Source: Treponema sp. Marseille-Q4130 (lineage in GTDB: Bacteria > Spirochaetota > Spirochaetia > Treponematales > Treponemataceae). From it: DNA of 64,000 bases. Both the position numbers and the translations under genes were made by a program. Shown in pieces: positions 1 to 64,000 of this stretch (positions within the stretch are counted from its first letter, which is position 1; each line of letters opens with the position of its first letter). The stretch is from positions 84,448 through 148,447 of the forward strand of contig NZ_JACSET010000005.1 of assembly GCF_014334325.1 (NCBI RefSeq). Reading direction: 5' to 3'. The notes under the pieces are model-generated. The model had not been told where the DNA came from, did no database searches, and saw nothing but the letters and a program-made list of their open reading frames with translations.

Positions 1-1007
1 TTCAAAAGATCGACAGCGTCGGCAGCGTAATTGATTTTTTTCACTTCGAGCGTGTTGTTTCCGATGGCTCGCTCTTGGGCAAAGTGAATGTACGGAAATT
101 TTCTACTCGTGACGGGAAGCTCTTCGAGGGCAAGCTTGTCGAGCACTTTTTTGCGGCTCGTCGCTTGTCGGCTTTTCGCCGCGTTCGACGCAAAGCGCTG
201 GATAAATTCTCTCAAGTCGGCCATCTTGTCTTCGCGCCGTCTCGCTTGATCTTTCGCCTGCTTTTGCAGCATTTGGCTCATCTGATACCAAAAATCGTAA
301 TTGCCGGAAAACTGCGTGATCTTTCCGTAATCGATATCGCAGACGACCGTACACACCGTATTGAGAAAGTGACGGTCGTGGCTGACGACGATGACGATGT
401 TTTCAAAATCGAGCAAAAAATTTTCGAGCCACGTAATCGATTCGATATCGAGGCCGTTCGTCGGCTCGTCGAGCAGCAGTATGTCGGGATTTCCGAAAAT
501 CGCCTGCGCGAGGAGGACGCGCACTTTTTGGCTTTCGTCCAAATCGCTCATCGCTTTGTCGTGATATTCTTCTTCGAGACCGAGGCCGGAAAGCATCTGT
601 TCGATTTGATTTTCCGCTTCGTAGCCGCCGAGTTCGCCGAACTCCGCTTCGAGTTCCGACGCTTTGATACCGTCTTCTTCGGAAAAATCCGCTTTCGCGT
701 AGATTTCGTCCCGCGCCTTCGTGCATTCGTAGAGTTTCGGATAGCCCATCATCACCGTTTCTTTGACGGAATAATCGTCGAACGCAAAGTGGTTTTGCTG
801 CAAAACGGCCATGCGCTTTCCCTGCGCCATAGCTATAGTGCCGGTATCGTGTTCGAGTTCTCCCGAAAGCACTTTCAAAAAAGTCGATTTTCCGGCTCCG
901 TTCGCGCCGATAATGCCGTAGCAGTTGCCCGGCGTAAATTTCACATTGACGTCTTTAAACAGCGGCTTGTCGCCGAATTTGACACTGACATCGGATACGG
1001 TTATCAC
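1..1007 (-). CDS. ABC-F family ATPase, N-terminal part (cut by window edge)
   Basis: The ABC-F proteins are soluble twin-ATPase proteins that act on ribosomes as translation factors or antibiotic-protection factors. Reading leftward from a GTG at 1005-1007 (a stop codon directly upstream and GGGAG eight bases before it), the protein shows Walker A GANGAGKST, a signature region LDESQKVRVLLAQ, Walker B DILLLDEPTNGLD and the switch histidine in VSHDRHFL. An Arg/Lys-rich interdomain linker follows (ARREDKMADLREF, then SRQATSRKKVLDKL), and the second ATPase domain is just beginning at the window edge. The linker pattern resembles YbiT-type members, but the subfamily is inferred. No membrane segments are seen. 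The rest of the gene lies outside the window. Confidence 0.93.
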   Translation of the reverse strand, partial: MITVSDVSVKFGDKPLFKDVNVKFTPGNCYGIIGANGAGKSTFLKVLSGELEHDTGTIAMAQGKRMAVLQQNHFAFDDYSVKETVMMGYPKLYECTKARDEIYAKADFSEEDGIKASELEAEFGELGGYEAENQIEQMLSGLGLEEEYHDKAMSDLDESQKVRVLLAQAIFGNPDILLLDEPTNGLDIESITWLENFLLDFENIVIVVSHDRHFLNTVCTVVCDIDYGKITQFSGNYDFWYQMSQMLQKQAKDQARRREDKMADLREFIQRFASNAAKSRQATSRKKVLDKLALEELPVTSRKFPYIHFAQERAIGNNTLEVKKINYAADAVDLL

Positions 1008-1068
1008 TCACAACTCCCACAGTAAATTTATTAATAATTATTAAAATGATAATACACAAGCTCGCGCG

Positions 1069-2766
1069 TTATTTTTTTCCGAACAGCGATTTGATTTTAT
1101 GCCACAAGCTCTGCGACTGCAAACCTTTTTTGCTTTCGTCGTAGCGCTGCACACCGCTCCTCTTTTTCGCAGCCGACGGTTTTTGCACGTTTTGTCTTCC
1201 CCTCTCGAAAGAAGAGCTGGAAGCGCCCTGCCCTTTCGCCGAGTCGTTTTTGCGGCCGGTTTTTGCGCGGTCTTTTTTCGAAAACGGCTTCGCGCTCTTC
1301 GATTTGGAAGAAGAGCCTCCTTTGCCCTCCGTGAGCGCCGAAGCGGACTTTGCGTATTTTTCTTTATACAGCTTCATGCGCTCTTCGAAAGACATACTCT
1401 GAAGCTTTTCCGTGTCGTCTTCGGTAAAGCGCTCTTTTCGAAACGCCGATCTCTCGGATGCGCTTCCCGTTTTCCGCTTGTTACGCACTCCGCTTCGCGC
1501 ATCGCTTTTTTTCGAATCGCGTCTTCCGGAAAATTTTCCGCCGCCCGTTCCGCCTCTCCGCGAAGAAGAGCGGCCGCCTTCGTAATCTTCGCGCCAATTT
1601 TCCGTTCTGATATACACGCCTTCGCTTGCGTCGTCTCCGAGCATCGATACGTCGGCGACACGCGAGGGAATCTGCATTTCTATATAGCGCTCGATAGCCG
1701 GAAGATTGTATACGTCCTGTTCGCTGCAAAACGTGTACGCTTTGCCCGTCTTGCCTGCGCGGGCGGTGCGCCCGATGCGATGCACGTAGTTTTCCGATTC
1801 GTTCGGCAAATCGTAATTGACGACCATCGCCAAATCGTGCACGTCGATACCGCGCGCGGCGACGTCGGTTGCAACGAGGATCGAAACGCTTCCGTCTTTA
1901 AATCGGTTCAGCACTTGCAGCCGTTTCGACTGCGGCAAATCACCGATGATGAATTCGCTTTTAAAACCGTTTTTGACGAGCCGCTTCGAAACGACTTCGC
2001 ACGAACGCTTCGTATTGCAGAAGATGAGCACGCTTTCGGGTTTTTCTTTTGAAAGGATGCCGACGAGCAGTTTCATCTTTTCGTCGCTCGAAACGTGCAA
2101 CAGTTCCTGATCGATTTGTTCGACGGTGATAGTATCCGATTCGATCGTGATCTCTTTCGCATCCCGCGTGTATTCCCATGCGAGATTTTTTACGTATGAA
2201 TTGAGCGTCGCGGAAAAAAGCATCGTTTGGCGGTCTTCCGCTTTCGGCAGCACTTTGAGCAGCGTGCGCAAGTCGGGGTAAAATCCCATATCGAACATAC
2301 GGTCGGCTTCATCGACGACGAGAAAACCGACGTTCGACAAGTCGAGCTGGCGGCTTTGCTGAAGATCGATCATGCGGCCGGGAGTACCGACAATGATATC
2401 CACGCCTTTTTTAAGGGAAGCGATCTGCCGCTCGTAGCCGACGCCGCCGTAAAAACTGAACGCTTTCAACTGCGTTCCGCTCGTCAATTTTTTCGCTTCG
2501 TCTTCAACCTGCACCGCAAGCTCGCGTGTCGGAAGCAGGATGAGCACTTTTTTGCCCGCATTGTCCGGAGAGGCAAGAAGTTCCTGTAAAATGGAAACGA
2601 GATACGCCGCCGTTTTTCCCGTTCCCGTTTGCGACTGAACATATAAATCGGATCCGTCGAGCGCCGTTTTGAGCACCGCTTCCTGAACCGGCGTGCACGT
2701 CACATAGCCTGCCGCTTCGATGCCTTTGAGCAGGTCTTCGTGCAAATTAAATTCGGTAAAATCCAT
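1069..2766 (-). CDS. DEAD-box ATP-dependent RNA helicase
   Basis: This RNA-unwinding ATPase probably acts in ribosome assembly, mRNA decay or cold adaptation. The core is complete: a Q motif near residues 4-28 ending TPVQ, SQTGTGKTAA, PTRELA, TPGRMIDL, VVDEADRMFDMGF, SAT, then in the second RecA domain LIFCNTKRS, ARGIDV and HRIGRTARAG. After about residue 370 there is a roughly 190-residue tail of low complexity rich in Ser, Lys, Arg and Gly, of the kind that binds RNA non-specifically in CsdA/RhlE-like helicases. The 565 residues are explained by that tail. The start is an ATG, and the divergent methyltransferase gene begins about 50 bp away. The exact orthologue (rhlE, csdA or cshA type) cannot be assigned by eye. 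Confidence 0.95.
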   Translation of the reverse strand: MDFTEFNLHEDLLKGIEAAGYVTCTPVQEAVLKTALDGSDLYVQSQTGTGKTAAYLVSILQELLASPDNAGKKVLILLPTRELAVQVEDEAKKLTSGTQLKAFSFYGGVGYERQIASLKKGVDIIVGTPGRMIDLQQSRQLDLSNVGFLVVDEADRMFDMGFYPDLRTLLKVLPKAEDRQTMLFSATLNSYVKNLAWEYTRDAKEITIESDTITVEQIDQELLHVSSDEKMKLLVGILSKEKPESVLIFCNTKRSCEVVSKRLVKNGFKSEFIIGDLPQSKRLQVLNRFKDGSVSILVATDVAARGIDVHDLAMVVNYDLPNESENYVHRIGRTARAGKTGKAYTFCSEQDVYNLPAIERYIEMQIPSRVADVSMLGDDASEGVYIRTENWREDYEGGRSSSRRGGTGGGKFSGRRDSKKSDARSGVRNKRKTGSASERSAFRKERFTEDDTEKLQSMSFEERMKLYKEKYAKSASALTEGKGGSSSKSKSAKPFSKKDRAKTGRKNDSAKGQGASSSSFERGRQNVQKPSAAKKRSGVQRYDESKKGLQSQSLWHKIKSLFGKK

Positions 2767-2814
2767 ATCTTTTTACTATATACTTTTTCCTTCGTTATGT
2801 ATAGTATTGCGCTT

Positions 2815-3927
2815 ATGCCGACGGAATACAAAGACGATTATCAAGCCCAACTGTTTTCAAACCGCCTCTCAAAGCGCTTAAAGCACCTTCGAAAATGGGC
2901 ACGCAAAAACGGTATCACTTGCTATCGCGTGTACGACCGCGATATACCGGAAATCCCGGTTTCGGTCGACTTCTACGAATTTTTGCCGGACGAAATCGGA
3001 GACAAAAAAAGCGCCGCCCGTTTTACCGCAAACGAATTCGCACGCCTCTCTGAAAACGATACCGGAGTGCAAGCGGAAATCGCTTCGAGGAGCGCCCTCG
3101 TCATCTGTCTGTACGAACGCCCGTACGAAAAAGCGGAATCCGAAGAGAGGGCGTGGCTTTCCAAAATCGCACAGGCGGCAAGCGCCGTCGTCGGTACGGA
3201 GGAAAATCGCATCGTCATCAAAACGAGAAAACGCGATAAGGGCGGAAGCCAATACGCAGAAGACGTAAACGACATACAAAGCGCGGAGCACATCGAAGGG
3301 CTCATACAGGAGCGCACATCTCTTTTCCGCGTCTCTATAAGTTCCCGCATCGACAGCGGACTTTTTTTCGATCACCGTCCCCTCCGTGCCCGAGTCCGCG
3401 AAAACGCGAGCGGAAAATCGGTATTGAATCTCTTTTGCTATACGGGCTCTTTTTCCGTCTACGCCGCCGAAGGAAACGCGCGCCTCGTCGATTCGGTCGA
3501 TTTGTCGAACACCTATCTCGAGCGCGCAAAAGAAAATATGCGCTTAAACGGTTTTTCCGACGAAAAAAAATACCGCTTTATCCGCGCGGATGCAGCCGAA
3601 TTCATCTCTCAAAAAAAAGCATCCGGCGAACGATACGATATCGTCATTCTCGATCCTCCGACGTTCAGCAATTCGAAGATGACGGATACCGTACTCGATC
3701 TCGTAAAAGATTGGCCGCGCTTCGTAAACGGCTGCATCGCCCTGCTTGCAAAAGGAGGCGTGCTTTATTTTTCGACGAACGCGAAACGCTTACGCTTCGA
3801 CGAAAGCCTTATCGAAATGCCGGCGAATGAAAACGCAATCACGGTGCGCGACATCACCGCTTCGACGATCCCCGAAGACTTTTTGCAAAAAAAGCCGCAC
3901 CGCGCGTGGGAACTCCGCAGGAATTGA
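2815..3927 (+). CDS. rlmK: RlmK-type 23S rRNA (guanine-N7) methyltransferase, standalone
   Basis: The protein matches the C-terminal half of E. coli RlmKL, which makes m7G2069 in 23S rRNA using S-adenosylmethionine. Near the start it has FSNRLSKRLKHLRKWARK followed by CYRVYDRDIPE, both hallmarks of the RlmK half. The methyltransferase fold follows: SGLFFDHR, LNLFCYTGSFSVYAA (SAM-binding loop) and the catalytic-site motif ILDPPTFSNSK. No THUMP or RlmL half is present, so the enzyme is a single-domain version. The frame stays open back to 2740, inside the divergent helicase gene. I prefer the ATG at 2815 because family homology begins right after it and a TATAGT -10 box lies at 2800-2805. There is no Shine-Dalgarno sequence. 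Confidence 0.85.
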   Translation: MPTEYKDDYQAQLFSNRLSKRLKHLRKWARKNGITCYRVYDRDIPEIPVSVDFYEFLPDEIGDKKSAARFTANEFARLSENDTGVQAEIASRSALVICLYERPYEKAESEERAWLSKIAQAASAVVGTEENRIVIKTRKRDKGGSQYAEDVNDIQSAEHIEGLIQERTSLFRVSISSRIDSGLFFDHRPLRARVRENASGKSVLNLFCYTGSFSVYAAEGNARLVDSVDLSNTYLERAKENMRLNGFSDEKKYRFIRADAAEFISQKKASGERYDIVILDPPTFSNSKMTDTVLDLVKDWPRFVNGCIALLAKGGVLYFSTNAKRLRFDESLIEMPANENAITVRDITASTIPEDFLQKKPHRAWELRRN

Positions 3928-3929
3928 AG

Positions 3930-3963
3930 CATAAAAAAACCGCCCCCTAAGGAGCGGCTCTTT
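3930..3963. terminator. Bidirectional terminator between rlmK and rpmE
   Basis: A GC-rich hairpin (ACCGCCCC with GGAGCGGCT around CTAA, one bulge) is flanked by an A-run on the left and TTTT on the right. It can end transcription of the two convergent genes on either side. Confidence 0.75.
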
Positions 3964-3973
3964 TATGCGGCGA

Positions 3974-4192
3974 TCAGTTTGCCGCGTCTTCGGATTTGAT
4001 GCCGTAGCGCTTGTTGAAGCGGTCGATACGTCCTGCCGTATCGACGAGCTTTTGCTTACCCGTATAGAACGGATGGCACGCCGAACAGATTTCCACGCGG
4101 ATGTTTTGAGCCGTCGATCGCGTTTCAATGACGTTTCCGCACGCGCAAGTAATCTTTGTCAATTTGTATTCGGGATGAATTCCTTTTTTCAT
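3974..4192 (-). CDS. rpmE: Ribosomal protein bL31, zinc-binding form
   Basis: bL31 bridges the large and small ribosomal subunits. The 72-residue product begins [14 protein letters not shown] and has the family pattern CACGN near residue 16 and [13 protein letters not shown] near residue 37. The CxC...CxxC set marks the zinc-containing (C+) paralogue. The start is the ATG at 4190-4192, preceded by AAGGAG at good distance; a longer frame reaches 4234 but lacks homology. The gene has its own promoter overlapping the end of rho. The leader of about 85 nt is long enough to hold an autoregulatory structure, which is inference. Confidence 0.97.
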
Positions 4193-4283
4193 AATTGCTC
4201 CTTGTATTACGCATTTCATTTTGCCCGGCTGCACGGCACGGGTTTACGCGCTGAGCGCAGCCACAAAACGACGATGTTCTACC

Positions 4284-4312
4284 AATATAGTAAAAAAATA
4301 CGCGCTTGTCAA
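4284..4312 (-). promoter_or_regulatory. Promoter of rpmE
   Basis: On the minus strand TTGACA (4307-4312) and TATATT (4284-4289) are separated by exactly 17 bp, close to the sigma-70 consensus. The -35 box overlaps the stop region of rho, so rpmE can be transcribed independently of it. Confidence 0.8.
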
Positions 4313-6063
4313 TTATCCAAAACGGCTGCCGTACCGGTGTTCATGGACGCGAGGAAGGCTTCGTTCGTCTTTGTCTTTCTCATGCGGTCGAGCAAAAGTT
4401 CGAGGATATCCGCGTCTTCCATAGGATTGAGCACTTTGCGCAGTATCCACATCTTTTGCAGTTCGTTTTCGGACAAAAGCAAATCTTCTTTGCGCGTTCC
4501 CGATTTTTTAATATTGATCGCCGGGAAAAGTCTACGTTCGGCAAGCTTTCTGTCGAGGTCGATTTCGCTGTTGCCGGTGCCTTTGAATTCTTCAAAGATG
4601 ACTTCATCCATGCGGCTTCCCGTTTCGATGAGTGCAGTCGAAATGATCGTAAGGCTTCCGCCCTCTTCCACGTTGCGCGCCGCGCCGAAAAAGCGCTTGG
4701 GCTTGTGAAGGGCGTTCGAGTCGACACCGCCGGAAAGCACTTTGCCCGACGTCGGTACCGTTTGGTTGTATGCACGCGCAAGACGCGTAATCGAATCGAG
4801 GAAGATGACGACGTCGCGTTTGTGTTCGACGAGTCGCTTCGCTTTTTCGAGCACCATCTCCGCAACCTGCACGTGCCTCGTTGCCTGTTCGTCGAAAGTC
4901 GATGAGATGACTTCCGCTTGTATCGAGCGCTCCATTTCGGTCACTTCTTCGGGGCGTTCGTCGATGAGCAAAACGATGAGATACACTTCGGGATGATTTT
5001 TCGTAATTGCATTTGCGATCTTTTGCATGAGGATCGTTTTGCCGGCTTTCGGCGGAGCGACGATCAGGAGGCGCTGTCCCTTACCGATCGGATTGAAGAG
5101 ATCGAGGATGCGCGTCGAAACTTCGGTCGAAACCGTTTCGAGATGCAGTTTGTGATTCGGATAGAGCGGCGTCAGATTTTCAAACGGAATTCTCGTCTGC
5201 GCGACACGCGGTTCGTCGAAGTTCACCGACTCTATGCGCAGCAGCGCAAAAAAACGCTCGCCCTCTTTCGGAGAACGCGTCTGCCCGTATACGGTGTCGC
5301 CCGTCTTTAAATTGAAAAGCCTGATTTGGCTCGGCGAAATATAGATATCGTCGGGACCGGGAAGATAGCTGTTTTGCGGAGAGCGCAAAAAGCCGTAGCC
5401 GTCGGGCAGGATTTCGAGCGCGCCGGACGCAAAGATCGTGCCGCCGTGTTCGGTGTGCGCTTTTAAGATGACGAAGATGAGCTCCTGCTTTTTCATCGGT
5501 GCCAAATCGTCGCTTGAAAAGCCGTACTTCATCGCAAGCTCTCGAAGCTGCGTCATGCCCATGACGGTCAAATCGTTTATGACAAGTTTCGGTTTCGATT
5601 CTTCGTCTCCGTCGCTCTCCATAGGAAGCGATGCCTGATTTTGGAGGGCAGCGTCGACTGCGGGGCTGGAGTACGTGCGATTCGCACCGTAGCGCGCAGG
5701 CTTTCGATACGTTTGATTTGCGCTTCCGTTCCAGCGCGGACGGGCACGGCGATCCGCAAACGCTTCGTGCGCTTCTTCCGTCTCCGATTCCTGAACAGTA
5801 TCGGCTTCGTTCGCTTCTTCTTCGGCAGCAGCCTTATCGACTTTGATCACAGCTCGGCGTCTCGTCTTTACGGTACGTACCGGACGTGCTTTTTCATCGT
5901 CGTCCGCCGACGTTTCATCAGAATACTTTTCTTCGCCGCCGTCGGAAACGGGTTCGGCCGACGCATAAGAATCGGGCTGAGTTTCGGATTCGCTCTGCGT
6001 TTTTTCCGTCTTTTCAACATCACCTGATGCGCCGGCAGTACGGCGCTTTCGTATTGGTGCCAT
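4309..6063 (-). CDS. rho: Transcription termination factor Rho
   Basis: Rho is a hexameric RNA-dependent ATPase that ends transcription. The conserved part begins around residue 165 ([13 protein letters not shown]). Next come the cold-shock-like RNA-binding domain ([21 protein letters not shown]), the P loop APPKAGKT, Walker [17 protein letters not shown] and the Q/R-loop region [26 protein letters not shown]. Ahead of it is an unusual N-terminal extension of about 160 residues: an acidic Ser/Glu/Asp stretch, a basic patch ([14 protein letters not shown]) and an Arg/Asn/Tyr-rich stretch. I take the ATG at 6063, eight bases after GGAG; an in-frame TTG sits immediately before it. The extension makes the protein about 584 residues against about 419 in E. 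coli. Confidence 0.97.
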
Positions 6064-6334
6064 CAATAATTCTCCATTGCGTTATGATTTATAAAAAACG
6101 ACATACTCAATTTTAGGATGAAAATATTCCTTAGGAAAAGGGATATCGAAACGATTATGCAGTAATTTATTATTAGCGCATTTACGGACGGCTGTCAAGC
6201 GCCCGTGTCGAGCCCGTGTCGAGGTATATCGGGGACAGACCCGCCTCCGTCGGAGATTGTCATACCGAAAGCGCAAAGATTTTACACAAGCACGAACAAG
6301 CACGAGCGGCACGGTTGCGCATTTTTATTAAACG

Positions 6335-7051
6335 ATGTATGCTGTTTTTATGTATCTCTTTTTGATTGTCTTTATGCCGCTTTCGCTCGTATGGTATCTT
6401 ATACGTGAAAAAGATAAAGCTGTTATCCCCGTCGCGATCGCAGGGGCGCTTTCGTCGATCGTATTTTGCGCATTCAAAGCGTTTTTTTCTTTTTCATACC
6501 GTACACCGCGCGCAGGATTTTTCGTAAACTACGTATATATTCTGCTCGCCTACACGCTTATTCCCGTCGCCGCAGTCTATCTCGTTTTTTTAGTGCTTTC
6601 CAAAGATGACGACACCTTCCTTGTAAAATCATACTTTCCTCTTTTATGCGCTTTTTTTTCGGTATATCTTCCGTACACAGTGCTTTCCGGCAGCCGCTCG
6701 GCGTATTCGGCGTTCGAGCTTTTTTGCAAACCCGTACTCTATACGGCGATGCTCGCATCTTCGGCGATCTGCGTTTTTTTTCTGTATCGGACGGGAACGG
6801 CAGGAAAGCGCTTGGCGATATGGATACTCGCACTTGCCCTTTCTCTCTTCGTGCCTGCAGCAATCGAAGCGGCGTGGTTTATCGGATTTGCATTTTTTGT
6901 ACCCCTCGCGTTTTTTGCAGCGTACGTATTTTTTTCAGCTTGCGGAGCCGCTCACTTTTTGTGCGGCGATTTTCAGGAAGAAAGTATTTCGATTTTTTTG
7001 CCGAAAAAATCATTCCTTAAAATTATACAGCGAGTAAATCTTCAGATTTAG
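6335..7051 (+). CDS. Predicted multi-pass membrane protein, tail encoded by a repeat
   Basis: I recognise no family. The 238 residues are strongly hydrophobic, with about six or seven candidate membrane segments (for example VFMYLFLIVFMPLSLVW at the start, then AIAGALSSIVFCAF, ILLAYTLIPVAAVYLVFLV and LAIWILALALSLFVPAAIE). Loops are short and there are no obvious catalytic residues. The last eleven residues (LKIIQRVNLQI) and the TAG stop come from the first copy of the structured repeat beginning at 7015, so insertion of that element has probably replaced the original C-terminus. The gene stands alone between the divergent rho gene and the repeat array. No good Shine-Dalgarno sequence precedes the ATG, so the start is uncertain. 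Confidence 0.6.
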   Translation: MYAVFMYLFLIVFMPLSLVWYLIREKDKAVIPVAIAGALSSIVFCAFKAFFSFSYRTPRAGFFVNYVYILLAYTLIPVAAVYLVFLVLSKDDDTFLVKSYFPLLCAFFSVYLPYTVLSGSRSAYSAFELFCKPVLYTAMLASSAICVFFLYRTGTAGKRLAIWILALALSLFVPAAIEAAWFIGFAFFVPLAFFAAYVFFSACGAAHFLCGDFQEESISIFLPKKSFLKIIQRVNLQI

Positions 7052-7450
7052 GAGCTGTATAATTAGTGCGCGAGAGCGCACACGTACATCCGCGAGTTTT
7101 CTTTCGAAAACTCGAAGTTAAATTGAACGGCGCTATTTCAGACGTTCAATTTTAACCTCCCTTAAAATTGCACAGCGAGTAAATCTTCAGATTTAGGAGC
7201 TGTACAATTCGTGCGCGCAAGCGCACACGTTGATTCGCGAGTTTTCGAATGAAAACTCGAAGTTAAATTGAACGGCGCTATTTCAGACGTTCAATTTTAA
7301 CCTCCCTTAAAATTATACAGCGAGTAAATCTTCAGATTTAGGAGCCGTACAATTCGTGCGCGAGAGCGCACACGTACATCCGCGAGTTTTCTTTCGAAAA
7401 CTCGAAGTTAAATTGAACGGCGCCATCTCAGACGTTCAATTTTAACCTCC
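7015..7450 (+). repeat. Three tandem copies of a 145-bp four-hairpin element (type A)
   Basis: Copies lie at 7015-7160, 7161-7305 and 7306-7450, head to tail and nearly identical. Each copy contains, in order: a nested hairpin (outer AATTATACAGC/GCTGTATAATT, inner TAAATCT-TC-AGATTTA); GTGCGC...GCGCAC followed by ACGT; CGAGTTTTC...GAAAACTCG; and a hairpin TTAAATTGAACG/CGTTCAATTTTAA with the loop GGCGCTATTTCAGA, ending in CCTCC. Differences between copies fall mostly in loops, in linkers or at paired positions. Copy 1 encodes the end of the membrane protein at 6335-7051. A related copy is at 31894-32033 and differently paired relatives are at 20515 and 47691. Confidence 0.92.
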
Positions 7451-7503
7451 GTCGCAACTCCAGTCGGCGGCATATCTGCAATATTCGGTAGACATCGCAT
7501 ATA

Positions 7504-7536
7504 GCAAAAAGGGCGCACAAAACTTTGCGCGCCCTC
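7504..7536 (-). terminator. Terminator of the aldolase gene
   Basis: On the minus strand the stem AGGGCGC...GCGCCCT is followed by TTTTTG, a standard intrinsic terminator about 25 nt beyond the fba stop codon. Confidence 0.75.
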
Positions 7537-7561
7537 TCATAAAAACAAAATTAATAATTAT

Positions 7562-8593
7562 TTATTTTGCAGCTTTGATCGCGTTCATCGCTTCGATTGC
7601 ATGCCCCGCGCTGCCGAGCACGTTTTTATTTTTGTGCGCATACATCGCTTTCAATTCGTCGCGGGCCGGTCCGAGATAGAGACGAGGATCGAACACGGTG
7701 GGGTCTTCGGTGAGTACGCGCCTGATTGCCGCAGTCATCGCAAGGCGTCCGTCCGAATCGATATTGATCTTGCATACGGCGGATTTTGCCGCTTTGCGCA
7801 GCTGATCTTCGGGAATACCGACGGAATCGGGGATCTTACCGCCGTATTTTTCGATCTCTTTGACATACTGTACCGGAACCGACGACGCGCCGTGAAGCAC
7901 GATCGGAAATCCCGGAAGCTTTTTTTCGATCTCTTCGAGCACGTTAAATGCGAGCGGCGGCGGAATTAAAACACCGTCTGCAGTGCGCGTACACTGTTCG
8001 GGTGTGAATTTACATCTGCCGTGACTCGTGCCGATGGAAATGGCAAGCGAATCGACGCCCGTTTTGCCGACAAAATCCTGTACTTCTTCGGGCTTCGTGT
8101 AGTGGCTTTCGGCCGCGCTCACTTCGTCTTCGACGCCGGCCAACACGCCGAGCTCGCCTTCGACGGTAACATAATCTTTTTGCGCGTGCGCGAAATCGCA
8201 CACCTGTTTTGTCATCTTCACGTTTTCATCGTAGGGAAGAGCCGAACCGTCGATCATCACGGATGAAAATCCGCTTTCGATACAGTCTTTTGCGACTTCG
8301 AATGACGGACCGTGATCGAGGTGGAGCACGATCGGAATATCGCAGCCGAGCTCATGCGCATATTCGACCGCACCGGCTGCAAGGTGGCGAAGCATGTATT
8401 TATCGGCGTACGCGCGCGCGCCTTTTGAAACCTGCAGGATAACCGGCGACTGGGTTTCAACGCAAGCTTGGATAATCGCCTGCAGTTGTTCCATATTGTT
8501 GAAGTTGTATGCCGGAAGCGCATAGTGTCCGGCCATCGCCTGCTGGAACAGCACTTTCGTGTTGACCAGTCCGATCTCTTTGTAACTGTGCAT
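7562..8593 (-). CDS. fba: Class II fructose-1,6-bisphosphate aldolase
   Basis: This zinc-dependent glycolytic enzyme splits fructose 1,6-bisphosphate to dihydroxyacetone phosphate and glyceraldehyde 3-phosphate in the cytoplasm. The family signatures are clear: YALPAYNFNNMEQ near the N-terminus, the zinc-site motif VLHLDHGPS near residue 90, MIDGSALP, the VEGELG segment, AISIGTSHGRCK (phosphate and metal contacts), LHGASSV and KINIDSD. At 343 residues it has normal length. The ATG at 8593 follows CAGGAG at proper spacing. The gene has its own promoter (8760-8788) and a long, hairpin-rich leader, which hints at post-transcriptional control. Confidence 0.97.
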   Translation of the reverse strand: MHSYKEIGLVNTKVLFQQAMAGHYALPAYNFNNMEQLQAIIQACVETQSPVILQVSKGARAYADKYMLRHLAAGAVEYAHELGCDIPIVLHLDHGPSFEVAKDCIESGFSSVMIDGSALPYDENVKMTKQVCDFAHAQKDYVTVEGELGVLAGVEDEVSAAESHYTKPEEVQDFVGKTGVDSLAISIGTSHGRCKFTPEQCTRTADGVLIPPPLAFNVLEEIEKKLPGFPIVLHGASSVPVQYVKEIEKYGGKIPDSVGIPEDQLRKAAKSAVCKINIDSDGRLAMTAAIRRVLTEDPTVFDPRLYLGPARDELKAMYAHKNKNVLGSAGHAIEAMNAIKAAK

Positions 8594-8788
8594 AGAAAAC
8601 TCCTGTAAAGTCCCTGAAAAGCTGTTGCTTTCGGAAAACTTTTTTCATACCGTCCGCATCGAAGCGGAAGCGGTTTTTTGATATACGGATTTGCGACGCA
8701 AATCCCGGTTTGCAAAACGGACTCACCGTTTAAAACCGTCTCTTATATGTCCGTGTGTCATTGTAAACATTTTTACAGAGGGTGACAA
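8594..8788 (-). promoter_or_regulatory. fba promoter and structured 5' leader
   Basis: The minus-strand promoter is TTGTCA (8783-8788), 17 bp, TACAAT (8760-8765). The roughly 160-nt leader contains GGATTTGCG-T-CGCAAATCC and, next to the Shine-Dalgarno site, a nested hairpin with inner stem GAAAGC-AACA-GCTTTTC inside AAAGT/ACTTT. The nested hairpin beside GGAG resembles the first hairpin of the repeats upstream of cdaA, but sequence identity is too low to call it a copy. Confidence 0.6.
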
Positions 8789-8824
8789 GCTATCGATTTC
8801 TATTTCTATTATATGATGCGATTT

Positions 8825-9682
8825 TTATGGCGCCGTTTTTTGAATCAGAGAAAAATATATGGGTCCCGCTCCGTTTTGCCTGTCGGGTAAAACGTGAAAG
8901 CCGTATTTCGTTTTTTCGGCTTCGGGAAGAGGTACATCGCAAAAGAGCTTGAGCCTTTGCCTTTCGTGAGGAATAACATCGAGCACGATTTTTACCGTAT
9001 CGAATTTTTTTAAAAGCCGTTCGACGACACCGTCGTTTTCGGTGGGAACGAGAGCGCACGTCGAATAGAGTATGTAGCCGTCGGGATTGAGCATGCGGTA
9101 AGCGGACGACAGGAGCGCCCACTGAGCGATCGCCGAAGTTTTTATGCGTGAAGGAGTCCACTCGGCAAGGTATTTCGCATCGGTAAAAACGTGGCGTTCG
9201 GACGAACACGGTGCGTCGAGCAGGATGCGGTCGAATCTCGCTTTTTCATCGAGACACATTTTCGCGCCGTCGCTCACGCTCGTCGTTACGCGCGCAAAAA
9301 CACTCTCGGAAAGACAGTTTTCAAGGACGCACCTGAGTCTTTTGCTACGCTCCCGAGAACGCTCGTTCGCAACAAGATACGCATCGCCTTCCATGAGAGA
9401 TGCGAGGATGAGCGTTTTGCCGCCCGGTGCCGCGCAAAGGTCGAGAACAGTATGCGCACCGGCAAGCGGAAGCGAAGAAGCAGCGAGAACGCTTGCGGCA
9501 TCGAGAAAATACGGCTCCCTTCCGCCCGCGTTCCACGATGCATAGCGGACATCGCCTGAAAGCGCTTTTTTGATTTTCGGCCACCGCTGTCCGTACAGCG
9601 CCGAATAGTACGATTCGAATCCCTCTTTTCCCGAAAGCTTTTGCGCACTTCTATCTTTCCGCATATCGCTCCGTTCATTCAC
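8825..9682 (-). CDS. RsmB/RsmF-family (m5C) RNA methyltransferase
   Basis: This family transfers a methyl group from S-adenosylmethionine to C5 of cytosine in rRNA or tRNA. The SAM site VLDLCAAPGGKTLILASL lies near residue 80. The two family cysteines are present: LLDAPCSSERH (motif IV, release cysteine) near residue 155 and YSTCALVPTEND (motif VI, nucleophile) near residue 209. The 285 residues are short for the family, with no long N-terminal NusB or C-terminal PUA domain, so the target base cannot be guessed. The start is a GTG at 9680-9682 with GGAAAG before it. It lies about 40 bp downstream of the GH3 gene, so the two are probably co-transcribed. Confidence 0.9.
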   Translation of the reverse strand: MNERSDMRKDRSAQKLSGKEGFESYYSALYGQRWPKIKKALSGDVRYASWNAGGREPYFLDAASVLAASSLPLAGAHTVLDLCAAPGGKTLILASLMEGDAYLVANERSRERSKRLRCVLENCLSESVFARVTTSVSDGAKMCLDEKARFDRILLDAPCSSERHVFTDAKYLAEWTPSRIKTSAIAQWALLSSAYRMLNPDGYILYSTCALVPTENDGVVERLLKKFDTVKIVLDVIPHERQRLKLFCDVPLPEAEKTKYGFHVLPDRQNGAGPIYFSLIQKTAP

Positions 9683-9722
9683 AGCTTTCCGCCGGCATTT
9701 ACGATCCCCATTCGCTTACCCG

Positions 9723-11150
9723 CTAACGATTCGCGCCCCGCCCCGCATCCGATGTGCGGGAACTTCGAGCGGAAACTTCGGCGACAAGTTCGTCGTTTTC
9801 TTTTTTAGCGATTCGAAAAGCTTCAGCCCGCACCCGTCCCCGATACACCCGCCCCTCTTTTTCGCCGTACCCCATCGCGCCTGCACTTTGTGATGCAGAA
9901 CCTGAGTACGGCACAGCGGAAGTCGGAACGACGCGCCAAATACCGTCCGTTTTTTCAAGCGCGAGAATACCGCGATCGATTTTAAAATCGATAACACGGC
10001 GTGCGGATTCTTTGATCCGCTTTGCAAAACGTTCGTCTTCCTTCGCGCGGGAAACGAGCAGCGCGTGTTCGCGTGCAAACTTTTTTTCGGAAATCATAAT
10101 CACATCGACGCCCGCTTCGATCGCCGAAAGCGCCGCCCGTTCCGGAGGATAGCCGTTTTCCGAAAGAGCGGCCATAAAGATATCGTCCGAAAATACGAGT
10201 CCTTTAAATCCGAGCTCGCCGCGCAGCTTCTCCCCTATCCAAACGCGCGAAAGACACGCAGGTGTATGAGAATCGGCAAGCGAGACGCGGGCATGCGACA
10301 TAAGAACGCCTGCGCTTCCGAGAGAGACAAGGCGGGAAAACGGATAGCAAACCGTTTTATTAAATTCCTCTTCGGAAATATCGATTTCGGGCAAACCCGT
10401 GTGCGGATCGGTATTCGTGTTGCCCGGGAAATGCTTTATCACCGCGGCGACGCCGTTATTTTGCAGCGCATTGAGAGATGCCGTTCCGTATGCGACGACG
10501 CTCACCGCATCTCCGAAGCTTCGCTCAGCGATAAAGGCTTCGTTCGATCCGGTGCGCACTTCGACGACAGGCGCGATATTGACGGTAAAGCCGAGAAGCC
10601 GCATCTGAGACGCCTGCAGCGAATACAAGCGATACGCCTCCGGCACCGAAAACGTTTCGGCGACAACTCCGTTTGCGGGAAGTTTTCCTGCAACACCTTT
10701 CAGCCGGCACACGTCTCCGCCCTCCTGATCGAGTGCGAGGTAGGGCGGAATGCAACCGTGTGCAGCGCAGTACGAAAAAATCGAATCGGTAAAATTAATA
10801 ATTCTTTCCGGAGTGTCGGCGATATTGTATGAAAAGAAAATATAGCCGCCCGGCATGAGCGCTTTGCCGCGCGAAGCATCCGTCCATTCGACGGGAGTGA
10901 ATACGTCGTCTCCGACGAGGTTTTCCATAAAAAGCTGGGCGACCTGCTCTTCGATCGAGAGGGATGCAACATACGAAAAAAGAGCATCCTGTTTTGCCGC
11001 AAGCGTTCGGACGGCATCTTCATGTACGATGCGTGCACGCTCCCTCATAAGCCCATCGCGCCGCATCTCTCGCCTCTCGGGAGCGGAGCACGAAGCGAAC
11101 ACAAAAGCTGCAATCAAAAAAAGCGAGAAGCCGTCCCGTACACTCCGCAT
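9723..11150 (-). CDS. Glycoside hydrolase family 3 lipoprotein (beta-N-acetylhexosaminidase type)
   Basis: A signal peptide (FLIAAFVFASC) with a cysteine lipobox predicts a membrane-anchored lipoprotein. The GH3 domain shows LALDQEGGDVCRL, KHFPGNTNTDPH, GVLMSHARV and VFSDDIFMAAL. The DPH residues sit where NagZ-type enzymes carry their catalytic Asp-His dyad, and the Asp in SDD is the expected nucleophile. The nearest known role is removal of N-acetylglucosamine from peptidoglycan fragments, here outside the cytoplasm. The motif KHFPGHGD is altered to KHFPGNTN, so substrate preference may differ. A charged, low-complexity tail of about 60 residues ends the protein. ATG start at 11150. Confidence 0.85.
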   Translation of the reverse strand: MRSVRDGFSLFLIAAFVFASCSAPERREMRRDGLMRERARIVHEDAVRTLAAKQDALFSYVASLSIEEQVAQLFMENLVGDDVFTPVEWTDASRGKALMPGGYIFFSYNIADTPERIINFTDSIFSYCAAHGCIPPYLALDQEGGDVCRLKGVAGKLPANGVVAETFSVPEAYRLYSLQASQMRLLGFTVNIAPVVEVRTGSNEAFIAERSFGDAVSVVAYGTASLNALQNNGVAAVIKHFPGNTNTDPHTGLPEIDISEEEFNKTVCYPFSRLVSLGSAGVLMSHARVSLADSHTPACLSRVWIGEKLRGELGFKGLVFSDDIFMAALSENGYPPERAALSAIEAGVDVIMISEKKFAREHALLVSRAKEDERFAKRIKESARRVIDFKIDRGILALEKTDGIWRVVPTSAVPYSGSASQSAGAMGYGEKEGRVYRGRVRAEAFRIAKKENDELVAEVSARSSRTSDAGRGANR

Positions 11151-11257
11151 ACAACGGATTATATGCCTTTTCGGGATGATACTGCAAGAGCGAGCATATC
11201 TCCTCTAAAAAAATTTTAACTCGACAGACGGAACGATTTTAAGGTAACAGTCTACAA

Positions 11258-11315
11258 CAGTCGACGCATAAACAGTCGACGCATAATTGACATATCGCTT
11301 TTTTATCGTTATATT
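11258..11315 (+). promoter_or_regulatory. Promoter of the zinc-ribbon gene with upstream direct repeats
   Basis: TTGACA (11287-11292), 17 bp, TATATT (11310-11315) form a near-consensus promoter. Immediately upstream, CAGTCGACGCATAA occurs twice in tandem (11258-11271 and 11273-11286), with a weaker third match before it. The repeats abut the -35 box, so they could bind an activator, but no regulator is identified. Confidence 0.65.
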
Positions 11316-11342
11316 TAAAAAAATTCGTTTTGGAGGAATGCT

Positions 11343-11516
11343 ATGGCCGGAGCAAGTAAAAACTCCCGTACATCGGTTTCAACGCATAAATTCATGTGTC
11401 CCGACTGCGGCGGAGAAATCATAATGAAGACCATGTTCGAAAAAGGAAAAGTCAAAAACGTCGCGGAATGCTCGAAGTGCAAACGGACGGAGCGGCGGCC
11501 GAAAGATTTTAAATAA
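11343..11516 (+). CDS. 57-residue zinc-ribbon protein
   Basis: This small gene is supported by a strong promoter, a perfect GGAGGA Shine-Dalgarno sequence six bases before the ATG, and an intrinsic terminator right after the stop. The product has two cysteine knuckles, MCPDCGG near residue 19 and CSKCKRT near residue 43, and a Lys/Arg-rich tail (TERRPKDFK). It looks like a single zinc ribbon, as found in ribosomal proteins and nucleic-acid-binding factors. No enzymatic residues are seen. The strong expression signals suggest an abundant protein linked to the translation or transcription machinery, which is inference. Confidence 0.8.
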   Translation: MAGASKNSRTSVSTHKFMCPDCGGEIIMKTMFEKGKVKNVAECSKCKRTERRPKDFK

Positions 11517-11535
11517 TTTTTTTCGTTCGACAATG

Positions 11536-11567
11536 CGAAAACCGCACTCATGGGTGCGGTTTTTTTA
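11536..11567. terminator. Bidirectional terminator after the zinc-ribbon gene
   Basis: The hairpin AACCGCAC...GTGCGGTT is followed by T7 on the plus strand and flanked by A residues on the other side. It can serve the zinc-ribbon gene and the convergent plsC gene. Confidence 0.8.
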
Positions 11568-12311
11568 TTTAGCCCGCCACGCGTCGAGCTGCGCTTGGAT
11601 GAGGCGCGGAGCTTCTTCCAAGATCGCGTTTTGCGCTTCTTTCGTTTTCGGCGCATCGTAGATTTTTACGATCGTCACTTTATAACTGCCGTTTTTCAAA
11701 TTCGTCATGATGGTCCGGAGCCTGCCGATTTCCCAACCGCCGTCAAGCGCGCACACGACGACGGGGAGCGCGGTCGCTTCGGCGAGTTTTCGAAATCCTG
11801 CAGAATAAAACTTTCCTACGTTTCCGTTCCGTGTCCGAGAGCCTTCGGGAAAGAGCACCGGTATCTGGTCGCGATCGAGCACACGCTTTGCAAAATCTTC
11901 GAGCGTTTTCATCGCTGTTACGGGACTTGCCCTTCGCGGGATAAGGCAGTGCTCTTGAGAACGCAGCATTTCCGACACGAGCGGAATGTGGCGTCCGAGT
12001 TCGGCTTTCGCGACGAAGCGCAGATTTTTATCGCGGAAATAATTCATATAGCAGGGTATGTCGAAAAGGCTTTGGTGATTCGAAATGATCATAAACTGCG
12101 GCGGAAGTTCGTCAAAGCGCCGCTTGTCGCCGATGAAACGAAAATGTTTGTAGCAGGATAAAATCGCAAAAAGGCGCGGCGCTATCGTGCGCACGATATA
12201 ATCGGAAAGAGCAAGGCTCGCTTTTTTCGATACGGGATATAAAACAATATTGCCGATAGACGGCAGTGTTACCATTGCAAACAGGCAGCATAATGTGACA
12301 AGGCTCGACAT
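11565..12311 (-). CDS. plsC: 1-acyl-sn-glycerol-3-phosphate acyltransferase
   Basis: PlsC acylates lysophosphatidic acid to phosphatidic acid at the inner membrane. The catalytic HX4D motif is in ISNHQSLFDIP near residue 80, and the glycerophosphate-binding motif is LFPEGSRTRNG near residue 152. The N-terminus is hydrophobic (LVTLCCLFAMVTL), consistent with membrane anchoring. The 248 residues are normal for the family. The ATG at 12311 has no strong Shine-Dalgarno site, and the gene follows the DinG gene by 24 bp, suggesting one transcript with it and the HAD gene. Confidence 0.92.
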   Translation of the reverse strand: MSSLVTLCCLFAMVTLPSIGNIVLYPVSKKASLALSDYIVRTIAPRLFAILSCYKHFRFIGDKRRFDELPPQFMIISNHQSLFDIPCYMNYFRDKNLRFVAKAELGRHIPLVSEMLRSQEHCLIPRRASPVTAMKTLEDFAKRVLDRDQIPVLFPEGSRTRNGNVGKFYSAGFRKLAEATALPVVVCALDGGWEIGRLRTIMTNLKNGSYKVTIVKIYDAPKTKEAQNAILEEAPRLIQAQLDAWRAK

Positions 12312-12335
12312 GGCATCATAATATAATGAAAAGTC

Positions 12336-14792
12336 TCAGCTGTCAAATAGAAAGCGCTCGGTCTCCGCGACAATCGTATCGATATCTTCGTAGAGTCGTT
12401 TCGATTCGGGTATGCTGCCTAAAAATATCGTGCCGTAGCGCTTTTCATAAATTCGTTTGTCGAGGAGCGTAACACAGCCTCGGTCATCGCTCCGCCTGAT
12501 GAGACGTCCGAATCCCTGCCGAAATTTGATGACCGCTTCGGGAACGCTGAGCTCCATAAACGGATTTCCGCCGCGACGCGCGACGGCTTCCGAACGGGCG
12601 GTAAAGACGGGATCGTTCGGTACGGAAAACGGCAGTTTTACGATGATCACTTGAGAAAGAGAAGTGCCGGGCACGTCGACGCCCTGCCAAAACGAATCGG
12701 TTGCAAAGAGCACGCTTCCAATATCTTCGCGGAACGAAGCGAGGAGGCGGGAAGCATCGTCGTCGCCCTGTTTTAAAAGTCGGAACTTCGAAAGAAAGGG
12801 TGCCGCATCGGCAAAGGTGTTTCGAAGCATATCGTAGGACGTAAAGAGGACGAGCGTCCTGCCCCGTGCGGCGGAGACAAGGCGGCTTACGGCCGACACG
12901 ACGAAGCGCTGAAAGTCGACGGCGTTTTCGGGAAGAGGGGCGTCGGACGGAACGGAAAAAAGCAGGTTCGTTTTATACGGAAACGGAGACGGAAAATCTC
13001 CGGTGCGGACGCACTCTTCATCGGCAAATGAAACGCCTGTCCGCCGCATCCACCACGAAAAATTTTTGTGTATCGAAAGCGTCGCCGACGTACACACGAC
13101 CGACTGCATCGGCTCGAATACGCCCGTGTTCATAAGAGGCGCGATGTCGAGCGGCGTTTTCGTAAACAGCGTATACTGCCGCTCATCGTCTTTCGTCGAA
13201 AGCGCATCGCTCGGAAGATATTTTTTTTGCAAGTAAAACACCGAATCGCGTTTTTCGTCCCACGCCGTAAAGTCGTTGAACAAAAGCAAAGCCGCTTCGA
13301 GCCTGCGAACGACGAGCTTCGCTTCCCAATACGCGCCTGCCGCTTTGTCCTCGTCCGTGATGCCTTCCATCAATTCTTTTACGAGGGCGATAAGCGATGA
13401 AAGAGACGACGCAAGGGAAGCTGCAAGCGAAAGGAGCGGACCGAAATTGCGCGAAGTCGCATCGGAGAGGCGGATCGTGTAATCGTCCTGCAATATATCT
13501 CCCGCCGCAGTTTCCAAATCCGCAATCGCCGACTTAACGCGGCTCACGATTCCGCTCGCATCCGCCGCGCGCTCTTCGTTCGACGACAAAATTGCAAGCG
13601 TGCAGATATATCCCGCTTCGGAATTTTTGTGTCTGCGGTACAAAAGATTTACTTGACGCAAAAGCGCAAATCGGTTCGCCGTACCGCTGAAAAAACTCGT
13701 CGCCGCGTTTTCGATGCCGTGCGCTTCATCGAATATGATGTGCCGATACGGCGGCAAAACCGCCTGATCGTCCCAGCCCGCCCCGCTCATGCGCGACTCG
13801 ATGTCAGCGAAAAGCAAGTGGTGATTGACGACGACGATATCGGCAGAAGAAGCCTCTTTTCTCACTTTCATGACAAAGCACTGCGCGTAAAAGGGACAGC
13901 GCGGCCCCATGCACGCATCGCTTTCGCTTTTTATGCGCGACCATATCTTTTCCCCGGGCATAAAGGGCAAATCGCTTTTGCTTCCCGTCGCGCTCTTTTC
14001 AGCCCATTCGGAAATCGCGTCGAAGGTTTCCGTATCGTCTCCGAAAAGCTCCCGCTCGCTTCCGGCATCCGAAAGGCGGCGGAGGCATACGTAATTTTGT
14101 CTGCCTTTGACGAGGACGGCTTTGCACTTTTTTCCGATTATCTTCTCCGCCGCAGGGATGTCTTTTTCGCACAGCTGCTGCTGCAAATTGATCGTGCCCG
14201 TCGAAACGACGACGCGCTCTTTGTTCGAGAGAGCCCACAGCATCGCGGGGATGAGGTAGGCGTAGGATTTTCCGACGCCGGTTCCCGCTTCGAATACGCC
14301 GATCGAATTTTCATTGAAGGAGCGGGCGATGCTTCGAAGCAGGGCAATTTGCACGGGGCGCTCTTCGTAGCCTTCCGATTGCACCGAAAGAGGACCTCCG
14401 TTTTCGAGATAAAGGGCTGCCGCATCGATATCGAGTTTTTTAATCGATTTCGGTTTGACCGCTTCCATTACGACGTACACACGCGAAGCGCTGTTGTCGA
14501 TGATGTAAAAACCCTGCGCGCGTCCGGACGCGTCGGAAGCGACCGCCATATCCGCGTCGGAAGGTTCGAGGTATCCGCTCGGGTGATTGTGGATGAGAAC
14601 CGCGCATTCGCGCACGTCATTTTGATTGACGGGAACTTCGCTCTCATTGCCGCGGGCGCCGACTTTTACCGAAACGACGATACCCGACGAATCGATATCG
14701 CCGGTAAAAAACACTTCGTTGCCGCCCGCTTCACAAACGGCGCGCTTGAGTTCATCGATAACTGAATCTGAAAAATACTTTCGGCTGTCCAT
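12336..14792 (-). CDS. DinG-type helicase with N-terminal RadC/JAB-like domain
   Basis: The C-terminal 670 residues form an XPD/DinG superfamily 2 helicase: Walker A FEAGTGVGKSYAY near residue 168, four cysteines placed for an iron-sulphur cluster (YVCLRRL, then CMGPRCPFYAQC), IIFDEAHGIENAA, and the C-terminal motifs TSATLS, DSFWQGVDVPG and RQGFGRLIRR. DinG enzymes unwind DNA, R-loops and forks. The first 115 residues are different: HNHPSGYLEPSDAD (His68, His70, Ser78, Asp81) matches the JAB/MPN+ metal-binding pattern of RadC-like proteins. Many Gram-positive DinG proteins carry an exonuclease in this position instead. Whether the JAB domain is a peptidase or a structural module is unknown. 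It is followed closely by plsC. Confidence 0.88.
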   Translation of the reverse strand: MDSRKYFSDSVIDELKRAVCEAGGNEVFFTGDIDSSGIVVSVKVGARGNESEVPVNQNDVRECAVLIHNHPSGYLEPSDADMAVASDASGRAQGFYIIDNSASRVYVVMEAVKPKSIKKLDIDAAALYLENGGPLSVQSEGYEERPVQIALLRSIARSFNENSIGVFEAGTGVGKSYAYLIPAMLWALSNKERVVVSTGTINLQQQLCEKDIPAAEKIIGKKCKAVLVKGRQNYVCLRRLSDAGSERELFGDDTETFDAISEWAEKSATGSKSDLPFMPGEKIWSRIKSESDACMGPRCPFYAQCFVMKVRKEASSADIVVVNHHLLFADIESRMSGAGWDDQAVLPPYRHIIFDEAHGIENAATSFFSGTANRFALLRQVNLLYRRHKNSEAGYICTLAILSSNEERAADASGIVSRVKSAIADLETAAGDILQDDYTIRLSDATSRNFGPLLSLAASLASSLSSLIALVKELMEGITDEDKAAGAYWEAKLVVRRLEAALLLFNDFTAWDEKRDSVFYLQKKYLPSDALSTKDDERQYTLFTKTPLDIAPLMNTGVFEPMQSVVCTSATLSIHKNFSWWMRRTGVSFADEECVRTGDFPSPFPYKTNLLFSVPSDAPLPENAVDFQRFVVSAVSRLVSAARGRTLVLFTSYDMLRNTFADAAPFLSKFRLLKQGDDDASRLLASFREDIGSVLFATDSFWQGVDVPGTSLSQVIIVKLPFSVPNDPVFTARSEAVARRGGNPFMELSVPEAVIKFRQGFGRLIRRSDDRGCVTLLDKRIYEKRYGTIFLGSIPESKRLYEDIDTIVAETERFLFDS

Positions 14793-14798
14793 CGAAAG

Positions 14799-15383
14799 CT
14801 ACAGAACGATGCTTCGAAGTTTATCGAGAGCCGCCCACGAAAACTCGTCGCGGAACAAAAAGCCGCACATACCCGCTTTTTCGGCGCCTTCGATATTCGC
14901 TTTCGTATCGTCGATAAAAATCGCACGAGAAGCTTCGACGCCTTCGGCACGCAAAATATAATCGAAAAAACGCACGTCGGGCTTTGCAAACCCCATGCGC
15001 TGGGAAAGATAGCAGCGGTCGAAATGCGACTCAAGCGAAGCGCACGCGTTCATCTTTTGCCAATGCCCCTCGCAAGTATTGGAGCCGCACACAACCCTCT
15101 TTCCGCGCGAATGAAGTTCGTCAACGAGCGCAAGAGCAGGCAGGTTCGGATAAGGCGTAAAAAGATCGACGAGGGGATCGGCATCGGAATCGACGCCGAA
15201 TTTTTCGGATGCAGCCTTCCACCACTCCTTTGTCGTCATGACGCCTTCCATGAGCGGAATATCCGAACGCATATATTCGGCATAGACGTCGGCTTCGTTG
15301 AGATGATAGTGTAAAGCGATTTTTCCTATCGTTTGAAAATTGAAAATACAAACGCCACCGAGATCGAAAACGATTATATCCAT
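14799..15383 (-). CDS. HAD-superfamily hydrolase (subfamily IA)
   Basis: These are phosphatases acting on small phosphorylated metabolites. Motif I is VFDLGGVCIFN (the second aspartate of DxD is replaced by Gly, as in YihX/epoxide-hydrolase-like members). Motif II is VCGSNT, followed by KPDVRFFDY (motif III lysine) and FIDDTKANIEGAEKAG (motif IV). The protein has 194 residues. The ATG at 15383 lies five bases after the end of tRNA-Glu, and the only Shine-Dalgarno candidate, AGGAG, is the 3' acceptor strand of that tRNA. The gene therefore appears to be transcribed from the tRNA promoter. DinG follows after six bases. Confidence 0.88.
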   Translation of the reverse strand: MDIIVFDLGGVCIFNFQTIGKIALHYHLNEADVYAEYMRSDIPLMEGVMTTKEWWKAASEKFGVDSDADPLVDLFTPYPNLPALALVDELHSRGKRVVCGSNTCEGHWQKMNACASLESHFDRCYLSQRMGFAKPDVRFFDYILRAEGVEASRAIFIDDTKANIEGAEKAGMCGFLFRDEFSWAALDKLRSIVL

Positions 15384-15387
15384 GAAT

Positions 15388-15459
15388 CATCTCCTAGCAG
15401 AATTGAACTGCTGTTGTCGGGATGAAAACCCGATGTCCTAACCACTAGACGAAGGAGAC
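15388..15459 (-). tRNA. tRNA-Glu (anticodon UUC)
   Basis: On the minus strand the acceptor stem GTCTCCT pairs with AGGAGAT (one G-U at the first pair), discriminator G, no encoded CCA. The D arm (GTCTAGTGGTTAGGAC), the anticodon arm TCGGG-TTTTCAT-CCCGA with anticodon TTC, and the T arm AGCAG-TTCAATT-CTGCT are all standard for glutamate. It is 72 nt. Its 3' end is five bases from the HAD start codon. Confidence 0.97.
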
Positions 15460-15481
15460 ATACGGCACCTGCCGTTTTGAA

Positions 15482-15511
15482 ACTATAGCATACTCGGACA
15501 TAACGTGTCAA
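15482..15511 (-). promoter_or_regulatory. Promoter of tRNA-Glu and the HAD gene
   Basis: TTGACA (15506-15511), 18 bp, TATAGT (15482-15487) on the minus strand, placing the start point about 15 nt ahead of the tRNA. No other promoter is visible before the HAD gene. Confidence 0.8.
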
Positions 15512-15519
15512 TATGCCGC

Positions 15520-15548
15520 TTGTATTTTGCGTATAGACGGGATATACT
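15520..15548 (+). promoter_or_regulatory. Promoter of the outer-membrane protein gene
   Basis: TTGTAT (15520-15525), 17 bp, TATACT (15543-15548), followed about 10 nt later by GGGAGGA and the ATG. It is divergent from the tRNA-Glu promoter. Confidence 0.65.
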
Positions 15549-15575
15549 GAACAAAACCTTACTTGGGAGGATTTT

Positions 15576-16592
15576 ATGACAATACGCAAATTTTTAAAAT
15601 CGTTTTTCGCATTCGCGGCGGCATTTCTTTTATCGACCGCCTCCGTGTTCGGAGCGAGCGGGGATATCGGCAAATCGTTCGAATCCTTTACGGACAAAAT
15701 GACGGAAGTGCTTCCCGAAACGACGACGCAGCTCGGCGTTTGGTCGGACGCATATATCGGAAAATTATTCCCGTCCGCACCGCCCCACTTCGGTCTCGGC
15801 GTTACGGTCGCAGGTACCTTTATAAAGACAAAAGAATTTTCATCGGTTGCCGAAGCGATCGTCAACGAAATCAACGGTGCTGCCGCAGGCGCATCGAAAG
15901 ACTTCAATTTTTCGATCCCGAACACTATCCCCTTTCCCGCCTATTCGGTAAATGCGCGTTTGGGCGGCATCGTCCTTCCGTTCGATGTCGGCCTGTACGG
16001 TTCATACCTGAAAATCAATTCGCTGAAGTTCGAAGATTTTACCGGCGCGATCACCTACTATTCGTTCGGCGGCGATATCCGCTATGCCGTTATGAAAGGA
16101 AGCACCCTGCTTCCGAAAATATCCGTCGGCGCGGGTTACATATACACGCACATGGCGCTCGGTGTAAAAGGTTCGTCGACATACGACGGAATGGTCGGCT
16201 CCATACCTGCAAGCGTTACAGCAAATACGGACATGAATACGAACTTCGATCTGCACACGCTTTTCGTACAGGCGCAGGTTTCGAAAAAATTCTTTATCCT
16301 GACGCCCTATGCCGGTATGCGCGCCTATGTTACGGCGTCGAAAAGTCATTACGATTATGCGTATGCTTCGACATACGAAGTCGGAGGAGTGCCGCAGGGT
16401 AACGTCCCCAACGGAAGCGGAGGCGAAGCGCACGATTACAATTCGAAGGGTTTTGCATGGGGGAAAATCCAGCCGCAGCTCTATGCGGGTCTGGGCTTGA
16501 ACATTTTCTTTTTCGACTGCACCCTCGGCGGCTGCTGGAATCCGCGAAACAATCTTTGGAGCGCAAACGTAAGCGCGCGCTTTAAGCTGTAA
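15576..16592 (+). CDS. Predicted outer-membrane beta-barrel protein
   Basis: The protein starts with a typical signal peptide (KSFFAFAAAFLLSTASVFGAS) and continues as a Gly-, Tyr- and Ser-rich sequence of alternating polar and hydrophobic residues (for example VDVGLYGSY-like strands, SVGAGYIYTHM, PYAGMRAYVTAS). It ends in a strand-like WSANVSARFKL. This pattern suits an outer-membrane beta barrel. It has 338 residues; I cannot name the family. GGGAGGA lies at ideal distance from the ATG at 15576 behind a good promoter, so it may be well expressed. It is a monocistronic gene closed by a terminator. Confidence 0.75.
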   Translation: MTIRKFLKSFFAFAAAFLLSTASVFGASGDIGKSFESFTDKMTEVLPETTTQLGVWSDAYIGKLFPSAPPHFGLGVTVAGTFIKTKEFSSVAEAIVNEINGAAAGASKDFNFSIPNTIPFPAYSVNARLGGIVLPFDVGLYGSYLKINSLKFEDFTGAITYYSFGGDIRYAVMKGSTLLPKISVGAGYIYTHMALGVKGSSTYDGMVGSIPASVTANTDMNTNFDLHTLFVQAQVSKKFFILTPYAGMRAYVTASKSHYDYAYASTYEVGGVPQGNVPNGSGGEAHDYNSKGFAWGKIQPQLYAGLGLNIFFFDCTLGGCWNPRNNLWSANVSARFKL

Positions 16593-16620
16593 AATCGACC
16601 GTTTATAATTATTAATTATT

Positions 16621-16656
16621 AAAAAAGGCACTGCCGTTTCGGTCGTGCCTTTTTTT
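16621..16656. terminator. Bidirectional terminator (outer-membrane protein / truA)
   Basis: AAAAAAGGCAC and GTGCCTTTTTT form a perfect 11-bp stem around a 13-nt loop, usable by both convergent genes. Confidence 0.85.
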
Positions 16657-17446
16657 AAGCGTGTCGCCTCTTTCCGTCGAATTTAACTTCGTGCAAAAAC
16701 AATCCCTCGGGCGGAGCGGTTATGCCCGCTTTCCTCCGATCCTTCTCGTCCATGATTTTTTTAAGCGCATCGTCGGGAGCTCCTTTTTTTTCGAGCTGTA
16801 AAAGCGTGCCGGTGAGCGTACGCACCATTTTCCACAAAAACGCGTTCGCTTCTATTTCGAATACAACGAGGGAGCCGTACGGAAACGCGCTCTCAATAAA
16901 AAATCCCACACGCTCGATATAGCGCTTTGTCGAAAGGCTTACATCCCCCGAAGCGGCAAAAGACGCACAGTCGAGTTCCCCCGAAAGGCATGCGGCAAGC
17001 GCATTGAGCTTTTGTACATCGGGCATTCTGAAAAGCGGCCACACGTAACGCGAAAGGTGCGCAGGAGGCGTGCCCGATGCGAACATATAATAGCGGTATA
17101 CCCTGCTCGTCGCGCTGTATCGCGCGTTGAACTTTTCATCGACCGAAGATGCACTCATAACGCGCACGTCGGGGGGCAGCATATTGTTGATTATTAAAGG
17201 ATATTTTTCGATAGGGATCGAATCGATCGGAGAAAAAAAATTCGCCGCTTGAGAAAGCGCGTGGACTCCGCTGTCGGTGCGACCCGATCCGTAAAGCGTG
17301 ATATGGGTGCCGTGCAGTTTTGCAAGCGCTTCTTCGAGGACGGCCTGCACGGTGCGAACGCTCTTTCCCGCATCGCTTCCGTCCTGACGCTGCCATCCGC
17401 AAAAATACGTGCCGTCATAGGAAAGGGTCAATAGGATATTGCGCAT
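16655..17446 (-). CDS. truA: tRNA pseudouridine(38-40) synthase TruA
   Basis: TruA isomerises uridines 38-40 in the anticodon stem of tRNAs. The N-terminal LTLSYDGTYFCGWQRQ and the catalytic-site motif GRTDSGVHALSQ (catalytic Asp near residue 59) are diagnostic, with SRVYRYYMF and ANAFLWKMVRTLTGTL further on. The 263 residues are a normal length. It is the last gene of a minus-strand run and starts eight bases after the DUF2225 gene. Confidence 0.97.
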   Translation of the reverse strand: MRNILLTLSYDGTYFCGWQRQDGSDAGKSVRTVQAVLEEALAKLHGTHITLYGSGRTDSGVHALSQAANFFSPIDSIPIEKYPLIINNMLPPDVRVMSASSVDEKFNARYSATSRVYRYYMFASGTPPAHLSRYVWPLFRMPDVQKLNALAACLSGELDCASFAASGDVSLSTKRYIERVGFFIESAFPYGSLVVFEIEANAFLWKMVRTLTGTLLQLEKKGAPDDALKKIMDEKDRRKAGITAPPEGLFLHEVKFDGKRRHA

Positions 17447-17454
17447 CGCTTTCT

Positions 17455-18339
17455 CTAAATATTGTCATCGCGCACTTCAGCCGAAAGTTTGTCGTAGAGA
17501 TCGCGCGATTTTTCGAGCAGGGGACCCGGCTTCGCTTTCGAAGATTTTCCGAGACCGAAGATGCGCGCGATCGCCGTTTTCGACTGGCTCAATTTTTTGA
17601 GTCGGAGCTGCTGATCGTCCGTCTGCCCGTATTTGTATTCGAGCAATCCGCACAGGTAGATGACTCCGTCCCAGCCGTAATTTTTATCCATGTCGGGACC
17701 GCAGTTTGCAAGCGTCGAGCTTTTTTCGACGCGGTTCATTTCGTTCAGAACAGCCTGTTCATAAAAAAACGTGGCCTTTTGATAAAACACTTTCGACATA
17801 TAATCGTAATTGTGACCGGGACAGCGTTCGTTCAATTCTCCGGAGAGCCACGCAAGACGCAGCGAAAGGATCGCGCGCTTCATGGTCGGAAGCAGCTCAA
17901 CATTCGCATCCTCGTAGGTGAGCAGCGCAAGGTAATACATTGCGCTGCCGTCGAAAAGGGAGCGCTGACGGTGCAGATCGAAATACGGAAAGACGGTGTT
18001 GACCGCCTGTTTCCGCTTTTCCGAATGGGAATATATTTTTTCGATTGCGTCTTTGTTTTTGATGTCTTTAAAATCGGACCACAGCATCGCCGTAAAACAG
18101 TTGGGGCACGCGCCGATATCGTAGATGAGAGGATAGATGCGACCGTACCGTTTCGACGGTTCGAAGATGCGGTGCAGTTCGTCGGTGAGTTTTCCGGCTA
18201 TCATTCTGCCCTGCCCCGAAAGCATGATCTCTCGGTCGAACTCTTTGCGGCACACGGGACACAGGCATTTGTCTTTCGACCAATACGAAAGCGCAATTTT
18301 CTTTTTATCGGATTCCTTTTTTACGCCTTGAATCGTCAT
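17455..18339 (-). CDS. DUF2225 protein with N-terminal zinc-binding CxxC
   Basis: The protein matches DUF2225, a family of unknown function common in spirochaetes and clostridia. Near residue 29 it has DKCLCPVCRKEFDR, and further on IGACPNCFTAML, so two cysteine pairs could bind zinc. The remainder is helical and charged (LERAK-like runs, FFYEQAVLNEMNR), suggesting a TPR-like helical fold. There is no signal peptide. It sits between acpS and truA in one run of genes with short gaps, so it is probably transcribed with the c-di-AMP genes. No function is assigned. Confidence 0.8.
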   Translation of the reverse strand: MTIQGVKKESDKKKIALSYWSKDKCLCPVCRKEFDREIMLSGQGRMIAGKLTDELHRIFEPSKRYGRIYPLIYDIGACPNCFTAMLWSDFKDIKNKDAIEKIYSHSEKRKQAVNTVFPYFDLHRQRSLFDGSAMYYLALLTYEDANVELLPTMKRAILSLRLAWLSGELNERCPGHNYDYMSKVFYQKATFFYEQAVLNEMNRVEKSSTLANCGPDMDKNYGWDGVIYLCGLLEYKYGQTDDQQLRLKKLSQSKTAIARIFGLGKSSKAKPGPLLEKSRDLYDKLSAEVRDDNI

Positions 18340-18371
18340 ACTCCAACCTTTGCACGCATCATACGATAATT

Positions 18372-18746
18372 CTACACTTCAATGACGACAAATGCAACAG
18401 CATATTCCTTTTCGTGGCTGAGCGATACGGATATGCGTGCGCACGATCCGCACCGCATTTCGACGAGGGCGGCAGCGCGTCCTTCGAGGCGAAGTTCGGG
18501 CTTGCCTTCTGCATTGTGTCCTACATACACTTCGCCGAGATCGAAACCCGCAACGCCCGTTCCGAGCGCTTTCGAAAATGCTTCTTTGACGGAAAAGCGC
18601 GATGCGTAATGTTCCTGCAGTTTTTGGCGGGAACCGGAAGTTTTTATTTCGCGTTTATTAAAAAAACGCTCGATCAAATCGGGATTTTCGATCCACTTTG
18701 CAAAGCGGCGCACGTCGGCTATGTCGGTTCCGATACCGTAGATCAT
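18372..18746 (-). CDS. acpS: Holo-[acyl-carrier-protein] synthase
   Basis: AcpS moves 4'-phosphopantetheine from coenzyme A to the serine of acyl carrier protein, switching on fatty-acid synthesis. The start MIYGIGTDIADVRRF has the magnesium-binding aspartate, and the second motif is RFSVKEAFSKALGTG near residue 50. The 124 residues are of usual size. Its ATG overlaps the stop codon of the upstream YbbR gene (ATGA), so translation of the two is coupled. Confidence 0.96.
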   Translation of the reverse strand: MIYGIGTDIADVRRFAKWIENPDLIERFFNKREIKTSGSRQKLQEHYASRFSVKEAFSKALGTGVAGFDLGEVYVGHNAEGKPELRLEGRAAALVEMRCGSCARISVSLSHEKEYAVAFVVIEV

Positions 18747-19714
18747 CGGCCGGCGCTCTCCGACTGAGTTTCGCGGCGCACTCTTACCGCAACGCTCACC
18801 GTTTCCGCGCTTTGATTTTCTATTTGAAAATACGACGGAAGCGTAATGTGTACGGGTAAATCGTAGGTACCGACCTTATCGATCGCGCTGCAGTCGGCAT
18901 ATACGGCGCTTTCCGAAAGTTCATAATCTTCGAGCGTCGGCACGGTTCCTGCGACGTCGAAACTTATCTTCGGAGATTCTCCTTCGGCTTCGAGCGCTTC
19001 GGGCAAAAACAAAAGGCGCACCGGCACATCGGTAAACTTTTTTACGAGCGGTTCTTCCGCAACGTCGACGTGCACGGTATAGGATTTTGCGGGGTTTATC
19101 GCGAGGAGCGAATTGATGTTTTGCAGCGACGCTTCAAACGTTTTCGAAACAGTAAGGGCGGTCACGTCGATCGCGGACGTATACACCTGCTTCGTTTCGT
19201 CGACGGCTCTGCGCGGTCCCACAATTTCGACCGTCGCCGGTTCCACAGACATTTTGGTAACGGCATAGCCGTGGGGCACTTCGCCTGAAAGAGAGGGGGC
19301 GATAGACACGTATTTCAGCGTCTTTTCTTCGAGGCGCATGGATACCGATTCGGGATTCAATTTTATTTCAAAGGGATCCATGAGCAAAAGTTTCGGCGAC
19401 AAGTGCACGGACACGGGAACCGAAAAGCTCCCTTCCTTTTCGTATTTCGTCAAATCGATCGTCGCCGTAAAATCGCTCTGCAGCGTTTCCGCAATATTTT
19501 CAGCCGTCGATCGTACCGTTATGCGCACATATTCGGGATAATCGCTCATCGGATACATACCTCCGTCGGCGACAACTTTTAACGGGACGGTATACGTTTT
19601 CCGATCGAGGATCGATGTGATGTGTACGACATAGAGTCCGAGCGCGAGGCCGAAGCAGATCACTTTTGCCTGCCAATTTTCCGTGAGCTTTTCAAACAGC
19701 TGCTTTGTTTTCAT
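18743..19714 (-). CDS. cdaR: YbbR-domain protein, CdaA regulator CdaR
   Basis: YbbR proteins anchor in the membrane and bind the diadenylate cyclase CdaA, adjusting its activity. One N-terminal membrane helix is visible (VICFGLALGLYVVHITSIL), followed by about 280 extracytoplasmic residues with repeated YbbR-like units (for example YPEYVRITVRSTAENI and IAPSLSGEVPHGYAV, then VEIVGPRRAVDE). It overlaps cdaA upstream by 23 bp and acpS downstream by 4 bp. The pairing with cdaA is the standard arrangement for this family in Gram-positive bacteria and is conserved here. Confidence 0.88.
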   Translation of the reverse strand: MKTKQLFEKLTENWQAKVICFGLALGLYVVHITSILDRKTYTVPLKVVADGGMYPMSDYPEYVRITVRSTAENIAETLQSDFTATIDLTKYEKEGSFSVPVSVHLSPKLLLMDPFEIKLNPESVSMRLEEKTLKYVSIAPSLSGEVPHGYAVTKMSVEPATVEIVGPRRAVDETKQVYTSAIDVTALTVSKTFEASLQNINSLLAINPAKSYTVHVDVAEEPLVKKFTDVPVRLLFLPEALEAEGESPKISFDVAGTVPTLEDYELSESAVYADCSAIDKVGTYDLPVHITLPSYFQIENQSAETVSVAVRVRRETQSESAGR

Positions 19715-20507
19715 CTATCGTATCCTCTACCTGATATGCGTCGGGCGTAATTTCGAGAAGGTTTTCGAGAATCTTCGTCAGCTCCGTCATCGTCAAATCG
19801 TAGTGCAGCTTCGAATCGTATGCGAGGCTTATCGCGCCCGTCTCTTCGGACACGACGAGCACAACGGCGTCCGAAACTTCCGAAAGACCGAGAGCCGCGC
19901 GGTGACGCGTACCGAAAGTTTTTTTAATATCATACTGTTCGCTCAGCGGCAAAAAACAGCCTGCGGCGAGGAGCTTTCCGCCGAGCACAAAACAGGCGCC
20001 GTCGTGGAGAGGAGTGTCCATGCCGAAAATCGTCACGAGCAGGCTCGACGAAAGGTCGGCGTTGAGCTTTGTACCGGTATTGAGGATATCGTCCATCTTC
20101 GTGTGCCGTTCGAATACGACGAGCATACCCCGCTTTTGCTTCGACAGTATCTCCGCCGCGATCAAAACGGAATCGACATAAGTGTGCTTTGAACGACTGC
20201 CGAAAGCGAACCACCTGCTCTGCCCGAGCTTTAAAAAGAGTTTCCGCATTTCCGGCTGAAACACGATCGCAAAGGCGATGAGAAAGCCGGGTCCCATGAC
20301 GTTTAAAATCCACTGCAGCGTTTCGAGATGCAAAAAAATGGAAGCGGCATAGGCCAAGCCGACGATGACGGCGGCGCGGATGATCTGCATACCGTTCGTT
20401 TTGACGATGAGCCGGTAGGCCTTATACAGGATAAACGTGAGGATACCGATATCGAGGATGAGCCTGATATAATCGTATGCCGCACGCAAACTGTCCAACG
20501 ATTTCAA
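19692..20507 (-). CDS. cdaA: Diadenylate cyclase CdaA (c-di-AMP synthase)
   Basis: CdaA condenses two ATP into cyclic di-AMP, a second messenger for turgor, potassium and cell-wall control. Three N-terminal membrane segments lie between residues 12 and 85 (LILDIGILTFILY, AAVIVGLAYAASIFL, FLIAFAIVF). The DAC domain then shows the catalytic motifs PLHDGACFVLGG and GTRHRAALGLSE. The frame extends upstream, but no homology precedes LKSLDSLRAAYDYI. I take a TTG at 20505-20507 as start because GGAGG lies six bases before it. That GGAGG directly abuts the first hairpin of repeat B, so the repeat occupies the whole upstream gap to folP. Confidence 0.92.
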   Translation of the reverse strand: MKSLDSLRAAYDYIRLILDIGILTFILYKAYRLIVKTNGMQIIRAAVIVGLAYAASIFLHLETLQWILNVMGPGFLIAFAIVFQPEMRKLFLKLGQSRWFAFGSRSKHTYVDSVLIAAEILSKQKRGMLVVFERHTKMDDILNTGTKLNADLSSSLLVTIFGMDTPLHDGACFVLGGKLLAAGCFLPLSEQYDIKKTFGTRHRAALGLSEVSDAVVLVVSEETGAISLAYDSKLHYDLTMTELTKILENLLEITPDAYQVEDTIDENKAAV

Positions 20508-20514
20508 TGTAATC

Positions 20515-20767
20515 CTCCATAAAAACTTTTGCAGGATGTTTTGACATCCGAAAAAGTTTTTAATCGTGCGCAAGCCCCGCAACGAGCGCGTAAGCGCGAA
20601 GTTTCGAGCGGCGCACACGTCGAATAGTCGAGTTTGCAAAATAAAGCATATTGTATTTCGTGCAATTTTATTGAAACGGCACGTATACACGTATTCTGCA
20701 AACATCCAAGCAAACTCGAAATGAAAGACACCGGCGATATTTCAGACGGTGTCTTTCATCATCCTCC
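20515..20767 (+). repeat. Four-hairpin element, expanded form (type B), upstream of cdaA
   Basis: The element has the same order as the type A repeats with different stems. Hairpin 1 (20519-20561) has outer stem AAAAACTTTT/AAAAAGTTTTT and inner stem GGATGT/ACATCC. Hairpin 2 is GTGCGC (20566-20571) with GCGCAC (20611-20616), enclosing an extra GCGCG-TAA-GCGCG hairpin. Hairpin 3 is CGAGTTTGC (20629-20637) with GCAAACTCG (20710-20718), enclosing about 70 extra bases. Hairpin 4 is ATGAAAGACACCG/CGGTGTCTTTCAT around GGCGATATTTCAGA-type loop sequence. CCTCC closes the unit. It fills the folP-cdaA gap. Confidence 0.9.
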
Positions 20768-20783
20768 GTTACAATATAAAAAC

Positions 20784-21602
20784 TTAATCGACCAATGCTT
20801 TCATCACGCGAAGCGAATCGAAAGCGGCTCCGACGTCGTGTACGCGGATGATGGACGCACCATTCATGACGGCGATCATATCCGCCGCAATCGTACCGCA
20901 GAGCCGATCTTCGGCGCGCTTCCCCGTCATCTCGCCGATGCAGGTTTTCCGCGACAGCGCCATGAGAACGGGATAAGAGCCGCCGCAAAGCTTTCCGCAG
21001 TTTTTAATAAGAATGCGGTTCGCGTCGAAATCTTTGCCGAAACCGATTCCCGGATCGACGATGATTTTATTCGGCTCGATGCCTCGGGAAAGCGCATACG
21101 AAACGCGCGAGGCAAGGTATGCGTCCACTTCCCGAAACACGTCTCGGTACGACGTATCGTTTTGCATTATAGCAGGAATTCCGCGTTTGTGCATCAGTAT
21201 GACGGGGATCCCCTTTTCGGCGGCAAAGGATGCGATATCCTCATCGTCTTCGAGAGAGGAAACGTCGTTTAAGATATTCGCGCCTTCCGAAACGGCAGCT
21301 TCGATCACTTCTTTTTTCCGCGTATCGACCGAAATCGCTACGGACGATGCGGCTCGAATTTTTTTTATCACCGGAATGATGCGCCGTATCTCTTCTTCGG
21401 CTGAAACATAGGCAGCCCCCGGTCGCGTCGATTCTCCGCCGACGTCGATAATATCGGCTCCTTCATCGATGAGCTTCAGCGCAAGGTTTTCGCCTCCTCT
21501 GCTCCCTTCCCAAAACGAATCGGGCGTCGCGTTTACAATGCCCATAACAAAAGCGCACTCATCCGTTTTAATAATTCCGTCTTTGAGAAAAAGCGTTTTC
21601 AC
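20784..21602 (-). CDS. folP: Dihydropteroate synthase
   Basis: FolP joins p-aminobenzoate to dihydropterin pyrophosphate in folate synthesis and is the sulphonamide target. Signatures: VMGIVNATPDSFWEG near residue 20, GADIIDVGGESTRPGA near residue 48, ISVDTRK, INDVSSLEDDE, IIVDPGIGFGKD near residue 175 and VHDVGA near the end. Length 272 residues is usual. The start is a GTG at 21600-21602, eight bases after GGAGG. It lies 94 bp downstream of dxs and upstream of cdaA, with repeat B between folP and cdaA. Confidence 0.96.
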   Translation of the reverse strand: MKTLFLKDGIIKTDECAFVMGIVNATPDSFWEGSRGGENLALKLIDEGADIIDVGGESTRPGAAYVSAEEEIRRIIPVIKKIRAASSVAISVDTRKKEVIEAAVSEGANILNDVSSLEDDEDIASFAAEKGIPVILMHKRGIPAIMQNDTSYRDVFREVDAYLASRVSYALSRGIEPNKIIVDPGIGFGKDFDANRILIKNCGKLCGGSYPVLMALSRKTCIGEMTGKRAEDRLCGTIAADMIAVMNGASIIRVHDVGAAFDSLRVMKALVD

Positions 21603-21696
21603 CGGTTATGCCTCCGCGCTTCGCACTCGTTGCAAGCACCGTGCCGGCAGGACATCGAAGCGCGCATCCGGAGCGGACGGCCGCAAATCGGGGCGC

Positions 21697-23619
21697 TCAT
21701 TTCGAGTTCAGGCGTTCTGCAAGCGTCATTGCTGCGGCCGCGATGTCTTCGCTTGCCATGTGGGCATCTCGGCAAATTTCCGATCGCGTTCCCTGCGAAT
21801 AAAATCGATCTTCAAAGGCTTTCAGGGCGACGAAGCGCATACCGCGTTTTACCAAGATTCCTTCCAGATACGAAGCGATACCGCCGGTCAAAACTCCGTC
21901 TTCAACGATGACCGCTCCGTCATAAGAAGAGGCGATGCGCGCAAAATACTCTTCGTCTATAGGCTTAATAAAACGGAGCGCGTAGATATCGGCATATATA
22001 CCCTTCATCAAAAGCGATCGCGATGCGACGAGCGTTTCCGCGTACATCCCGCCCGTACACACAAAGAGCGTGCGGAAAAAAGTTCCCGCGTTTTTTTCTT
22101 CGAATTCAGCCGCTTGCAAAGGCGCGATATCCGATGCCGAAACAATGACGCCCCTGCCCTCTTCGATCGCGGAAGAAAAAGATACCTGCTCGGAAGGGCA
22201 CGAAAGCTTCGGATAGCGGATCACGGTCGCACCCTCCGCCTCGACGGCAAAAGAAAGACAGCGTTTCAAATCTTCTGCGCTCGCGGGACACAAAATGCGA
22301 AGATGAGGGATCGGGCGCAAAAGAGCGATATCGAACAAGCCCTGATGCGTCTCGCCGTCTCCCGGAACGGCGCCCGCGCGGTCGAGCATAAAAACGACAT
22401 GAACGCCCTGCAGTGCGATATCGTGAATCATTTGATCGATCGCCCGCTGGATAAAGGTCGAATAGATGCACACGACCGGCACGAGACCGCCCCGCGCGAG
22501 AGCGCCTGCAAAAGTGACGGCGTGTTCTTCTGCGATGCCGACGTCGAAAAAGCGCTTCGGATAACGGCGGGCAAAAGCGCTCAATCCCGTGCCCTTCGCC
22601 ATGGCGGCCGTCACCGCGACGATCTTTTCGTTCGTTTCGGCAAGCGAAAGGAGGGCGTCGCTGAACGATTGGGTAAAACTCACTTCATCGAATTTTTCGA
22701 CCGTGCCGTCGGATATGAGAAAGGGACCGATGCCGTGAAAGCGCTCCGGATTGTCTTCGGCGGGACTGTAACCCTTGCCCTTTTTCGTCACGACGTGGAC
22801 GACGACCGGACGCGGAAGCTTCTCAACGCGGCGGAACACGCTCTCAAGCGTCTGTTCGTCGTGACCGTTCAAGGGGCCTACGTATTCGAAACCCAAATCG
22901 ACAAACAAATTGTTCGTCAAAAACATACCCTTGAGGGCGCGTTTAAAGCGGAACGCGAGCTTTTCAAGTTTTTTATTAAAATACGGCACGCGGTCGATAA
23001 AGCGGTCGATTTTATAGCGGAAGGTTTGATACTGAGCGGACATCGTCATCCGCGAAAGATAGCGCGAAATGGATCCCGTATTGTGATCGATCGACATCTG
23101 ATTGTCGTTGAGTACGACGATGAGATTTTTTGCAAGCTGTCCCGCATGCGAAAGCGCTTCGAAAGCCATCCCCCCCGTAAGCGCTCCGTCGCCGATGACA
23201 GCGACAACCTTTCCGCTTTTGTTTTGAATGCTCCTGGAAACGAGGAGACCGAGCGCCGAAGAGATAGATGTCGATGCGTGACCCGCGCTGAAAAAATCGT
23301 GTTCGCTTTCGCCTCTTCGCGTAAAACCCGAAATACCGCCCGAAAGTCGGAGCGTACCGAACGACGCGTAGCGCCCGGTCAGCAGCTTGTGCGCGTAGCA
23401 CTGGTGGCTTACATCCCACACGATCGCGTCTTCGGGACTCGAAAACACGCGGTGCAGCGCGATCGTAAGTTCGACGACGCCGAGATTGCTTGCGAGGTGA
23501 CCGCCGTTTTTACCGACGACTTCTATAATCGTTTTTCTGATTTCGCGGGCAAGAAGAGGAAGAGCGGACGGCGGAAGTTTTTTAATATCTTGAGGGGAAT
23601 GTATGCCGGAAAGAATCGT
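21697..23619 (-). CDS. dxs: 1-deoxy-D-xylulose-5-phosphate synthase, non-canonical start
   Basis: Dxs condenses pyruvate and glyceraldehyde 3-phosphate with thiamine diphosphate, the first step of the MEP isoprenoid pathway. It shows GGHLASNLGVVELTIALH, WDVSHQCYAHKLLTGR, VIGDGALTGGMAFEAL (ThDP site), KGKGYSPAE, DVGIAEEHAVTFAGAL and LDRAGAVPGDGETHQG. Family homology starts at ILSGIHSPQDIKKL, 57 codons before the first ATG (23448). No ATG, GTG or TTG exists in that stretch. A GGAGG lies six bases before an ACG (23617-23619), where homologues have ATG, and nine bases before ATT. I place the start at the ACG. The resulting 640 residues match normal Dxs length. Confidence 0.93.
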   Translation of the reverse strand, partial: TILSGIHSPQDIKKLPPSALPLLAREIRKTIIEVVGKNGGHLASNLGVVELTIALHRVFSSPEDAIVWDVSHQCYAHKLLTGRYASFGTLRLSGGISGFTRRGESEHDFFSAGHASTSISSALGLLVSRSIQNKSGKVVAVIGDGALTGGMAFEALSHAGQLAKNLIVVLNDNQMSIDHNTGSISRYLSRMTMSAQYQTFRYKIDRFIDRVPYFNKKLEKLAFRFKRALKGMFLTNNLFVDLGFEYVGPLNGHDEQTLESVFRRVEKLPRPVVVHVVTKKGKGYSPAEDNPERFHGIGPFLISDGTVEKFDEVSFTQSFSDALLSLAETNEKIVAVTAAMAKGTGLSAFARRYPKRFFDVGIAEEHAVTFAGALARGGLVPVVCIYSTFIQRAIDQMIHDIALQGVHVVFMLDRAGAVPGDGETHQGLFDIALLRPIPHLRILCPASAEDLKRCLSFAVEAEGATVIRYPKLSCPSEQVSFSSAIEEGRGVIVSASDIAPLQAAEFEEKNAGTFFRTLFVCTGGMYAETLVASRSLLMKGIYADIYALRFIKPIDEEYFARIASSYDGAVIVEDGVLTGGIASYLEGILVKRGMRFVALKAFEDRFYSQGTRSEICRDAHMASEDIAAAAMTLAERLNSK

Positions 23620-23642
23620 AAAAAACCTCCGTAATTACAAAC

Positions 23643-23680
23643 AAAAAAGACCGCGACGGTTACACGAACACACGCGGCCT
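23643..23680 (-). terminator. Terminator after the mS38-like gene
   Basis: On the minus strand GGCCGCG...CGCGGTC is followed by TTTTTTG, 22 bp after the mini-protein stop and just upstream of the dxs Shine-Dalgarno site. Confidence 0.75.
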
Positions 23681-23702
23681 ATTCACAAAGTTTAAGCAAA
23701 AA

Positions 23703-23792
23703 TCACTTGCTCTTGTGTCTGTTTTTTCTGAGCATCTTCTTTCGCTTATGTGTCGCCATCTTTTGACGCTTTCTTTTTTTTCCGCAGGGCAC
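23703..23792 (-). CDS. 29-residue AURKAIP1/COX24-like (mS38) basic mini-protein
   Basis: This tiny gene is too short for most gene finders. AAGGAG lies six bases before a GTG at 23790-23792; an ATG overlapping the ribosome site is too close to use. The product is almost wholly basic (KKRKRQKMATHKRKK, then LRKNRHKSK) and matches the pattern of the AURKAIP1/COX24 domain, whose mitochondrial member mS38 sits in the small ribosomal subunit. Similar mini-proteins are annotated in treponemes and Bacteroidetes. A terminator follows. A role as a small-subunit ribosomal protein is inference from the family. Confidence 0.75.
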   Translation of the reverse strand: MPCGKKRKRQKMATHKRKKMLRKNRHKSK

Positions 23793-23950
23793 GACATTCT
23801 CCTTACATCGAATAGTGTTTTCCAGTATCGCAAAATTCGCGCAGTACGTCAAGAGCGTGACAAAGCCGTACAAAATATTTACTCACAAATATTTTGTGTC
23901 GCCATTCGTCGGAAACCGACTATCGAGGAAACCGACCGCCGGCCGCCCCG

Positions 23951-24877
23951 TCATTCGATATAGGGGATGTCGAAGTGCATACGGTCTTTGGTGAGTTCCG
24001 CGGCGGGAAAGATCATGCGCGCTTCGTCGAGCAAAACGGAAAGCTCCCTGTCGGTATAGCGCGGGCTGTAGTGAATCATCGCCATGCGTTTGACACCCGC
24101 GTCGCGAGCGATCGTCGCGGCCTGTTTTGCCGTCATGTGTTTTTTTTCTCTCGCCTGATCGATGAGCGCATCTTCGAACATGCCTTCACAGATCAAAAGA
24201 TCGCTTCCGCGCACTTCGTCCGCGATCGACGGCTTGTAGAGCGTATCGGTCACATAACTGAACTTCCTTCCGCTCCGCGAGGGGCCGAGCACTTGGTCGG
24301 GCGTAACGGTTTTTCCGTCGGAAGCCGTAACGCTCTCGCCTTTTTGCAGTTTTCCCCACAGCGGCCCCATCGGCACTTTGAGCGCTTTCGCTTTTTCGGG
24401 ACTGAACTCACCCGGTCGGTCGAGCTCTTCGAGCGTATAGCCGACGCAGGTTTTCGTGTGCGCGAGCGGAAATGCGCGGATATAAAACCCTTCCCCCCCG
24501 TGCACGACGCAGGGAGCCGTAATCTCTTTTACGACAACGGGATAATTGATAAACATATCGAGCACTTTGCGGCTCGTTTCGATATATTCGGCGATCTTCG
24601 GCGGGCCGTAGATATACAGCGGTTCGGTGCGATCCACTTGCGAAGAGAGCATCATAATGCCGGGCAGCCCCGTTACGTGATCGGCGTGGGTGTGCGACAC
24701 AAAAATCGCATTTATCTTTTTCCACTTGAGATTGAGGCGCCTGAGCGACACTTGCGTTCCCTCTCCTCCGTCGAATAAAAAGAGCTCTCCTTCGCGGCGC
24801 AAAAGCACCGACGTGAGGTGGCGGTACGGGAGCGGCATCATTCCGCCGCAGCCCAAAACAAAAGCTTCCATATTCAT
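23951..24877 (-). CDS. rnz: Ribonuclease Z
   Basis: RNase Z is a metallo-beta-lactamase-fold endonuclease that trims the 3' trailer of tRNA precursors, needed here because tRNA-Glu lacks an encoded CCA. The start VLGCGGMMPLPYRHLTS, the zinc motif FVSHTHADHVTGLPG near residue 60, YVTDTLYKPS and the late histidine in MIHYSPRYTD are all present. Length 308 is usual. The ATG overlaps the stop of the upstream FemAB-like gene (ATGA), so the two are translationally coupled. Confidence 0.95.
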   Translation of the reverse strand: MNMEAFVLGCGGMMPLPYRHLTSVLLRREGELFLFDGGEGTQVSLRRLNLKWKKINAIFVSHTHADHVTGLPGIMMLSSQVDRTEPLYIYGPPKIAEYIETSRKVLDMFINYPVVVKEITAPCVVHGGEGFYIRAFPLAHTKTCVGYTLEELDRPGEFSPEKAKALKVPMGPLWGKLQKGESVTASDGKTVTPDQVLGPSRSGRKFSYVTDTLYKPSIADEVRGSDLLICEGMFEDALIDQAREKKHMTAKQAATIARDAGVKRMAMIHYSPRYTDRELSVLLDEARMIFPAAELTKDRMHFDIPYIE

Positions 24878-26091
24878 AAGGCACGACCTGCAAGAATTTT
24901 TTTGATCCGTTTATGATAAAACGCTCTCGCGCTTTCGGCAAGCGCATAGGGCGCATAGAGCGGCGAAAGCGGAAAATCGAGGGATCCCGGGCGATGCACG
25001 ATGCGCCCGCCGAATCCCGTTTTAAAAAGATAGAGACCGTACATCGGATGATTTTTATCGTCCGACGGCGGCATACCGTAAAAATCGTAGACGGCCGATC
25101 CGTAAGATTTCGCATCGCATATCGCAGTCCATTGCAAAAGATAGGCGGGCATGAGGTTTCGCTTGGCGTTTGAAGAAGCGCCGTAAAGATAGACCGCTTC
25201 GCTTTTAGAAAAGAGCGTGATGATCGACGCGAGGTTTTCCCCCTCGTGCGATGCGATATAGACCGTGATGAGCGGGGCATCTTTATGTGAAGCGCTCAAA
25301 GCGAAAAGGTCTTCATAGTATTTTTTTGCGTGAATCGCAATGCCGTCGCGGTTCGCCGTCGTCTTATAGAGTTCGTAAAAAATATCGAGAGCGCGCGAGG
25401 CGTCGGAATCGAGCGAAGGATTGTCCGCCTTATCGGTTCGCGCGCGGTATGCGCGGACGACAACGCCTTTTTTTTGTGCAAGGCGGATATTGTAACGCCA
25501 TTTGCTTCGCATCGCAGAAAGGAGTTCATCTTCCGATTTTGTCAAATCGATAAGCGTCGTATCGGGCGGCTGAATATCGGTTTTCGTTTTAACGATCGCC
25601 AGTTTTTCCGAAGCAGCCGCTTGCTTCATCTCTGCGACAAAAAAATCGCGCGAAGATATCGAATAAAAATCGAGTGAGGAATCAAAGCGTATACAAAGCG
25701 TGTGCTTGGGGAGAAAGTCTTTAAGAGACTCTGAAAACTCCACCAAAAACTGCGCATACGAGGCGGCATCCTCCTGCCGCACGCCGACCCCTCCGTTTTC
25801 TTTTTCATCGGCTTTTATCGAGAGGTTTTGCAATGTACCGTTGTCACTGCCGTTGTCGCCGTAAAAAAAAGACGGCATCATCGGAATATAGGCGATGGAA
25901 AAATATTTTGCAAAGCGCCGCACGAGAACCGAAACGGTAAAAGCACCGCCCCCTTCCGATCGGACATCGAAAAAGAGCGATTTCCAGCCGTGCAGGGATT
26001 TAAACGCCGCCCAAAACGGCGACTGCAAAAAACGCTCTCCTCCGTCGGCAAGAGAGCGCGGAGAGAGCGGCGCAATCGTAAAAGCAAACAC
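24874..26091 (-). CDS. FemAB-like peptidyltransferase (GNAT fold)
   Basis: The protein resembles the FemABX group, which adds amino acids from aminoacyl-tRNA to lipid II or peptidoglycan stems. Visible features: LQSPFWAAFKSLHGWKS near the N-terminus, TTLIDLTKSEDELLSAMRSKWRYNIRLAQKKGV (split here as family motif LLSAMRSKWRYNIR), and YLYGASSNAKRNLMPAYLLQW with YDFYGMPP near the C-terminus. Length is 405 residues. The start is a GTG three bases after the metG stop, so metG, this gene and rnz form one operon. The amino acid transferred cannot be predicted. Confidence 0.85.
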   Translation of the reverse strand: MFAFTIAPLSPRSLADGGERFLQSPFWAAFKSLHGWKSLFFDVRSEGGGAFTVSVLVRRFAKYFSIAYIPMMPSFFYGDNGSDNGTLQNLSIKADEKENGGVGVRQEDAASYAQFLVEFSESLKDFLPKHTLCIRFDSSLDFYSISSRDFFVAEMKQAAASEKLAIVKTKTDIQPPDTTLIDLTKSEDELLSAMRSKWRYNIRLAQKKGVVVRAYRARTDKADNPSLDSDASRALDIFYELYKTTANRDGIAIHAKKYYEDLFALSASHKDAPLITVYIASHEGENLASIITLFSKSEAVYLYGASSNAKRNLMPAYLLQWTAICDAKSYGSAVYDFYGMPPSDDKNHPMYGLYLFKTGFGGRIVHRPGSLDFPLSPLYAPYALAESARAFYHKRIKKILAGRAL

Positions 26092-26094
26092 TTG

Positions 26095-28413
26095 TTATGC
26101 TACTCCGCCGTTTACGGTTTTTTCCGTCGTAAGCGCTTTTCCGTCCGCCGTGAGTTTTTTATCCTGAATGACGACTTCTCGGTCATGCACTTTTATTTCG
26201 ATTTGAAAAAACACGTCCGCGCTTATCTCTTTTTCTTTTTGTGCCGAAGGATCTTCTCCTTCAAGCACGACGGGAGTGCCGGGAGCCGCCCACGGAGCCG
26301 TTACGAGTTCGACGCATTCTTTGCCCGCTTCATCGGTGTAATCCGCCGCAAGGAGCATACCGCGGCTTTCAATTCCGCGCATTTTCCGAGGAGCGAGGTT
26401 ATCGACGAGGATTATGTGCTTTCCGAGCAGTTCGTCTTCTTTTAAATACGGCACGAGTCCGCTTTGAATGACGCGCTCCGTACCGCTTCCGTCGTCGAGG
26501 TGTTCTATATAGAGCTTATCGGATTCGGGATTGCGTTCGACGGAAACGATCTTTGCGACTTTGAGCGAAACGAATTTATTAAAATGCGCGCACATGTCGG
26601 CTGCGAGGGCAGGCTCTTTTTTTTCGGCCTTTGCCTTTTGTGCACTCGGCTTTCCGCCCGTCCCTTCTTCGCGCGATTTTTGATTTCCCGAAAAACGCTC
26701 TTTAAAAGCTTTCATCGTCTTATCGTCCATCGGCGTAAAGTATACGCTCGTCGCACCTATCTCCGAAAGACCCTCCGTTTTTCCGAGATCGCTCCACCTA
26801 AGCGCACCTTCCGAATCGTCCGTTCCGATACGCTTTTCGGTAATCGTTTTACCGAAAAACGAAGCGACTTTTTGCGCATACTGCGGGAGATAGGGCGCCG
26901 TCAATATCATCAAATCTTTTATGACATAGCACAGATTGTGTATGAGCTTTGCCGCTTTTTCAGGATCGGTGTTGCGCGTTTTCCACGGCTCGGCCGCTTG
27001 GAACGCTTTGTTTCCGATATCGCTTATCGCAAAGATTTCGCGGAATGCGTCTTTGAGATCCGCCCATTCAAGCAGTTCGGTAATTCTCCGCTCCCGCGCT
27101 TTTACTTCCGCCCACAGCGCTTCGTCTTCAGGAGCGTCGGGGATTTTGCCGCCGTAGTATTTGTTGACGAACAGCAGCGTGCGGTTTACGAGATTGCCGA
27201 GATTTCCGATAAGTTCCGCATTGTATTTTTCCTGAAAATCCTTCCATGTAAATTGATAATCGGATTTTTCCGGACGATTGTAAAAGATGTAAAACCGCCA
27301 CGCATCCGCGGGAATACCGCTTTCTTTCGCGTCCGTTCCGAATACGCCGACGCCCTTCGACTTCGAAAATTTCCCGTCTTCGTAATTTAAAAATTCGGTC
27401 GAACTCATGTGAAAGAGCTTTGTCCAATCGCGTCCGCTTCCGAGCAGACTCGACGGAAAGACGACCGTGTGAAAGGGGATATTGTCTTTGCCTATAAATT
27501 GAAAAAGCTCGACGGGCATTTTGTCCGCCGCTTCATCGGATTCGGACGGAAGCCACCAGCTTTTATAGTCGAAGGATTTTTTTCCCGCCGCAGCGAGTTC
27601 GTTTGCAAGCTGGAGCGTTATCGAAATATAGCCGATCGGCGCGTCGAACCACACGTAAAAGACTTTATCTTCGTAGCCTTCTTTCGGTACGGGTATACCC
27701 CATTTCAAATCGCGCGTGATCGCGCGCTCGTTTAAGCCGTCTCTTATCCACGCCTTTGTCATTTGAATCGCGTTTGCGCTCCACTTTCCTTCGATACTCG
27801 CCTTTTCCATCCACGCTTCAAGACGCCCCTCGATCGCAGGCAAATCGATGTATAAGTGCTTCGTCTCCCGCACTTCGGGGGAAGAGCCGCAGGTAGCGCA
27901 TTTCGCTTGTACCAAATCGGTCGGATCGAGGAGGCTGCCGCAGGTTTCGCACTGATCGCCTCTCGCGTCTTCGCTCCCGCATTTGGGACAGGTGCCGCGC
28001 ACATAACGGTCGGCCAAAAACATATTGCAGTGCGGACAAAAGAGCTGCTTTGTCGTGTGCTCCTTGATAAAGCCGTTCGCATCGAGATCGTTAAAAATTT
28101 CCTGCGTAACGTCTTTTATCTCTTCGTTCGACGTGCGTCCGAATTTGTCGAAAGCGATGTGAAACCAATCGTATATTTCCGTGTGCAGTTTATAATAGTG
28201 ATCGCAGAGTTCGCGCGGCGTTTTGCCCTCTTCGAGCGCTTTCGTCTCGGTCGCCGTGCCGTATTCGTCGGTGCCGCAGATGTACAGCGTATCGTAGCCC
28301 CTGCTTCTGCAAAAGCGTGCAAAGACGTCGGCTGAAAGCATTTGAATGAGATTTCCGAGGTGAGGAACGTTATTGACGTACGGAAGCGCCGATGTAATGA
28401 GTTTTCTGTTCAT
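26095..28413 (-). CDS. metG: Methionyl-tRNA synthetase with C-terminal tRNA-binding domain
   Basis: MetRS charges initiator and elongator tRNA-Met. The HIGH-type motif is PYVNNVPHLGN near residue 12. A four-knuckle zinc domain follows (CPHC, CPKC, CETC, CATC between residues 126 and 175), and the KMSKS motif is KFSKSKG near residue 350. After a Lys/Ala-rich linker, residues 620-740 form an EMAP-II/Trbp111-type OB-fold (FVSLKVAKIVSVERNPESDKLYIE). Its 772 residues are long because a further segment of about 40 residues follows (KEISADVFFQIEIKVHDRE). It leads the metG-femAB-rnz operon. Confidence 0.97.
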   Translation of the reverse strand: MNRKLITSALPYVNNVPHLGNLIQMLSADVFARFCRSRGYDTLYICGTDEYGTATETKALEEGKTPRELCDHYYKLHTEIYDWFHIAFDKFGRTSNEEIKDVTQEIFNDLDANGFIKEHTTKQLFCPHCNMFLADRYVRGTCPKCGSEDARGDQCETCGSLLDPTDLVQAKCATCGSSPEVRETKHLYIDLPAIEGRLEAWMEKASIEGKWSANAIQMTKAWIRDGLNERAITRDLKWGIPVPKEGYEDKVFYVWFDAPIGYISITLQLANELAAAGKKSFDYKSWWLPSESDEAADKMPVELFQFIGKDNIPFHTVVFPSSLLGSGRDWTKLFHMSSTEFLNYEDGKFSKSKGVGVFGTDAKESGIPADAWRFYIFYNRPEKSDYQFTWKDFQEKYNAELIGNLGNLVNRTLLFVNKYYGGKIPDAPEDEALWAEVKARERRITELLEWADLKDAFREIFAISDIGNKAFQAAEPWKTRNTDPEKAAKLIHNLCYVIKDLMILTAPYLPQYAQKVASFFGKTITEKRIGTDDSEGALRWSDLGKTEGLSEIGATSVYFTPMDDKTMKAFKERFSGNQKSREEGTGGKPSAQKAKAEKKEPALAADMCAHFNKFVSLKVAKIVSVERNPESDKLYIEHLDDGSGTERVIQSGLVPYLKEDELLGKHIILVDNLAPRKMRGIESRGMLLAADYTDEAGKECVELVTAPWAAPGTPVVLEGEDPSAQKEKEISADVFFQIEIKVHDREVVIQDKKLTADGKALTTEKTVNGGVA

Positions 28414-28536
28414 AATTTTTTATTATAGCCCGAACGGATGATTTTGTACATTACCCTGTTCATACCCCGCGCACACATGCTCCGCACACGTAAAATCGCG
28501 GGTGTAAAAAAAGGCGATATGCGCTATAATAACGGT

Positions 28537-30339
28537 ATGACACAGCATTCAGTTCCGCTTCGAAAAGACGTTCCCTCTTCCGACAAATGGGATTTATCGT
28601 CGCTGTTCGCATCCGACGGCGATTGGGAAAAAGCGCTCGCAGAAATCGAAGCGCTCACCGAAAAAGCCGCCGCGTACAAAGGCAGGCTTTCCGAATCCGA
28701 TAAAACGCTGCTTTCGGCACTCAAAGCGTACGAAGCTGCCGACAAAAAACTCGAAGCCGTTTTCAATTACGCGAGCCTGCAGCTCACCGCAGATGAAACC
28801 GATCCCGCCGCCCAAAACAAAGAAGGGCGCGCTCGTATGGCGTACACGAAATACCTCGCGGCGACGAGTTTTTTCAATCCCGAAGTCCAATCGATCCCCG
28901 ATGAAAAGATACGGGTTTGGATGGAAGAAGACGCTTTCCGCGATTACCGCGTCTTTTTGTCGAAACTGCTCCGTATGAAGCGTTATATTTTAAGCGAAAA
29001 AGAAGAGCGCATCATGTCGCTGCAAAGCGAAAGCGCATCCGCCGCACACAAAGCTTTTACCGTGTTTACCGACGCGGATCTGCGCTTCGGCACGGTGACG
29101 GTCGGCGGCGAAGAGAAGCCTTTGACGCAGTCGACGTGGAGCGTTTTTATGGACAATCCCGATCGGAGCGTCCGCGAAAACGCATACAAAAAATTCTACG
29201 GCACTTTCGAAGCTTACGAACACACGCTCGCATCCCTTTATTCGGGGAGCGTCAATCAGGACGTGTTTTCGATGCGCGCGCGAGGCTATGCCACCTGCCT
29301 CGAAAAAGCGCTCTATCCCGACAATGTAAGCGTAAGCGTCTACCGCAATCTCATCGACACCGTGCATAAAAATCTTCCCGCACTCCACGAGTATTACGCG
29401 CTCAGAAAAAAAGCGCTCGGTCTTACCGAACTGCGCCACTGGGACGTATACGTGCCGCTCGTCAAAAACGTGCGAACGAACACGAGTTACGAAGAAGCGG
29501 TTGAAATATGCCGCGAAGCGCTTTCTCCTCTCGGAAGCGAATACACCGACCGGCTCTGCAGCGGACTTCTCGGCGGCTGGGTCGACCGCTATGAAAACAA
29601 AGGAAAGAGAAGCGGCGCGTTTTCAAGCGGCGTATACACGGGAAATCCGTTTATCCTGCTCAACTACAAAGACGACGTCATCCGCGACGTATTTACGATG
29701 GCGCACGAAGGCGGGCATTCGATGCACACGTGGTATTCGGTGCACGCGAATCCCTATATGCAGTACAACTACACGATTTTCGAAGCCGAAGTCGCATCGA
29801 CGTTCAACGAAGAGCTCGTATTCCGCTATCTTTTAAAACGAGCCGAAACCGACGATATGAAAGCCTATCTCCTCGCAACTCATGCGGGCGACATACTCGC
29901 GACGCTGTACCGCCAGACGATGTTCGCCGAATACGAACTGAAAGCGCACGAATTCGTCGAGGCGGGAGAGCCTCTTTCCGCGGAACTGCTTCGAAAAACC
30001 TATCGATCGCTTCTCGAAAAGTATTTCGGAAGCGAAATGCGGTTTGAAACAAACAGCGATATGGAAGGCTTGCGTATTCCGCATTTTTACAGCGCGTTTT
30101 ACGTATACAAATACGCAACGGGGATTTCGGCATCGCTTGCACTTGCCGAGCGCGTATTGAACGGAGGCAAAACCGAGCGCGACGATTATTTCAGATTTTT
30201 GCAATCGGGCGGCTCGCGCTATCCGATAGAATCGCTCAAAATCGCAGGCGTCGACATGAGCGAAAGCAAGCCCGTCGAAGACGCATGCGCCGTATTCGCA
30301 CGTATCGTAAAAGAGCTTTCCGCCATGCTTAAGATTTAG
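28537..30339 (+). CDS. pepF: Oligoendopeptidase F
   Basis: PepF is a cytoplasmic M3-family zinc peptidase that cleaves short peptides. The zinc motif is FTMAHEGGHSMHTW near residue 390 (HEXXH with GG), and the rest of the M3 pattern is present (GNPFILLNY, EVASTFNEELV, RIPHFYSAFYVYKYATG). Homology begins at SVPLRKDVPSSDKWDLSSLF. I choose the ATG at 28537, although an in-frame ATG at 28519 follows AAGG. A perfect TATAAT lies at 28525-28530, six bases before ATG 28537, so the message may be leaderless. About 600 residues is usual for the family. Confidence 0.93.
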   Translation: MTQHSVPLRKDVPSSDKWDLSSLFASDGDWEKALAEIEALTEKAAAYKGRLSESDKTLLSALKAYEAADKKLEAVFNYASLQLTADETDPAAQNKEGRARMAYTKYLAATSFFNPEVQSIPDEKIRVWMEEDAFRDYRVFLSKLLRMKRYILSEKEERIMSLQSESASAAHKAFTVFTDADLRFGTVTVGGEEKPLTQSTWSVFMDNPDRSVRENAYKKFYGTFEAYEHTLASLYSGSVNQDVFSMRARGYATCLEKALYPDNVSVSVYRNLIDTVHKNLPALHEYYALRKKALGLTELRHWDVYVPLVKNVRTNTSYEEAVEICREALSPLGSEYTDRLCSGLLGGWVDRYENKGKRSGAFSSGVYTGNPFILLNYKDDVIRDVFTMAHEGGHSMHTWYSVHANPYMQYNYTIFEAEVASTFNEELVFRYLLKRAETDDMKAYLLATHAGDILATLYRQTMFAEYELKAHEFVEAGEPLSAELLRKTYRSLLEKYFGSEMRFETNSDMEGLRIPHFYSAFYVYKYATGISASLALAERVLNGGKTERDDYFRFLQSGGSRYPIESLKIAGVDMSESKPVEDACAVFARIVKELSAMLKI

Positions 30340-30400
30340 CGAAAATGTGCCGATATATATAAAGTCGGATTTTTCGCGGGAAATCTTACGGAGATTATAA

Positions 30401-31432
30401 TTGAAAGAAACCGAGTTTTACTCTTTTTTGGCAAAGATACCGAAAGCGGAAATACACATCCACCTCGAAGCCGTCATGTCGTTTCGTACGATCGAAAAAT
30501 TGTACGAGCGGCGCTTCGGAAAAAAGATGAGCGCTGCGGACGAAGCCGAACTCTTTTCATACGATAATCTCAACGGCTTTATCAAAGCCTTTCTCGCCGT
30601 ACAGGATCTCTTTCAATCCGTCTCCGATTTCAAATACGTTTTCGACGACTTCGGAAAGTACCTTGCCAAAAACAATATCGTCTACTGCGAAGCCTTTTTC
30701 GCCCCATCCGCGTTTTTAAAAAAAGGATTCGACTACGGTGAAATGATTTCCCTCTTTTCAGAAAAAATCGCCGAGATCAAAGAAAAATACAATATCGTCA
30801 TAAAACTCCTGCTCGACGTATCGCGCACATTCGGTTGTAACAACGCGATGAAAAATTACGAACTGCTCAAGCAGTATCCGTGCAAAGACATCATCGGCAT
30901 CGGACTCGGAGGAGCCGAACAAAAGGGTCCCGCAAAAAATTTCGAACCCGTATTTTCGCGCGCGCACGCGGACGGCTTTCACGCAGTCGCACACGCGGGT
31001 GAAGACGTCGGACCTGAATCCGTATGGGACACGATCAAATTTCTCCGCGCCGAACGCATCGGTCACGGCATCACATCGGTACAGGATCCCGAACTCATGG
31101 CCTACCTCGCTGAAACACAGCTTCCGCTCGAAGTATGCATTACGAGCAACGTATTTACGAAGCGCTTTATCGATACCGTCGAAAACCATCCGATCCGCCG
31201 TATGTATGACGAAAACATCTTCGTCACCGTAAACACCGACGATCCGCTCTTTTTCAAAACGACGCTCATCGAAGAATATTGGAAATGTTATAAGAAGCTG
31301 CACTTTACGCTTCCCGAAATCAAGCGCCTCATCTGCAACGGCTTCAACGCGTCATTCCTTTCCGACACCGCGAAAAAATCCTACATCCGCGAAGTAAATG
31401 CCGCGTGGAAAGAGTTTGCACCCGCAGAGTAA
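30401..31432 (+). CDS. add: Adenosine deaminase
   Basis: The enzyme removes the amino group of adenosine (or adenine) in purine salvage, using zinc. Metal and catalytic motifs are present: KAEIHIHLEAV near residue 18, AHAGEDVGPESVW near residue 200, RIGHGITS near residue 223 and VNTDDPLFF near residue 280. Length 343 is usual. The start is a TTG at 30401 with GGAG seven bases before it. The gene follows pepF by 61 bp without an intervening terminator, so they may share a transcript. It could be an adenine deaminase of the same family. Confidence 0.9.
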   Translation: MKETEFYSFLAKIPKAEIHIHLEAVMSFRTIEKLYERRFGKKMSAADEAELFSYDNLNGFIKAFLAVQDLFQSVSDFKYVFDDFGKYLAKNNIVYCEAFFAPSAFLKKGFDYGEMISLFSEKIAEIKEKYNIVIKLLLDVSRTFGCNNAMKNYELLKQYPCKDIIGIGLGGAEQKGPAKNFEPVFSRAHADGFHAVAHAGEDVGPESVWDTIKFLRAERIGHGITSVQDPELMAYLAETQLPLEVCITSNVFTKRFIDTVENHPIRRMYDENIFVTVNTDDPLFFKTTLIEEYWKCYKKLHFTLPEIKRLICNGFNASFLSDTAKKSYIREVNAAWKEFAPAE

Positions 31433-31474
31433 GATACGATTAATAATTATTAAATCGAATGTCGGTGAACGAAG

Positions 31475-31882
31475 CTATGATTCTTTTGTCCAGTCTTCGA
31501 TTTTCAGTCCGGGTATTCGGGAAAATTCTCTTATATTATTTGTAACTACAGTAAGATTTCTTGCTAACGCTTGGGCGGCAATCTGTGTATCAAAAGGTCC
31601 GATCGGAATACCTTTGTTTTCAAGATAGGCTCTAATCATTCCGTATGTTTCCGTGTCTTCTGTAGTAAAATCTATTATGTTAGTAAAATCTGCACAAAAA
31701 TCCAAAAGCGCCCGGCGATTTTTTTCTCTACATTGACTTTTTGAAACACCGTACTCCAACTCCGCAATTGTAATAGCGGAAAGAAACAATTCTTCTTTTT
31801 TGCAGTTAAATATTTTTTTTTCCAAATACGGATTTTTATTTTTTATGAGGAAAATACAGATATTTGTATCCAGCAAATACAT
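31475..31882 (-). CDS. vapC: VapC-type PIN-domain toxin
   Basis: VapC toxins are RNases that cut tRNA or rRNA. The PIN acidic residues are in place: YLLDTNICIFLIK at the start, AELEYGV near residue 50, DFTTEDTETYG near residue 90 and GPFDTQIAAQA near residue 110. I take the ATG at 31882 (GGGAAG just before it); an in-frame ATG at 31894 sits at the edge of the structured repeat. Its partner vapB lies upstream on the same strand, but 140 bp of repeat separates them. Typical vapBC pairs overlap or are adjacent. Confidence 0.9.
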   Translation of the reverse strand: MYLLDTNICIFLIKNKNPYLEKKIFNCKKEELFLSAITIAELEYGVSKSQCREKNRRALLDFCADFTNIIDFTTEDTETYGMIRAYLENKGIPIGPFDTQIAAQALARNLTVVTNNIREFSRIPGLKIEDWTKES

Positions 31883-31893
31883 TAAACTTCCCA

Positions 31894-32033
31894 TAAAATT
31901 GCACAGCGAGTAAATCTTCAGATTTAGGAGCTGGGCAATTCATGCGCGATAGCGCATAATCCAATAAACGAGTTTTCTGAAAGAAAACTCGAAGTTAAAT
32001 TGAACGGCGCTATATCAGACGTTCAATTTAAAC
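31894..32033 (+). repeat. Fourth copy of the type A four-hairpin element, between vapB and vapC
   Basis: The element matches the 7015-7450 units in order and largely in sequence: AATTGCACAGC with GCTGGGCAATT around the TAAATCT-TC-AGATTTA hairpin, a decayed ATGCGC...GCGCAT hairpin 2, CGAGTTTTC...GAAAACTCG, and TTAAATTGAACG/CGTTCAATTTAA with loop GGCGCTATATCAGA. On the minus strand it starts two bases after the vapB stop and ends at the vapC start region. Confidence 0.9.
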
Positions 32034-32034
32034 T

Positions 32035-32262
32035 TTAAAATTCCCGTTTTGGCATTGCCGGCTGATTTCTTCCTTCCGACATAAAATCATCGGAAAACTC
32101 GGAAAGACTTCTTTTAAGATTTTCCCACTTGCTTTCTTTCGGGGTTAGAATTATTGATGAGCCGATTTTCTTGATGAATAATTCGGAAAAATCGATATGA
32201 AATTCTTTCGGAATTCTTACCGCCTGACTGTTTCCGCTTGTGAACACTTTTGTACAAACCAT
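32035..32262 (-). CDS. vapB: VapB-type antitoxin, AbrB/MazE-like
   Basis: VapB neutralises VapC and represses the operon. The N-terminal half is a swapped-hairpin AbrB-type DNA-binding domain: KVFTSGNSQAVRIPKEFHID, then SSIILTPK. The C-terminal half is a charged tail that would wrap the toxin. It has 75 residues. GGAGG lies seven bases before the ATG, and the promoter and palindromic operator are directly upstream. Its stop codon is at the border of the inserted repeat, so the last residues could be altered from the ancestral form. Confidence 0.9.
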   Translation of the reverse strand: MVCTKVFTSGNSQAVRIPKEFHIDFSELFIKKIGSSIILTPKESKWENLKRSLSEFSDDFMSEGRNQPAMPKREF

Positions 32263-32272
32263 ATCATCGCCT

Positions 32273-32314
32273 CCGTATATATTACAGTATATACGGAAGT
32301 AGGCTTATCGTCAA
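32273..32314 (-). promoter_or_regulatory. vapBC promoter with palindromic operator
   Basis: TTGACG (32309-32314), 17 bp, TATACT (32286-32291) on the minus strand. A perfect palindrome CCGTATATA-N6-TATATACGG (32273-32296) covers the -10 box and start point, as expected for autorepression by VapB or VapBC. Confidence 0.8.
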
Positions 32315-32569
32315 GTTCCGTTTATCACAAAAACCGATTTTACCGTTCTTTTTCAGGGGGTTCCCCGCCTCAGGCGGGTCGGGCTATCCGCTCCAATCGC
32401 CTTCGGCAATTTCCGCTTCTATCCCTAACCCGTATGCGGGCTTGACATTGCCGGCCCGGCCGCTGCGTTCGCAGTATTCCTGCCGGAATACCGCACTTCG
32501 CTTGCCGGGCTTACACCTTCTTTCTGCACCTTCGCTGCAAATTATCGCAAAAGCCTCCGTGTCCCAAAT
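32315..32569. other. Non-coding stretch between vapBC and the LRR gene
   Basis: I see no credible gene. The stretch contains short GC-rich palindromic pieces such as CCCCGCCTCAGGCGGG and GGAATACTGCGAACG-like sequence, and its reading frames look arbitrary. It may be a decayed or dispersed intergenic repeat, but no second copy is in the window. Confidence 0.5.
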
Positions 32570-32612
32570 AAAAACAGCCCTGCGGAGCACAACGCTTTCT
32601 GCAGGGCTGCTT
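32570..32612 (-). terminator. Terminator of the LRR lipoprotein gene
   Basis: On the minus strand CAGCCCTGC...GCAGGGCTG with an internal loop is followed by TTTTTAT, 22 bp after the stop codon. Confidence 0.75.
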
Positions 32613-32633
32613 TGTTATTTTCTAGCCGTTATG

Positions 32634-34097
32634 TTATTCATCCCCAACAAACCAGCCTTTTTGCGTGCGCATTATCAGGGCATTCCTTTTATACCTTTCC
32701 AGCTCACTTGACGGCACTTTTATGCTGCGTGCCGTCAGTTTTTTGCAGCCGGAAAAAGCCTTGTCAAATTTACCTGCATTATAATTGCACTTTAGCGTAA
32801 CAGCCGTAATCTTTTTGCAGTTGGAAAAGCATTCGCTCATATCGGTAACGCTGCTTGGGATCACGGGGGCTTGAGTAAGGCTTGTGCAGTTGGAAAAGCA
32901 TTCGCTCATATCGGTAACGCCGGCAGGGATCACGGGGGCTTGAGTAAGGCTTTCGCAGTCCCAAAAGCATTCCCTCATATCGGTAACGCTGCTTGGGATC
33001 ACGGGTGCTTGAGTAAGGCTTTCGCAGTCCCAAAAGCATGCCCTCATATCGGTAACGCTGCTTGGGATCACGGGTGCTTGAGTAAGGCTTATGCAGTTGG
33101 AAAAGCATTCGCGCATATCGGTAACGCTGCTTAGGATCACGGGGGCTTGAGTAAGGCTTTCGCAGCCGGAAAAGCAGTAGCGCATATCGGTAACGCCGGC
33201 AGGGATCACGGGGGCTTGAGTAAGGCTTGTGCAGCCGGAAAAGCAGGAGCGCATATCGGTAACGCCGGCAGGGATCACGGGCGCTTGAGTAAGGCTTATG
33301 CAGTTGGAAAAGCAGGAGCGCATATCGGTAACGCTGCTTGGGATCACGGGGGCTTGAGTAAGGCTTGTGCAGCCGTAAAAGCATTCCCTCATATCGGTAA
33401 CGCTGCTTGGGATCACGGGGCTTTGAGTAAGGCTTGTGCAGCCGTAAAAGCAGCTGTACATATTTGTAACGCCGGCAGGGATCACGGGCGCTTGAGTAAG
33501 GTTTCCGCAGCCGTAAAAGCACCAGCTCATATCGGTAAGACCGGATATTTCTGCAAACTTAAGCACAACTTTTTTAGTCGGATTATTGTTTAGTATTTTT
33601 CCGAGTGGGCTCGGTTTGCAAGGATAGGTACTATCTCCCTTTAAGTCCGCCGCCGTAAGCCCGGTTACTTTGATGTAATAGATTCCGTTTATATCCGGTG
33701 CGGCAGTTTTAAGATGGTTGTCCAAATTTGCACCGTTTGCTCCGAATGGGACTTCAGCATACGTTGCCGGTGTAAAACTTACGTTCACTTTTGTGTCGGC
33801 ACTTATCGTTACATCTGCAGTCGGACTTCCGGCGGTGCCGCCGTCTTCAAATGTTCCGCCGGTAATTGTCCACGTGTCAACTTTGTAATCGGTTTCCGGC
33901 AATGCGGTAAACGTAATTACCGTGCCTTTCTCGACTTTACCGCTTGCAGGATTTGCGTTCACTGTTCCGTGTTCTCCTGCCGTCACCTCTACGGTGAAAG
34001 TTTCATCGCTTACTTCCGTTTTACATCCGATCGTACATAATGCGGCAAGCAAAATCGCCGCCGCAAGTATTCCGATTTTTTTTAAACAGGTTCTCAT
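32634..34097 (-). CDS. BspA-like leucine-rich-repeat surface lipoprotein
   Basis: A signal peptide with lipobox (LAALCTIGC) predicts a lipoprotein. Residues 33-95 form one bacterial beta-repeat (EHGTVNANPASGKVEKGT, DYKVDTWTITGG). A linker follows, and from about residue 190 there are ten 23-residue TpLRR units with consensus TDMRxCFxxCxSLTQAPVIP plus SSV or AGV, then a diverged unit and a C-terminal cap (KVPSSELERYKRN). BspA/TpLRR proteins of oral bacteria bind host matrix and cells. The units are nearly identical in DNA, so copy number may vary. GGAGGAAAT precedes the ATG. Confidence 0.92.
   Translation of the reverse strand: MRTCLKKIGILAAAILLAALCTIGCKTEVSDETFTVEVTAGEHGTVNANPASGKVEKGTVITFTALPETDYKVDTWTITGGTFEDGGTAGSPTADVTISADTKVNVSFTPATYAEVPFGANGANLDNHLKTAAPDINGIYYIKVTGLTAADLKGDSTYPCKPSPLGKILNNNPTKKVVLKFAEISGLTDMSWCFYGCGNLTQAPVIPAGVTNMYSCFYGCTSLTQSPVIPSSVTDMRECFYGCTSLTQAPVIPSSVTDMRSCFSNCISLTQAPVIPAGVTDMRSCFSGCTSLTQAPVIPAGVTDMRYCFSGCESLTQAPVILSSVTDMRECFSNCISLTQAPVIPSSVTDMRACFWDCESLTQAPVIPSSVTDMRECFWDCESLTQAPVIPAGVTDMSECFSNCTSLTQAPVIPSSVTDMSECFSNCKKITAVTLKCNYNAGKFDKAFSGCKKLTARSIKVPSSELERYKRNALIMRTQKGWFVGDE
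32833..33540 (-). repeat. Tandem 69-bp repeats encoding the LRR units
   Basis: Ten consecutive near-identical 69-bp units encode the 23-residue LRRs. Variation is limited to a few blocks (Trp/Phe/Ser after CF, SSV versus AGV), and combinations recur in a shuffled way, suggesting unequal exchange between units. Because 69 is divisible by three, other frames also stay open across the array, but they are artefacts. Confidence 0.93.
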
Positions 34098-34326
34098 ATT
34101 TCCTCCTAGGTAAGTTTATTTGACTTAGTTTTTTATCACTTTTGCAAAATTGCGAATCGGGGTGATTACACCCTTTTGTTCGGAATAATTTTACACCTGT
34201 TTTTGTTTATGTAATAGGGAGTTTACTCCCGAAAAAGTCGGGAGTTCCAGATACACTGTTTTACCGGCTCATGAGCCGCAGTTAGGATATCACGCGGCAA
34301 CTGCACGGCGAGCTTCAACCTATCAA
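34098..34326. other. Intergenic region between the LRR gene and mnmG
   Basis: No gene is seen. It holds a GGGTG-TAAT-CACCC-type hairpin and a GGGAGTTTACTCCC/GGGAGT cluster close to the mnmG end, possibly part of a terminator, although no clear T-run follows. Confidence 0.4.
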
Positions 34327-36285
34327 CTATTTTACGTACACCATAAGCAGCATAACGTCGCTCACTCGGATGCCGGAAATACGTCCCGCCTGCCCCAGCG
34401 TGCGAGGGCGGATCTTTTCGAGCTTTGCGCGCGATTCGGCGGAAAGCGATACGACGGATGCGTAGTCGAAATCGTCGGGGATGCGCGCGCTTTCCATGCG
34501 GTGCATTTTTTCGACACGCCTGTCCTGCTTTTCGATATAGTAGCGATATTTGAAATCGATTTTCGCTTCTTCCCATTCGCTTTCGTCGTAGCCGGGGTTT
34601 TCAAGTGCGGGGTCTTTTAATAATTTTTCGAATATCTCTTCGCGCACGGCATACTTTCGGTTTACGGCATCGAACTGTGCTTTCGTCTTTAAGCCCGCGG
34701 CAAAACCGTAGGAAGCAAGGCGGCGGTCTGCCGTATCGCTTCGGAGCTTTAAGCGATATTCGGCTCTCGCGGTAAACATGCGGTAAGGCTCCTTTGTGCC
34801 GAGCGTCACCAAATCGTCGATCAATACGCCGATATACGCTTCGTCGCGGCGGAGTACGAACGGCTGCCATTCGGGTATCGTTCGGAAATTGTTAAAGCCC
34901 GCATCCCTTTGCGCTTTTTCGAGAGCGTCGTTCAAGCGTTCGGGAGACGAGCGCATATCGTCGGAAGAAGCGCACAAGGGGCCGCAGATTTTCCGATGCG
35001 CTTTCGCGTAATAGCCCGCGTTGATGCCCGCGACGATGCCCTGCCCCGCAGCTTCTTCGTAGCCCGATGTTCCGTTGATTTGCCCCGCGTTGAACAATCC
35101 CGCGACACGCTTCGTTTCGAGCGACGAAAAAAGCTGCGTCGGTTCGACGTAATCGTATTCGACCGCATAACCCGGTCTCGACGGTACGGCATTTTCAAAG
35201 CCCGGAAGCGTACGCAAAAACGCATCCTGCACGCTTTCGGGAAGCGAAGAGGAAAATCCGTTCAAATAGATTTCATCGGTTTCAAGGCTTTCCGGTTCTA
35301 CGAAAATCTGGTGCCGCTCGCGGTCGGCAAAGCGCACCACTTTGTCTTCGATGGACGGACAGTAGCGCGGTCCGATCCCCAAAATCTTTCCGCTGAAAAG
35401 CGGCGAGCGGTGAACGTTGTCGCGGATTATCCGGTGCGTTTCGCCATTCGTGTATACGATGTGGCAGGGTACGAGCGGGCGATCGACTGAGGTATTGTCG
35501 TATGAAAAGGGGATAACGTCGGCGTCTCCTTCCTGCACGTCGAGCTTCGAAAAATCGACAGTCTTTTTAAGCACGCGAGGCGGAGTGCCGGTTTTCAGTC
35601 TCCCCGTCGTAAAGCCGAGTTTCCGAAGCGACTCCGTCAAACCCTGTGCGGCGGCCTCTCCGAGCCTTCCGCACGGAGCGTCGTATTCGCCGATAAATAT
35701 GCGTCCGCCCAAAAAGGTTCCCGTCGTAAGCACGACGGCGCGCACGGGAACGACGCGGCCCCGCTCGGTTACGATGCCGGTGATTTTCAAGCGCATAGCC
35801 GAGTCTTTCGTTTCGCCCCTCTTTTCGCCCGGTATCGTTCCCGCCTCCGCGCTCCCCTCCGAATGCGGGGGAAGCGGCGTCGAACTTTCCGCCGTCACGA
35901 CATCGGTAACGGTGTCCATGAGCGTCGAAAGATTGGGCTCCGCTTCGAGCGCTTTCCGCGCAAGCTCTGAATAGACGATTTTGTCCGCTTGAGCTCGCGG
36001 AGCGCGTACGGCAGGTCCCTTGCTTTTGTTGAGGAGGCGAAATTGAATGAGGGAAGCGTCCGTGAGCTTTGCCATCTCTCCGCCGAGCGCGTCGATTTCG
36101 CGGACGATATTGCCCTTTGCAATGCCGCCGATCGAAGGATTGCACGACAGGCGCCCGACCGACTCGATCGTCTGCGTTACGACGAGCGTCTTCAATCCCA
36201 TGCGCGCGCACGCGAGGGCGGCTTCGATTCCCGCGTGCCCCGCACCGACGACTGCGACGTCATAAAAATCGTAAAAACCGGACAT
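34327..36285 (-). CDS. mnmG: tRNA uridine-5-carboxymethylaminomethyl modification enzyme MnmG
   Basis: MnmG (GidA) binds FAD and, with MnmE, builds the cmnm5U group at the wobble base. Signatures: [16 protein letters not shown] at residue 9, [31 protein letters not shown]-like [46 protein letters not shown] and [17 protein letters not shown]. Residues 132-164 are an insertion absent from typical MnmG (Ser/Pro/Glu-rich, [14 protein letters not shown] then [11 protein letters not shown]), which raises the length to 652. The ATG follows the upstream lipoprotein gene after one base. The C-terminal helical domain is intact. Confidence 0.96.
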
Positions 36286-36286
36286 G

Positions 36287-36646
36287 TCAGTTTTTCCGTC
36301 TCTTTCTCAAAACGCGGACGATGAACATAATGACCGTCATGCCGGCGACGGGTGTCATAACGGAAATGAGGAATCCCGAAAAAAGGAAAAAGGGCTTCAC
36401 ATAGCCTAAAACGATGCCGAGCGCTGTGAACGCAAACCACGCGATCACTTCCCATGCGGGCGTGTATTCGTTTCCCGCGTCGTCGCCCGACCAAATAAAA
36501 TCCGATATGACGTACCCCGCAGCGCCGCCTATCCACAAAAAAATCACATAGACCGCACCGAGCTTTTCACCGGAAAAGGACGAACAGCCGGTAAAAAGAA
36601 GCGAAAGAGAGAGAAGCAGCGCGGATACGAAAGGTTTGGATTTCAT
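36287..36646 (-). CDS. Small predicted membrane lipoprotein
   Basis: I do not recognise the family. The start has a signal sequence with lipobox ([13 protein letters not shown]), followed by two or three further hydrophobic stretches ([49 protein letters not shown]) and a basic end (RVLRKRRKN). This is unusual for a simple lipoprotein, so the first segment may be an ordinary membrane helix. I use the ATG at 36646 because the longer frame adds only charged residues. It lies one base ahead of mnmG and is probably co-transcribed with it. Confidence 0.65.
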
Positions 36647-36733
36647 AGGCAGTGCAACACTATCACATCGCCGTTTTTTCTGCAACGGGACGGGATATAA
36701 TTTGTAATTTGTAATGGGTAATTGATTCCCCTC

Positions 36734-38632
36734 TTACAGCGGCACAAACACGACGGTCTGCTGCGGGATATCGATGTTCGACGCTTTGACCGAAAGCGTA
36801 TCGTTGAGCTCATATTTTTTTTGCGGTACGATAAATGTTTGCATATCGAGCGACGGAATATAGAACTGGATCTGTTTGTCTTTTTTATCGACGCACACAG
36901 CTTCCCCCGTCCACTCGGGATTTTGCAAGAGGTATACGAGCTTCCAGTGCGTTTCGCTGCACCGCGACGCTTTCCGTGCGGCAATCGACGCGATATCGCC
37001 TTCGCTGATGCGCATAAGCATATCGTCTTTGTCGATGAGCGGCCGGCCGACCATAAACGCGCGCAGCTGTTCGTGTGCAATCAAATCGCCGTAGCGGCGG
37101 AGCGGACTCGTCACTTGGCTGTACATCGAAACGCCGATCGCAGCGTGAGGCGCAGGCGTAATGCCGACACTGCGCTTTCGCATACAGCGGAGCAAACGAA
37201 AATCGCCGGCAAGTCCCGGAGGCAGATCGGAGGGGATAGCGGGCGCTTCCTGACTCACGTACGGAAAGGGAATGCCGTTTTTAAACGCGAAGCGCGCCGC
37301 GCCTTCTCCTGCAAGGAGCATCATCTCTCGCACCGTATCGCCCGATTCGTAACGGATTTCCGGTTCGATCGAAACTTTTTTCGTCTCTTCATCGACGCTG
37401 ATATGCACTTCGGGCAAATCGACGGAACAGGCGCCTGCCCTCTTCCGCCGTTCAATATTACGTTTTGCGATATCGAACAAGGGTTTCAATTCGGGCGAAT
37501 CTTTCAGCGCATCCGCTTTTTCATAGGTAAGGCGCTCGACATTGACAAACGTTTTGAAAACCGCGCAATCGGAAATACCGCCCTTGTCGTCGAATAAAAT
37601 CCGAAACGAAAGCGCGCGGCTCCTCTCGTTCAAACCGAGCGCGTAATCGGCAAGGGAAGTTTCGGCGAGCATACGGCTCGTTCCCTCAGGCAGATACAGC
37701 GTCGTTCCGCGTTCTCGCGCGGTTTTGTCGATCGAACTGTCGGGCATGACGCTGGAAGCGGGATCGGCAACGTGAACCCACAGGTATTCGCCGTCCCACG
37801 AAACCGCATCGTCGGGATCTTCCGACCACGCGTTGTCGATCGCGTATGCCCTGCTTTGCACAAAAAGCCGCTCTTCTTCGGGCGGAACGGCAAGCCCCTC
37901 GGATGCCGACGTCATCGAAAGCCCGTAGCGCGTCGGATACGGATTTCGCGTAAGGGGCCATACGCCCGTGTCGATGAGCAGCTTGTGCGCTTTTTCGGGC
38001 GTCTGCGAAAAACCCGCCTCCGCCATAGCCTTTGATTTGTCGGTCTGACCGAGCGCGAGAGATTCGACTTCGCTCATATACTTGGAGTCGCCGGGGAGTT
38101 CGAGTTTTTTTTGTTTGAGCCGCTTGATAAAGGCCGCGCGCAGTTCTCCTTCGTGCGCCTTTTCGTATGCCTTTTGTTTTAATGCCGTTATTTCCTCTTC
38201 GCTCCGCGGCACAAAGGCAAGCGTACCCGATTTAAAAGATGCGGCATCGAGGGCAAATTCATCGCTTTCGGAAATCGCTTTATAGACGGCAAAACTTTCA
38301 TCCGCCGAAAAAGACGGGCGCATAAGCTCGGCGATATCGGCAAAAGGGACGGACGACGATGCGGTGCCGGGATCGGATCGAAGCAGTTCGTAAGCTTCGG
38401 AAAGCTGAACGGAGAGCGCGCCGTCGGAAAACGAAAGAAGCGCATCGAGACTCGAAGCGGGTCCTTCATGCAGAGGCACGATATCTTTTTCACGCACTTT
38501 CAGCGATACGTACGATTTTTTTCCCGTCGCAGCCGCCGAAGGACAGTATTGAATCGCATATTTTTCACCTTCGACATCGGTGACGAGGGCGCATTGATTT
38601 TTATAGAGCACGACCGCATTTTTTCGAATCAT
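36734..38632 (-). CDS. RNase II/RNase R-family exoribonuclease
   Basis: The RNB domain degrades RNA 3' to 5' with magnesium. The catalytic aspartate cluster is YAIDNAWSEDPDDAVSW near residue 275, followed by LWVHVADPAS, RGTTLYLPEGTSRML and the late segment SVGITPAPHAAIGVSMYSQVTSPLRRYGDL. That last run is the family signature (SPLRRYxDL). About 250 residues precede the RNB domain with no clear cold-shock motifs, and the end (NDTLSVKASNIDIPQQTVVF) is a short S1-like tail. At 632 residues it fits RNase II better than RNase R. No operon partners are obvious. Confidence 0.9.
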   Translation of the reverse strand: MIRKNAVVLYKNQCALVTDVEGEKYAIQYCPSAAATGKKSYVSLKVREKDIVPLHEGPASSLDALLSFSDGALSVQLSEAYELLRSDPGTASSSVPFADIAELMRPSFSADESFAVYKAISESDEFALDAASFKSGTLAFVPRSEEEITALKQKAYEKAHEGELRAAFIKRLKQKKLELPGDSKYMSEVESLALGQTDKSKAMAEAGFSQTPEKAHKLLIDTGVWPLTRNPYPTRYGLSMTSASEGLAVPPEEERLFVQSRAYAIDNAWSEDPDDAVSWDGEYLWVHVADPASSVMPDSSIDKTARERGTTLYLPEGTSRMLAETSLADYALGLNERSRALSFRILFDDKGGISDCAVFKTFVNVERLTYEKADALKDSPELKPLFDIAKRNIERRKRAGACSVDLPEVHISVDEETKKVSIEPEIRYESGDTVREMMLLAGEGAARFAFKNGIPFPYVSQEAPAIPSDLPPGLAGDFRLLRCMRKRSVGITPAPHAAIGVSMYSQVTSPLRRYGDLIAHEQLRAFMVGRPLIDKDDMLMRISEGDIASIAARKASRCSETHWKLVYLLQNPEWTGEAVCVDKKDKQIQFYIPSLDMQTFIVPQKKYELNDTLSVKASNIDIPQQTVVFVPL

Positions 38633-38773
38633 ACGGAAACTATACCGAAAACAATTGTGTTAGTAAACGCGAACGATTGCTCGTACGAAAGAATTACACG
38701 CAAACGATCGTACGCAACGGCTGGTCGTGTCAAACGCTTGCGAGCAAACGATTGTATGTACTGCAAGATATCG

Positions 38774-40045
38774 TCATTCACCGAGCAGCGCGTTCGGCAG
38801 CCACGTGATGAGCGGCGGATAATAAGCGCATAAAAACAGCACGGCGATAAGCGGAATCAAAAACGGAACGATAGCGCGGTACAGCCGTTCGAGCTTTACT
38901 TTTCCGACGTCGCCTACGATAAACAGACATACCCCGAATGGAGGAGTCACCTGCCCTATCATAAGATTCAATACGACTATCACACCGAAATACACCATAT
39001 CCAAATTGAAGCGCTGCGCAATCGGAATGAGAACGGGCAGCATGAGCGTCAGTATTGCGCCCGGCTCCATAAACATACCGAGCACCAGCAAAATAATATT
39101 GATTGTTAAAATCACGATGCCGGGATTGGTGCTTACGCCTGCGATAAAGTCCGCGATTTTTCCGGAAACGCCTTCGCGTACCAGTACATACGTAAACAGC
39201 GTAGATGTGCCGATGATAAACAGCGTATTTGCGGAAGTGACGGCGCTGTCCAAAACGCATTTTATAAAGGATTTTCGATCGAGCGTCCGGTATACGAAGA
39301 TCGCAATGACGAGCGCATACACGACGGCGACGCACGAAGCTTCGGTCGGCGTAAACAAGCCCGCGGTAAATCCGCTCAAAATGATAAGCGGCGTGATAAT
39401 CGATAAAATGGAACGCGAGAATTCGGTTATTAATTTTTTTATATTGAAGCGCTCCCGCGGATAGCCTCTTTTTAATGAGATGATAAGCGTCAGGATCATC
39501 ATCGTTGCAACGATCAATACGGCGGGTACGACGCCTCCGACAAACAATTTCGATACGCTCACGCTCGCGATCGAACCGTAAATGATCAACGGAATGGACG
39601 GAGGAAAGATCGGCCCGACGACGGAAGACGCGGACGTCACCGCTGCGGAAAAATCCCGATCGTAGCCTTTCGACGTCATCGCTTCCATTTCGATCGTACC
39701 GAGCCCGCCCGCATCGGCGGCCGCGCTGCCCGACATTCCGGCAAATATCAAACTCGCGACGATATTCGCATGTCCCAATCCGCCGGGAATCCAGCCGACA
39801 AGAGAATTCGCGAAATTGAAAATCCGGTCGGTAATCTTTCCGGCATTCATCAGATTTCCCGCAAAAATAAAAAGCGGAATCGCTATCAACAAAAACGAAT
39901 CGATGCCGAAAACCATCTTTTGTCCGATGACCATGAGCGGATAGCCGAGGTTAAGACAACCGATAACGGCGCTCGCGCCGATGGAAATGCTGATAGGCAT
40001 GCCGATCAATAAGAAAACAATAAATACCGCAAAAAAAACGATCAT
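38774..40045 (-). CDS. dctM: TRAP transporter large permease (DctM)
   Basis: DctM is the ion-coupled transport channel of TRAP systems. The 423 residues are almost entirely hydrophobic with about twelve membrane segments; family motifs include FAGNLMNAGKITDRIF, GGLGHANIVASLIFAGMSGSAAAD and LGMFMEPGAILTLMLPVLIP. Its start overlaps the stop of dctQ (ATGA). It is the last gene of a long minus-strand series, so uptake by TRAP is tied to the sugar-acid enzymes upstream. The substrate is inferred to be a sugar acid from context. Confidence 0.94.
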   Translation of the reverse strand: MIVFFAVFIVFLLIGMPISISIGASAVIGCLNLGYPLMVIGQKMVFGIDSFLLIAIPLFIFAGNLMNAGKITDRIFNFANSLVGWIPGGLGHANIVASLIFAGMSGSAAADAGGLGTIEMEAMTSKGYDRDFSAAVTSASSVVGPIFPPSIPLIIYGSIASVSVSKLFVGGVVPAVLIVATMMILTLIISLKRGYPRERFNIKKLITEFSRSILSIITPLIILSGFTAGLFTPTEASCVAVVYALVIAIFVYRTLDRKSFIKCVLDSAVTSANTLFIIGTSTLFTYVLVREGVSGKIADFIAGVSTNPGIVILTINIILLVLGMFMEPGAILTLMLPVLIPIAQRFNLDMVYFGVIVVLNLMIGQVTPPFGVCLFIVGDVGKVKLERLYRAIVPFLIPLIAVLFLCAYYPPLITWLPNALLGE

Positions 40046-40533
40046 TTTCCGTCACCTCTCAGCTGCTTCGATTTTTCGATGATATTGTAAACGGCTTTCA
40101 ATACGAAAAAGCCGCCGCTTACGGCAAGCGGTAAAAACTGCCACATTTTTGAAAAGTTCGGCATCGAAGAATAATACTCCGTAACCACAAACGGATATAA
40201 ACCGCAAAACGAAACGATCATAACGATGCCCAAACCGAGCGTAACCGCGTGCCGCACGAACCAAAATACCGTGCGCACCTTTCCTTGCGTCCTGCTGTAA
40301 CTCATATCGATCGATATGAGTTCCTCTTTGTCGTATAAAACGGTAATCCCCAAAAACGCCATCCACAAAAACAAAAGCCCCGCAAGCTCCGTCATACCGC
40401 GAAACGATTTATTGAGGATATTGCGGATGACAAGCTCGTTGAGCATGAGCGCCACGATTCCGAGCACGGAAACGATAAGCAGCACACACACAATTTTGAT
40501 AAAACCGTCAAGAATTTTTTTATACATATTCAT
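40042..40533 (-). CDS. dctQ: TRAP transporter small permease (DctQ)
   Basis: The small TRAP membrane subunit has four membrane helices (IVCVLLIVSVLGIVALMLNEL, ELAGLLFLWMAFLGITVLYD, HAVTLGLGIVMIVSFCGLY and FLPLAVSGGFFVLKAVYN) in 163 residues, typical of DctQ. AAGG precedes the ATG. It lies about 100 bp after dctP and overlaps dctM by four bases. It partners DctM in the membrane complex fed by the DctP binding protein. Confidence 0.92.
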   Translation of the reverse strand: MNMYKKILDGFIKIVCVLLIVSVLGIVALMLNELVIRNILNKSFRGMTELAGLLFLWMAFLGITVLYDKEELISIDMSYSRTQGKVRTVFWFVRHAVTLGLGIVMIVSFCGLYPFVVTEYYSSMPNFSKMWQFLPLAVSGGFFVLKAVYNIIEKSKQLRGDGK

Positions 40534-40640
40534 AGCGTACGCGCCTTAAAAAATAAATTCTTTGCTGTGTCAGTTGAACGGCGGGTTTTGAAAAACATAA
40601 TTTTATTATATCGATACTTTCAAAACCCGCCGTTTGAAAA

Positions 40641-41639
40641 CTATTTTGTAAGCTGATCGACGATCGACTGATCGTACCAGCTTTCGGACGCATAGCGGGC
40701 GTAGTATTTTGATCCGCCCAATTTGTTTTTAAAACTCTTAATATCGGGATTCATATCGAATTGGACACCCGCCTTTTTCAAAACTTCCATCGCGCTTATA
40801 TTGTCCTGCGCGATAGTGTCGAAAGAATATTTTGCGGCAATGACAGCCTGCTCTTTCAAAATTTTCTGCTGCTCCGCGCTGAGCGATTTCCATTTCTTTT
40901 GATTGACGGCCATCGTACATCCCATCCACATATAATTGATAAAACTGTAATACTTGATGTCGTCATAGGTCGCATTCGCTACGAGATGGTAGGTCGCATT
41001 GTCCTGCGCTTCCGCCGTACCGTTGGAAAGCGCGATCGCAAGCTCGTTCAGCGCAAGCGCAACCGGCGTAGCGCCGAGCGCCGACCACACATCGAGATAC
41101 ATTTTGCTCGTCGGAACCCGAATCTTCAATCCCTTTACGTCATCCACCGTATGGACGGGACGCTTTGTCGTCGCAATGTGACGCATACCGTTATCGCCTT
41201 CGGCGAGGTATACGAGACCGACCGACGGAAGGTTTGCGAATATCTTTTCGCCGATCGCGCCGTTTACTTTTTCATACGCGTCTTCCGCACTCGAAAACAA
41301 AAACGGCAAATCGAGAATTTTCGCCTTGTCGTAAAAGCTCGTAAATCCCGACGTACCGGCAAAGATGACATCGATCGTACCCATGCGCGTCGACTGCAGC
41401 GCTTCCGCATCGTTGCCGAGTTCGCCGCTCGAGTGCACGTCCATAACGATAGTACCGCTCGACGCCGCGCGGACGAGTTCGGCATACTTTGCAATCGTCT
41501 TTGTCGGTACGCTCGTCGCGTTGCCCGGAGAATAGACGATTAATTTAACCGGTTTGCTTCCCGATTTTTTTACATCCGCGCCGAAAACGGCGCTTCCGAT
41601 ACTCACTGCGGCTAAAACCGCCGTAATCGATTTTTTCAT
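40641..41639 (-). CDS. dctP: TRAP transporter solute-binding protein (DctP family)
   Basis: This periplasmic receptor delivers substrate to DctQM. A signal peptide (KSITAVLAAVSIGSAVFGA) is followed by a DctP fold: SGELGNDAEALQSTRMGTIDV, DVKGLKIRVPTSKMYLDVWSALGATPVAL (the arginine of KIRVP normally binds the substrate carboxylate), and YFSFINYMW-like and SAEQQKILKEQA. The arginine indicates an organic-acid ligand. GGAGGAAAAT lies before the ATG. A 113-bp gap separates it from the DapA-type gene upstream, so an additional promoter is possible. Confidence 0.94.
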   Translation of the reverse strand: MKKSITAVLAAVSIGSAVFGADVKKSGSKPVKLIVYSPGNATSVPTKTIAKYAELVRAASSGTIVMDVHSSGELGNDAEALQSTRMGTIDVIFAGTSGFTSFYDKAKILDLPFLFSSAEDAYEKVNGAIGEKIFANLPSVGLVYLAEGDNGMRHIATTKRPVHTVDDVKGLKIRVPTSKMYLDVWSALGATPVALALNELAIALSNGTAEAQDNATYHLVANATYDDIKYYSFINYMWMGCTMAVNQKKWKSLSAEQQKILKEQAVIAAKYSFDTIAQDNISAMEVLKKAGVQFDMNPDIKSFKNKLGGSKYYARYASESWYDQSIVDQLTK

Positions 41640-41752
41640 ATTTTCCTCCTAGTAAAAAAAATAAATAAACACATTAACAAAATTACAGCGAACGAAATTC
41701 TCGCCGAAAGCACGGCTTCATCAGTTTATGCTTTCCGAACCCGACATCAGAC

Positions 41753-42634
41753 CTATAAGACATCGGCGATATCGCGTATCGCATTTTCGACGATCTTTTT
41801 TTGTTTGGCGGAAAGCGGCGCGAAAGGTTTACGGCACGGACCGATATCGAATCCCTGCAGCGAAAGCGCATACTTTGCAGCCGGAAAAACGTTCGTGTCT
41901 ACAAAGGCCTGTACGACATCGTTCAGCCTGCACTGTGCCGCGTGCGCTTTTTCGTTTTTACCCGCCGCAAACGCATTTCGAATCGCAAGGAACAATTTCG
42001 GACAAACGTTTACCGTCGTCCCGATCGTCGCCGTCGCCCCTGCTGCAAGCGCACTCGCATAGATTTCGTCAAACCCGTTTATCAAAATTTTTTCGGGATA
42101 CGCTTTACCGATACGTTCCAAATCGTAGAGATTCATCGACGTATGTTTAATCCCGACAACCCGCTCGTTTTTCAGCAGAGGGTTTGCCGTCGTAAATGAA
42201 ATGCCGGTAAACTGCGGGATATTGTATACGATGATTCCGATATCGACAGCAGAAAGGATATCGAGATAATATCGATTGATCTCTTCCTGCGAATAATGAT
42301 AATAGATCGGTGGAATCGCGGATACCGCACAGGCTCCGGCTTTTTCGGCATGCTTTGCCAAGTCGATCGCGCTGCGCGTATTTAGAGAGCCGACATGCAC
42401 GATGACCGGCACGCGGGCTTCCTCCAGCACGACTTCGGCGATCGTCTTCCGCTCGTCGTCGGAAAGCAGGAGCCCTTCGCCCGACGAACCGCAGCAATAA
42501 AATCCTTCGACGCCCGAATCCGCTTCGTGCCGCACCAATTTCCGCAGCATAGTCACATTCAGTTCGCCGTGTTTATCGTAGGGCGTCAAAAGCGCCGAAT
42601 ACACCGCCGAACGATCGAGTGCTTTTTTTACCAT
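41753..42634 (-). CDS. DapA/NanA-family aldolase or synthase
   Basis: This class I aldolase family forms a Schiff base with lysine and includes dihydrodipicolinate synthase, N-acetylneuraminate lyase and 2-keto-3-deoxy sugar-acid aldolases. Visible: VYSALLTPYDKHGELN, FYCCGSSGEGLLLSDDER, IIVYNIPQFTGISF (catalytic Tyr) and VVGIKHTSMNL (Schiff-base Lys). The GSSGEG and context favour a 2-keto-3-deoxy acid aldolase over lysine synthesis. The ATG at 42634 is nine bases after GGAGG and overlaps the SDR gene by seven bases; the earlier ATG at 42643 abuts the ribosome site. Length is about 293. Confidence 0.88.
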   Translation of the reverse strand: MVKKALDRSAVYSALLTPYDKHGELNVTMLRKLVRHEADSGVEGFYCCGSSGEGLLLSDDERKTIAEVVLEEARVPVIVHVGSLNTRSAIDLAKHAEKAGACAVSAIPPIYYHYSQEEINRYYLDILSAVDIGIIVYNIPQFTGISFTTANPLLKNERVVGIKHTSMNLYDLERIGKAYPEKILINGFDEIYASALAAGATATIGTTVNVCPKLFLAIRNAFAAGKNEKAHAAQCRLNDVVQAFVDTNVFPAAKYALSLQGFDIGPCRKPFAPLSAKQKKIVENAIRDIADVL

Positions 42635-43458
42635 GCCGTCCATCCTCCGTCCATAACCAAATTGGAACCGGTCATATATTTTGAAGCGTTCGACGCAAGG
42701 AAAATAATGGCACCGTTATATTCGTCGGCCTGCGCCATACGTCCGACCGGCATACGGTTGCAATAATTTGCCTGAAACTCTTTGTCCTGCGTATCGCGGA
42801 AGACACCGGACGGCGTAAACGTGTTGACGCGGATCCCCTGCTTTCCCCAATACGTAGCGCAGTAGCGCGTAAGATTGTATATGCCGCTTTTCGCAGCCGA
42901 GTATGCAACCGGTTTAATAAACGCGATGCCCGTCTTTTCTTTTTTGTACGCATAGATGTCCTGCACAGGACTCACCATGCCGTAAATGGAACCTATATTG
43001 ATAATCGAGCCGCTTTTTTTTGCAAGCACCATCCGTCTCCCGACGGCCTGCGTCATGAGAAAGGTACCGACGAGATTTACGTTTACGACTTCGCGGAACA
43101 CTTCTTCCGGAAAATCTTCAAAGGGACCGGATACTTCCGGAGGCGCGCTCGGCTGCGTATCGATACCGGCATTGTTTACAAGCACGTCGGGAGTTCCCCA
43201 TTTTTTTTCGAGCGTATCGAGGAACGCGTTTATTTCGCTTTTGTTTTGTATATCGACGGCGCACGGAAAAATGCGGCCGCTTTTTGCAAGCTCGCTTCCG
43301 AGCACTTTTTCGATTCGCTCGGCGCTTACGCTGCGCGCGACGACGGCAACTCTCGAATCGCGGCGATGGAATTCTTTTACCAGTTCCGCGCCGATCTGCC
43401 CCAACCCTCCGGTGACGATCACGATCTTATCGGAAACGTCGAATAACGGATCTTTCAT
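42628..43458 (-). CDS. Short-chain dehydrogenase/reductase
   Basis: An NAD(P)-dependent oxidoreductase of the classical SDR type. Cofactor motif VTGGLGQIGAELVKEF near residue 15, VLVNNAGID near residue 91, GSIINIGSIYG near residue 136, catalytic YSAAKSGIYNLTRY (YxxxK) near residue 181, and a C-terminal TGSNLVMDGGWTAW. This resembles gluconate 5-dehydrogenase and related sugar-acid enzymes. It lies between the enolase-superfamily and aldolase genes and probably interconverts a keto- and hydroxy-sugar acid. AGGAGAAAT precedes the ATG. Confidence 0.92.
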   Translation of the reverse strand: MKDPLFDVSDKIVIVTGGLGQIGAELVKEFHRRDSRVAVVARSVSAERIEKVLGSELAKSGRIFPCAVDIQNKSEINAFLDTLEKKWGTPDVLVNNAGIDTQPSAPPEVSGPFEDFPEEVFREVVNVNLVGTFLMTQAVGRRMVLAKKSGSIINIGSIYGMVSPVQDIYAYKKEKTGIAFIKPVAYSAAKSGIYNLTRYCATYWGKQGIRVNTFTPSGVFRDTQDKEFQANYCNRMPVGRMAQADEYNGAIIFLASNASKYMTGSNLVMDGGWTAW

Positions 43459-43498
43459 TGTATTTCTCCTAAAAATTATTACGATATTCGCGGCAGAC

Positions 43499-44608
43499 TC
43501 AGATACTTCCGTAAGGAGTCAGCTCTTTGTAATTCAATTCAAGTCCGAGTCCCGCCTTATCGGAAATCGTCATTATACCCTTGTGCGGAATCGGTGCATC
43601 GATGAAAGTACGTTCGATCAATTCGTTGAACATAAACAGATTTTCGAGATACGTGCCGTTCGAATATGGGGCGACGATATGGCAGTGAATGACGTCGAAA
43701 CCGTGCGGCGCATACGGAATATTGTACGCCTGTGCAAACGTAACCATCTTCCGCCCTTCGGTAAACCCGCCGCACCGTGTAATATCGGACTGCAGATAGT
43801 CGATACAGCCGCCGGCGATCAGATCGCGCGCACCGTAGCGCGTGTATTCATGCTCGCCCGACGCACACGGGAGAATTCCTGCCGCCCTAAAGCGCGCGAG
43901 TCCGGGCAAGTCGTCCGCAAATACAGGCTCTTCGAAAAACGTGATATTCGCATCGCGCAGCTTATACGCAAGCCGAAGCGCAACAGCCGATGAAAACGCG
44001 TTGTTTGCGTCGAGCATGATGCCGATATCCGGCCCGATCGCATCGGCGACGGCGAGCACGCGCCTCGCATCTTCATTCGGATTTTTTCCGCCGTCAACGC
44101 CGATCTTTATCTTTATCGTTTTAAATCCCGCTTCGACCATCGTCTTCGCTTCGGCGATAAGTTGGTCGATCGTATAGGAAGTCCAACCGCCCGTCGCATA
44201 GCACGGCACGGTATTGCGAGTTCCGCCGAGCATCCGGTAGATCGGCATATCGACGATCTTGCCTTTGATATCCCACAATGCGATATCGAGCACGCTCAGC
44301 GCACAGAATGCAAGACCCTTTCGCCCGACTCCACGCATATAGGCAACGAGTTCGTCGTACAATCCTTCCGTTTCGAAAGGCGAACGCCCGATGAGCTTCG
44401 GGCCGAGCGACTTCAGTATAAACGTCGCGATCGCCTCGCCTCCGACCTCGTGATAGGTAACGCCGATTCCGTGAATGCCCGCATCGGTCTTCACATCGAC
44501 GACGACATAACCGATCGTTTCGACTTTGCGCGTCGAATCGGCAAAGGTACCCTTTTGTTTCGTTTCGATCAAATAGGTATCGATACCCGTAATTTTAACG
44601 TCTTTCAT
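43499..44608 (-). CDS. Mandelate racemase/muconate lactonizing enzyme family protein (sugar-acid dehydratase)
   Basis: This enolase-superfamily enzyme probably dehydrates an aldonate or uronate. Features in order: a capping domain, the base motif FKTIKIKIGVDGG (KxK) near residue 163, metal ligands IMLDANNAF and FFEEPVFADDL, then ASGEHEYTRYG and LQSDITRCGGFTEG, and APHGFDVIHCH. KxK with a late His is the mandelate-racemase subgroup, home of many acid-sugar dehydratases. At 369 residues it is normal. GAGGAGCG precedes the ATG. The specific substrate (galactonate, gluconate or related) cannot be read from sequence. Confidence 0.9.
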   Translation of the reverse strand: MKDVKITGIDTYLIETKQKGTFADSTRKVETIGYVVVDVKTDAGIHGIGVTYHEVGGEAIATFILKSLGPKLIGRSPFETEGLYDELVAYMRGVGRKGLAFCALSVLDIALWDIKGKIVDMPIYRMLGGTRNTVPCYATGGWTSYTIDQLIAEAKTMVEAGFKTIKIKIGVDGGKNPNEDARRVLAVADAIGPDIGIMLDANNAFSSAVALRLAYKLRDANITFFEEPVFADDLPGLARFRAAGILPCASGEHEYTRYGARDLIAGGCIDYLQSDITRCGGFTEGRKMVTFAQAYNIPYAPHGFDVIHCHIVAPYSNGTYLENLFMFNELIERTFIDAPIPHKGIMTISDKAGLGLELNYKELTPYGSI

Positions 44609-44635
44609 AGAACGCTCCTCAATGATTATTAATTT

Positions 44636-45475
44636 TCATCCTTTTACGGCACCGGCGGTCAGTCCCGCGACGAGCCGTTTTTGCGCAAAGAAAAACAATA
44701 TGCAGACGGGAATAATCGTGATCACGCCGCCGGCAGTGAGCAAGTCCCACTGTACACCGAGCTGTCCGATCAAATTCTTCAGCGCAACCGGAATCGTCCG
44801 CGTCGCAATGCTCGTAAACAGCATGGCGAAGGTGTATTCGTTCCACGCATTCATAAAAATATAGACGCCGGTAGCAACGAGGCAGGGCACAAGGATCGGC
44901 AGAACGATCTTCGTAAACGCTTGTCCGCGCGTACAACCGTCGATCATTGCCGCTTCTTCAAGCGACGTCGGCAAATCGTTTAAAAATCCGTTCAGCAGCC
45001 ATACCGAAAACGGGATGGTAAACGTCGTATACGATAACACCAGAGATGCATGCGTATGGAGCAAACCTATTTTACGCATGATCGAATACAGAGGAATAAG
45101 CAAAAGGACGGTCGGAAACATATTGTTGCACAAAAACATGCTCATCAGCAATTTTCTGCCTGTAAACAGATAGCGCGAAAACGCGTATGCGGCCAATGTC
45201 GATACCGCGAGCGACACGACTGTCGTACACAGCGCAACGATCAAACTGTTTTTCATCGCGACGAAAAAATTTACCGTCGTCGTAAATAATTTTTGATATG
45301 CGACAAAAGTAACCGAATGCGGCCAATAGGTCACTGCGCCGTACAGTTCGCTTTCCGGTTTTACCGATGTGATAAATGTCCAATAAAACGGAAAGAGTAT
45401 AAATACGAGTAAAATAAAAAGCGGCAAAAACAACGACAGCAATCTTTTACCCGGATAACGAGATTCGATGACCAT
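44636..45475 (-). CDS. Carbohydrate ABC transporter permease, MalG type
   Basis: One half of the inner-membrane channel of a carbohydrate-uptake-1 ABC importer. Six membrane segments (first LLSLFLPLFILLVFILFPFYWTF). The EAA loop that contacts the ATPase is EEAAMIDGCTRGQAFTKIVLPIL near residue 190. The protein has 279 residues. It overlaps the MalF-type gene upstream by one base. No ATPase gene lies in this cluster, so a shared MsiK-like ATPase encoded elsewhere probably powers it. Confidence 0.93.
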   Translation of the reverse strand: MVIESRYPGKRLLSLFLPLFILLVFILFPFYWTFITSVKPESELYGAVTYWPHSVTFVAYQKLFTTTVNFFVAMKNSLIVALCTTVVSLAVSTLAAYAFSRYLFTGRKLLMSMFLCNNMFPTVLLLIPLYSIMRKIGLLHTHASLVLSYTTFTIPFSVWLLNGFLNDLPTSLEEAAMIDGCTRGQAFTKIVLPILVPCLVATGVYIFMNAWNEYTFAMLFTSIATRTIPVALKNLIGQLGVQWDLLTAGGVITIIPVCILFFFAQKRLVAGLTAGAVKG

Positions 45476-46365
45476 CAGTTTTCTCCCTTAAATGTAGAAC
45501 GAACATAGGGGACGGCGACCAATGAAAGCAACACTGCAAGCAAAATCGCCATCGTCGATGCATACCCGAGATTGAGCGCGTTTCCTTTATTGTAGATATA
45601 AACGCTGAGCGTCTGCGTCGAATACGCGGGACCTCCCTCGGTCATATTGAAGATCACGTCGACGGAATTCGCCACCCATATAACACGCAAGAGCAGCGTT
45701 ACGCTGAGCGTATTTTTGAGCGACGGAATCGTAACGTGGAGCAGCTGCTGTACCTTTTTCGCTCCGTCCATTTCGGCGGCTTCGTACAATTCACCCGGTA
45801 CTTGCTGTAACCCCGCAAGGATCATCAGCGCAAAAAAGGGAATACCCTGCCAAATGATCGTAACGATCACACACGGGAAAGCGGTCGACGTCTGCGATAA
45901 AAAAGGGATCTTCGTTTCGATTATATGCATTCGCAAAAGTAAATCGTTCAATACGCCGAGGTTGCCGTCAAAAATCCAACGCCACATCAAACCGATAAGA
46001 ACACCGGGTGTGACCCACGGAATCATACTGATAGAGCGGACAAAACCGCGGCCCATAAAATAGCGGTTCAACAAAAGCGCCAAACAAAAGCCGAATAAAA
46101 ATTGAAAGCCGACGCCGAAACCGACCCACGCAATCGTCCTGAGCAGCGCACCCCAAAACAGCGGATCGGCACACATATCGATATAATTTTTTATGCCGAT
46201 AAAGCCGATCTCTTTCGGTCGGCGTAAATCGTAATTTTGAAAACTCATCAAAACGGCATTGAACACCGGAATAAAAACGACGAACAGCACGATGAGCACA
46301 GCCGGCGCAACGAGCGCATAGGGAACATATTTATTTTTCGTTTCTAAATATTTCATCAACGGCAT
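45475..46365 (-). CDS. Carbohydrate ABC transporter permease, MalF/UgpA type
   Basis: The partner channel subunit of the same importer. Six membrane segments (LVAPAVLIVLFVVFIPVFNAV first), a SMIPWVTPGVLIGLMWRWIF segment typical of the family, and the EAA loop YEAAEMDGAKKVQQLLHVTIP near residue 200. The length is 296 residues. The ATG at 46365 has AGG upstream; an ATG three codons later is possible. A perfect 12-bp hairpin separates it from the binding-protein gene. Confidence 0.93.
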   Translation of the reverse strand: MPLMKYLETKNKYVPYALVAPAVLIVLFVVFIPVFNAVLMSFQNYDLRRPKEIGFIGIKNYIDMCADPLFWGALLRTIAWVGFGVGFQFLFGFCLALLLNRYFMGRGFVRSISMIPWVTPGVLIGLMWRWIFDGNLGVLNDLLLRMHIIETKIPFLSQTSTAFPCVIVTIIWQGIPFFALMILAGLQQVPGELYEAAEMDGAKKVQQLLHVTIPSLKNTLSVTLLLRVIWVANSVDVIFNMTEGGPAYSTQTLSVYIYNKGNALNLGYASTMAILLAVLLSLVAVPYVRSTFKGEN

Positions 46366-46372
46366 CCTGACT

Positions 46373-46403
46373 TAGGACGGAAAGCGATTCCCTTTCCGTC
46401 CTA
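46373..46403. other. Intercistronic hairpin after the binding-protein gene
   Basis: TAGGACGGAAAG and CTTTCCGTCCTA form a perfect 12-bp stem with a 7-nt loop between the binding-protein and permease genes. No T-run follows on the minus strand, so it is more likely an RNA-stabilising or attenuating element than a full terminator. It could raise binding-protein output over the permeases. Confidence 0.7.
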
Positions 46404-46426
46404 AAAAATTTGTTAACGGGAAATTA

Positions 46427-47674
46427 CTAGCGATACAAACCCTTTTGGAGTATTTCCATGCATTCCTTTGCCGAGATTTTTCCGGTCAAGGCCTGTGAAA
46501 CCGTGTTGGGCCACAGCGTCGTGACGAATTCCGTCGTCGTATCGCGGATCGGAAGGATGCCTGCGAAACTCTGCCCGTCAAGCGAAGCTTTCATAAAGCG
46601 ATTGCTTTGGAAATACTCGCGCGCGCCGACGGTTTTGCTGACGGGAATATTTCCCGTACCTTCGCACCACATCCGCTCGCCTTCTCCCGCCGCGAGGTAT
46701 GCGACCCATTCGAACGCCGCTTCGGGATTTTTGCACGATTTGAAAATAGCGGTATCGGTATCGCCCATGCTTGTCCAGCGCCCCTTGCCTGAAGGAAACG
46801 GAAACGCGGATACGTCGTCGCCGAATATCTTTACCATATCGGCGGCTGAACCGGTATGATGGATCGTCATGGCCGTCAACCCCGACTTGAAATTTGCCAT
46901 GATTTCGCTGAAACCGTCGCTCGTCGCTGTCGGCGGGACATAACCGTTTTTATACAGATTGATAAAATCCTGCATACCTTTGATCGCTTCGGGCGAATCG
47001 AGCTTGGCAAAATTACCGCCGGCCGCATGGATAAAGCTGCCCCACGGTTCATGTCCGTTTCTGCCGCCGCGCATACCGAAACCGTAGACATCCGTTTTAC
47101 CGTCGCCGTTCGTATCCATCGTACATTTTTTTACCGCGTCCAAAAATTCCTCATACGTTTTCGGAACGGAAATGCCGGCTCTCTTAAAATACGAAGGCCT
47201 ATAGTACACGTAGAGCACTTGGATATTCCACGGCATGACATAGATTTTATTCGAGCCGCCCGCCTGCTTCATCACATTCCAAATATTGGCATCGATATCG
47301 TTTTTCTTTTCCCACTTGTCGACATAGGGCGTCAAATCGAGCAGCAGATTATTGTTCGCAAAAAGCGGCGTCGCAGTCAATTTCCACGTTGCGCAGTCGA
47401 TATCGCCGCCGCCCATAGCCGCATTGAACAGGTTCTCCGAAAACGCACCTCCGTCCCACGCAGCTTCTTCGCCGATGACGGTAATGCCCTTGCCGTTTTC
47501 CGCATTGAATTTTTTGATGATATCCTGCATCAGCTGCGAATATGCGGTCGTATCCGCCCAATAGCGGAAACGCACGGTTTTTCCTCCCGACGAAGCGGGA
47601 TCGTTTGCTCCCATCGCAAACACCAGCGTACCAGCAGCGATAAAGACCCATAGCCGCGACAGCATCTTTTTCAT
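46427..47674 (-). CDS. Family 1 extracellular solute-binding protein (sugar ABC importer)
   Basis: This periplasmic receptor starts with a signal peptide (LWVFIAAGTLVFAMGA) and no lipobox cysteine. Family 1 features: VRFRYWADTTAYSQ, NAAMGGGDIDCATW, PRTYEEFLDAVKK-like KTYEEFLDAVKKC, and FGMRGGRNGHEPWGSF, with many Trp and Tyr typical of sugar contacts. Length is 415. It is the first gene of the long minus-strand island, with promoter and operator at 47915-47965 and the structured repeat C forming most of its leader. GGAGGTAAT precedes the ATG. Confidence 0.93.
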   Translation of the reverse strand: MKKMLSRLWVFIAAGTLVFAMGANDPASSGGKTVRFRYWADTTAYSQLMQDIIKKFNAENGKGITVIGEEAAWDGGAFSENLFNAAMGGGDIDCATWKLTATPLFANNNLLLDLTPYVDKWEKKNDIDANIWNVMKQAGGSNKIYVMPWNIQVLYVYYRPSYFKRAGISVPKTYEEFLDAVKKCTMDTNGDGKTDVYGFGMRGGRNGHEPWGSFIHAAGGNFAKLDSPEAIKGMQDFINLYKNGYVPPTATSDGFSEIMANFKSGLTAMTIHHTGSAADMVKIFGDDVSAFPFPSGKGRWTSMGDTDTAIFKSCKNPEAAFEWVAYLAAGEGERMWCEGTGNIPVSKTVGAREYFQSNRFMKASLDGQSFAGILPIRDTTTEFVTTLWPNTVSQALTGKISAKECMEILQKGLYR

Positions 47675-47690
47675 ATTACCTCCTAAAATT

Positions 47691-47903
47691 CGAAATAAAA
47701 AGCGGCGGCGATATCTCAGACGACGCTTTTTATCCTCCTCTCATAAAAACTTTTGCAGGAAATATCAATTTCCGAAAAAGTTTTCAGCCGTGCGCCCTCG
47801 CGCACACGTTAGATAGTCGAGTTTGCACTGCAAACTCGAAATAAAAAGCGGCGGCGATATCTCAGACGACGCTTTTTATCCTCCTCTCATAAAAACTTTT
47901 GCA
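47691..47903 (+). repeat. Four-hairpin element type C: partial, full and partial units
   Basis: A full unit (47741-47886) has hairpin 1 with outer AAAACTTTT/AAAAGTTTT and inner GGAAAT-ATCA-ATTTCC, hairpin 2 GTGCGC...GCGCAC plus ACGT, hairpin 3 CGAGTTTGC...GCAAACTCG, and hairpin 4 ATAAAAAGCG/CGCTTTTTAT with core GGCGATATCTCAGACG, ending CCTCC. An exact 67-bp direct repeat (47691-47757 and 47837-47903) brackets it, so it is part of a tandem array with truncated ends. It forms most of the leader of the ABC operon on the minus strand. Confidence 0.92.
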
Positions 47904-47914
47904 TGATTGACTGT

Positions 47915-47965
47915 TTGTCTGACAATCCTACAATAATATTCTACACCGTATTTTCAAATTGTCAA
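47915..47965 (-). promoter_or_regulatory. Promoter and GntR operator of the sugar-acid operon
   Basis: On the minus strand TTGACA (47960-47965), 16 bp, TAGAAT (47938-47943). The palindrome TTGTC-T-GACAA (47915-47925) lies just downstream of the predicted start point. Its core TGTCWGACA also occurs at the GntR promoter. Binding there would block transcription. Confidence 0.75.
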
Positions 47966-48020
47966 GGAAAAAATACGTGAAATTTTCGAAAAATCGCGCG
48001 AAAAAACGGGAGTTTTATCA

Positions 48021-48061
48021 TTGACAAACGAAAAAATGTATTATAGTCTGATGTCAGACAA
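48021..48061 (+). promoter_or_regulatory. Promoter and operator of the GntR regulator
   Basis: TTGACA (48021-48026), a short 15-bp spacer, TATAGT (48042-48047). The operator ATGTC-A-GACAA (48051-48061), inside the palindrome GTCTGATGTCAGAC (48046-48059), overlaps the start point. The regulator therefore probably represses itself as well as the divergent operon. Confidence 0.7.
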
Positions 48062-48062
48062 T

Positions 48063-48779
48063 ATGAAACCGATTATGCGAATTTCCGTTACGTCGCAAAT
48101 TGTCGATTCGATAAAAGAATCGATCGAAAACGGACAATTTCCGGTCGGAAAAAAACTTCCGGCCGAATTAGAACTCTGCAAATTGATGCATGTCAGCCGC
48201 TCATCCGTTCGAGAAGCTCTGTACCAGCTTCAAGCGCAGGGATATGTAGAACTGCAAGCGGGAAAAGGCGCCTTCGTCCGCAGCAAAAAACCGAACGACA
48301 CATACGAAGCCATACGGCAATGGTTTATTTCAAGCGCACCGAATCTGGAAGATTTTATAGAAGTCCGCCTTGCCATAGATCCGCTCGCCGCATCGCTTGC
48401 GAGCGTCAAGGGAACGGAAAAAGAGATACGACAGCTCGCCGACATCCATGAACAGTTTGCGAAAGCGAATACCGCAAACGACGTTCCGCGCCTCGTATCG
48501 CTCGACGAACAGTTTCATTCGCAGATATTAAAGATGAGCCACAACGTGTTGCTGAAACAGATAAGCGAACTGCTGCTCAAAGAATTAAAACAGTACCGCA
48601 CGATGTCGATCACGGCAAAAAAGAATTCCGACAACACCGTCGCCGAACACGGTGCCGTTCTGCAGGCGATCGCTTCGAGAAATAAAGAAAAGGCGCAAAA
48701 AGCGATGATCCGCCACCTGCATAAAGTGAGGGAAGACATCGGCGCCGTCATCAATAAAAAACGGGAGAAAGAACCGTGA
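48063..48779 (+). CDS. GntR-family transcriptional regulator, FCD (FadR) subfamily
   Basis: The winged-helix DNA-binding domain (PAELELCKLMHVSRSSVREALYQLQAQGYV, with recognition helix SRSSVREALY) is followed by an all-helical FCD ligand domain with metal-type residues (EVRLAIDPLAASLA, DEQFHSQIL, AEHGAVLQAI, MIRHLHKV). FCD regulators usually bind sugar acids or carboxylates. An upstream frame opens at a TTG that is really the -35 box. I use the ATG at 48063, just beyond the operator. It lies divergent to the operon it should control, and its stop overlaps the VOC gene. Confidence 0.9.
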   Translation: MKPIMRISVTSQIVDSIKESIENGQFPVGKKLPAELELCKLMHVSRSSVREALYQLQAQGYVELQAGKGAFVRSKKPNDTYEAIRQWFISSAPNLEDFIEVRLAIDPLAASLASVKGTEKEIRQLADIHEQFAKANTANDVPRLVSLDEQFHSQILKMSHNVLLKQISELLLKELKQYRTMSITAKKNSDNTVAEHGAVLQAIASRNKEKAQKAMIRHLHKVREDIGAVINKKREKEP

Positions 48780-49180
48780 AAATAAAACGCCTCGATCACA
48801 TCACCATCATCGTAAAAAACCTTGAAAAGACGATGTCGTTTTACGCGGATGTTATGGGATTCCAAAAAGAGCAGACGGTAGACTGCGGCGATCACATCCT
48901 CAGATATTTCCGAGTGCCCGGCGGTCAGCGCATAGAGCTTAACCAATACCTCTACGAAGTCGCAGACCATAAGGGCAAACTCAACGACAAGGGTGCGTAT
49001 CGGCACTGCGCTTTCGAAGTCACCGACATATCGGGATGGGAAAAGCGCATCACGCAGGCGGGATATCCGTTTCATATCCCCGTGCATGACGACGAAAAAA
49101 ACGGCGTCTACAGCGGGCTTTTTTTGGATCCGAACGGCGTCGAAATCGAACTCATCGAATATAAAACGGATATCGCGTAG
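48776..49180 (+). CDS. VOC-family (glyoxalase/dioxygenase fold) protein
   Basis: This small metal-binding protein of 134 residues has the paired beta-alpha-beta-beta-beta modules of the vicinal-oxygen-chelate superfamily. The N-terminal LDHITIIVKNLEKTMSFYADVMGF carries the first metal His; YRHCAFEVTDI and LFLDPNGVEIELIEY carry the others. The reaction is unknown; epimerases, lyases and dioxygenases share the fold. Its GTG start overlaps the stop of the GntR gene, so it is translated with the regulator and may act on the same sugar-acid pathway. Confidence 0.88.
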   Translation: MKIKRLDHITIIVKNLEKTMSFYADVMGFQKEQTVDCGDHILRYFRVPGGQRIELNQYLYEVADHKGKLNDKGAYRHCAFEVTDISGWEKRITQAGYPFHIPVHDDEKNGVYSGLFLDPNGVEIELIEYKTDIA

Positions 49181-49204
49181 GCTGCACGGCCGCATTTTTT
49201 CGAA

Positions 49205-50587
49205 TCATACGCCGTACGTATACGTCCAATAAAATCCGAAAGACCACGCCGAACGGTTTTTGCCGTCGAAAGCGGTACGGTTTTCGTAGTCGAAGTCTGC
49301 TGTAAACGAATGACGAGGGGTAAGCAAAAACGTAAACTGGGGACGAATGTCGAAAATAAAACCGCCGTTGTAATCTTTCGTCTGCGCGTATTGGGCATAG
49401 TCAGAATCGTGCCACCGCTTATCGTAGGATCCCCACGCGAGCGACGACCAGCCGCTCAAAATCATCCTGCGGGAAATACCGAAGCGCGCGAGGATGCCCG
49501 CATAGACGGCGGGCGTATAGTTCCGATCTTCGAACCAGTTTATGCCGCCTTCGGGACGAAGCGTTAAATCGATCTTCGGAAAACCGATCGTGACCGCCGC
49601 TCCCGTCGTCCACGCCATATCGGTTTCGCTTTTGTTCGTGTCGATCGAATCCCATCCGAACCATGCATCGACGGCCAATTTTTTCGTAAATACGAGCGAT
49701 GCACCGGCATACAGATTGCCGTCTTGTTGGAACAGCCCCTCATACGCAAAGGCCGCGTGCAAAAAATCGATCGGGTGCAGTTCGAAACCGAAATTAATAA
49801 TCGGGGCATCGGTGTTTGCGCCGCTCGGAATCGCAGCTCCTATTTGGAAGAGATCTTTATAGCGGTAACGCGCACCGATCGCCGTCTTTGCGTATTTGTT
49901 TGCGACGGGGACGAAACCGACGACATCGTAGGAACCGGGCGCATCGGGGATATACCGATAGCGGTGAGCCGCTCCGTTCCACACGTTCCAATCGTTGCTG
50001 CCGCCCGCGACGCCGTGCCGATCGTCGTACGCCGTACTGAAACCTCCGGCACGTATGTGCGCATCGGCTTTCCACACCCAATTGCCGTAACCCGGAGCGG
50101 GACCGACCGACCAGTTGAGCTTTGTGCCGACACCCGCATCGAAACTTTTAAACGGATGCATTAAAAAATTGATATAATACGAATCCGACCGCGTGTTCAA
50201 ATGTCCGTTCGCGGCGTTGTTATACGTTACGCCTGCGGGCGCTCCTATGCGGTGCACGTTGTTCGTATTCTCTCCGCCGTTATAGTAGTGGTACGAAAGC
50301 GCCGAACGTTCTGTATTTTCGAGCGAAAAATTATCGAGCGTATTGTTACCGTCGTTCCAGCGCGCAAGCGCACCCCAATTGATCATGCCGTCGACGGTGA
50401 ACATACCGACGTCTACACGAGCTTGCAGCGTATCGATAAAGCCGTAATATTTTGCACGCTGCGAGCCGAGCGGTCCTCCGAATCCCGTCCACAGCGTATT
50501 TTCCACTCCGGTGCTCTGCAGCACTTGAGCATGAGAAGCCGCACCGATCACACCGAGAGCGGCAAAAACAATACATAATTTTTTCAT
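49205..50587 (-). CDS. Predicted outer-membrane beta-barrel protein
   Basis: A signal peptide (KKLCIVFAALGVIGAASHA) and about 440 residues rich in Trp, Tyr, Gly and Asn in alternating strands suggest a large porin-like barrel; for example FGWDSIDTNKSETDMAWTTG, then FLLTPRHSFTADFDYENRT, and a final strand WSFGFYWTYTYGV. I cannot name the family. I use the ATG at 50587, where the signal peptide begins; the frame extends ten residues upstream without a good reason to start there. The gene lies downstream of gpmA behind a region of hairpins. Confidence 0.75.
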   Translation of the reverse strand: MKKLCIVFAALGVIGAASHAQVLQSTGVENTLWTGFGGPLGSQRAKYYGFIDTLQARVDVGMFTVDGMINWGALARWNDGNNTLDNFSLENTERSALSYHYYNGGENTNNVHRIGAPAGVTYNNAANGHLNTRSDSYYINFLMHPFKSFDAGVGTKLNWSVGPAPGYGNWVWKADAHIRAGGFSTAYDDRHGVAGGSNDWNVWNGAAHRYRYIPDAPGSYDVVGFVPVANKYAKTAIGARYRYKDLFQIGAAIPSGANTDAPIINFGFELHPIDFLHAAFAYEGLFQQDGNLYAGASLVFTKKLAVDAWFGWDSIDTNKSETDMAWTTGAAVTIGFPKIDLTLRPEGGINWFEDRNYTPAVYAGILARFGISRRMILSGWSSLAWGSYDKRWHDSDYAQYAQTKDYNGGFIFDIRPQFTFLLTPRHSFTADFDYENRTAFDGKNRSAWSFGFYWTYTYGV

Positions 50588-50797
50588 AGCCTGATCGTAA
50601 TCTCCTGAGTCATACAAAGAAAGTTTTAACGAGCGATTGGATATCTCGAAAAACCGGCTTTCAACGATTTTTTCGAAATCTCGACGAGTTGTAACTTACT
50701 CCAGTATCGCAAGTTACGACATCGCATTTTCAAAGTTACCTCTAAAAACTGCGATTTTTAGAGGTTCCCTAAAGTTTTCGGACAGCCACGTTTCCGA
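50588..50797. other. Hairpin-rich region between gpmA and the beta-barrel gene
   Basis: On the minus strand three stems follow one another: CCTCTAAAAA-N6-TTTTTAGAGG, GTAACTT...AAGTTAC and TCGAAAAAA...TTTTTTCGA. None has a clear terminal T-run. They resemble neither the type A-C elements in sequence nor in the conserved cores. They may control expression of the barrel gene. Confidence 0.55.
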
Positions 50798-51544
50798 TTA
50801 TTTCTTTTTGCCCTGATTCGCGACGCCCGCCATTTTTTCGGCGATCGCTTTTTCGTCGCCGAGGTATTTTTTTCCGATCACTTTGAAGTTGTCGTCGAAT
50901 TCGTATACGAGGGGAACGCCGGTCGGAATGTTCACTTCCAAAATCTCTTCTTTCGTCAGATTTTCAAAATATTTTACGAGGGCGCGAAGCGAATTGCCGT
51001 GCGCAACGATGAGCACGCGCTCGCCTTTTTGCATGTGCGGTTTGATTTCGCTTTCAAAATAAGGAACTGCGCGTTCGATCGTCGTCGCAAGGCTTTCGGT
51101 CAAGGGCAGCACCGATTTGTCTTTTACCGTGCGGTAGGCTTCCTGAGAACGGGGGCTGCGTTCGTCATCTTCCGTCAAAGCCGGCGGCGTTATGTCGAAA
51201 GAGCGGCGCCAGATTTTCACCTGATCTTCGCCGTATTTTTCCGCAGTTTCGGCTTTGTTCATTCCCTGCAGTGCGCCGTAGTGCCGCTCGTTCAGCTTCC
51301 ACGTTTTTATGACGGGCAGCCATTCGCGATCCATCGAAGCGAGCGCAAAGTTCAGCGTGTGTATCGCGCGTTTTAAAAACGACGTGTAACAGATGTCGAA
51401 ATCGAAGCCTTCTTTTTTCAATGTGATTCCGGCTTGTTTCGCTTCTTCCTGCCCCTTTTCGGACAATTCCACATCCGTCCAGCCGGTAAAAAGGTTCAAT
51501 TTGTTCCATTCGCTTTCACCGTGCCGAATAAGTACCAATTTCAT
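50798..51544 (-). CDS. gpmA: 2,3-bisphosphoglycerate-dependent phosphoglycerate mutase
   Basis: GpmA interconverts 3- and 2-phosphoglycerate in glycolysis. The phosphohistidine motif [18 protein letters not shown] lies at residue 5, followed by [19 protein letters not shown] near residue 90 and the second histidine in [15 protein letters not shown] near residue 182. The length of 248 is standard. AAGAGGTAAAT precedes the ATG. Together with fba it completes part of lower glycolysis in this window. Confidence 0.97.
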
Positions 51545-51763
51545 ATTTACCTCTTATAAAAAAAATCAATCATGCACACGCCTGCGCGACGAGCGTAAAA
51601 TTCAAGCGGCGCACGACTTTACGCTATCATAGCGCATTGCGCCGTGTCGGGCAACCGGAGCGTATACGTTTTTTGGAGAATATATTTTCCGAGTCAATTG
51701 CCCTGCCCCATTTTACGGCGCGCCCGCACCGTCGATCGCAATTCAATGCCGACCGCTTGTTTG

Positions 51764-51973
51764 TCAGCGGACGCCGAGCGGCGTATAGCCCGCTTCGCTT
51801 ACGGCATCGGAAAGCGTTTTTTCATCCACATCTTTTGAAAGCGCAACGACCGCGTTTTTGTCTTTTAAACTTACGTCTACTTTCGTCACGCCGTCGATCG
51901 CCGAAAGCGCTTTTTCGACGTGCCGGCGGCAGTGGTCGCACATCATTCCGTCGATTGCAATCGTCTTTGTCAT
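51764..51973 (-). CDS. CopZ-like copper chaperone from internal start within copA
   Basis: An in-frame ATG at 51971-51973 within copA has GGAGG eight bases before it. Translation from it gives a 69-residue protein that starts [15 protein letters not shown] and is a complete HMA domain with the CxxC copper site, like a free CopZ chaperone. Upstream of the ATG the reading frame is low-complexity linker, as expected if two once-separate genes became joined by loss of a stop. Both the fused and the free form could be made. The internal start itself is inference. Confidence 0.65.
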
Positions 51974-54358
51974 GTTTTGTTCCTCCGTTATATCCTTGTT
52001 TACAGCGCCGTCTGCGGCTGTAAACGTATTTGCCGCTTTGCCGTCCGCCGTAAACGCTTCGTCCGGCAGTTCGGCCGGCCGCTTTTTCGATTTTCGCTTT
52101 TTGTATATGTCGAAGAGATTCAAGCGCAGCGCGTTCGTGACGACGCAAAAGCTCGACAAGCTCATCGCCGCCGCTCCGAGCATCGGATTCAACGCGATCC
52201 CGAACGCGGGAAACAGCGCTCCCGCTGCAACGGGAATGCCGATGACGTTGTAGCAAAACGCCCAAAAAAGATTTTCTTTGATGTTCGTCAAAACGCCGCG
52301 CGACAGATTTACCGCAGCGCTTACATCCGAAAGCGTCGATTTCATGAGCACGACATCGGCCGCATCGAGGGCAACGTCCGTACCGGCTCCGATCGCGATG
52401 CCGATATCCGCCCGCGTTAAAGCGGGAGCGTCGTTTATACCGTCGCCGACCATTGCGACGCGCCCGTATGTTTGAAGACGCGAAACAACTTCGTCCTTTC
52501 CGTCGGGAAGCACGTCCGACACGACCGAGCGTATGCCGACCGTTTTTGCAACCGCCCGCGCTGTACGGCGGTTGTCACCCGTAAGCATGACAACGGCTAT
52601 GCCTTCATCGTACAGAGTTCGGACCGCTTCGGCGCTGTCGGATTTTGCAACATCGGCTACGGCTATGATGCCGAGCGCTTTTCCGTCTTCGGCAAAATAG
52701 AGCGGCGTCTTCCCCTCTTCGGCAAAGGCTTCACCCTTTTCTTTTAAGCTTGCCGAAAGTACATGATGCTCTTCCATAAGTGCCGCATTTCCGCCGAACG
52801 CGCTTTTGCCCGCGACCGTTCCGCGCACTCCGAATCCCGGAAGCGCGGCAAAATCCTCCGAGCTTTCGTAAGCAATGCGCCGTTCCGCAACGGCTTCCAT
52901 AAGCGCGCGTGAAAGCGGGTGTTCACTCTTCGCTTCGAGGCTTGCAGCAATTTTTAATAATTTTTCTTCGCTCTCGTCGGTGTATATGTCGGTGACACGC
53001 GGCTTCCCCTCCGTCAGCGTCCCCGTTTTATCGAGCACGACGATGTCCGTTTTACCACAGGCTTCGAGGGCGGCGGCCGTTTTAAACAAAATGCCGTGCT
53101 TTGCGCCGAGTCCGCTTCCGACCATGATAGCGACGGGAGTTGCAAGGCCTAACGCACAGGGGCAGCTGATGACAAGCACGCTCACGGCACGAGCAAGGGC
53201 AAAGCCTGCTTCCGCGCCCGCAGCGAGCCACACGATCCCCGTACCGACCGCTAAAATAATGACGGAGGGGACGAAGATACCCGACACTTTATCCGCGAGC
53301 TTTGCTGCGGGCGCTTTCGTTGCGGCGGCGTTTTCCACCATATCGATAATTTTGCTTAAAGAAGTGTCGCTTCCGACGCGGGTCGCCCGGCACGTGAGAA
53401 ATCCGTTTTGATTCAATGTCGCAGCACTCACCTCACTGCCTCGCTCTTTATCGACGGGGAGGCTTTCTCCGGTAAGAGCGGACTCGTTTACCGCGCTCGC
53501 CCCTTCACTCACCGTTCCGTCTACGGGAATACGCTCTCCCGGCCGCACGATAAACACATCACCGACTTTTACTTCGGACGCGGGAATCGTTACTTCCTTT
53601 CCATCACGCACGACATGCGCTTTTTCCGGCGCCAAGTCCATAAGCGATTTGATCGCGTTCGTCGTTTTTCCTTTGCTGTAAGACTCAAGCGTTTTGCCGA
53701 CGGTGATGAGCGTAAGGATCATCGCCGACGATTCGAAATACAGGTCATGCAGGTACGCATGTGCGCTCTTCATATCGCCCGAAGCCATCGCAAAGGTCAT
53801 CAAAAACAAAACGGTCGTGCTGTATGCGAATGAAGCTCCGCTTCCGAGCGCGACGAGCGTGTCCATATTCGGCGCTCCGTGTACAAAGCTTTTAAAACCG
53901 CTCGTAAAAAACCGCCTGTTGATAAGCATGACGGAAAGCGCAAGCAGCATTTCATAGAGCGCGATCGATGCAGGATTGTTGTGCACGGCGAGCGGGACGG
54001 GCCACTTCCACATCATGTGCCCCATGGACACATACATGAGCGGCACGAGCAAAACGAGAGACGCGATAAGGCGCTTTACGAGGCGCGGTGTTTCCGTATC
54101 TTCAAGCGACGCGCGTTTTGACGCCGCATCCGCCGCGCGCACATCTTTCGTATCGAGGGAAGCGCCGTAGCCCGCTTTATCGACTGCAGCGCAGATCGCC
54201 TCGGCACTTGCAGGGGATACAAAATCGACGTTCATCGAATTCGTCAAAAGACTCACCGAAACGCTTTCGACGCCGGGAACTGCGGCGACCGCTTTTTCGA
54301 CATGGGCGCTGCACGCAGCGCACGTCATACCGCTTACCGAAAATTTTGTCATATACAT
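51764..54358 (-). CDS. copA: Copper-exporting P-type ATPase with an extra C-terminal copper-binding domain
   Basis: CopA pumps Cu(I) out of the cytoplasm. An N-terminal HMA domain ([14 protein letters not shown]) is followed by eight membrane helices, the TGES loop [11 protein letters not shown], the ion motif [13 protein letters not shown], phosphorylation site [22 protein letters not shown] and [16 protein letters not shown]. After the last helix comes a low-complexity linker ([16 protein letters not shown]), then a second HMA domain [15 protein letters not shown]. The C-terminal domain looks like a fused CopZ chaperone. At 864 residues it is longer than usual. csoR lies just upstream. Confidence 0.95.
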
Positions 54359-54365
54359 TGCCTCA

Positions 54366-54698
54366 TCATTTGAGTCCTTTTATTAAACTCATCGTTTCAT
54401 CGATGATTTTCGTATTGTCCTTTTTAATCTCTTCGGTAACGCAGCTTTCCAAGTGGTCGCGCAAGATCACATAGCCGAAGGTACGAAGTGCGCTTTCGGC
54501 GGCGGAAACTTGAATGAGCACGTCTCCGCAGTAGCGGTTTTCGTCGAGCATCGATTTGATACCGTTCAACTGTCCGATGATCCGATTCAAGCGCGAATGG
54601 AGCTGCCTCACGGACGTTTCTTCACGCGGCGTGTGTTTGTATTGGCAGTGCGCACACGTCTTCTTCGACGCCGCCTTTTCCTTGCCGTTCTTTGCCAT
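54366..54698 (-). CDS. csoR: CsoR-family copper-sensing repressor
   Basis: CsoR is an all-helical tetramer that leaves DNA when Cu(I) binds. The helical core [22 protein letters not shown] begins near residue 36 (shown here only as motif [12 protein letters not shown]). The copper ligands are Cys in NRYCGDVL and His and Cys in RDHLESC. An N-terminal tail carries an extra CAHCQYKH. I use the second of two adjacent ATGs (54698), five bases after GGGAG. The gene is followed by copA after seven bases, and its operator lies in its own promoter. Confidence 0.93.
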
Positions 54699-54725
54699 CA
54701 TTTCTCCCTGCAAAAGCTCATCTTC

Positions 54726-54755
54726 ACTATAATACCCCCAAGGGGTATATGTCAA
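54726..54755 (-). promoter_or_regulatory. csoR-copA promoter with CsoR operator in the spacer
   Basis: TTGACA (54750-54755), 18 bp, TATAGT (54726-54731). The spacer contains the palindrome ATACCCC-CAA-GGGGTAT (54732-54748), the C-run/G-run architecture known for CsoR operators. Bound repressor would occlude RNA polymerase. Confidence 0.9.
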
Positions 54756-54898
54756 GCGCACAGTCGGACGGATGGGTGGCTGCAAAAAATCAAATCCAAA
54801 AAAACGCAACCGGCATAGACACTCACCTCTCCCTGTACAACCGCGATACAGGAGTGCGACACGTACACAAAAAACGATTTTTATGCTATACTGCAACC

Positions 54899-55345
54899 AT
54901 GCCGATGGTTGTTTTGAATAATTTGCCGTGGTTTTGGCTCATCGTCGTCGTTCTCTGCATCGTCATCGAATCGCTTACGCTGGCGCTCACGACGATTTGG
55001 TTTGCGTGCGGCGCTTTTGCGATGATTTTTTTCTCGCTCGCACCGATTCCGTTCAAGTGGCAGCTTTTTATTTTTGTCGCGCTTTCGCTCGCGTTGCTCA
55101 TCTTTACACGGCCGCTTGCGGCAAAAAAACTCGCAAAAAAAATGCCGACGAACGCGGACAGCCTTATCGGCAAAAAAGTGCTCGCTACGGAACGCATGAC
55201 GCAGTTCGATAAGGGTGCGGTAAAAGCGGGCGGCATCGTGTGGACGGCACGGTCGGAAAAAGGCGAAACGATCGAAAAAGGGGCGGAGTGCGAAGTCGTG
55301 CGCCTCGAAGGTAATACCGCCGTCGTCGTTCCCGTAAAAGAATGA
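54899..55345 (+). CDS. NfeD-like membrane protein
   Basis: NfeD proteins are partners of stomatin/SPFH proteins in membrane microdomains. The first 85 residues hold two to three membrane helices (LPWFWLIVVVLCIVIESLTLAL, WFACGAFAMIFFSLAPI, WQLFIFVALSLALLIF). The C-terminal part is a small OB-fold (GKKVLATERMTQFDKGAVKAGGIVW, shown as motif KGAVKAGGIVW, then VVRLEGNTAVVVPV), typical of short NfeD1b. The frame opens far upstream, but homology and hydrophobic pattern support the ATG at 54899. An extended -10 box TGCTATACT ends six bases before it, so the message may be leaderless. The SPFH gene follows. Confidence 0.88.
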   Translation: MPMVVLNNLPWFWLIVVVLCIVIESLTLALTTIWFACGAFAMIFFSLAPIPFKWQLFIFVALSLALLIFTRPLAAKKLAKKMPTNADSLIGKKVLATERMTQFDKGAVKAGGIVWTARSEKGETIEKGAECEVVRLEGNTAVVVPVKE

Positions 55346-55471
55346 GGACAATTAACAAGCTCACAGCTTTCGGTGTGAACCGGCGAACGAAGTTCCTGCC
55401 GAAAGCATACTGTTATTTGGAAATATTTTCGAACTTGCCATTCAGGTTAATTAATATTTTTTGGAGGAAAT

Positions 55472-56392
55472 ATGAATTTGTATGTTATCATCGCAGTGAT
55501 CGTTATCGTCATGGTGCTCGTCATCACGAATATTCAAATCGTTCCGCAGGCGCGCGCTTTTGTAATCGAGCGGCTCGGCACGTATATCACGACGTGGCAG
55601 ACGGGTTTGCATGTAAAGACGCCGTTTATCGACCGCGTCGCAAATAAAGTGTCGCTCAAAGAACGCGTACTCGATTTCCCGCCGCAGCCGGTCATCACAA
55701 AGGACAACGTTACGATGAAAATCGATACCGTCGTCTATATGCAGATCACCGATGCGAAGCTGTATACCTACGGCGTCGAAAATCCGATGCTCGCAATCGA
55801 GAATTTAAGCGCGACGACGCTGCGCAATATTATCGGAGAGCTGGATTTGGATGCGACGCTTACGAGCCGCGACGTCATCAACACGAAGATGCGTTCGATA
55901 CTCGACGAAGCGACCGATCCGTGGGGCATCAAAGTAAACCGCGTCGAAGTAAAAAACATCATGCCGCCGGAAGCGATCCGCGAAGCGATGGAAAAGCAGA
56001 TGCGCGCCGAACGCGAACGGCGCGAAAAGATATTGATCGCCGAAGGACAGAAGCAGTCGGAAATCCTCGTCGCAGAAGGACAAAAGCAGGCACGCATTCT
56101 CGAAGCCGAAGCCCAAAAGCAGGCGACGATCTTACATGCGGAAGCCGAAAAAGAAGCGCAGATACGAAAAGCCGAAGGCGAAGCTCAAGCGATTCGCGAA
56201 GTGCAGCAGGCGACGGCAGCCGGATTGCAGATGATCAAAGATGTGCACATCGACGAAGCGGTCGTGAAGCTTCGCAGCCTTGAAACGCTTGAAAAAGCCG
56301 CGAACGGACAGGCGACGAAAATCATCGTACCGGCGGATTTTCAAAATCTTGCAGGCGTCGTATCGGCGATCGGCGAAATCGGGAAAAAGTAA
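55472..56392 (+). CDS. SPFH/Band 7 (stomatin/QmcA-like) membrane protein
   Basis: These proteins form oligomeric rings that scaffold membrane microdomains. One N-terminal helix (LYVIIAVIVIVMVLVI) precedes the SPFH domain (QARAFVIERLGTYI, then LDFPPQPVITKDNV, and DPWGIKVNRVEVKNIMPP). A long helical region with repeated AEGQKQ and EAEAQKQATI blocks follows, predicting coiled coil. The 306 residues and pairing with NfeD fit QmcA/slipin. GGAGGAAAT lies before the ATG. The 126-bp gap from nfeD contains a CTTTCGG...CCGAAAG hairpin. Confidence 0.93.
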   Translation: MNLYVIIAVIVIVMVLVITNIQIVPQARAFVIERLGTYITTWQTGLHVKTPFIDRVANKVSLKERVLDFPPQPVITKDNVTMKIDTVVYMQITDAKLYTYGVENPMLAIENLSATTLRNIIGELDLDATLTSRDVINTKMRSILDEATDPWGIKVNRVEVKNIMPPEAIREAMEKQMRAERERREKILIAEGQKQSEILVAEGQKQARILEAEAQKQATILHAEAEKEAQIRKAEGEAQAIREVQQATAAGLQMIKDVHIDEAVVKLRSLETLEKAANGQATKIIVPADFQNLAGVVSAIGEIGKK

Positions 56393-56404
56393 TCGACGCT
56401 TTCA

Positions 56405-56488
56405 AACGGGCGGCAGAAGTGCAAAAGGCGCCGCCCGAAAACCGATTGCTCATCGGCGACCTGTGCCGATGAGCGAAAACTTGCTTTT
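56405..56488. terminator. Two hairpins downstream of the SPFH gene
   Basis: CGGGCGGC...GCCGCCCG (56405-56437) and GCTCATCGGC-N7-GCCGATGAGC (56448-56475) follow the stop codon; the second is followed after a few bases by a T-run. They can terminate nfeD-SPFH transcripts, and possibly the convergent GTPase gene. Confidence 0.65.
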
Positions 56489-56489
56489 T

Positions 56490-57611
56490 TTAATCCGCGA
56501 GAACTTCGTCGAGTTCTTTCGAGATTTTTTCTTTATCCAAATCCTGTCCGATGATGCAGAGCTTTATCATTCTGTCGCCGACTTTCGCATCCCAATCTTT
56601 TTTCATCTGCGGATTTTCTGCGAGCACTTGTTCCTGTTCGGCTTTCGGACACGCGGCAAGCCATGCGCCCGAATACCCCGCTTGGATTTGGCGTCCGCTC
56701 GTTTCGAATACCCACGCCATATCAGGTTCGTCTTTAAACCACATGACGCCTTTGCAACGGATAATGTTTTTCGGCCAGCGGTTCGCGTACGAATCGAGCT
56801 TTACGCGGTCGAAGGGTTTTCGCCTCGTATAGATGAAAGTGCTGATGCCGTATTCGTCTTCGTCGCTGCCGCTGTCGCCTTCTTCTTTGTGGTGATGGTG
56901 TTCGCCTTCTTCTTCCTCTTCTTCGAGTGCACGGCACCAGCCGGCGCTTCCGTATACTTTTTCAAAATCGAACGATCCCGTGCCCATGATGTCTTCGACC
57001 GGTACTTTGCCGTTTTGCGTTTCGATGATCTTTACGTTCGGATGGATCGTATTGATGACGGCGCGGACTTTTTTCAATTCGGCTTCGCTCACCAAATCGA
57101 TTTTATTAATTAATAATGTCGAACAGAATTCGATCTGCTGGACGAGCAGCGATTCTATATCGTCTTCTTCTTTTTCTTTGAGCAGCGCATCTCCGCCGGA
57201 AAATTCGTCGACGAGGCGCTTCGCATCGACGACGCCGACGACATTGTCGAGTTTGCCGTTTGAAATCGTTTCGAGTTCCTGGGCGATCGGCATGGGTTCG
57301 CATACGCCGCTCGCTTCGATCATGATGTAATCGTATTTGCCCGTTTTAATAAGATTTTCGATATTTTGCGCGAGCTGCGTTTTGAGCGTACAGCAGATAC
57401 AGCCGTTGGTAAGCGGAACGATGCTGCTCGTGTCGGTGATCTTCGCGCCGTCGGCGATGAGTTTCGCGTCGACGTTTACCTCTCCGATATCGTTTACGAT
57501 GACGGCGACTTTATAGCCTTTTTGATTCGTCAGAACGTTATTTAAAAGCGTCGTTTTTCCCGCTCCGAGGTACCCGCACAGGAGCGTAATCGGTGTCAAT
57601 TTTTTTTCCAT
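56490..57611 (-). CDS. COG0523 (CobW/ZigA-like) metal-chaperone GTPase
   Basis: These GTPases deliver zinc or cobalt to target proteins. Walker A is LLCGYLGAGKTTLLNN near residue 10, the family metal motif is NGCICCTLK (CxCC) near residue 65, and NKIDL near residue 155. Between residues 230 and 260 there is an acidic and His-rich loop (EEEEGEHHHHKEEGDSG), a probable metal-binding arm. The C-terminal CobW domain follows. I use the ATG at 57611 after AAGGA; a longer frame has no homology. A palindrome in the promoter resembles a Zur box, which favours a zinc-starvation role. Confidence 0.9.
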   Translation of the reverse strand: MEKKLTPITLLCGYLGAGKTTLLNNVLTNQKGYKVAVIVNDIGEVNVDAKLIADGAKITDTSSIVPLTNGCICCTLKTQLAQNIENLIKTGKYDYIMIEASGVCEPMPIAQELETISNGKLDNVVGVVDAKRLVDEFSGGDALLKEKEEDDIESLLVQQIEFCSTLLINKIDLVSEAELKKVRAVINTIHPNVKIIETQNGKVPVEDIMGTGSFDFEKVYGSAGWCRALEEEEEEGEHHHHKEEGDSGSDEDEYGISTFIYTRRKPFDRVKLDSYANRWPKNIIRCKGVMWFKDEPDMAWVFETSGRQIQAGYSGAWLAACPKAEQEQVLAENPQMKKDWDAKVGDRMIKLCIIGQDLDKEKISKELDEVLAD

Positions 57612-57627
57612 GATAATATCCTTATCG

Positions 57628-57660
57628 TTATAATATAATGAAAAAATGAAAAAATGACAA
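57628..57660 (-). promoter_or_regulatory. Promoter of the COG0523 gene with Zur-like palindrome
   Basis: TTGTCA (57655-57660), 17 bp, TATATT (57632-57637) on the minus strand. TTATA-A-TATAA (57628-57638) within CGTTATAATATAATG covers the -10 box and resembles proteobacterial Zur boxes (GTTATAATATAAC). The identity of the regulator is inference. Confidence 0.6.
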
Positions 57661-57730
57661 ATGCGGTTTGTTCGGTATCGCTTATCTATTCGGCAATGCG
57701 CTGTCTGTGTGCCATTGCCGCCACGCATTT

Positions 57731-57940
57731 TTAAGCGTACATCAGTTTTCCTTTCGGTACCGGGATATCACGGCCGAGTTTTTTTGCGGTTTCCAACCAT
57801 TCGGTAATGACAATTTCGGCGTTTTGCAATGCATGTTCGGCGGTATCACCGTCAGCCATACATCCGGGCAGCTCCGGCACTTCGACGATAAAAGTACCGT
57901 CGTCTTCCGACCAATAGATGATTCGTTCATATTTATGCAT
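57731..57940 (-). CDS. hicB: HicB-type antitoxin
   Basis: HicB has a partially degraded RNase-H fold that neutralises HicA. The 69 residues match the short HicB family: SEDDGTFIVEVPELPGCMADGDTAEHALQNAEIVI is the core (seen as VEVPELPGC and GDTAEHALQNA), with a short tail and no separate DNA-binding domain. It starts just after hicA on the same strand, the usual toxin-first order of hicAB. Confidence 0.93.
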   Translation of the reverse strand: MHKYERIIYWSEDDGTFIVEVPELPGCMADGDTAEHALQNAEIVITEWLETAKKLGRDIPVPKGKLMYA

Positions 57941-57942
57941 GG

Positions 57943-58191
57943 CTATACCTCCATGTGATATTTCAAAATGATAGCACGTATTTGCCGTACTTGATAAGCT
58001 TTCGCTTTGTCTCCGTTAGGTTGAATATTGATAATTTCGGGGATACCGTCTTTCCAGTAAATAAAGTGATCGCCTTTTACTCGATGGACAAATCCGAGCG
58101 CGGTCAATAATTTACATAGATCCGCGAACGCTATGTTTTTATCTTTCGTACCGCTTAATACTGCAGCGATAATTTTATCTGCCGACGACAT
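57943..58191 (-). CDS. hicA: HicA-type mRNA interferase toxin
   Basis: HicA binds and cuts mRNA through a double-stranded-RNA-binding-like fold. The 82 residues contain the family core LCKLLTALGFVHRVKGDHFIYWKDG with the catalytic-type histidine in GDHFIYW, and NIQPNGDKAKAYQVRQIR near the end. I use the ATG at 58191; an in-frame ATG at 58233 would precede the promoter. The -10 box ends nine bases before the start, so there is almost no leader. hicB follows after two bases. Confidence 0.9.
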   Translation of the reverse strand: MSSADKIIAAVLSGTKDKNIAFADLCKLLTALGFVHRVKGDHFIYWKDGIPEIINIQPNGDKAKAYQVRQIRAIILKYHMEV

Positions 58192-58200
58192 ATTTAATAA

Positions 58201-58229
58201 AATATATATGGCATCGATTTTTTTATCAA
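58201..58229 (-). promoter_or_regulatory. hicAB promoter
   Basis: TTGATA (58224-58229), 17 bp, TATATT (58201-58206) on the minus strand. The expected start point is within two or three bases of the hicA ATG. Confidence 0.75.
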
Positions 58230-58248
58230 GCATGCGAATGCTTTTTTA

Positions 58249-58286
58249 TAATAAAAACGACCGCGCGTCGTGCGCGGCCGCAAGTT
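58249..58286 (-). terminator. Terminator of the lipoprotein gene
   Basis: On the minus strand GCGGCCGCGC...GCGCGGTCG is followed by TTTTTATTAT, between the lipoprotein stop and the hicAB promoter. Confidence 0.75.
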
Positions 58287-58311
58287 TTAAAACACCCGTT
58301 TTATGCGAAGT

Positions 58312-60087
58312 TTATTGCTTGATCGTAAACGTACCTTCGTTTATAAAGCGGGATTGACCCGTTGCTCCTGTCGTCGATGCGTTTTCGTTTGCACCGATAG
58401 GCATTCCGTTGATAAAGAGCGAACCTACCGTCGTCGTCGCATCTTTTTCGTTGCTTACGAGCGCGTAGAAATTTTTATTCGTATTTTCAACCGAAACTTT
58501 TCCGCCTATGTCGACGATGCCGCCTTGAACGATAAATTGTTCATTGCGCACGTCTTCTGCTTCGGGCGCAATGCCGGGCTTGCCGCCTTTTCCCATATCG
58601 GGACCCGGAGGAACCGCGCCGATAAACGGAGCGATCTTGCCGTCATTGTATCCGCTGATTTTGACGTCGCCTTTTACATAGGTGCCGAATCCGTTAAAGG
58701 CTGCGCTTTGGAAAAACGCGTTTTTCCCTTTTGCCGTCGCTTCGACCGAGCCCATCCGCGAAACCGTTTTTTCCGCACCTGTCCACCGGTTGTGTCCCGT
58801 CGCGACAATTGCCGCGGCTCCTCCGTTCGGGCATTCGATTTTTACTTTACCGTCGACGGTCGCGTCGAAAACGCCCTGTACGGTATATATTGCCGAAAGC
58901 GGGCCGTCTTTGTCTTTTTCGGCCGCATTGTAGACGTACACATCTCCGAGCCGGGCTTTCGGTCCGGCCTGCGTTACTTTGCCGCCGAGAATACCGCGCT
59001 CGGTGTTGAAATTTGCCAACGCCACGGTTGCGTCAGCCGTCGTACCTTTGTTATTGCATTTTACGATCATGTGATCGACGTCGATTGTACCGCTCGGTGC
59101 GACATAGTAAAAGCCAGCCGTTGCATTGTTTCTATATCCGGGGCTTCCGTCGACAGTGCCGTCGGGATTGTAGATGCCTTCGATTCCGTCCGCGACGATT
59201 TCGATTGTGCCGAGTTTGATATACGGCTCGTCGATCCAATCCATACCGTCCGAATATTCTCCGCGGTCGAATTCGTTGATCGCGAAGATCGCATTTCCGT
59301 GTATTTTATTTAATCCGTGAATATACAATCTGCCGCTTCCCGTCAGCGTCGAACCTGCGCCTCTGAGATTTCGCACCGTACGGATTTTAGCGACGCCCGC
59401 ACCTGCGCCGCATGCAATTTGGAGATCACCGTCAATGCGGATCGAACCTGCATAGGGACTCGGATTTCCATCTGCTCCGATCGACCTGCCGTCTGCGAGC
59501 CAGAGAACCGCCGAGTCGTTTGCATTTGCGTTATTCGAACCGAGTATGAGCGTGCCGCCCTTATCGATGTCGATCGCATGTTTGAAAGAATCGTTCAGAA
59601 TGCTTACCGCCGCCGTGCCGGCCGTTTTTTGCGATACTTCGGGATTGTTTGTACCCGTGCCGCCGACGATAAAGTGGAACGTATCGAAATCGTACAGAGT
59701 TTTGCCGCTCCAGATCTGCAGTTTGGCACCCGATTTTATTTTAATAAATTTTCCTGCCGGAACAAAAAGCGTTTTTTGTCCGTAGGATACGACTTTGCCG
59801 GGTACGCATACTTTGACATCTGCGCCGCGTTCGATGACGACGCCGTCAAACGGCAAACCCGTATCGGCCGCTTTCCATTCGCGGACATCGCCGTTTAAAA
59901 AACCGATTTTACTGTTTGCCGACCAGTCTCCGTTGAAACCGAGGAGAGCGTTCATGTCTTCCTGATTTCGAATGACGCGGACGCGTTCGGTTAATACTGC
60001 GACGCGGTTCGATGTGCAGGATGCGAGAATTGCGACGAATGCCGCAGCAAATACCAGCCGCATTCCTTTTTTCTTCAATCGATTCAT
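58312..60087 (-). CDS. Large hypothetical lipoprotein
   Basis: A signal peptide with lipobox (FAAAFVAILASC) predicts membrane anchoring. The mature part of about 570 residues is rich in Gly, Asn, Val and short beta strands with recurring small motifs (for example GKVVSYGQKTLFVPAGKFIKIKSG, seen as VPAGKFIKIKSG, then GSIRIDGDLQIACGAG, and IVQGGIVDIGGKVSVEN). This suggests a right-handed beta-helix or similar repetitive solenoid. I do not recognise a family or active site. ACAGGAGGTGTAT precedes the ATG. It sits alone between hicAB and the Lsr genes and may be a surface adhesin-like protein. Confidence 0.7.
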   Translation of the reverse strand: MNRLKKKGMRLVFAAAFVAILASCTSNRVAVLTERVRVIRNQEDMNALLGFNGDWSANSKIGFLNGDVREWKAADTGLPFDGVVIERGADVKVCVPGKVVSYGQKTLFVPAGKFIKIKSGAKLQIWSGKTLYDFDTFHFIVGGTGTNNPEVSQKTAGTAAVSILNDSFKHAIDIDKGGTLILGSNNANANDSAVLWLADGRSIGADGNPSPYAGSIRIDGDLQIACGAGAGVAKIRTVRNLRGAGSTLTGSGRLYIHGLNKIHGNAIFAINEFDRGEYSDGMDWIDEPYIKLGTIEIVADGIEGIYNPDGTVDGSPGYRNNATAGFYYVAPSGTIDVDHMIVKCNNKGTTADATVALANFNTERGILGGKVTQAGPKARLGDVYVYNAAEKDKDGPLSAIYTVQGVFDATVDGKVKIECPNGGAAAIVATGHNRWTGAEKTVSRMGSVEATAKGKNAFFQSAAFNGFGTYVKGDVKISGYNDGKIAPFIGAVPPGPDMGKGGKPGIAPEAEDVRNEQFIVQGGIVDIGGKVSVENTNKNFYALVSNEKDATTTVGSLFINGMPIGANENASTTGATGQSRFINEGTFTIKQ

Positions 60088-60187
60088 ATACACCTCCTGT
60101 ATAATCAAGTTTGCAACCAAACTCGAATTCGCGGGCGACGATGTCGATTACGCCGTCGTCTGTAATGACTTCCTCATTTTAAAGTTT

Positions 60188-60541
60188 TCAATCGAGTACG
60201 GGATTATCGACTTCGATTTTATCGTTTTCCCGGTACGGTGCGAGTGATGAAACCATGCGCATGACGCTTTTCGAACGGTTGATCACGTAGTGTACTTCTT
60301 TCGGTTCGATGTGGATAAACTGCCCCTTTGTCAAATGATGGACGACGTTATCTACGACAATATCGACTTCGCCTTCAAGTATGTAAAAATCTTCTTCCAT
60401 TATATCATGATAGTGAGCGCGGAAATCTTGCCCCGCTTGGAACTGCACAATTGCGAAATTCATGCGGGGCCCTTTCATCAGATATTTCGGACCGCTGTCC
60501 TTAAAACGATACTCTTTGTCTTTTTCATCCACTATAAACAT
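60188..60541 (-). CDS. Cupin-domain protein
   Basis: A small single-domain cupin of 117 residues. Motif 1 is FRAHYHDIMEEDFYILEGEVDIVV (metal residues in HYH and the later E), and motif 2 is GQFIHIEPKEVHYV. Such proteins bind a metal and a small ligand; functions range from isomerase to sensor. It follows lsrK at 95 bp on the same strand, so it may be co-transcribed and act on AI-2 or another small carbonyl compound. This link is inference. GGAGGAATACA precedes the ATG. Confidence 0.85.
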   Translation of the reverse strand: MFIVDEKDKEYRFKDSGPKYLMKGPRMNFAIVQFQAGQDFRAHYHDIMEEDFYILEGEVDIVVDNVVHHLTKGQFIHIEPKEVHYVINRSKSVMRMVSSLAPYRENDKIEVDNPVLD

Positions 60542-60635
60542 TGTATTCCTCCATAAAAACTTGCATACGTATGCATCGCAGCCGATATCGATAATCATTG
60601 TTGATTATTAATTAATAATTTGTGCCTCTAAAAAC

Positions 60636-62210
60636 TCAATGTTTGCCGACGCCCGGAGCGGACCACATATAGTTTGTAACGCCCGCATCGCTTAAACCGA
60701 GCTCCGCATCGTATATTTTCCGCCACGTTTTATACATCTCCATATACTTTTTATGATTTTCCGCATCAGGTTCGAGCGTCGCTTCGATTTTTACCATGGC
60801 ATCCGCCGCTTCTTTGACGTTCGCGTATATGCCGGCTCCCGTTGCCGCAAGCATTGCAGCTCCGAGCGCCGTCGCTTCTTTTACTGCGGGAATGCGGAGC
60901 GGAAGGCCGAGTGCATCGCAGACAATCCGCGACCACAGTCTGCTTTTCGAAGCACCTCCTGCGAAGGTGACGACATGCGGCATGCTTCCCGTCGCTGATT
61001 TGACGAGCTGCATATGGCCGTAGGTGACGAGGGCCGTGCTTTCGAGTATGGAGCGGTAAAACGTATATTTGTTGAATTTGTCGGCATCCAAATCGAAGTT
61101 CGTAAAGGTCGGAGCTGCGTGCCGCCACGCGGAAAAATTCATGACGTCGGTAAAGGTACAAAACATACCGTGCGAACCTACGGAAATTTTTGCCGAGCGT
61201 TCGTCCATAAGCGCGTATACGTCTTTTCCGAGAGAAGCGGCTTCTTTTTTTTCTTCGGCACAAAATCCGTCGCGGTACCACCGCATAAAAAGGCCGGGTT
61301 TAAATGCGAGCGCTTCGTATTGCCACAGCGAGGGCTGAGCGTGACAGTTGACGCGGATGTCGCAGCGGTCGTTGATTTTTCCGCTTGCGGTATTGTATTC
61401 GTATTGCCAAAATGTTCCGCCGAAAACCGCCGCATCGTTCGCTTCCGTCGCTCCGACGCCGATCGTGCCGAGCTGCGCATCGCCTCCGCCGACGATGAGA
61501 GGCGTGCCTTCTTTGAGACCCGTTTCTTTTTCGCCTTCGCGGCTGACGCGGGCGGCAAGCGTACCGCATTCTTTCGATTCGGGAAATATATCGCTTTTTA
61601 AGCCGCAGCGTTCCGCTATCGTTTTGTCCCATGTTCTCGTTTCAAGCGAAAAAAGTCCGCTCGTAGAACCGTTGCTCGGCTCCACGGCGAGGACACCGCT
61701 CATCTTATAGATGAGCCAATCGTTGAACATGCCGACCGCGGCGGTTTTTTCGTATACGTCGGGGAGATTGTTTTTTACCCAAAGGATGCGCGGAAGGGCG
61801 CTCAACGAATACGTTTGCCCCGATTCGAGATAGAGTTCGTGTTCGAGCGTCGGCGACATCTTTTTCAATTGGATGACTTCGGCAGTACTGCGAGCATCGA
61901 CGTTTGCACAAGCCCACAGTTCCTTTCCGTTTTTATCGTAGAGGATGATCCCTTCGCGCATACACGTCGTGGAAACGGCCGCGATATCGCCGCTTTCGAT
62001 TTTCGATTTTTTTATCGCTTCCGATATGCAGCGCTTTGCCGCGTTCCAATTTTTTTCCCAATCGAAATTCATGCTGCCCGGATAGTTCGGATCTTCGAGG
62101 TGCTTCCACTCTTCCTGCACGCATTCGATCTGGTTTCCGTGTACGTCGAAAATGACGGCGCGGACGCTTCCGGTACCGGCATCTACGGCCATTAAATACT
62201 TTTTATCCAT
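60636..62210 (-). CDS. lsrK: Autoinducer-2 kinase LsrK
   Basis: LsrK phosphorylates AI-2 (DPD) in the cytoplasm, trapping it and creating the inducer of LsrR. It is a FGGY kinase. The N-terminus KYLMAVDAGTGSVRAVIFD and the LsrK-specific SMNFDWEKNWN, CMREGIILYDKNGKELWACANVDARS (seen as CMREGIILYD and WACANVDARS), GGGDAQLGTIGVG, GGTFWQYE and FMRWYRDGFCAEEKKEA follow the E. coli enzyme closely. The C-terminus ends in MWSAPGVG as in LsrK. At 524 residues it has the expected length. GAGGAGGCATAG precedes the ATG. Confidence 0.92.
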   Translation of the reverse strand: MDKKYLMAVDAGTGSVRAVIFDVHGNQIECVQEEWKHLEDPNYPGSMNFDWEKNWNAAKRCISEAIKKSKIESGDIAAVSTTCMREGIILYDKNGKELWACANVDARSTAEVIQLKKMSPTLEHELYLESGQTYSLSALPRILWVKNNLPDVYEKTAAVGMFNDWLIYKMSGVLAVEPSNGSTSGLFSLETRTWDKTIAERCGLKSDIFPESKECGTLAARVSREGEKETGLKEGTPLIVGGGDAQLGTIGVGATEANDAAVFGGTFWQYEYNTASGKINDRCDIRVNCHAQPSLWQYEALAFKPGLFMRWYRDGFCAEEKKEAASLGKDVYALMDERSAKISVGSHGMFCTFTDVMNFSAWRHAAPTFTNFDLDADKFNKYTFYRSILESTALVTYGHMQLVKSATGSMPHVVTFAGGASKSRLWSRIVCDALGLPLRIPAVKEATALGAAMLAATGAGIYANVKEAADAMVKIEATLEPDAENHKKYMEMYKTWRKIYDAELGLSDAGVTNYMWSAPGVGKH

Positions 62211-62241
62211 AACTATGCCTCCTCGTGTTGTCGCTCGATCA

Positions 62242-63168
62242 TCATGTATTTTTTACAAGCCAACGCGCGGTATCCTCGTCGGTTATGAGGATATCGGAGT
62301 AGTGCGCTCGAAGTGCCGCCCTGATCGCAACGTACTTTGCGCTTCCTGCCGCGACGGCGATAACGTTATGCAGTTTTTTCAGCGATTCGGGAGGGTAGGT
62401 CACCAAGTGTTCGTCGGTAGCGCTTGTGATAAACTTGCCGTTTTCGTCGAAAAAATGGGCGAGTACGTCTCCGACGGCACCGCACATTTTCAAAAAATCG
62501 AAATCGCTTTTTTGTATGATACCCGATTTGATGACGGTCGCATTGTCGTCGACGCCGCCGATACCGATAACCGAACAGCTTGCGGTCGTATGCATGCGCG
62601 CTATTTCGATGACGGCACTTTCTTTTTTGATCGCTTTTACCATTTCCGGCGTCGATGCGGCCAACGGCGCAGGGATGAGGTAGAGGGAAGCGTTGCCTGC
62701 AGACGACTGCGTATTCAGCAAATAGATGCTGACCCCTCCGGTGAGCGATACATAAGTCGGCCTTTTTTTCGAAATCTGTGAAAAATAATTCATAAAGCGG
62801 CCGGTCGTGTCTCCGTAACCGATATTGATGATCGGATTGTCGGAAAAATGTTCATCTATATACATAGCCGCCGCTTTTGCAATCGCGTCGTTAAGCGAAG
62901 CCGACGTGTACATTTCATCGGACGGAATAACGATAGCGTCGGCAAGAGCGTACGAATCGATGAGCGCCTGTTCCGCTTCGAGTCTGCCGCGAAAATTCGT
63001 GTGGATCGTGATTTGAACAACGTTTTCCTGCTCGGCTTTTTCGAGCAGACGGATGACGCGCATCCGCGAAACGGAAAGCATATCGGCTATCTCTTTTTGC
63101 GTTTTTTTCCTGATATAATAATACCATGCTGTTCGCACGATAAGCTCTTTTTCCCAGTCGGCCGTCAT
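62242..63168 (-). CDS. lsrR: LsrR/SorC-family transcriptional regulator
   Basis: LsrR represses AI-2 uptake genes until phospho-AI-2 binds. The N-terminal helix-turn-helix is KKTQKEIADMLSVSRMRVIRLLEKA, seen as QKEIADMLSVSRMRVIR. The C-terminal sugar-phosphate domain has VIPSDEMYTSASLNDAIA, NIGYGDTTGRFM, YVSLTGGVSI and VAAGSAKYVAIRAAL, typical of the SorC/DeoR-like effector fold. Its 308 residues match LsrR. It lies 31 bp upstream of lsrK on the same strand and divergent from lsrA, the canonical lsr arrangement. Confidence 0.92.
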   Translation of the reverse strand: MTADWEKELIVRTAWYYYIRKKTQKEIADMLSVSRMRVIRLLEKAEQENVVQITIHTNFRGRLEAEQALIDSYALADAIVIPSDEMYTSASLNDAIAKAAAMYIDEHFSDNPIINIGYGDTTGRFMNYFSQISKKRPTYVSLTGGVSIYLLNTQSSAGNASLYLIPAPLAASTPEMVKAIKKESAVIEIARMHTTASCSVIGIGGVDDNATVIKSGIIQKSDFDFLKMCGAVGDVLAHFFDENGKFITSATDEHLVTYPPESLKKLHNVIAVAAGSAKYVAIRAALRAHYSDILITDEDTARWLVKNT

Positions 63169-63190
63169 TTTCGATTTTTTTCTCCTAATT

Positions 63191-63426
63191 TGAACAAAAT
63201 ATCACTTTATGAACATAATATCACGATATTAAAAAAAACACAACAAAAAAATATATATATCGGTAATAAATTTCAGCCGATTCTGCCGGTATTTTGTCAG
63301 TATATCGGTTTATCGGTATCGAATATATAAATTTCGTTAAATTTTATAGTTTTTATTTGACAAAACGAAATTTCCGTTTTATACTTGAGATAATAAAAAT
63401 GTTTTTGATTAGAACAAAAGTTCTAA
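63191..63426. promoter_or_regulatory. Lsr control region: lsrA promoter and LsrR-type operators
   Basis: TTGACA (63357-63362), 17 bp, TATACT (63380-63385) drives lsrA. The inverted repeat TTAGAAC-AAAA-GTTCTAA (63409-63426) lies just downstream. Near lsrR, TGAACAAAATATCAC (63191-63205) and TGAACATAATATCAC (63210-63224) are 19-bp-spaced direct repeats; TGAACA is the known LsrR half-site in E. coli. The intervening 130 bp is AT-rich. Confidence 0.7.
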
Positions 63427-63457
63427 TATAAAATAGATATAAAAGGGGAATCGAACT

Positions 63458-64000
63458 ATGGGCGGCGATGTAAGCCCGATGTTGTCGGTACGGAAAATCT
63501 ATAAATCTTTCGGTTCCAACGCTGTGCTCAAAGGCATTGACTTGGATGTGTATCCCGGCGACGTGCTCGCGCTTATCGGAGGAAACGGCGCGGGAAAAAG
63601 CACACTCGTAAAGACGATTATGGGTATCAAAAAGCCCGATTCAGGCGAAATACTCGTCGACGGGAAACCGCTGCACTTCGGAAATCCGTCGGCGTCTCTC
63701 GCGTCGGGTGTTTACCTTATTCCGCAGGAGCCGATGCTCTTCCCGAATATGACGCTCGAAGAAAACGTCGTCATGGGAATCCCCGGTAATAAAAGCGAAC
63801 TGCACGATCGCTTGACGGATATCGTCTCTCAGCTCGGCTGGAAGCTCGATTTCAACCGCACGGCGCGTACGCTTTCGATTGCGGAACAGCAGCTCGTCGA
63901 AATCCTCCGCGGTCTCATGCGAGACGCGCGCGTTATGTTTTTCGACGAACCGACGTCGTCGCTTACGTTTGACGAAGTGAACTCGCTTTTTAAAATCATC
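63458..64000 (+). CDS. lsrA: LsrA-type AI-2 importer ATP-binding protein, N-terminal part
   Basis: The visible 181 residues are the first ATPase domain of a sugar-importer ATPase: KSFGSNAVLKGIDLDVYPGDVLALIGGNGAGKST (seen as GGNGAGKST), GVYLIPQEPMLFPNMTLEENV, the signature SIAEQQLVEILRG and VMFFDEPTSSLT. The phrase YLIPQEPMLFP is characteristic of LsrA. The gene runs off the window at 64000 and should contain a second ATPase domain. AGGGG lies ten bases before the ATG. It is expected to be followed by lsrCDB-like genes. It is divergent from lsrR. Confidence 0.9.
   Translation, partial: MGGDVSPMLSVRKIYKSFGSNAVLKGIDLDVYPGDVLALIGGNGAGKSTLVKTIMGIKKPDSGEILVDGKPLHFGNPSASLASGVYLIPQEPMLFPNMTLEENVVMGIPGNKSELHDRLTDIVSQLGWKLDFNRTARTLSIAEQQLVEILRGLMRDARVMFFDEPTSSLTFDEVNSLFKII

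Follow-up and report, generated by a model that had tools for sequence, protein, structure and literature searches.

A four-hairpin repeat of Treponema, probably mobile and aimed at the complement of Shine-Dalgarno sequences

Analysis of a 64,000-bp stretch of the Treponema sp. Marseille-Q4130 genome (contig NZ_JACSET010000005.1; hereafter the window) revealed seven units of a repeat at four loci, all read on the plus strand, namely three tandem units of type A, one further unit of type A, two full units of type B, and one remnant. The type A array, identified by direct reading and folding, is bordered at its left edge by the target TTCC (7013–7016, direct reading) and consists of unit 1 with hairpins 1–4 and a CCTCC right end (7017–7160), followed in tandem by unit 2 (7161–7305) and unit 3, termed A3 (7306–7450). 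At the second locus, direct reading and folding revealed a type B element of 249 bp with inserts in the loops of hairpins 2 and 3 (20519–20767), which adjoins the target CCTCC (20514–20518), the complement of the GGAGG Shine-Dalgarno sequence of a cdaA-like gene; this minus-strand host gene (19692–20507, TTG start at 20507–20505) encodes the diadenylate cyclase CdaA (TIGR00159). The type A element at the third locus (31893–32036, direct reading and folding) has a degenerate right end and follows a TTCCC target (31888–31892) adjoining the start of a minus-strand gene for a VapC-family tRNA(fMet) endonuclease (31475–31882, CAT start at 31880–31882). Close by, about ten 69-bp units in tandem were observed (32737–33657), perhaps a protein repeat. 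The fourth locus begins with the target CCTCC (47679–47683), complementary to the Shine-Dalgarno sequence of a minus-strand gene (46427–47674) with weak similarity, below cut-offs, to sugar ABC transporter substrate-binding proteins, and harbors, by direct reading, a hairpin-4-only remnant with CCTCC at its end (47684–47738), a compact full type B element of 146 bp (47739–47884), and the left-end fragment of a further copy (47885–47907). These four loci and seven units had been recognized in a preliminary description of the window as copies of a roughly 145-bp unit of types A, B, and C; we found the copy placed there at 20515 to be 249 bp long owing to its hairpin 2 and 3 loop inserts, whereas type C is best understood as type B in its compact form.

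Compact copies are organized as hairpin 1, hairpin 2 (GTGCGC..GCGCAC), hairpin 3 (CGAGTTT..AAACTCG), and hairpin 4 with the core GGCGMTATYTCAGACG in its loop, and end on the right with CCTCC or CTTCC. Element size is about 145 bp in the compact form and up to about 360 bp with loop inserts. The fixed order of four hairpins, as previously described, was recovered in single-sequence folds of 18 copies of the Treponema sp. genome, A3 (7306–7450) showing a divergent fold at hairpin 1. Several copies carry nested modules, namely a roughly 65-nt one (TAGAGCC..GAATCA) inside the loop of hairpin 1 and, as a similar loop insert, one of 85 nt within hairpin 4 of other copies (loci listed for nested modules: L004, L013, L015, L030, and L193). 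A second repeat, likewise short and palindromic (CGCAACGAGCGCG..CGCGAAGTTTCGAGCG), is arranged as an array and also occurs inside hairpin 2 loops of the element (noted at L031, 2100–2300, in the hairpin 2 loop of L018, and at L046). Minimal copies consisting of hairpin 4 only were seen at Shine-Dalgarno sites at L009, L043, L049, and in the window at 47684–47738; they are perhaps deletions between ATAAAAA repeats.

The hairpin 4 core had been singled out earlier as conserved, and indeed GGCGMTATYTCAGACG is present at all seven places with 0–1 mismatch. Allowing up to 3 mismatches, the window contained 11 matches compared to a shuffle mean of 2.6 (0 of 100 shuffles reached 11), and the whole genome, at up to 2 mismatches, 96 compared to 23 for a reversed control. 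The compensatory changes originally proposed for the stems of hairpins 1 and 4 were confirmed for hairpin 4 and for the inner stem of type B hairpin 1. Among 31 hairpin 4 sequences, 71 double-changed cells were counted versus 24.1 after shuffling (0 of 500 shuffles that high), 9 of 14 pairs were altered on both sides, and 86.6% of cells paired as opposed to 32–50% for slid versions. Likewise, the inner stem of type B hairpin 1 displayed 33 double-changed cells versus 8.4 (0 of 500 shuffles as high), with 4 of 6 pairs altered on both sides in 37 copies from several genomes; further pair types in this test numbered 5, below the shuffles (6.5). The outer stem of type B hairpin 1 and hairpin 2 were invariant across the 37 copies and thus uninformative on covariation. 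The repeat is therefore real, with a covarying hairpin 4 stem and a covarying inner stem of type B hairpin 1.

A covariance model of hairpin 4 gave 86 matches at E ≤ 0.01 in the 2.79-Mb Treponema sp. genome (G000), of which the 31 training sequences match by construction and a few may be decayed copies or chance matches, given that 9 of 30 fetched regions (L166–L168, L171, L173–L175, L177, and L178) held no copy under a stricter filter. The search for further copies that the preliminary description had called for was thus positive, and it extended to the genus, where 32 of 98 genomes, G000 included, matched at E ≤ 0.001 and nine contained at least 13 matches. Named carriers detected by exact pattern were T. 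socranskii subsp. socranskii, T. socranskii subsp. paredis, and T. parvum, and longer matches of the window to both T. socranskii subspecies were about 79–98% identical, suggesting that the host is probably closely related to T. socranskii. Searches of phages and plasmids with the type B element, of plasmids with the type A element, and of viral contigs with two exact element patterns resulted in no match. In the genomes G049 and G042, the strand of the element looks skewed along the chromosome, which may merely follow gene orientation.

Evidence for mobility includes empty sites, at only two informative loci. The window copy 20519–20767 is cleanly absent from both T. socranskii subspecies (G098 and G099), in which the empty site reads ..aatCCTCCgttacaa.. 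(also written ..aatCCTCCgttacaat..), compared to ..aatCCTCC[249 bp ending CATCATCCTCC]gttacaat.. at the filled site. Similarly, the 302-bp copy C15:139537 is absent from G098, where the site reads ..atgaCCTCCttttttg.., and from G099, where the site has drifted and lost CCTCC. At a third site, G049 differs from T. parvum in a 228-bp copy adjacent to an older fragment of a left end, a difference that may reflect loss in T. parvum just as well as gain. Overall, a script comparing left flanks assigned 7 of the 28 type B copies available for the T. socranskii subspecies to a site shared with G000, and one further shared site missed by the script (L139 with L008) was found by eye. Recent amplification was observed in G042, where 11 copies of 216 bp are 96.8–100% identical to each other (mean 98.8%), with left flanks only 27.9% identical (two of its 13 model matches, at 996 kb, lie outside the 11 compared). 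The earlier suggestion of a mobile hairpin element is thus supported by the empty sites and by this recent burst.

What the preliminary description had missed, and what the follow-up analysis revealed, is the Shine-Dalgarno target. The left flank of type B copies follows the pattern CAT, 2–10 letters, CTCC, element, i.e., the complement of a start codon and its Shine-Dalgarno sequence; by eye, all 11 copies of G042 have CAT 2–10 letters before CTCC. Of the 43 non-tandem left ends of type B, 39 had this placement, versus 19 of 40 non-coding CTCC of the window (Fisher p = 2.7e-5), the control being drawn from the window only and allowing a gap of 2–10 letters between start and CTCC, as against 2–12 for elements, all accepted ones of which had at most 10. 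The 43 left ends, seven of which are fragments of truncated copies, remained after 8 of 51 non-tandem script matches had been dropped by eye as spurious (5-edit or internal); without curation, the script counted 39 of 51 with a 60-codon open frame. Of the four unmarked ends, one lies after the right end of another copy and three have CAT with too short an open frame; among the 39 marked ends, two (C5:45723 and C7:4441) lie at a Met inside an rpn-like gene, and in three the start reads CAC or CAA. In comparison, the script assigned this placement to 1 of 10 type A and 3 of 11 type D copies, and TTCC was their commonest left flank. With respect to the CTCC preference, either the real target is longer than CTCC or other sites were removed by selection, and such selection may exaggerate the target preference.

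The target tracks the tail of the element: type B has the tail CCTCC and the target CTCC, and types A and D have the tail C/GTTCC and mostly the target TTCC. Among 49 type B copies (34 from G000, 11 from G042, and 4 from G049; hairpin-4-only copies and L097–L101 of G049 were excluded), the left and right 4-mers were both CTCC in 41 and unequal in 7, e.g., CTCT on the left and CTCC on the right, so that the right end seems to be mostly the element's own rather than a target duplication. Some copies revealed agreement of 7–11 letters between left flank and right end, exceeding permutations in the 49 copies (p < 5e-5) and in the 38 copies whose right flank does not resemble a left end (p = 0.03). 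This excess could stem from gene conversion or from insertion aided by identity between tail and target.

Ten host genes, picked from 18 located ones, were scanned and had unrelated best matches, some of them below the model cut-off, namely TatD, triose-phosphate isomerase, fructose-bisphosphate aldolase, SerC, Cmk, uracil permease, a nitroreductase-like protein, an FlgF/FlgG-type protein, and, from G042, MurD and Obg. Together with CdaA and the VapC-family protein of the window, these hosts do not look like a single regulon. One subfamily of copies starting with CAAAAAAC (L029, L044, L037, L051, L151, and L098) is found in two genomes at starts or internal Met codons of rpn-like genes (TIGR01784/PF04754-related); in both of these genes that were scanned, PF04754 scored above the cut-off, and TIGR01784 did so in L029 only. 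The rpn-like gene was considered as a candidate for the moving enzyme and dropped as unproven, since copies also sit inside such genes.

Comparison with Rfam showed that copies of the element match TD-1 (RF03155, "Cis-reg") on one strand and TD-2 (RF03162, "sRNA") on the other, both families belonging to clan CL00124. The TD-1 gathering score of 64.5 was passed by L011 of G000 (66.9 bits) and by L068 (66.5 bits) over model positions 1–120, the remaining copies among the matches listed scoring 35.7–62.8 bits, and cmscan of the whole window at the Rfam cut-off reported none of the repeats. In a permissive scan, 15 of 20 G000 loci matched TD-1 at E ≤ 0.05, one of them (L011) above the cut-off; for 20 loci from other genomes, 14 matched TD-1, including one above the cut-off (L068), and one more matched TD-2 only. 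The best copies for TD-2 reached 48.1 (L060) and 47.4 (L050) relative to a cut-off of 48.7, at full length and on the strand opposite to TD-1. According to the match positions, TD-1 spans hairpins 3–1 on the gene-sense strand and stops short of the hairpin 4 core, and TD-2, on the opposite strand, extends over hairpins 2–4 as well as the right end; the 3' terminus of the TD-1 consensus, UaggA, is the Shine-Dalgarno end. Both families reportedly originate from Weinberg et al. 2017. Going by the starts of abstracts, we identified no paper on the element in the literature on Treponema repeats, Shine-Dalgarno insertion, MITEs, RAYT, and TD-1/TD-2. Judged from sequence, the family is already known as TD-1/TD-2, and its unity as one element and its mobility appear to be new.

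We interpret the repeat, with a probability of about 80%, as a non-autonomous mobile hairpin element that targets the complement of Shine-Dalgarno sequences. The element is too short to encode a transposase and would insert directly 3' of a short one-strand target, CTCC for type B and mostly TTCC for types A and D, its right end bearing nearly the same letters as the target. Since a non-coding CTCC is frequently complementary to a Shine-Dalgarno sequence, insertion there puts type B immediately upstream of that sequence and antisense to the gene, and would spare the original Shine-Dalgarno sequence and its spacing. As the right end is itself a target, further insertions are possible there, which would give tandem arrays. 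An enzyme encoded elsewhere might recognize the folded single strand, cut once behind the target and once behind the right end, and paste the strand in the manner of IS200/IS605. Taken by itself, this single-strand mechanism, proposed by analogy, has slightly less than an even chance, and the strict IS200/605 model does not predict the 7–11-letter agreement of flank and end. In a doubtful but conceivable variant, the element would locate gene starts through a match of its CCTCC tail with the Shine-Dalgarno strand and be moved by an enzyme of neither RAYT nor IS200 type, entering translation start regions with the ribosome-binding site left unbroken.

Several other explanations share part of this evidence. 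CTCC on both sides of 41 of 49 copies, together with the single CCTCC at the empty site and the unexpectedly long match between left flank and right end that some copies show, would also suit a MITE mobilized by a DDE transposase, with inverted ends that are short (type B ATAAAAA...TTTTTAT) and CTCC as target duplication; we consider this rather unlikely, because the left and right 4-mers are unequal in 7 of 49 copies, the inverted ends comprise just about 7 bp, and conserved internal hairpins would be superfluous for the DDE mechanism, which does not require them. Copy number could also change by recombination between repeats instead of transposition, and at two places this may have happened in comparison to G099: at C4 (39.9–40.2 kb), G000 has two tandem copies and G099 one, and the 146-bp unit at 47.7 kb is not repeated in G099. 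As a general explanation, recombination is very improbable and largely refuted for solitary copies, which have exact empty sites and unrelated flanks, but still likely for arrays. The stems covary and TD-1 matches the gene-sense strand, with two copies above the cut-off and a consensus ending in UaggA, as would be expected of a cis-regulatory 5' UTR RNA that folds within the gene-sense transcript and governs how the neighboring gene is translated; a cis-regulatory RNA had been one option of the preliminary description. We judge this improbable, though, given that the ten scanned host genes are unrelated, most sites are not common to the subspecies, copies of types A and D lie mostly away from start codons, and TD-2 matches the opposite strand of the same copies.

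As for the moving enzyme, the preliminary description had also brought up a REP-associated transposase, which found no support in the Treponema sp. genome: its single Y1_Tnp match, with a frame of 102 aa, represents a remnant of IS200, and a profile built from six Treponema RAYT-like proteins had no match there at E ≤ 5. In the genus sample, Y1_Tnp matches occurred in 26 of 98 genomes, with none in the carriers G042, G049, G052, G088, G030, and G021. A REP-like element moved by a RAYT nevertheless has some evidence on its side, since RAYT-related proteins of about 250 aa are encoded by 11 of the 98 genomes, including 6 that carry elements and 3 of the 9 with at least 13 copies, and in G010 an element is located exactly at the start of a RAYT-like gene. 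However, RAYT-like genes are missing from 6 of the 9 high-copy genomes, their association with elements gave p = 0.17 for any copies and p = 0.06 for at least 13, and the NCBIfam RAYT model scored all three scanned proteins below its cut-off. At E ≤ 5, the RAYT profile matched neither G000 nor 9 of 11 further genomes, among them both T. socranskii subspecies (G098 and G099), T. parvum (G100), G042, and G049, and hit G010 three times and G030 once, with a short weak match; we therefore regard RAYT as an unlikely mover. A left-end search covered four genomes, and the 20 regions inspected that had left ends and no strong model match (G000, G049, and G100) held neither an autonomous copy nor a transposase; they were truncated or internally deleted copies, or full copies scored poorly by the model.

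If the main interpretation is true, two Rfam families, one classified as a cis-regulatory RNA and the other as an sRNA, would correspond to the opposite strands of a single mobile element, and mobility could account for the Shine-Dalgarno placement without any regulatory role, a warning that covariation and a 5' UTR position do not prove a regulatory RNA. The element would have an unusual route to insert beside genes, housekeeping ones included, without destroying them; being directed at ribosome-binding sites, it would be a natural source of new 5' leaders, and the missing enzyme offers a concrete target for discovery.

With regard to known systems, TD-1 and TD-2 comprise the same sequences as the element, but are typed as cis-regulatory RNA and sRNA, whereas here they appear as two strands of one mobile element that additionally contains hairpin 4 and the right-end target. 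REP/BIME sequences with their RAYT are likewise palindromic, often tandem, multi-copy, and non-coding; in contrast, the element has four hairpins, a Shine-Dalgarno target, and a genome in which no RAYT was found. A guide and a target are described for IS200/IS605 in PMC6006769. PATEs, derived from IS200/IS605, share asymmetric hairpinned ends, a fixed left target, a target-like right end, and a clean empty site with our element, which differs in having four hairpins, in a left target that may deviate from the right end, and in that a matching-type tnpA is missing in 6 of 12 carrier genomes searched. BOX, RUP, and Correia are MITE-like repeats that are also short, non-autonomous, and mobile, but the element described here has no long terminal inverted repeats and, unlike them, a strand-specific target at gene starts.
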